A DNA stretch of 20,252 nucleotides from a virus. Numbering within the stretch: position 1 is the first letter of the stretch; every line of letters begins with the position of its first letter. The translations under genes were made by a program, and so were the position numbers. The stretch covers positions 1 to 20,252 of the IMG/VR virus record IMGVR_UViG_3300037153_000569; one strand, 5' to 3'. The notes beneath the pieces are model-generated. The model did not search any database. It was not told the origin of the DNA and was given only the letters and a program-made list of their open reading frames with translations. Shown here piece by piece: positions 1-20,252 of the stretch.

Positions 1-2
1 TC

Positions 3-3000
3 CGCACGGTGCTGGGAGTGCCGCTATTGCGGGAAGCTACTCCGATCGGCGTGATCATGCTGATGCGTCCCGATGCGCGGCCCTTCACAGACAAGCAGAT
101 CGAGTTGGCCACGACGTTCGCCGACCAAGCGGTTATAGCGATCGAGAACGTGCGCCTTTTCGACGAGGTGCAGGCGCGCACGCGCGAGCTTTCCGAGGCG
201 CTGGAGCAACAGACCGCGACCTCGGAGGTGCTCCAGGTCATTTCCAGCTCGCCGGGCGAGCTGGAGCCAGTGTTTCAGGCGATGCTGGAGAATGCGGTGC
301 GGATCTGCGAGGCCAAGTTCGGCGTCTTGTTCCGATCTGAAGGGGACGCACTTCGCGTAGTGGCGCTGCATAATGCACCGCCGTCGTATGCAGAAGAACG
401 GCGCCGCGTCCCACTAATCCGCCCCGATCCTGGAACGATGTTCGGGCGCGCATTGACGACCAAGCGGCCGGTCCAAATCGCCGACATTCGGGACGAGCCT
501 GATTACCCCGATTCACGCCAATCGGGCACCACCGGCGCGAAATTCGCCAAGCTAGCCGGCGCCCGAACCGTACTCGCCGTCCCTATGGTGAAGGACAGCG
601 ACCTCGTCGGCGCCATCCTTGTCTACCGTCAGGAGGTGCGTCCGTTCACAGACAAGCAGATCGACTTGGTGCAGAATTTCGCCGCGCAGGCTGTCATCGC
701 CATCGAGAACACGCGTCTACTCAACGAACTGCGTCAGCGCACCGACGATCTCACCGAGGCGCTGGATCAGCAGACAGCAACGTCTGAGGTGCTGCAGGTC
801 ATCTCAAGCTCGCCCGGCGAGCTCGCGCCGGTGTTCCAGGCGATGCTGGCAAACGCCGTTCGCATTTGCGACGCCAAATTCGGGGTTCTGCACCGGTACG
901 AGAACGGCTTTTTCTACCCAGTGGCTGCGCAAGATATCCCGGCGGCATTGGCGGAATTTCAACGGCAACGCGGGGCCATCGCGCCACTGGCGGGGAGCTC
1001 GCTCGATCAACTCATGCGTACCAAATCGGTAGTGCATTCTGCGGACGAAAAGGGAGCGCAGGTACCGGGGGCCCCCGCCCGATTGGCCGGGGCGCGCACG
1101 CTGGTCGGAGTGCCGATGCTCAAGGAGAATGAATTGGTTGGCGCGTTCATCATCTACCGCCAGGAAGTGCGTCCGTTTACCGACGAGCAGGTCGATCTGC
1201 TGCAGAACTTCGCCCGTCAAGCAGTGATCGCCATTGAGAACACGCGGCTGCTCAACGAGCTGCGCGAATCGCTGCAGCAGCAGACCGCGACCGCCGACGT
1301 GCTCAAGGTGATCAGCCGCTCGACCTTCGACCTGCAGGCCGTACTCGACACGCTAGTCGAGTCAGCAGCGCAACTTTGCCACGCCGAGCTGGCGGCCATC
1401 CGGCTTGCCAAGGACGGCTCCTACTATCACGCCGCAAGCTATGGCTTTACGCCCGGACAGAAAGAGTACATGCGGGCGCACGTGATGCCTCCGGGTCGCG
1501 GATCGGTGGTTGGACGGGTCATGCTCGAGGGTGTCGTCGTTCATGTGGCCGATGTTCTGGCCGACCCGGAATACATGATCTTCGACGTCCAGAGAGTGGA
1601 GAAGCAACGCACGGTGCTGGGCGTCCCGTTGCTGCGCGAGGGGGTCCCGATCGGCGTGATCGTGCTGATGCGCACGAAGGTGAGCCCGTTCACGCAGAAG
1701 CAGATCGAGCTTGTGACTACCTTCGCCGATCAGGCCGTGATTGCGATCGAGAACGTCCGGCTGTTCGACGAGGTGCAGGCGCGCACGCGCGAGCTCTCCG
1801 AGTCGCTGGAGCAGCAGACCGCAACCTCGGAAGTGCTCGGCGTTATCTCGAGCTCGCCGGGCGAGCTCGAGCCGGTGTTCCAGGCCATGCTGGCGAACGC
1901 AGTGCGGCTATGCGAAGCCAAGTTCGGCAATCTGGTGCTGTTCGAGGACGGGGAGCTCCGAATGGTTGCCCTCCACGGTGCCCCACGCCCGTACGAAGAC
2001 CTGCGGCGACGCGATCCGACCGTCCCTTTCTCAGCCGTCCTGGGCCGCCTGGTCGAAACAAAACAGATGATTCACGTCGCCGACCTCGCAGCAGAAGAGC
2101 GGTACGCAAACTCTGCTATCGTCAAGCTTGCCGGCGCGCGCTCATTTGTCGGCGTGCCGATGCTCAAGGAGGACAGGCTGATCGGCGCGATCGCCATTTA
2201 CCGCCAGGAGGTGCGCCCGTTCAGCGATAAGCAGATCGAGCTGCTCAGCAATTTCGCGCGCCAAGTCGTCATCGCCATCGAGAACACGCGCCTGCTCAAC
2301 GAGCTGCGCGAATCCTTGCAGCAGCAGACCGCCACCGCCGACGTGCTCAAGGTGATCAGCCGCTCGACCTTCGACCTGCAGACGGTGCTCGACACGCTCC
2401 TCGAGTCGGCTGCAAGACTGTGTGAGGCCGATATCGGATATGTTGGGCGTCCGAAAAGCGACGGTTTTTTCCGCGCGGAGGCGACCTACGGGTTTTCACC
2501 CGCCCTCAAGGAGATCGTGGAACACACGCCCTGGAAAGCCGAGCGGGAGAGTGCGATCGGTCGCGTGCTGCTTGAACGCGCGCCGATCCATATCCTCGAT
2601 GCTGGAACCGATCCGGAATACCGGATGGTCGAGATGCAAAAGATCGGTGGATACCACTCCATCCTCGGCGTGCCTCTCCTGCGAGAAGGAACGCCGACTG
2701 GCGTGCTTGTGCTGGCACGCCACGCTGTGCGTCCGTTCACCGCCCGCCAGATCGAGCTGCTCACAACCTTCGCCGATCAGGCAGTGATCGCGATTGAGAA
2801 CGTGCGGCTGTTCGACGAAATCCAGGATAAGAACCGCCAGCTGCAGGTCGCGAGCGAGAACAAGTCACAGTTCGTTTCTAGCATGAGCCACGAGCTGCGC
2901 ACGCCGCTCAATGCCATCATCGGGCTGACCGAGATGATGGTGACGAATGCGCCGCGCTTCGGTACGGAGAAGGCGCTGGAACCGTTGCAGCGTGTGAACC

Positions 3001-3554
3001 GCGCCGGCACCCACCTGCTCGGCCTCATCAACCAGGTGCTCGACCTCTCCAAGATCGAGGCCGGCAAGCTCGAGCTCAATCCGCAGACCGTGCAGCTCGC
3101 TCCGCTTATTGACGAGGTCATCGGCACCGCGCGCCAGCTCGCCGAGCAGAACAAGAATCGCCTCGTGGTCGAGGCCCAAGAGAACCTCGGTGCTCTGACC
3201 GTGGACCCGATGCGACTGCGGCAAATCCTGCTGAACTTGTTGAGCAATGCCTGCAAGTTCACCAAGGCGGGCGAGGTCAGGCTGCGGGCGCGCAAGGTGG
3301 CAGACGGACGCGACTGGATTGAGCTGTCGGTCTCCGACACCGGCATCGGCATGACGGTAGAGCAGCAGGCGAAGCTGTTCGAGGAGTTCAGCCAAGCCGA
3401 GGCGACGACCGCGCAGCGCTTCGGCGGCACCGGTCTCGGCCTCGCCATCACCCGCAAGCTCGCGCGCATGATGGGCGGCGACGTGACGGTGACGAGCGAG
3501 CCGGGCAAGGGTTCCGTCTTTACCCTGCGGCTGCCGGGCGGCGCGGCATCCTGA
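3..3554 (+). CDS. Multi-GAF sensor histidine kinase (5' end missing)
   Basis: The frame is open to the left edge (Arg-Thr precede the first GTG at 9), so the true start lies outside the window. With residues numbered from the GTG at 9, the protein has the end of one GAF domain (to about 50), then five full GAF domains (about 85-235, 275-425, 440-600, 635-775, 800-940), each followed by a short helical linker. A HisKA dimerisation domain follows, with the H-box [10 protein letters not shown] and phospho-acceptor His961. The HATPase_c domain has the N-box around Asn1080, G1 box DTGIG at 1110 and G2 box GGTGLGL at 1139. The protein ends about 30 residues later with no receiver domain. No membrane segment is visible, so the seen part is cytoplasmic. 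GAF domains usually sense small ligands or light through bound cofactors; the ligand here is unknown. Its partner is probably the convergent regulator at 3573-3946. Linkers between GAF domains are nearly identical to one another. Confidence 0.93.
144..2390 (+). repeat. Long in-frame repeats between GAF domains of the kinase gene
   Basis: Two sets of linker sequence recur inside the kinase gene. The block beginning at 144 ([17 protein letters not shown], then [10 protein letters not shown] and [14 protein letters not shown]) recurs from 1749, an offset of 1605 bp or 535 codons. The block beginning at 1241 ([20 protein letters not shown], then [10 protein letters not shown]) recurs from 2285, an offset of 1044 bp or 348 codons. 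Both matches are strong in DNA as well as protein for roughly 100-150 bp, while the GAF cores between them diverge. This is what duplication of whole GAF-plus-linker units, or gene conversion between linkers, would leave. Confidence 0.8.
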
Positions 3555-3572
3555 TCACCACGGTTTGAGCAT

Positions 3573-3946
3573 CTATTTCGGATGCGCAAGCACGCGCCGG
3601 ATGGTTGCGACCAGGCTGTCGAATTTGATCGGTTTGGCATCGAACTCGTCGCATCCCGTGGCAATGGCCTGCCCGCGCTCGCTCTCCAGCGCATGCGCGG
3701 ACATGCCGATGATTGGGATGTCGCGGATGTGCAGATCGTTCTTGAGGCGTCGCACGGGTTCCCAGCGGTCAACGACCGGCATTTCGAGGTCCATCAGAAT
3801 TACGTCCGGGTGCTCGGTCACAGCCAACTCGCAGCCTCTCTCGCTGTCCTCCGCCGCGAGAACCTCAAAACCGCCAAACAGCTCAAGCGTGTCTTGAGCA
3901 TGTAGATGTTGTCGTCGTTGTGTTCGACGTAGAGCAGTTTGGTCAC
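3573..3946 (-). pseudogene. Single-domain response regulator, frameshifted
   Basis: A CheY-like receiver domain is split over two frames. From a GTG at 3946, with a GGAAG ribosome-binding site just upstream, the frame reads VTKLLYVEHNDDNIYMLKTR and then fails. One frame over, it resumes as LELFGGFEVLAAEDSE and runs through DVILMDLEMP (phospho-acceptor Asp, codon at 3789-3791), the conserved switch region IPIIGMSAHA and the Lys of DAKPIKFD to a TAG at 3573-3575. Restoring one base near 3886-3888 would give a normal receiver of about 124 residues. The gene converges on the kinase with 18 bp between stops, so the two were probably a signalling pair. The acidic pair before the first loop is Glu-His rather than Glu-Asp. 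As read, only an ORF from 4052 spans the 3' part, and that product lacks a proper first strand. Either a real mutation or a base-call error explains it. Confidence 0.8.
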
Positions 3947-4194
3947 GAGCCGCTTCCATCCGTCTGGTGACTCTGGTTGCCTCGTCGGCGAGCGCGATCA
4001 GCTTATCAGGTCTTGTAAGGACGAGGGCCTTGGCAATTGCGGTCGCGGTCATCCTCAGGTCGGGCAGCCCGGGGGCGGGGCTTTTCTTGTTCCTGTGGAC
4101 AAATAAGGCGCGTCATCTACCTGTCGCACCAATCAGCATAATTGACCTGTGGTCTAGTCTAGCGGCCAAAGCCCTTCCGCTCGACCCGTTTGAG

Positions 4195-4220
4195 GCCCCG
4201 CGCTTGTCCCGGCGCGGGGC
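4195..4220. other. Perfect 9-bp GC-rich hairpin upstream of a small ORF
   Basis: GCCCCGCGC (4195-4203) and GCGCGGGGC (4212-4220) are exact inverted repeats around an 8-base loop. No T-run follows on either strand, so it is not a standard intrinsic terminator. It sits 21 bp before the start codon of the small ORF at 4242 and could act on that leader RNA, which is speculative. Confidence 0.45.
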
Positions 4221-4241
4221 TATCTCGCTCGGGGGGCCCCC

Positions 4242-4391
4242 ATGCCAGGAAACGCAGACAAGTCTAGGCAGTACCTGCGGTTGGCGGTTGAGAACTACAA
4301 ACGAGCGGGGGCCGCAGAGAGCCCGGAATTGAAAGCGAAATTCATGGAGATCGCGGCGCGTTACCGCGACCTCGCATTGCAACTAGTCTAG
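4242..4391 (+). CDS. Small basic protein of unknown function (49 aa)
   Basis: ATG at 4242 to TAG at 4389-4391 encodes a 49-residue, charged, probably all-helical protein (begins MPGNADKSRQYLRLAVENYK and ends RYRDLALQLV). Spaced Leu, Tyr and Ala residues suggest a two-helix hairpin. Short proteins of this look (a Tyr-Leu-Arg-Leu-Ala start, Arg-Tyr-Arg-Asp-Leu-Ala end) are frequent in Bradyrhizobium-type genomes as uncharacterised proteins; that link is from memory of the pattern only. The only ribosome-binding candidate is a run of six G at 4231-4236, immediately followed by five C (4237-4241), so the leader is very GC-rich. There is no signal peptide or membrane segment, and no function can be assigned. 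Confidence 0.6.
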   Translation: MPGNADKSRQYLRLAVENYKRAGAAESPELKAKFMEIAARYRDLALQLV

Positions 4392-5029
4392 ACGAGCCCG
4401 CACAGTGGGGCCCCAGCCTCGTTGAGTCCGCGAGGGCGACGACAAAACGGAAATAAAAGGCTCGTGATTTGCGGAGGGCTCGGACAACCGGGCGAGCAGT
4501 TCATTTCTTGGACGCAGCTCAGCGACGCCGCAATCCCCCAAGCGGCAAATCGTGCCGTTGGGTCCGCTTTAGCGCCGAAGGCAGAACCGGTGCCGGGGCC
4601 GAAGCGCCTTTCGCTAACTGACCTACGCGAAGCTGCGCGCCGGCGGCGGGACACCGCGCAGTGAGAATGGCGCGCCCGCCTGCCTGTACCAAATGATACG
4701 ACAATAATGATGACCGCTACCAGCGGCTACCGCGTAACCGTTGCGGGCGTGGTGTCTGTGGGTCGACTCCTTGCTGAACAACAGCCGGTCCCAGTGCGTC
4801 AGCGGGAACGCGTGGGGCCAATGCGGCCAGCATCTCGGTGGCCGCTCAGACGAACTTTCTCAGCCGACGTGGTGTCGCCGTAGGATGGAGGAGCCTAGGG
4901 CGACTACATGCTTGCGGACATCAGTGCAGCGCGAGAAGATGAACCAGGGCAACGCAGAGCCCTGATCGTCATGGCCGAATCGGGGCTGAATCGTGGCGAA
5001 GGCTTCGGGTTAGCAGAGAGGCGCAGCAT
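4392..5029. other. Gene-poor stretch between the small ORF and dinB
   Basis: I see no well-supported gene in these 638 bases. An open frame with a TTG start at 4422-4664 (plus, 80 codons) encodes a basic sequence ending RREAARRRR-like, with no recognisable domain and mixed codon use; it may be chance. A second open frame from ATG 4908 runs into dinB in another frame and has no close ribosome-binding site. An AT-richer patch at about 4690-4713 is followed by a small perfect hairpin (CCGCT-ACC-AGCGG, 4714-4726); this is the most promoter-like or regulatory-looking spot. I found no GTTC-N7-GTTC alphaproteobacterial LexA box upstream of dinB. Confidence 0.5.
5016..5021 (+). promoter_or_regulatory. 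Ribosome-binding site deciding the TTG start of dinB
   Basis: GAGAGG lies 8 bases before the TTG at 5030. The frame is open upstream to a TGA at 4940-4942 without any ATG or GTG, and the next in-frame ATG (within the catalytic HVDMDAF motif) is too late, so the TTG is the only sensible start. Confidence 0.6.
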
Positions 5030-6115
5030 TTGGAATTCCAACGGGGGTGTCGACCGAAGATCATTCACGTCGACATGGACGCCTTCTATGCGTCCGTGGA
5101 GCAGCGCGACAATCCAGGCCTTCGGGGCAAGCCTGTGGCTGTCGGCGGATCGCACGCGCGGGGTGTCGTCGCAGCTGCAAGCTATGAGGCGCGCAAGTTC
5201 GGCGTCCGGTCCGCGATGCCGTCCGTGACGGCGCGCCGAAAATGCCCAGACTTGATCTTCGTACAGCCGCGGTTCGAGGCTTACAAGGAGGTGTCGCTCC
5301 AAGTCCGTGCGATATTCGCCGAGTACACTGCGATTATCGAGCCGCTGTCGCTCGACGAAGCCTACCTCGATGTAACTGAGAATCTTCAAGGCATCACGTC
5401 GGCGACGGAGATCGCCGAACGGATCAAGGCGCAAATCCGCGCCGAGACGCAACTGACCGCGTCAGCGGGCGTTTCGTACAACAAGTTCCTCGCCAAGCTC
5501 GCCTCCGACTACCGCAAGCCCGACGGCCTCTTCGTTATCACCCCCGAGATGGGCCCGAGTTTTGTCGAGGCGCTCCCGGTGGAGCGGTTTCACGGTGTCG
5601 GACCGGCTACGGCCGCAAGAATGAAAGAGCTCGGCATCCTCACCGCGCTCGATCTAAGGGCCAAGGACGAAGCCTACTTGTTGAGGCATTTCGGGAAGGC
5701 GGGACGGCATTTCTACTGCATCTGCCGAGGCATCGATCAGCGGCCGGTTCTACCAAATCGGGTTCGCAAATCTGTCGGAGCGGAGAACACTTTTTCGCGG
5801 GACCTTACGAGCCTCGAAGACATGCGAGCCGAACTTGGTCCGCTGGTGGACAAGGTCTGGCACTATTGCCAGACCACCGGCGTGCGGGGACGAACGGTGA
5901 CCATTAAGGTCAAGTTCGCGGACTTCCAAATTATCACCCGAAGTCGATCGCGCGCCGCGCCGATTTCGGACTGCTCGACCTTGGCGTCAATCAGCGCCGA
6001 GTTACTCGCGGCCCAGTTTCCGATGCTCAAAGGAGTTCGTCTTCTCGGCGTGTCGCTCTCTTCGCTGTGCGCCGATGCAGCAGACATCGGTACGCAAATG
6101 ACTTTGGCGTTATAA
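5030..6115 (+). CDS. dinB: DNA polymerase IV (Y-family, DinB)
   Basis: This 361-residue protein has the full length of a Y-family translesion polymerase. It copies past damaged template bases at the replication fork without proofreading. Catalytic metal ligands are visible: Asp15 in HVDMDAFYASVE and Asp109-Glu110 in PLSLDEAYLD. The steric-gate aromatic Phe19-Tyr20, the SAGVSYNKFLAKLASDYRKP palm motif, the helix-hairpin-helix segment around FHGVGPATAARMKELG and the little-finger segment with TVTIKVKFADFQIITRSRS follow in order. The extreme C-terminus QMTLAL fits the beta-clamp binding consensus (Q-x-x-L-x-L), as in E. coli Pol IV, which ends QLVLGL. The start is TTG, supported by GAGAGG upstream. 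The gene stands alone; no LexA box was found. The prophage-like block begins 135 bp beyond its stop, on the other strand. Confidence 0.95.
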   Translation: MEFQRGCRPKIIHVDMDAFYASVEQRDNPGLRGKPVAVGGSHARGVVAAASYEARKFGVRSAMPSVTARRKCPDLIFVQPRFEAYKEVSLQVRAIFAEYTAIIEPLSLDEAYLDVTENLQGITSATEIAERIKAQIRAETQLTASAGVSYNKFLAKLASDYRKPDGLFVITPEMGPSFVEALPVERFHGVGPATAARMKELGILTALDLRAKDEAYLLRHFGKAGRHFYCICRGIDQRPVLPNRVRKSVGAENTFSRDLTSLEDMRAELGPLVDKVWHYCQTTGVRGRTVTIKVKFADFQIITRSRSRAAPISDCSTLASISAELLAAQFPMLKGVRLLGVSLSSLCADAADIGTQMTLAL

Positions 6116-6250
6116 GTCGGCGATCCGTCAGGTACAGAATCCTCTGACGTCGTGATCCTGACGAATCCCACGACTAGCATCGACGCCTGCTGCGCGAGCG
6201 CTGGACTATCAGATTTTGTAGTCTCCCTAAAGCTTCGCAGATATTTGGCA
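6116..6250. other. Junction between dinB and the phage lysis genes
   Basis: These 135 bases separate convergent host and phage genes and are where a left attachment site might lie. I see no tRNA, no integrase and no obvious long direct repeat. Short inverted repeats are present (CGTCAGG near 6127 with CCTGACG near 6156; AAAGCTT at 6229-6235 with AAGCTTT at 6253-6259), but none is followed by a T-run, so terminator calls would be weak. Confidence 0.4.
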
Positions 6251-6607
6251 TCAAGCTTTCGAGGGCTCTGGGCGGCGGGCTGCATTGAGCAGCTCGGCCC
6301 GGAGCGCGTCGTTGGTGTTGACGCCGGCCCAACCGTCGACCGTGAGCCCATGCGAGCGCTGGAATTTCTCGACGGCGGCGCGAGTGACAGGTCCGTACTT
6401 GCCGTCGACCGTGAGCTTGGCACCTTCGATCACGTTGAGTGCCGCCTGCACCCATTTCGTGCCATTGGCGTCGAGGCTCGACGCAAGCGCATCGCCGACC
6501 TTGTCCTCCGCCACCGCGGGAAAGAGCTTCTCCCGCAGCAATTTCTCGACGTCGGGACCGGCTGCCTGCAACAGCATTTTGAGCACCATGGGCAAGAATG
6601 TTTCCAT
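6251..6607 (-). CDS. Small peptidoglycan-binding-domain protein, end of lysis cassette
   Basis: A 118-residue protein. Its C-terminal half (about 55-112) is a PG_binding_1-type fold: WVQAALNVI, then LTVDGKYGPVTRAAVEKFQR, then GLTVDGWAGVNTNDAL, the usual three-helix repeat that binds peptidoglycan. The N-terminal half (about 1-50) is helical, with FLPMVLKMLLQAAGPDVEKL, and carries no visible catalytic motif or classical signal peptide. ATG 6607 is chosen over an in-frame ATG at 6628 because the strong AGAGGAGGA ribosome-binding site lies just before 6607, and the upstream ATG would put the site inside the gene. It follows the holin by 24 bp and is the last phage gene in this direction. It may help place or regulate the lytic enzyme; that is inference. 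Confidence 0.7.
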   Translation of the reverse strand: METFLPMVLKMLLQAAGPDVEKLLREKLFPAVAEDKVGDALASSLDANGTKWVQAALNVIEGAKLTVDGKYGPVTRAAVEKFQRSHGLTVDGWAGVNTNDALRAELLNAARRPEPSKA

Positions 6608-6631
6608 GATTGTCCTCCTCTCAGCCACCCA

Positions 6632-6910
6632 TTATCGGGTATCGACGACCTTCGGGTCCGGGATCTTGCTGGCGAACGCTGGCGTGGCGACGATCTGCGC
6701 CACCTCCGGCAGCTTGGCCGCGGCGCTGATGGTGTTGGTCTTGGTGTGAGCGAACAGGCCCCATCCGACACCGATCAGGGTGAGCACCGCGCCGCTGATC
6801 GTGCTCCAGGTTTCGGCGTCGAGTCCTTTGATGTAGCCATAGGTCAGCAGGATCGTGCCGACTATGTTGAGCGCCGCGCGCGTCATGCTCAAAACCTGAT
6901 CCGTGGTCAT
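6632..6910 (-). CDS. Putative phage holin
   Basis: A 92-residue protein with two hydrophobic segments, about 10-27 (RAALNIVGTILLTYGYIK) and about 34-54 (TISGAVLTLIGVGWGLFAH), separated by a short charged turn and followed by a polar tail. Size, topology and position directly behind the endolysin fit a two-segment holin, which forms membrane lesions that release or activate the endolysin. The pattern resembles the small holins of rhizobial phages (Pam3 gp28 type), recognised by look only. ATG 6910 overlaps the TGA of the endolysin gene by 4 nt (ATGA), with GGGAGAG just upstream, so the two are translationally coupled. Confidence 0.75.
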   Translation of the reverse strand: MTTDQVLSMTRAALNIVGTILLTYGYIKGLDAETWSTISGAVLTLIGVGWGLFAHTKTNTISAAAKLPEVAQIVATPAFASKIPDPKVVDTR

Positions 6911-8037
6911 GTCTCTCTCCCTACCGCTGATGTGAAGCGACGGCGCAGCACGGTTTCGATCTCGGCGAGCGCCTGGTTGATGTTGGCGTCGGGGTCTTCG
7001 GCGGGAGGCGTCGGCATTTCGTCGGCGAACCCCCAATCGACCTGCGCCTCGCCGTCGCTCACCTTGCCGTTGCTGATCCCAAAGGCGATGCCGAGCCGGC
7101 GTGCCGTCTCAGGGTAGAGATCGATGCCGGCGCGATTGGTCCGCCGCCCTTGCTTGTCGGTGCCGCTCTCCGCCTGCGGTCGTCCATTGTGCTCCCAATA
7201 GGGATCATTCATGTTCCAGGGACCGACGTCGATCGTCTCGGCAATTGTGGTCAGACCGTTGGCGCGATTCCGAATCCAGAGCTTCGGCGGCTTCTTGAAG
7301 CGTGCCGGCAATGAAACCCCGACCGTATCCGCCGGCCGCGGGCCGTAGGCCAACTGCGCATCGCTGAAGACGGTCGCCTTGATGTTGGAAAAGATGCGCG
7401 CCGGCTCGCTCTGCTGCGGGTCCGCCGGCAGAAGCGCGCGCCAGGTGTAGCGACCGACGATGCCGTCGACCACGAGGGCGTGCTGTTCCTGGAACGCGCG
7501 CACCGTGGCCTCGGTGGCTTCGCCGAAATCGCCGTCCTGCTCGATGCCGAGGAGCCGTTGCAGCTCGCGGACCCAATCGCCATGGTCGCCGCGCTTGAGC
7601 TTCGGTTGCGTGATGATCTTGCCGCTCGGCTGCGACGCCTGCACCGGCCACGGGGTGACGTCATCCGCGAGCGCCGGCTCGTTCTTGACGGAGATGTGCA
7701 AATGCTCGGCGTGATCGTCCGGCCCCTCGTTCCGGGCCCGCCATTTCCAATTTTGAATATCCGGGTTGGCAACGCGGCCGGCGTGGATGAGATATTTTAC
7801 CCGCTTGTCGTCTGCCCTGATGATGCTGTCGGCGATCTTCTGCACGTCGACGCCGTGCGCGGTGTCCTTGGTGATATCGAGCGCATGAACGACGCCGGCG
7901 ACGTCCGGGTTGTGATCGGAGGTCCGCGCCGCATGCCCCTCATCGCCGATCCAGCCATCGTTCGATTTGTTGCGGTGGGGCGCGACTGCGTCGACCTGGT
8001 CGCGCAGCGTCTCCAGCGATTTAGCAAGCCGTGCCAA
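6907..8037 (-). CDS. Endolysin: M15-like peptidase, PG-binding and RlpA-like domains
   Basis: A 376-residue lytic enzyme with three parts. Residues about 25-118 form an M15/LAS-type zinc peptidase: RTSDHNPD with His42, HALDIT with Asp54, and EHLHIS with His112/His114 are the expected metal and catalytic positions. Residues about 144-203 are a PG_binding_1 domain (KLKRGDHGDWVRELQRLLG, DGDFGEATEATVRAFQ, VDGIVGRYTWRALL). Residues about 218-320 read like a double-psi barrel of the RlpA type (DVGPWNMNDPYWEHNGRPQA, then NRAGIDLYPETARRLG). No signal peptide is visible, so export would depend on the adjacent holin. The TTG start at 8037 follows directly on the TAG of the upstream gene, with GAGAGG in front. 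The enzyme should cleave cross-links or stem peptides in peptidoglycan to lyse the host. Confidence 0.85.
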   Translation of the reverse strand: MARLAKSLETLRDQVDAVAPHRNKSNDGWIGDEGHAARTSDHNPDVAGVVHALDITKDTAHGVDVQKIADSIIRADDKRVKYLIHAGRVANPDIQNWKWRARNEGPDDHAEHLHISVKNEPALADDVTPWPVQASQPSGKIITQPKLKRGDHGDWVRELQRLLGIEQDGDFGEATEATVRAFQEQHALVVDGIVGRYTWRALLPADPQQSEPARIFSNIKATVFSDAQLAYGPRPADTVGVSLPARFKKPPKLWIRNRANGLTTIAETIDVGPWNMNDPYWEHNGRPQAESGTDKQGRRTNRAGIDLYPETARRLGIAFGISNGKVSDGEAQVDWGFADEMPTPPAEDPDANINQALAEIETVLRRRFTSAVGRET

Positions 8038-8496
8038 CTATCGCCCTCTCTCTTGCGGAGCGCCGGCGCGCTCGGGATCGCCCTGCATTCGAAAGCCATC
8101 TTTCTGGCCTCGTGGCGGCGGCAGATAGTTGTGGGAAAACGAACGCACCGCGGCGACGATCTGATCGATCCAAATCCTGTTCTCGACGACCTGGCGGTGA
8201 ATTTCGCTCACCCTGGTCTCAAGCTCGCGCAGCCGCGCATCCTGCGCCGCGTTTGCTGCTTCGACCATTAGAACGCGTTGCTGGATGAGTTGTGTCGGGC
8301 GGGCTCCCGCCTGATCGAGCACTTCGACGCGCCGCGTGATTTCTTTGTGATCGCTTTCTAGCCGCGTGACTCTTTCGCCCTGTTTCGCGAGCCAAATGGT
8401 GAAGTAGATGAGCTGCAGTAGGATCGCGAAGGCAAGCCCGAGCGAACTACCGTGCGCGCGCAGGAAGCGGAAAGTGATCTCATTATTGCCGTTCAT
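8038..8496 (-). CDS. Membrane-anchored coiled-coil protein, spanin-like
   Basis: A 152-residue protein with a short polar N-terminus, one hydrophobic segment at about 18-37 (SLGLAFAILLQLIYFTIWLA), a long heptad-rich helical region (about 38-120) and a Pro/Gly-rich basic tail. The layout and size match inner-membrane spanins such as lambda Rz (N-in, periplasmic coiled coil), and it sits directly before endolysin and holin, so a role in the last step of lysis is plausible. I found no nested or following lipoprotein ORF with a lipobox to serve as the Rz1 partner. Alternatively it is a structural or regulatory membrane protein. ATG 8496 follows immediately on the TAG of the previous gene. Confidence 0.55.
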   Translation of the reverse strand: MNGNNEITFRFLRAHGSSLGLAFAILLQLIYFTIWLAKQGERVTRLESDHKEITRRVEVLDQAGARPTQLIQQRVLMVEAANAAQDARLRELETRVSEIHRQVVENRIWIDQIVAAVRSFSHNYLPPPRGQKDGFRMQGDPERAGAPQERGR

Positions 8497-8805
8497 CTAT
8501 TCGACTCGCACGCGGAGCGCACCGCCGGAACGGTAGAGCCCGCCCACCGGCACGCCTCCCAGATCGGCGGCAGCATCATCGGCGTAATCTCCGACCGCCC
8601 CGAGGTCGAGCGAGAGCTGGCCGTTCGCCAATGTGAGCGGCGCCAAGACTGTGATCTTCTCCGGTGGTCCCCGACCTTCGCTCGTGCGCCCGATAAGCGA
8701 GGGTGAGTCGAGCTCGAACTTGATGTGGTCATTGTAGTGCGTGTGGATGCCTTCCATTTCGTCGGTGGCATCCCGGTTCGCCATCTCAACGACGGGATCG
8801 GTCAT
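8497..8805 (-). CDS. Small phage tail-associated protein, function unknown
   Basis: A 102-residue protein. The N-terminal half is acidic and His-containing (DEMEGIHTHYNDHIKFELD). The middle (APLTLANGQLSLDLGAVGDY) looks like beta structure, and the end reads ADDAAADLGGVPVGGLYRSG and then ALRVRV. That closing motif occurs in many phage proteins of otherwise unrelated sequence, as I recall it, and suggests a virion-associated product. Its ATG at 8805 overlaps the TGA of the hub gene by 4 nt, so it belongs to the tail operon. It might form part of the baseplate tip or a fibre element, but nothing in the sequence decides this. Confidence 0.6.
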   Translation of the reverse strand: MTDPVVEMANRDATDEMEGIHTHYNDHIKFELDSPSLIGRTSEGRGPPEKITVLAPLTLANGQLSLDLGAVGDYADDAAADLGGVPVGGLYRSGGALRVRVE

Positions 8806-9959
8806 TGCTGGTTCGGCTCCACTGCCGGGGGCGCTGTTGGTCCGCCGGACGGCGGAAGCGTGTACTGGCTTGCCCCATCGCCGGAGAAATGCGGCCGGTT
8901 GACCTCGAGCCGCGTGGTGTAGCCCTGCCGCGAATAGAGGTGAACGGCCTCGATGATGTTGTACGTGCCGTCGACGCCAGGGCGCGCGCCGATCACCTCA
9001 ACAATCATTGAAGGCTTGGCGCGCGGCTCGCCATTGATGATCACGTGGCCGGAGCCGCGCTTGCTGTCGGAATTCTCGCCTTGGCCATCGTTGCCCTGGT
9101 CTGCGACGCTGGCATTTGGCGCCGGATGCGGCAGCACCTTCGCCGCCTCGGCGAAATTCCACGGCACGGCTCCGCCAAACGTCTTGTTCATGATCGTCCA
9201 GGTGGCCTGCGAGAAATTGAAGAACTGCGAGTTGCTCTCGGCCCACTGACCGCGTGCGGCGAACGGGTAGATTGCCCAGACAATGAGGTTCTCCGACCAC
9301 TTGGCGACGATCGTGCCGAAGCTCTCGTCCATGTCGGTGAAGATCGCCTGGTCGCCGACGATGCGGAAATGCATCCCGAGCTCGCGCGCCATGCGCAGGC
9401 CCCAATGCATCGGCGACTCGTTCATCGCGTACCAGTAATCGCGCATGATGGCCTGGCCGCGCGGGCTCATGCGCACCGACAAACCGGCCTGGCCGAAAAT
9501 CGAGTTGGCCGCCTGCGACATCGGAATCTTCTGGCCTTCCTGCTGACCAGGTGGCGCGCCTTCGCCCAGGCTGAATTGGGAGGGCGCCTTGACGTCGCTG
9601 TTCTGATTGACGCTCACCGCCTCGACCCACAGCCGGCGGCCGCCCTGGTTTCGTCCGAAGGTCGAGCGGATGTCGGAGATGTAGCCGAGGAAGACGGCGC
9701 GGGCGCCTTCGTGCTGCCAGCCGAGCGAGATCTGCACCGATGAATAGAGCGGCGGTATCGGCAGCCGCCCGTCGCGATCGTCGATCTCGATGTGCGCCTC
9801 GTCGTACATATCGGCGCGCAGGATCGCCACGACCGAAATGAGATGCGGATCGAGGCGATTGGTGACGTCGATGCCGCCGACGGTGATCTGGCAATAGGCC
9901 TTGCGGCGCAGCGCCTCGCGCGCCGTCTGCGGTGTGAACGGATCGTAGGCAAACGCCAT
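8802..9959 (-). CDS. Baseplate hub / late control protein gpD-like
   Basis: A 385-residue protein that matches the gpD (P2) / gp44 (Mu) hub family in layout: an N-terminal beta domain (about 25-120, with ITVGGIDVTNRLDPHLISV and VFLGYISDIRSTFG), a middle domain with a helix and Trp/Met-rich stretch (about 150-215, MNESPMHWGLRMARELGMHF), and a final strand motif typical of the family (GVDGTYNIIEAVHLYSRQGY, then TTRLEVNRP). A Gly/Pro-rich tail ends the protein. Hub proteins form the threefold centre of the baseplate that holds the spike and contacts the tail tube. ATG 9959 overlaps the gpX stop as ATGA; an in-frame upstream codon at 9989 is less likely because it would overlap gpX by 31 nt. Confidence 0.85.
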   Translation of the reverse strand: MAFAYDPFTPQTAREALRRKAYCQITVGGIDVTNRLDPHLISVVAILRADMYDEAHIEIDDRDGRLPIPPLYSSVQISLGWQHEGARAVFLGYISDIRSTFGRNQGGRRLWVEAVSVNQNSDVKAPSQFSLGEGAPPGQQEGQKIPMSQAANSIFGQAGLSVRMSPRGQAIMRDYWYAMNESPMHWGLRMARELGMHFRIVGDQAIFTDMDESFGTIVAKWSENLIVWAIYPFAARGQWAESNSQFFNFSQATWTIMNKTFGGAVPWNFAEAAKVLPHPAPNASVADQGNDGQGENSDSKRGSGHVIINGEPRAKPSMIVEVIGARPGVDGTYNIIEAVHLYSRQGYTTRLEVNRPHFSGDGASQYTLPPSGGPTAPPAVEPNQQ

Positions 9960-10231
9960 CAGAGTCGATATCCTTTGGCGACACCCCAAACCACGTCTTG
10001 CTCGATCGGCTTCGGCCGCCCCTTGAGCATTTCAAAATCGATGGGGATGCGGACCTGCGTGCCGGGCGGGATGAACGGCGTGGTGCGATGGATGTGGGCG
10101 AGGTGCGGATTGAGGTCGAGCAGCGCCTCGACGGCACCATAGGTACGGCAGCGATAGCGCCGCCAGATGATCAGGTCGGCAGTGATGAAATCGCCGTGCA
10201 CTGTCAGGATTTCGAAAGCGTCGACCTTCAC
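9959..10231 (-). CDS. gpX-like tail protein (LysM-type)
   Basis: A 90-residue protein of the P2 gpX family: an opening segment FEILTVHGDFITADLIIWRR, a central GAVEALLDLNPHLAHIHRTT and the closing FIPPGTQVRIPI match the LysM-like fold of these small tail proteins, which are needed for tail completion near the baseplate. The GTG start at 10231 overlaps the TGA of the gpU-like gene by 4 nt (GTGA). The gene order U-X-D is that of P2-like phages. Confidence 0.85.
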   Translation of the reverse strand: MKVDAFEILTVHGDFITADLIIWRRYRCRTYGAVEALLDLNPHLAHIHRTTPFIPPGTQVRIPIDFEMLKGRPKPIEQDVVWGVAKGYRL

Positions 10232-10749
10232 AGCGCCGTCCGCCAGATCGCCGCGAATTGCGCATCGTTCGCGGGCACCGGCACGCGCACGAAAATGCAT
10301 TCGAAATGGATGACCTGCCCGACGCCGTCGGGCGCGAGGAACGTATGCTGGCGCACGAGCCGCTCGCACACGTACCAGCCCATCGGCCGGCCATCGCCGC
10401 GCATGAGCAGCTCAGCGACGCCCTGCCGGCGCATCGCTTCGAGCACCTCGATGCCGTCGAGCCCGCCGATGCGGTAGGGAAACAGCCGGCCGCGAAAGAA
10501 CAGCTCCTCGTCGTTCTCGCCCACCCATTCGCGATAGATCGCGGCGCCGGCAATTTCTTTCTTCGCCCAATCGCTCGCGGTCGAATGGTCGACCTCGTGG
10601 ACGTTGAGCGGATGCACCTCGAACTGCAGCGTGCCCCAGGAATAGAGCGAGCGCGTGCCGGTCCAGGTCTTTTGATCGATCGGAAGGAGCGCGGCGCCGA
10701 CCATCTCGCCGCTCGCGAGGACGAGAGTATCCTGCACATAGAGCGGCAA
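10228..10749 (-). CDS. gpU-like tail terminator protein
   Basis: A 173-residue protein with the P2 gpU pattern: WGTLQFEVHPLNVHEVDHST, a Trp-containing segment (SDWAKKEIAG), ELFFRGRLFPYRIGGLDGIE, then LEAMRRQGVAELLMRGDGRP and a final beta strand HFECIFVRV. gpU caps the head-proximal end of the contractile tail and stops tube polymerisation. The start is TTG at 10749, two bases past the TGA of the upstream frame and 5 bases after GGAGG. An ATG nearby at 10753 is in another frame. The protein has about 15 residues more at its N-terminus than the core family. Confidence 0.85.
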   Translation of the reverse strand: MPLYVQDTLVLASGEMVGAALLPIDQKTWTGTRSLYSWGTLQFEVHPLNVHEVDHSTASDWAKKEIAGAAIYREWVGENDEELFFRGRLFPYRIGGLDGIEVLEAMRRQGVAELLMRGDGRPMGWYVCERLVRQHTFLAPDGVGQVIHFECIFVRVPVPANDAQFAAIWRTAL

Positions 10750-11576
10750 TCATTCCTCCATGTCGGCATAGCTGCGCTCGCGCTCGCGGTGCAGCTCGCT
10801 ATTCTGCGCGGCCGCGCCGTAGGCACGGCGCATGCGCGGCGCCCATCGCGACGGGGGCTCGGGCGCCTCGATCTTGAGCTTGATCGGTTTTTCCAGCTCC
10901 TCGCGCCAACGCGCGACCTCGGCGTCGGTCGCCTTGTCCGGGCGCGGGCGCGGCAACGGCGGATGCCGCGGCAACCGCGATGGCCTCGACGGGCGAGAGC
11001 GCGGCAGCGGCGGTTCTCCCAGCGCCTCGCCTGGCCGGCCGCGCGGCAGCGGCGTGCCGTCCACGAATGCCGACGTGACGTCCTCCTGGACCGCCCATTC
11101 CTCATGCGGGAAGCGGCCGCGTCTCGCGCCCCACTGCGCAAAGCCGGCGGCTCCGGCATAGCCATGGGGCTCGCTTGATGCCGTGGTCGGCCCGCCGCCG
11201 GCTTGCGATTGCCGTTCCGCCTCGGCGGCGGCCTGCGCCGTGTGCTGCGCTTGCGCGGAGAGTGGGTCGCCGCCGGTGAGGATGTTCCACCATCGCTGAT
11301 ACCGCATGGCGCTCTGCTGCTGCTGGCCCGAGCCCGGCATGGAGACCCAGAACTTTCCGAGCTGGCGCGCAGCGCCCATGAAATCGCCGCGCTTGATCGC
11401 TTCGGCCGCGGTGGGGAAGAACCGTTGAATGTATCCCCAATTCGCCGCCGCCTGTTGCTGAAAGCTTCCGTAGCGCGGATCGGCGAGACCTGCGGCCCGA
11501 GCCCTCGCCGCATCGGAGGCATTCATGCGGAAGAAGCCGGTGTTGCCCGCCTCGCTCCCGGCCGCGCGGCGCGGAT
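10750..11576 (-). CDS. C-terminal part of the tape measure protein, out of frame
   Basis: This open frame carries about 275 residues that read as protein, while the tape measure frame here reads as Arg/His-rich nonsense. The first convincing residues are LDPRRAAGSEAGNTGFFRMN; an internal ATG at 11526 could start it independently. A compact domain follows (ANWGYIQRFF, AAEAIKRGDFMGAARQLGKF, WVSMPGSGQQQQ), whose end resembles the last helices of lambda-R-type lysozyme-fold lytic enzymes (a GD-x-x-x-A ... W-x-S-x-PG pattern). After this come a long Pro/Arg-rich segment (repeats like PLPRxRP) and a basic helix that ends ERSYADMEE. Deleting one of two tandem CGAG units at 11577-11584 (plus strand) joins it in frame to the upstream gene. 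It may be a separate protein if the ATG is used; no strong ribosome-binding site supports that. Confidence 0.7.
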
Positions 11577-14056
11577 CGAGCGAGGTCCAGGTAGGCGATC
11601 CCGGTCATGAAGTTCTGCACGTTGGTCGCCGCCTGCGTCGTCGGCGGCAGGAGGTTGCCCCCGAGTTGCGAGGCAAGGTCACCGCCACTGCCGCGCGGCG
11701 CGCCGAACCCGACCTGGCGATCGATCTCTTGCTGCACGCGCGCCGCATCGAAGCCATGGGCGGACGGCCCGCCATACTGCATGTGCATCAGATCGAACGG
11801 GATGCCGCTGCGGAAATGACCGCCCCACGTGAACGGCACGCCGCGACGCTGCGCCGCCGCGCGCACGGCAAGCGCGAACTTCTCATAGATCGCATAGCCG
11901 GGCCCGGTCCCGATGTTTGGGATAGGTCGGCCATCGGGACCGAAAATCTGAATATCGCCGGCGCCGCCGTAGCCGCCAGGCGCCATGCCGGCGTGATGGT
12001 AGGAGCCCGGACGTCCGCCGATGCGCACGCCGGAAATCCATTGCCAGGTGTAGCCCGGCGGCAGGCCGTACCTGGCGCCTTCCTCGACCGCGGACACGAG
12101 GTCGGGATGCACGCCGGCCATGCTCGTGCCGCCTCGCGGTGGTGCGGGTCCGCCACCGCCCGGACCTAATCCGGTATCGCTTGGGATGGCCGGCCCGGGC
12201 GCACCGCCAGGGATTCCGCGACCAGCCGCTCCGCCGTACCAGGGCGCACCGGTTCGCCGGCCCATTGCTCCGCCACCGGCTCCATACCCGCCAAGGCTCG
12301 GCCACGCGCCACCGCCGCCATCGGTGCCGCCTTCGGTGAGCTGCGTGTCATAGAAATCGTTGAGCCGCTTCAATTGCGCGATCAGCTCGCGCAATGCCGT
12401 GCCGACCTCGCCCGCGCGCGAAGTGATCGAGAGCGGATCGCTGTACGGATTGAACGCGTTGATCGCGGCCCACAATTGCTTATCGGTCGGCACCGAAACC
12501 GCACGCCCACTGCCCGGGATTTGCGTCCCCGGTCCTCGCGGCCGCCGATCTTCGACGTTGCGCGAAAACCCGCCGCTGAGATCCCAAACGCCCGACCGGC
12601 CTTCGAGGTCGATACCCTCGAACGGCACCGGCCCCATCTGCACGAAAGGCTGGCGCTGGCCGCCGCCGGCGTTGCGATCAAGCTCCTCCAATGCGTCGCG
12701 GAGCCTTTTGGTTCGCTCCGACTCGCGCCCGACCTTGCCGCCGGGCGTCGAGCCCTCGCGGAAGAAATCCTTGATCGCCGACCAGCGATAGGCCCACGTC
12801 GCCGTGAAATGATCGAGCTGCTGCTGCAGGCCGGATTCGTTGAGCAGCTTGTCCCAATCCATCTGACCCTTTTCGACCATCTCCTTGGTCGCCTTGATCA
12901 GATTGTTGAGCTTCTCGATCGCGTCCGCGGTGTCGGTGATCGCCTGCGGCACGCCGGCGATCGCAATAAACTCGCCGGTCGTCTCCATGATGCGATGCAG
13001 CGAGGTGGAGATTTCCTCCAGTGCGGCTTTGGTGTCCTTGCTGATCTTCTCATTCGCGCGATCGACCTCGCCCTGCGCGCGCGACAGCTCCTCATAGCGT
13101 TTCTTCATCTCCGGCCAGGCGTCGCGCAACGTCTGCAACGCGATCATGGCGCCCGAGCCGCGACCAGCGAAGCGCCGGAGCGCCTGGTCAGTGAGCATGT
13201 TGTTGGCTTCGAGGACCTGCATCATCGCGACGACGAAGTCCTGGCCTTCGCCAACGCGGCGCTCGATCTCGCGCCCGACCATCGCCAGGCCCTTGTCGCG
13301 CGATTGCGTGACGGCCCGCACCATGCCCATCAGGGATTCGACCGCTTCGCCGGTCGTGTTGAAGCGCCCGCGGATGGTTTCGAGCGCGGCAATCAATCCC
13401 TGGAATGTTTCGGGCCCGGTGGCCCCGATGCCGGCCAGCGCGCCGGTGATCTGCGGGAGATACTTGCCGAGATCCTGCAAATTGCGCCGGCTCGCCAGCG
13501 CCAATTGCTCCAGCGTCTTGGCCTGCTGCTCTTGATTGAGCTGCATGTTGCGCGCGGCGGCGCCGATGCCGGTGGCGACCTCGTTGATATCGGTCTGCGT
13601 CGCGCGTGCCGCGGCGACCATCTTGGGATAGACCGCGAGCGCCTCGTCGAAGGTCTTGCCGGAAGCCTGGAGGTAGGTGTTAAAACCAGCGACCAGCTTG
13701 TCGCTGTTGATTTTGTAGGCTTTTTCCAGATCGTCGGTGATCTGCTTGAACCGCTCCATCTGCGTCGCGGTGGCGTTGGCGCGGATTTGCGTCATCGTCA
13801 TGGCGCGGTCGATGTTGGCGAATTCCGTCACCGCGCGGCGGCCAAACTCCGCGATCGCGCCAACAGAGAGCGCACGCTCGAGCGACATGCCGAACAGCTC
13901 AACGGAGCGCTTGCCGCGCTCGAATGCCTCCTGGTTGCTATGGTGGAAATCGTCTGTCGCGGTCTTGACGCGATGGAGGTTGAAGGCCGCGGCCGCGAAT
14001 GCTGCCGCGGTCTCGTCCTTCGCGGTCAGCCGTAATGTTGCGACTTCTTCCGGCAC
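11102..14056 (-). CDS. Tail tape measure protein with embedded M15-type peptidase
   Basis: The frame runs 984 residues, but only the first ~824 look real. Residues about 1-480 are the usual tape measure body: Ala-rich helices (VKTATDDFHHSNQEAFERGK, and repeated KLNNLIKATKEM-type helices) with few hydrophobic runs. A Gly/Pro-rich linker follows (about 570-655). Residues about 657-765 form an M15-type peptidase: SYHHAG with Ser685, His687 and His688, then an Ala-Gly-Asp with Asp701, and FDLMH with Asp755 and His758, matching the S-H-x-x-G, A-x-D and D-x-x-H zinc and catalytic motifs. Such a domain in the tail tip region would cut cell wall during DNA entry. The GTG start at 14056 lies just after the chaperone stop. 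After residue ~824 the frame turns to nonsense because of a 4-bp duplication at 11577-11584. Corrected, the protein would be about 1100 residues. Confidence 0.85.
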   Translation of the reverse strand: MPEEVATLRLTAKDETAAAFAAAAFNLHRVKTATDDFHHSNQEAFERGKRSVELFGMSLERALSVGAIAEFGRRAVTEFANIDRAMTMTQIRANATATQMERFKQITDDLEKAYKINSDKLVAGFNTYLQASGKTFDEALAVYPKMVAAARATQTDINEVATGIGAAARNMQLNQEQQAKTLEQLALASRRNLQDLGKYLPQITGALAGIGATGPETFQGLIAALETIRGRFNTTGEAVESLMGMVRAVTQSRDKGLAMVGREIERRVGEGQDFVVAMMQVLEANNMLTDQALRRFAGRGSGAMIALQTLRDAWPEMKKRYEELSRAQGEVDRANEKISKDTKAALEEISTSLHRIMETTGEFIAIAGVPQAITDTADAIEKLNNLIKATKEMVEKGQMDWDKLLNESGLQQQLDHFTATWAYRWSAIKDFFREGSTPGGKVGRESERTKRLRDALEELDRNAGGGQRQPFVQMGPVPFEGIDLEGRSGVWDLSGGFSRNVEDRRPRGPGTQIPGSGRAVSVPTDKQLWAAINAFNPYSDPLSITSRAGEVGTALRELIAQLKRLNDFYDTQLTEGGTDGGGGAWPSLGGYGAGGGAMGRRTGAPWYGGAAGRGIPGGAPGPAIPSDTGLGPGGGGPAPPRGGTSMAGVHPDLVSAVEEGARYGLPPGYTWQWISGVRIGGRPGSYHHAGMAPGGYGGAGDIQIFGPDGRPIPNIGTGPGYAIYEKFALAVRAAAQRRGVPFTWGGHFRSGIPFDLMHMQYGGPSAHGFDAARVQQEIDRQVGFGAPRGSGGDLASQLGGNLLPPTTQAATNVQNFMTGIAYLDLARSAPRGRERGGQHRLLPHECLRCGEGSGRRSRRSALRKLSATGGGELGIHSTVLPHRGRSDQARRFHGRCAPARKVLGLHAGLGPAAAERHAVSAMVEHPHRRRPTLRASAAHGAGRRRGGTAIASRRRADHGIKRAPWLCRSRRLCAVGRETRPLPA
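11577..11584 (-). repeat. 4-bp tandem duplication that breaks the tape measure frame
   Basis: The plus strand reads CGAGCGAG (CTCGCTCG on the coding strand). With both copies, the tape measure frame leaves GIAYLDL for Arg-rich nonsense. With one copy removed, it reads GIAYLDLDPRRAAGSEAGNT and continues in the open frame down to 10750. The total 14056-10750 (3307 bp) becomes a multiple of three (3303) after removing four bases. Confidence 0.75.
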
Positions 14057-14057
14057 T

Positions 14058-14582
14058 CTAAGCCCCGAGATCGAACCCGGTATCGTTGCGCGGCTGATCG
14101 TCGGCCGGCAGCGCGGTCAGTGGGGCTTTCTTGCCGCCGCTCTTCCAGATTGGCGTCGGCTCCTCCACTGGCGGCGGAGGTGGCGCTGGAGGAGGAGCTG
14201 CCATCGGCTCTGCTTCCGCTTGCGCCCTCTCCTCTTCGAGCGCGGCTTGCTGCACCGGCGACAGCGGCACGGTGGGATTGCCCACGATCGGGACCTCGCC
14301 GCGTTCGATGTTCGCCGCAATACCAGCCGGCAGCATCGACACGAACGCGGCCATGACGCGTTCGATATCCGGGTAGTTGATCTGGCGCAGCGCCGCTTGC
14401 TGGAGCCCGGTCAGCTCGGAGAGGAGCGCAAGCGCGGTGCTGATCTCACCCGATTGCCAGCGGATGAAATGATCGAGCTTCACCGGCCTGATGGTGACCG
14501 CATCGATCTTCTGCTTGATGAACTCGACGGGGACGAACAGCTCGATGCGCCGTCCGCCGTCGCGCGTCCAGGTTTCGCTCAT
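14058..14582 (-). CDS. Tail assembly chaperone (gpE / Mu gp41-like)
   Basis: A 174-residue protein. Residues about 10-80 follow the phage tail assembly chaperone pattern (IELFVPVEFIKQKIDAVTIR, PVKLDHFIRW, LALLSELTGLQQAALRQINY, PDIERVMAAF). These proteins coat the tape measure during tail assembly and are absent from the finished tail. The remainder is disordered and Pro-rich (about 95-174, with a PPPAPPPPP run). The position between tube and tape measure is the classic one. Many relatives make an extended product by ribosomal frameshift; I found no convincing X-XXY-YYZ slippery site here, and the single frame already carries the long tail. It ends one base before the tape measure GTG. Confidence 0.8.
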   Translation of the reverse strand: MSETWTRDGGRRIELFVPVEFIKQKIDAVTIRPVKLDHFIRWQSGEISTALALLSELTGLQQAALRQINYPDIERVMAAFVSMLPAGIAANIERGEVPIVGNPTVPLSPVQQAALEEERAQAEAEPMAAPPPAPPPPPVEEPTPIWKSGGKKAPLTALPADDQPRNDTGFDLGA

Positions 14583-14594
14583 GCTTGCGCGCTA

Positions 14595-15140
14595 TCACCC
14601 GATCGGAACGGTCGGGATGCGCAGGATGCGGTTGACGTCGGCGTTGCGATCGACGCCGCCCATGCGACAGGTGTTGAGGAAGAAGTCCCAATAGTACATC
14701 TCGGCGGCATTGAAATAGAGCTCGTAGTGCGTGATGCCGCGGATCGCGTACTCCCAATGCTGGAGCGAGCCGCGCGTCCAGTTGGCCGGGTTGGCGCGCC
14801 CGAGGCGTCCGCCCATGATCGCCTTGGCTTCATGGGCAAGCCCGCTCCGGCGATCGCGGATCACGCCGTAGGCGGTGAAGACGTTCTGGCCCACCGACCA
14901 CGAGCCGATCATGGTCGCGACCTCCGGCGACCAGCCCGCGAGCACGAAGGTAGCTTCGAGCCGCTGCAGGATGGTGTCGATCTCGATGGTAAAGGGCGAG
15001 CCGCCGGCCTGGTGATCGACGAAATTCTCCTCGATATTCGGGAGCTTCAACTCCGAAATCGTGAGGTGTTGCGAGAGCGATGGATCGACATCGCCGCAAA
15101 AGATGTTGGCGGCCTCCATGATGAACACAGATTGGCTCAT
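14595..15140 (-). CDS. Major tail tube protein (gpFII-like)
   Basis: A 181-residue protein that fits the P2 FII tail tube family: MEAANIFCGDVDPSLSQHLT, ELKLPNIEENFVDHQAGGSP, the beta strands FTIEIDTILQRLEATFVLAG, an alternating beta segment and the C-terminal YELYFNAAEMYYWDFF with NRILRIPTVPIG. Hexamers of this protein stack to form the inner tube through which DNA passes and which the sheath drives out. The ATG at 15140 is preceded by AAGGAG, which overlaps the stop codon of the inserted endonuclease gene. It normally sits directly after the sheath gene; here the two are separated by 829 bp. Confidence 0.88.
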   Translation of the reverse strand: MSQSVFIMEAANIFCGDVDPSLSQHLTISELKLPNIEENFVDHQAGGSPFTIEIDTILQRLEATFVLAGWSPEVATMIGSWSVGQNVFTAYGVIRDRRSGLAHEAKAIMGGRLGRANPANWTRGSLQHWEYAIRGITHYELYFNAAEMYYWDFFLNTCRMGGVDRNADVNRILRIPTVPIG

Positions 15141-15151
15141 AGTGGCTCTCC

Positions 15152-15844
15152 TTATGCCGAGAGGGGAATCACGTTGGTCACATAAAGCCCGCCATTGCGA
15201 CCGCCGCGTTTTTCGATCAATCCGCGCTTGCGCAGGCGATAGATAAGCGTCGCCGCAAGCGGATCACACGATTTCAACGCGCTGTATTGGATTCCTGGAT
15301 TGGCGCGGATCCATTCGAGCAGCGCCGCTTGCCGTGGGGCTGCACGTTTCCAATGATCAGGATCGCGCCAAATCCTTTTTCTCGTCTCCGACTGCTTGGC
15401 GACATAATCCTTGTTCGCCCACATCGTGGCCCGTGCTCTTTGCCATTCCTGACTCGCAAGCCGGGCGGCAACGGCCGAGCGAACATGCGCTTTGCGTTCC
15501 TCTTTCGTCTTTTTGGCCCACGCCGCCCTTCTCGGCCCGTATCCTCGGCCACGATAACTGTTCCAAAGCTGCTGACCGCGCACCTGTATTTCCGCTTGTT
15601 CGCGCCTGTACGCTTCGTGATGCGAAAGCCTTTCCGCAATCATAAGCTCTTCGATTTGCGCGCCGTCGAGCCAAGCCGAGACGAGATGTTCATAGAGTGG
15701 CATCGGCACGCGCCCGACTAAACCGGCCGCCCGTTTGCGCACGATCCGCCGCACGATGCGCATATGGTCGAGATGGCGTTTTCCGCTGCCCTTGCCGATG
15801 TAACGGATCTCGCCATCGACGACGATGGCGTAGACGAAGGCCAT
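15152..15844 (-). CDS. GIY-YIG endonuclease, probably a free-standing homing enzyme
   Basis: A 230-residue protein. Residues about 2-95 are a GIY-YIG nuclease domain: FVYAIVVDGEIRYIGKGSGK gives the paired tyrosines and the Gly-Lys-Gly turn, with Arg and His just after, and the likely catalytic Glu lies in RREQAEIQV before LWN. Residues about 105-165 are basic and rich in Trp and Lys (KKTKEERKAHVRSAVAARLA, then WANKDYVAKQSETRKRIWRD), like the NUMOD3-type DNA-binding repeats of homing endonucleases. Residues about 175-225 look like a winged helix (WIRANPGIQYSALKSCDPLA, then YRLRKRGLIEKRGGRNGGLY). The ATG at 15844 has AGGAG in front. It stands alone between sheath and tube with its own hairpins upstream. 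Such enzymes cut an allele lacking the insert and so spread it. Confidence 0.85.
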   Translation of the reverse strand: MAFVYAIVVDGEIRYIGKGSGKRHLDHMRIVRRIVRKRAAGLVGRVPMPLYEHLVSAWLDGAQIEELMIAERLSHHEAYRREQAEIQVRGQQLWNSYRGRGYGPRRAAWAKKTKEERKAHVRSAVAARLASQEWQRARATMWANKDYVAKQSETRKRIWRDPDHWKRAAPRQAALLEWIRANPGIQYSALKSCDPLAATLIYRLRKRGLIEKRGGRNGGLYVTNVIPLSA

Positions 15845-15863
15845 GGCGGACTCCTGACGAAAT

Positions 15864-15881
15864 GGCCGCCCGCAGGCGGCC
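15864..15881 (-). promoter_or_regulatory. Hairpin just upstream of the endonuclease start
   Basis: GGCCGCC (15864-15870) and GGCGGCC (15875-15881) form a perfect 7-bp stem with a 4-base loop, 20 bp before the ATG at 15844 and between it and a T-run at 15885-15890. It could restrict translation or mark the end of the insert. It shares the GGCCGCC core with the larger inverted repeat at 15911-15958, so the arms could also pair with each other. Confidence 0.5.
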
Positions 15882-15884
15882 AAC

Positions 15885-15958
15885 AAAAAACCCGGCATCC
15901 GGACCAAAGTGGGCCGCCCGCCAGTCCGACTGGATTTCCGGATCTCCTCGGGCGGCCC
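15885..15958 (-). terminator. Terminator-like inverted repeat between sheath and endonuclease genes
   Basis: On the minus strand, after the sheath TAA (15970-15972), come a 9-bp perfect stem (arms 15950-15958 and 15911-15919) that encloses a smaller hairpin (15921-15933), then a weak 4-bp stem (15892-15902), then six Ts (15885-15890). The layout is like an intrinsic terminator, but the strong stem is 20 bp from the T-run. It may partly insulate the endonuclease gene from the tail operon, or leave some read-through to the tube gene. Confidence 0.45.
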
Positions 15959-15969
15959 TCGGCTCTCGC

Positions 15970-17760
15970 TTATGCCGCGAGGTTGAGCGTGCGTTCGAGG
16001 TTCTGCACCATGGCGTCGATGGCCGGCCGATAGCGCGCCGACAAGGTCGTGATCTTGCGCAGGACCGGCGGTTCCTCGGCCGCGAAGGCCACGGTCAGAT
16101 GACCGAGGCGAATTTGCTCCGCGCTGTTGTAGGAGCCTTTGAACTCGACCTTGAACCCGAGGATCTGGTCGAGCGCCTGCAAATCGCGCAGGAAGAATTT
16201 GATGGTGTTGATGATCGCCTGCACGGTGTGGCCGGTGATGTTCTGCCGGCCGAGGTAGACCCGCAGCGCGCGCAACAGCGACAGGTGGATGTAATCGCGC
16301 CCGCGCATGACGTTGTAGAACCGCCACAGCTCGGACTCGCCGAGGTTGTCAGTGGCGATCAGCACGAAGCCGCCGGATGCGATCGCAAAATCGCTGCCGG
16401 TCTCGCCGCGGACCAGGATGCCGATGTTGTTGCGCAAGAGCTGCTGGCCCTCGTTGGCATCGTCGACGATCGAGAAGCCGATCGAGCGCGCGGGCCCGAT
16501 GATGCCCTGCACCGGCTGGTTGGCCGCGGAGTGGAAGGGATAGCCGGTCTCGTGATCGCGACGGACCAGGATACCGGCCGCGCGCGGGGCGAGCGGTCGC
16601 ACGACGATGTTGCCGGTGTCGGGGTCCATCACCTTGACGCCGCCGGACAGGCCAATGATGCGATCCGATTGGATCGTCTCGCGCCAATCCTCGTCATCGA
16701 TCTCGCTGGTGCCGGCGGACTCGACGATCGCGTGCGCGACGAGCTGGTTGAGAACGGCGGGCAGCATGGCGCAGACCGGGTTTGCACCTTCGGACAACTC
16801 TGCCGTGAGCGTCGCCCGGACGGCGGCGGGCGGCGCAGCGATAGCCACATCCGGCGCGCTCTCGTACCCGGAGCCCGGAGTATCGAGGAAAATCTCATCC
16901 TGGCCGATGCGGCCGAGCGAGTTGGCGACGGCGTGTCCGGTCGCCTGCACCGTGGCGGCGCCGCCGCCGGAGAACGTCACCGCGACGGTCACGCCCGGCT
17001 GGTAGCCGCTGCCCTCGACATCGGAGAGGACCTGCGTCACCGCACCCCCGGAAATCGCCGTGTGCGCGGTCGCGGTCACCGGCGCCGGCGGCTCCGGCAA
17101 TGTGACCATGGGCGGCGTGCCCTCGTCGTACCAGGCGCCATAGGTATCGAGCACAAGCTGGCTTTGATTGATGTCGCCGCTCACATCGGCAACGGCGTGT
17201 CCGGTCGCTTGCACGATGGTCTCGCTCGTGCCGCCGCCCGAGAACGTCATCTCGTAGCGCGTGCCCGGCGCATAGCCCTTGCCGACCGTGCCGATGTGCA
17301 GCTCGCTCACCGAGTTCGCGAGCTGGCCGGTATAGCCGGGCGCGCAGATGATCCGCGGCGTGATGGCGAGGAGCTGCGGCGATTTGAGGAACGCCCACAC
17401 CCCGGTTTGATCGGTGCTCGACCCCATGATGCGCGCGATCGTCTCTTGCAGCTTCAACGCCGGGTCCGGGTTGGTGCCGGATGCGGTGCGCACGATCACG
17501 AGCTTGGCCGCGACCTCCATCTCCCCGAGCTGCGCGTTGATGCCGTCGATCGCATCTTTCAGGTAGCCGGAGTCACCGATGTAATCGATGAGCGTGGTGT
17601 CGTTGGAGTAGACCTTGACCGGCGTGTTGAGCGGAAAGAACTCCGTATTCGCCTGGTCGGCTGGCCCGATGAGGCCAATGGTGGACAGGTCGGCACCGAT
17701 GACCGGCGTCGGCTCTTCCTCGACTTTGCGGAAGACCAGACCAAAAATCGGATCGGCCAT
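15970..17760 (-). CDS. Tail sheath protein (gpFI-like) with a two-repeat insertion
   Basis: A 596-residue contractile tail sheath subunit. Family landmarks: the N-terminal FGLVFRKVEEEPTPVIGADL, PRIICAPGYTGQ (about 135-146), NPVCAMLPAVLNQLVAHAIV (about 327-346), and the C-terminal core with SELWRFYNVMRGRDYIHLSL, FFLRDLQALDQILGFKVEFK and a terminal helix. Known relatives run about 390-500 residues; the extra length is residues about 150-325, holding two ~88-residue tandem repeats. The ATG at 17760 has AAGGAG upstream, which outweighs the in-frame upstream start at 17808. Sheath rings contract and drive the tube through the cell envelope. It should be followed directly by the tube gene but is separated from it by the endonuclease gene. 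Confidence 0.9.
   Translation of the reverse strand: MADPIFGLVFRKVEEEPTPVIGADLSTIGLIGPADQANTEFFPLNTPVKVYSNDTTLIDYIGDSGYLKDAIDGINAQLGEMEVAAKLVIVRTASGTNPDPALKLQETIARIMGSSTDQTGVWAFLKSPQLLAITPRIICAPGYTGQLANSVSELHIGTVGKGYAPGTRYEMTFSGGGTSETIVQATGHAVADVSGDINQSQLVLDTYGAWYDEGTPPMVTLPEPPAPVTATAHTAISGGAVTQVLSDVEGSGYQPGVTVAVTFSGGGAATVQATGHAVANSLGRIGQDEIFLDTPGSGYESAPDVAIAAPPAAVRATLTAELSEGANPVCAMLPAVLNQLVAHAIVESAGTSEIDDEDWRETIQSDRIIGLSGGVKVMDPDTGNIVVRPLAPRAAGILVRRDHETGYPFHSAANQPVQGIIGPARSIGFSIVDDANEGQQLLRNNIGILVRGETGSDFAIASGGFVLIATDNLGESELWRFYNVMRGRDYIHLSLLRALRVYLGRQNITGHTVQAIINTIKFFLRDLQALDQILGFKVEFKGSYNSAEQIRLGHLTVAFAAEEPPVLRKITTLSARYRPAIDAMVQNLERTLNLAA
16801..17292 (-). repeat. Tandem ~88-codon repeat inside the sheath gene
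   Basis: Two units (about residues 157-244 and 245-320) share the pattern Gly-x-Gly-Tyr-x-Pro-Gly, TFSGGG, VQATGHAVA, a short loop, LDT and a closing PPAPV- or PPAAV-type segment. A 17-base DNA stretch at 16928-16944 recurs at 17192-17208, an offset of 264 bp. The repeats resemble the Gly-Tyr-Pro beta repeats found in other phage virion proteins. Confidence 0.75.
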
Positions 17761-17800
17761 TTGGGTAGCTCCTTCGTTGGCAAGCGCGCGCAACCGGCGC

Positions 17801-17816
17801 GGGCGCACAAGCGCCC
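17801..17816 (-). other. Tight hairpin in the sheath leader
   Basis: GGGCGC and GCGCCC form a perfect 6-bp stem with a 4-base loop in the 78-bp gap between the small tail gene and the sheath start. There is no T-run. It may protect the 3' end of a processed mRNA or affect expression of the abundant sheath protein; this is inference. Confidence 0.4.
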
Positions 17817-17838
17817 AGGCTACTCAGATCGGTTTTGG

Positions 17839-18063
17839 CTAGAATTCGTCGGCGGGGACGCTGATCTTCAACGGATCAGCCGTCGGCGCGCGGATGCGCA
17901 ACAGGAACGTGGTCGGGATCGTCGCGCCGCCTTCGTCCGGCGAGCCGAAGATCGTGATGGTGCGGTAATAATCGCCGAGCACGTCATCGTGCGCGATGGC
18001 ACTGACCGCGACATCGGTCACGTCGGTGATCTCGATCGACTGCGAAAGCGTACCAATGGCCAT
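17839..18063 (-). CDS. Small tail-operon protein, function unknown
   Basis: A 74-residue protein with a beta-rich look (TLSQSIEITDVTDVAVSAIA, GDYYRTITIFGS, FLLRIRAP, ending PLKISVPADEF). No signal peptide or membrane segment is visible. ATG 18063 lies 9 bp after the stop of the fibre-associated gene, preceded by a G-run as ribosome-binding site. The sheath gene follows after a 78-bp gap. By position it is a virion or assembly component; I do not recognise a family. Confidence 0.6.
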   Translation of the reverse strand: MAIGTLSQSIEITDVTDVAVSAIAHDDVLGDYYRTITIFGSPDEGGATIPTTFLLRIRAPTADPLKISVPADEF

Positions 18064-18072
18064 CTGGCCCCC

Positions 18073-18783
18073 CTAAATGAGTCCCAGCCGCGCCGCGATG
18101 ATCACCAGCAGCTTGATCTCAGCCGCCGTGATGGCACGCGCTTGCGCCAATGTGGTCATATTGTTAGCGAGCCAGTTATCGATCTCCGCAATCGATGCGG
18201 TCTTCGCTCGGTTGAGCAGATCGACAACACCCGAGTCGGAGGTAAACGTCGCGAGCCTCGTGCGCGCAGCTTCGTCCTGCTGCGTCAAGGTCGCGGCCTC
18301 CGCCGCCAAGTCATACGCAGCCAGGGTCGCTTGAGCCGCATCGCGCTGCGCCTGCGTAGGCTCCTCGCTATATACGATCTGCCACGTGCTCTTGTCGCCG
18401 ACGTCGGGCGTGCGCAAATCCGTAACCGGAGCAATGGCCGCCAAGTCGCTGATCAACTTGGTAATGCAACGGCCCTGGACCGGGGTGCGCGTTGCCTTCT
18501 GCTGCCTCAACGCCTCCCTCGCGGCCTTGGCCGCAATGGCGGTTGCGGCATTCGCGATCAGTACATCGCCTTGGGTCCAAGGCAGGGGGCCGCCATCGAC
18601 CACGTTCTCGCCGGCGAGGAGCGCATGCCGCACGCCCGGCTCGTAGAGACGCTCCGTGATATTCCTCGGCAGCGCCGGCACCGCGAGCCCGTAGTCAGTG
18701 GAAAGCTCTTCTGGCGTGCCGGAATACGTCCCGCCGTCGGTGCGAACGTAGATCCCGTCGGGGCGCTGATGAACTTGGGGCAT
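18073..18783 (-). CDS. Tail-fibre-associated protein, probable assembly factor or short fibre
   Basis: A 236-residue protein. The N-terminal part (about 1-65) is beta-like (VHQRPDGIYVRTDGGTYSGT, then RNITERLYEPGVRHALLAGE). The middle (about 75-115) is an Ala-rich basic helix (AATAIAAKAAREALRQQKAT). The C-terminal half has long Ala/Gln-rich helices (AQRDAAQATLAAYDLAAEAA, DNWLANNMTTLAQARAITAA) and ends in a hydrophobic helix. Position directly after the fibre gene (8-bp gap, GAGG ribosome-binding site) suggests a fibre chaperone or fibre-attached subunit. I see no standard tail fibre assembly domain, so the role is inferred from context. Confidence 0.6.
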   Translation of the reverse strand: MPQVHQRPDGIYVRTDGGTYSGTPEELSTDYGLAVPALPRNITERLYEPGVRHALLAGENVVDGGPLPWTQGDVLIANAATAIAAKAAREALRQQKATRTPVQGRCITKLISDLAAIAPVTDLRTPDVGDKSTWQIVYSEEPTQAQRDAAQATLAAYDLAAEAATLTQQDEAARTRLATFTSDSGVVDLLNRAKTASIAEIDNWLANNMTTLAQARAITAAEIKLLVIIAARLGLI

Positions 18784-18791
18784 CTATCGCC

Positions 18792-20189
18792 TCACAGCTT
18801 GATCATCACGTTCCAGTAGGCGCGCGGGTTCATGATGCCGAACGCCGCGCCGGAGCCAGCGGACCCCGTCCCGGTGCCGACGCTGCCGTTCCTGGCCTGC
18901 GTCCGGTAGTAGATGCCGCCGGTTGCGAGATCAGCGGAGCCGTCCAGGTTGAGCAGCATCCCATCCGGCAAGCCGTGGGTGTGGGGGGCGAGCTGCGAGG
19001 CATTGATCGCGGTGGCCTCGGCGCCATCCGCGGCACCAAGCGGGCGGGCGGTCAGACCCGCGCCCGCGCCGGCGATCGCGATGCCCCGCCCGAGCTGCTT
19101 CGTCAGCGTCATCCGGCAATGCGCGGCCCACGCCGCCCCCGCCGAGCCCTGCGCCGCGCGCGTGGTCGGGGCGCCCCCACTTGTCAGGAGCGGCGCGTAG
19201 GCGTCCGCGACGTTGTTGAACAGCAGCGTGAACAGCCCCTCACAATCGGTGTCGGCGCGCGTACTCGCGCCCGACGACGCGTCGCCGATCGTGCCGTCGT
19301 TCGCCATCACCCAACCGGCGTCGGCGCTGGTCTTCAGCGTCAGCTTGGCGTCGCCGGTCGTCCAGGCCCCGATGTTCGCGAGGGCTTGGTCCTTCTCGGC
19401 CTGCGACAGCACCTGCGCTTCGTCGAAGCGGATCCGGCTCGCGAGCGCGGTCGTAATCGTGGCCGCGAAGGACGGGTCGTTGCCGAGCGCCGCGGCCAGC
19501 TCCTGCAAAGTGTTAAGCGCGCTGGGCGCTGACCCAACCAAGCTCGCGATCGCGTCGCTGATCGCGCTGGTGCGCGCGGTCGCCTCCGCCGCCACCGCCA
19601 CCGCGATCGCGTCGTCCGCCTCTCCTTCGGTGTAGGCGCCGACCTGCGCCGCCGTCGTCTGGTGCGGGTTGTCGGTGCGCGTGGCGTGCGCCAGGTCTGG
19701 GTCGCCGGTGACCCCGATCTGCCAGTCGTCGTAGGTGCCCGAGCCGATCACGGAGTAGGCATCGACGACGAGCAGGCCGGTGGTCGGGTTGTAGCTCAGC
19801 GTGCGCGCCGTCATGCCGACGGCGAGGTTTTCCGTCGGCCGCAGGATCAGGAATCCGGTCGCCACGAAGGATTCCCGCAGCGCTGGGTCGACGGTAAACT
19901 CGATGGTCCCGGTCTGAATGGTGCGCTCGGTGTGCGACGTCGCCGAGAACATCAGGCCGACGTCGAGCAGGCGGGTGGTCGCCTGCGCGATGATCGGCGT
20001 GAGCTGATCGTTTAGACGTGCAAGAGCCGCCGCTTCGAGAGCGTCGACCGCATCATCGATCTTCGTGGCATCGAGCTCCCGCGCGTGCATACGCCGGTCG
20101 ATGTCATCCCATCGCCGGTTATGCCAGTCCGGATCCCCAAGATTGTCGTTGCGCTTGGTCTTGTATTGCGTCTCGAAGCGACGGGCCAT
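18792..20189 (-). CDS. Tail fibre protein with collar-type C-terminus
   Basis: A 465-residue receptor-binding fibre. The N-terminal ~120 residues (QYKTKRNDNLGDPDWHNRRW) would attach to the baseplate. The middle has the helical stretch LNTLQELAAALGNDPSFAAT, a motif repeated in lambda Stf-like and other phage fibres, flanked by low-complexity Ala/Thr runs (about 180-260). The C-terminal third resembles collar domains: GWVMANDGTIGDASSGAS, a Gly/Ala-rich middle, APHTHGLPDGM (the His-x-His metal-binding feature), and the closing NPRAYWNVMIKL typical of fibre ends. The ATG at 20189 shares one base with the TGA of the gene before it. It probably decides host range. Confidence 0.8.
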   Translation of the reverse strand: MARRFETQYKTKRNDNLGDPDWHNRRWDDIDRRMHARELDATKIDDAVDALEAAALARLNDQLTPIIAQATTRLLDVGLMFSATSHTERTIQTGTIEFTVDPALRESFVATGFLILRPTENLAVGMTARTLSYNPTTGLLVVDAYSVIGSGTYDDWQIGVTGDPDLAHATRTDNPHQTTAAQVGAYTEGEADDAIAVAVAAEATARTSAISDAIASLVGSAPSALNTLQELAAALGNDPSFAATITTALASRIRFDEAQVLSQAEKDQALANIGAWTTGDAKLTLKTSADAGWVMANDGTIGDASSGASTRADTDCEGLFTLLFNNVADAYAPLLTSGGAPTTRAAQGSAGAAWAAHCRMTLTKQLGRGIAIAGAGAGLTARPLGAADGAEATAINASQLAPHTHGLPDGMLLNLDGSADLATGGIYYRTQARNGSVGTGTGSAGSGAAFGIMNPRAYWNVMIKL

Positions 20190-20252
20190 CAGACTTGCTC
20201 GGTCCTCTCGATATCTTCGGCCTTGATCGTCGACAGGACCTCGCCGCGCACG
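20189..20252 (-). CDS. 3' end of an upstream phage gene (partial)
   Basis: The last ~20 codons of a gene entering from the right edge: VRGEVLSTIKAEDIERTEQV and then TGA, sharing one base with the fibre ATG (TGATG). Too little is visible to name it. In P2-like order a baseplate or tail protein such as gpI or gpJ precedes the fibre, so it is likely a tail gene of that kind, by position only. Confidence 0.55.
   Translation of the reverse strand, partial: VRGEVLSTIKAEDIERTEQV

Follow-up and report, generated by a model that had tools for sequence, protein, structure and literature searches.

A LEM-3-like GIY-YIG gene, probably of the free-standing homing type, separating the tail sheath and tail tube genes of a virus

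Introduction

Why should a complete gene for a GIY-YIG nuclease stand between the tail sheath and tail tube genes of a virus? The question was raised by a virus record of 20,252 bases (hereafter the window). A reading of the window made from the sequence alone (hereafter the sequence-only reading) proposed that the gene has the layout of a free-standing homing endonuclease. Such genes, lying between conserved genes and encoding GIY-YIG proteins, are established in phage T4 (PMC2988022), and phages commonly have nuclease genes beside their essential genes (PMC10448857). In phage Adele and some Pakpunavirus, a gene of the GIY-YIG type has been described at the sheath/tube junction (PMC12846349). 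A survey of the superfamily in 2006 set the LEM-3 relatives (COG3680) apart from the homing enzymes; from Alphaproteobacteria it recorded no homing enzyme with a GIY-YIG domain (PMC1564403).

Results and Discussion

The gene and its setting in the tail operon

The GIY-YIG gene (15152..15844, minus strand) starts with ATG at 15844 and runs to 15152 as an open reading frame of 230 amino acids plus stop, without an internal stop. Its upstream neighbour is an intact tail sheath gene (15970..17760, minus strand; 596 amino acids; phrog_23 with E=5e-45, PF17482), and its downstream neighbour is an intact tail tube gene (14595..15140, minus strand; 181 amino acids; PF04985 with E=4.9e-18). A complete gene therefore separates sheath and tube, as the sequence-only reading had stated. 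That reading had also assigned the gene a ribosome-binding site of its own and an overlap of its stop with the ribosome-binding site of the tube gene, and both details were confirmed. The sequence AGGAG (15851..15855, minus strand) precedes the endonuclease ATG by 6 nt. The stop codon TAA (15154-15152) overlaps the tube ribosome-binding site AAGGAG (15148..15153, minus strand), and 7 nt separate that site from the ATG of the tube gene at 15140. An Rfam scan of 14400-16400 found no intron family. The gene thus occupies an intergenic site between conserved genes, both of which are whole, with no intron or intein.

Two other features of the window were noted. The sheath protein has a long insert at about residues 150-325 (16700-17300, minus strand) relative to those of Microcystis phage Mae-JY30 and Aurantimonas phage AmM-1. 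The insert contains two similar glycine-rich stretches (TFSGGG...VQATGHAVA) and matches virion-protein profiles such as phrog_701. The left third of the window (1-6115) holds bacterial-looking genes, including a response-regulator-type reading frame, DNA polymerase IV and, as called by eye, a multi-GAF sensor histidine kinase; the record therefore probably represents a prophage end with host DNA.

Domains, residues and predicted fold

The sole Pfam family above its cut-off for the 230-residue protein was PF22945, the LEM-3-like GIY-YIG family (E=1.9e-9; 38.1 bits against a curated cut-off of 27), which upholds the GIY-YIG identity. This family was also matched by 11 of 17 homologues at E<=0.01. 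In the alignment of the 17 homologues, the catalytic-type residues Y5, Y15, R23, H27, E82 and N95 are invariant or nearly so. Their absence would have spoken against the sequence-only reading; instead, the nuclease domain is intact in its catalytic residues, as is expected of a homing endonuclease.

An AlphaFold model begins with a GIY-YIG fold, continues as a linker of helices and closes with a winged helix at the C-terminus (mean pLDDT 83, about 94 for residues 1-90). Since the pTM was 0.46, the placement of the domains relative to one another is uncertain. The LEM-3-like catalytic domain spans residues 1-97 (15554..15844, minus strand), as judged from the match to PF22945 residues 12-119, the alignment and the model. 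The linker, defined from the model, comprises residues 98-165 (15350..15553, minus strand) and is basic and helical, with loose W-x-D/N-P motifs. The winged helix comprises residues 166-230 (15155..15349, minus strand) and is supported by the model and by a winged-helix HMM (4.5e-9). Foldseek matches were weak, with a best E of about 0.1, yet of the kinds to be expected: T4 EndoII and Hpy188I were found, and MarR-type repressors (MarR/wHTH-like) for the winged helix. The winged helix of the sequence-only reading is thus retained as a prediction. The NUMOD-like repeats of that reading were not; neither the protein nor 16 homologues matched any NUMOD family, and a basic helical linker is found instead. 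Nor did the protein or the 16 homologues match PF01541, the classical GIY-YIG model. With both PF01541 and the NUMOD modules missing, an assignment to the I-TevI/Seg class was rejected.

It might be supposed that the gene once encoded a homing endonuclease and has since become inactive. The copy in the window is the longest branch of its group (0.94), and family remnants do occur in relatives (L164 and L178; loci are given by such numbers where needed). Against this, the full-length frame, the complete set of catalytic-type residues, the ribosome-binding site of its own and the confident fold make an inactive gene improbable.

Distribution at the sheath/tube junction

Relatives were reached through sheath and tube alignments with Mae-JY30 and AmM-1, and then through alignments of the nuclease family. 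The 140 loci with both sheath and tube genes represented 101 distinct junctions (a tube match in L002 was rejected as spurious). At 97 of these the junction was empty, with 11-121 nt from sheath stop to tube start; the other four (the window, L032, L108 and L048) measured 709-829 nt and contained an intact homologue. All of 16 further prophage loci, in genomes of the order of Hyphomicrobium, were empty. When a family HMM was run over 143 loci of related tail regions (1.28 Mb), only three filled junctions matched, and none elsewhere. Two further sheath/tube cases, beyond the 101 junctions, were L157 (with L156) and L178. In L178 a truncated GIY-YIG gene of 140 amino acids adjoins an HNH endonuclease gene on the opposite strand. 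The HNH gene (L178:1957-2631, minus strand; phrog_374, E=8.5e-77) lies between the truncated gene and the tube gene.

Single-sequence protein searches of viral contigs, genomes, phages, plasmids and the PDB gave no match. In about 680 alphaproteobacterial genomes (385 chosen by class and 297 by order) the only match, L169, was distant and lay in a context of phage structural genes. Filled and empty phages co-occur in metagenomes 3300027870 and 3300048833.

These counts bear on the simplest alternative, that the gene is a tail-assembly gene of the sheath/tube operon that was lost in most lineages, a reading that its common orientation and compact fit within the operon might suggest. Conservation at this place in all relatives, which would have contradicted the sequence-only reading, was not seen: the gene is missing at 97 of the 101 distinct junctions and at each of the 16 prophage loci, very close relatives included. 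In addition, it retains nuclease catalytic residues and its homologues lie at other junctions. A tail-assembly function is refuted in practice.

Filled and empty sites in close relatives

In a tree of sheath plus tube (103 rows), the five carriers were scattered and required four state changes. Filled L108 and empty L126 are 98% identical in sheath plus tube protein, and filled L032 stands beside empty L050. Presence and absence are therefore polymorphic at one site among close relatives, as expected for a homing endonuclease gene. Some of the scatter might, in principle, be due to loss of the gene.

The sequence-only reading had proposed comparison with insert-free relatives as the way to define the exact ends of the insert, and this comparison was made. 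Between filled phages and their closest empty relatives the flanks are collinear, with 82-93% DNA identity. Homology breaks at the sheath stop codon (7246 in L108, 2586 in L032) and, in the clearest pairs (L108/L120 and L032/L041), resumes 13-16 nt into the tube gene (7983 and 3316, respectively). A conserved block early in the tube protein (around NLFCGDHDP) adjoins the insertion site and is a candidate target, solely as conserved protein sequence beside the site; no particular synonymous constraint was evident there. Raised divergence in the first 10 codons of the L108 tube gene was considered as a sign of target immunity and rejected, since the empty pair L120/L126 also differs there (12/30).

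The gene also has a history independent of its host phage. Between L032 and L108, identity is 89% for the sheath and 79% for the tube, and 52% for the endonuclease. The GC3 of the five intact genes is below that of the flanks (52-77%, compared with 83-88% for sheath and 72-86% for tube). A single clade of all sheath/tube copies was rejected in the GIY-domain tree (117 columns; AU p=0.007), and members of the family appear to have switched sites, as described below.

A second site and the C-terminal module

A second place for homologues is the interval from a baseplate wedge gene (phrog_203) to a tail fibre gene, which they occupy in 11 distinct contexts (L147, L149, L150, L151, L153, L155, L158, L163, L170-174, L175 and L176; the sequences of L151 and L163 break off short of the fibre gene). 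Some homologues lie at sites other than these two. The site frequencies of the family are biased, as sheath/tube copies served to start the search. L158 carries two different family members (3150-3764 and 4995-5627); one immediately precedes the baseplate wedge gene, and the other stands between it and the fibre gene.

In the GIY-domain tree, few branches of which are strongly supported, the genes of the window, L032, L108 and L048 cluster inside the wedge/fibre genes with support of 85/85, which is not decisive. The C-terminal winged helix is common to these four alone, all of which are at sheath/tube: the HMM built from L032, L108 and L048 detected the window protein and no other family member. 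The C-terminal module therefore goes with the sheath/tube site in that group. In L157 the site is occupied without the C-terminal winged helix.

It would be possible, with chances that we put at about even, that LEM-3-like GIY-YIG nucleases form an unrecognised phage homing lineage specialised on contractile-tail junctions, switching between wedge/fibre and sheath/tube by swaps of the C-terminal DNA-binding module.

The most probable explanation

In all likelihood, the gene is free-standing (intronless) and encodes a homing endonuclease that belongs to the LEM-3-like GIY-YIG branch. The interpretation given in the sequence-only reading is supported by the near-absence of the gene at other sheath/tube junctions, its retained catalytic residues, the collinear flanks of differing close relatives, the use of other junctions and the non-monophyly of the sheath/tube copies. 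At this place the gene is missing from almost all relatives, and the family has arrived repeatedly in two tail gaps; the gene is therefore probably mobile and selfish, and not a component of the tail. Its identity and movement are well supported by comparison of sequences; that the 230-residue protein cuts DNA, at a particular target and with homing as the outcome, we infer.

In the proposed mechanism, co-infection or superinfection would bring the protein together with a phage without the gene. The winged helix and basic linker would guide a cut at a conserved sequence in or near the sheath and tube genes, and repair by homologous recombination from the carrier would copy the gene and flanking DNA into the gap. 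The exact position between two essential genes, together with reuse of the tube ribosome-binding site, would allow the operon to keep working.

A point against homing is the branch itself, which is LEM-3/COG3680 and lies outside the I-TevI/NUMOD class of known GIY-YIG homing enzymes; the action of its animal members on branched DNA also counts against it. The animal nucleases LEM-3/ANKLE1 act in repair or on branched DNA (PMC3285610, PMC7610144), and the low GC3 would fit any recently acquired gene. The gene might thus encode an accessory nuclease of the phage whose role is other than homing, such as resolving branched DNA or cutting host or rival DNA, moved by ordinary recombination as a moron. 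However, the same two junctions were reached repeatedly with an exact fit to the gap, the C-terminal domain is tied to the site, and decayed remnants lie at the same sites, all of which one would expect of a site-specific element but not of morons placed at random. We therefore consider an accessory role unlikely.

Comparison with known systems

The sheath/tube layout is already known, since Pakpunavirus (Pseudomonas phages Adele, JG004 and PAK_P4; PMC12846349) has an I-TevI-type gene at the same junction, where it is rare in its genus. In JG004 the stop of the GIY-YIG gene also runs into the tube ribosome-binding site (TAAGGAG), as in the window. However, these are different phages with a different sheath family (DUF3383), and the JG004 protein is of I-TevI type (PF01541, NUMOD1 and the I-TevI DNA-binding domain), with no detectable profile similarity to the family of the window. 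The layout therefore arose independently here, in a different branch.

T4 SegA-SegG resemble the gene of the window in being free-standing GIY-YIG genes between conserved genes, as expected of intronless homing, and in sharing, in nearly all cases, the orientation of their neighbours (PMC2988022). The window protein, whose activity is a prediction, differs in matching neither PF01541 nor NUMOD and in its insertion site. With LEM-3/ANKLE1 (COG3680, PF22945; PMC1564403, PMC3285610, PMC7610144) it has the catalytic domain family in common. Unlike them, it has no ankyrin or LEM domain, its catalytic domain is N-terminal and followed by the basic linker and winged helix, and its gene is a phage gene placed like a homing gene. 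The T5orf172 and IPA-HNH genes and HEG-islands of ICP1-like phages likewise adjoin essential structural genes, tail operons included (PMC10448857), but belong to different nuclease families, and no bracketing of the HEG-island kind was seen in the window.

A LEM-3-like phage homing gene was not described in the literature searched, which took in only a minority of subscription papers; within it, a LEM-3-like lineage with a site-linked C-terminal domain seems to be an undescribed variant. The likely homing toolkit of phages would thereby gain a GIY-YIG branch that is familiar from repair enzymes of animals. One tail junction holds three nuclease types across phages: a LEM-3-like GIY-YIG gene, an I-TevI-type GIY-YIG gene, and an HNH gene beside a GIY-YIG remnant. 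The close filled and empty pairs, together with the site-linked domain, allow direct tests of how a target is chosen and how sites are switched. Genes of this kind can bias the survival of tail modules when phages recombine.

The spacer upstream of the gene

A spacer of about 115 nt (15856..15969, minus strand) extends from the sheath stop to the endonuclease ribosome-binding site and contains two strong hairpins (fold z=-2.2), the second of which is at 15882-15863. Among empty relatives, a stem of at least 6 pairs was present in 14 of 31 distinct spacers of at least 40 nt. Since similar hairpins occur in many long-spacer empty relatives, the gene was probably inserted between an old spacer and the tube ribosome-binding site, and the window probably retains the spacer inherited with the sheath/tube junction. 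The endonuclease genes of L032 and L108 start 4-6 nt past the sheath stop. In the tail operon, the hairpins shared with the empty relatives perhaps act as an attenuator or affect RNA stability.
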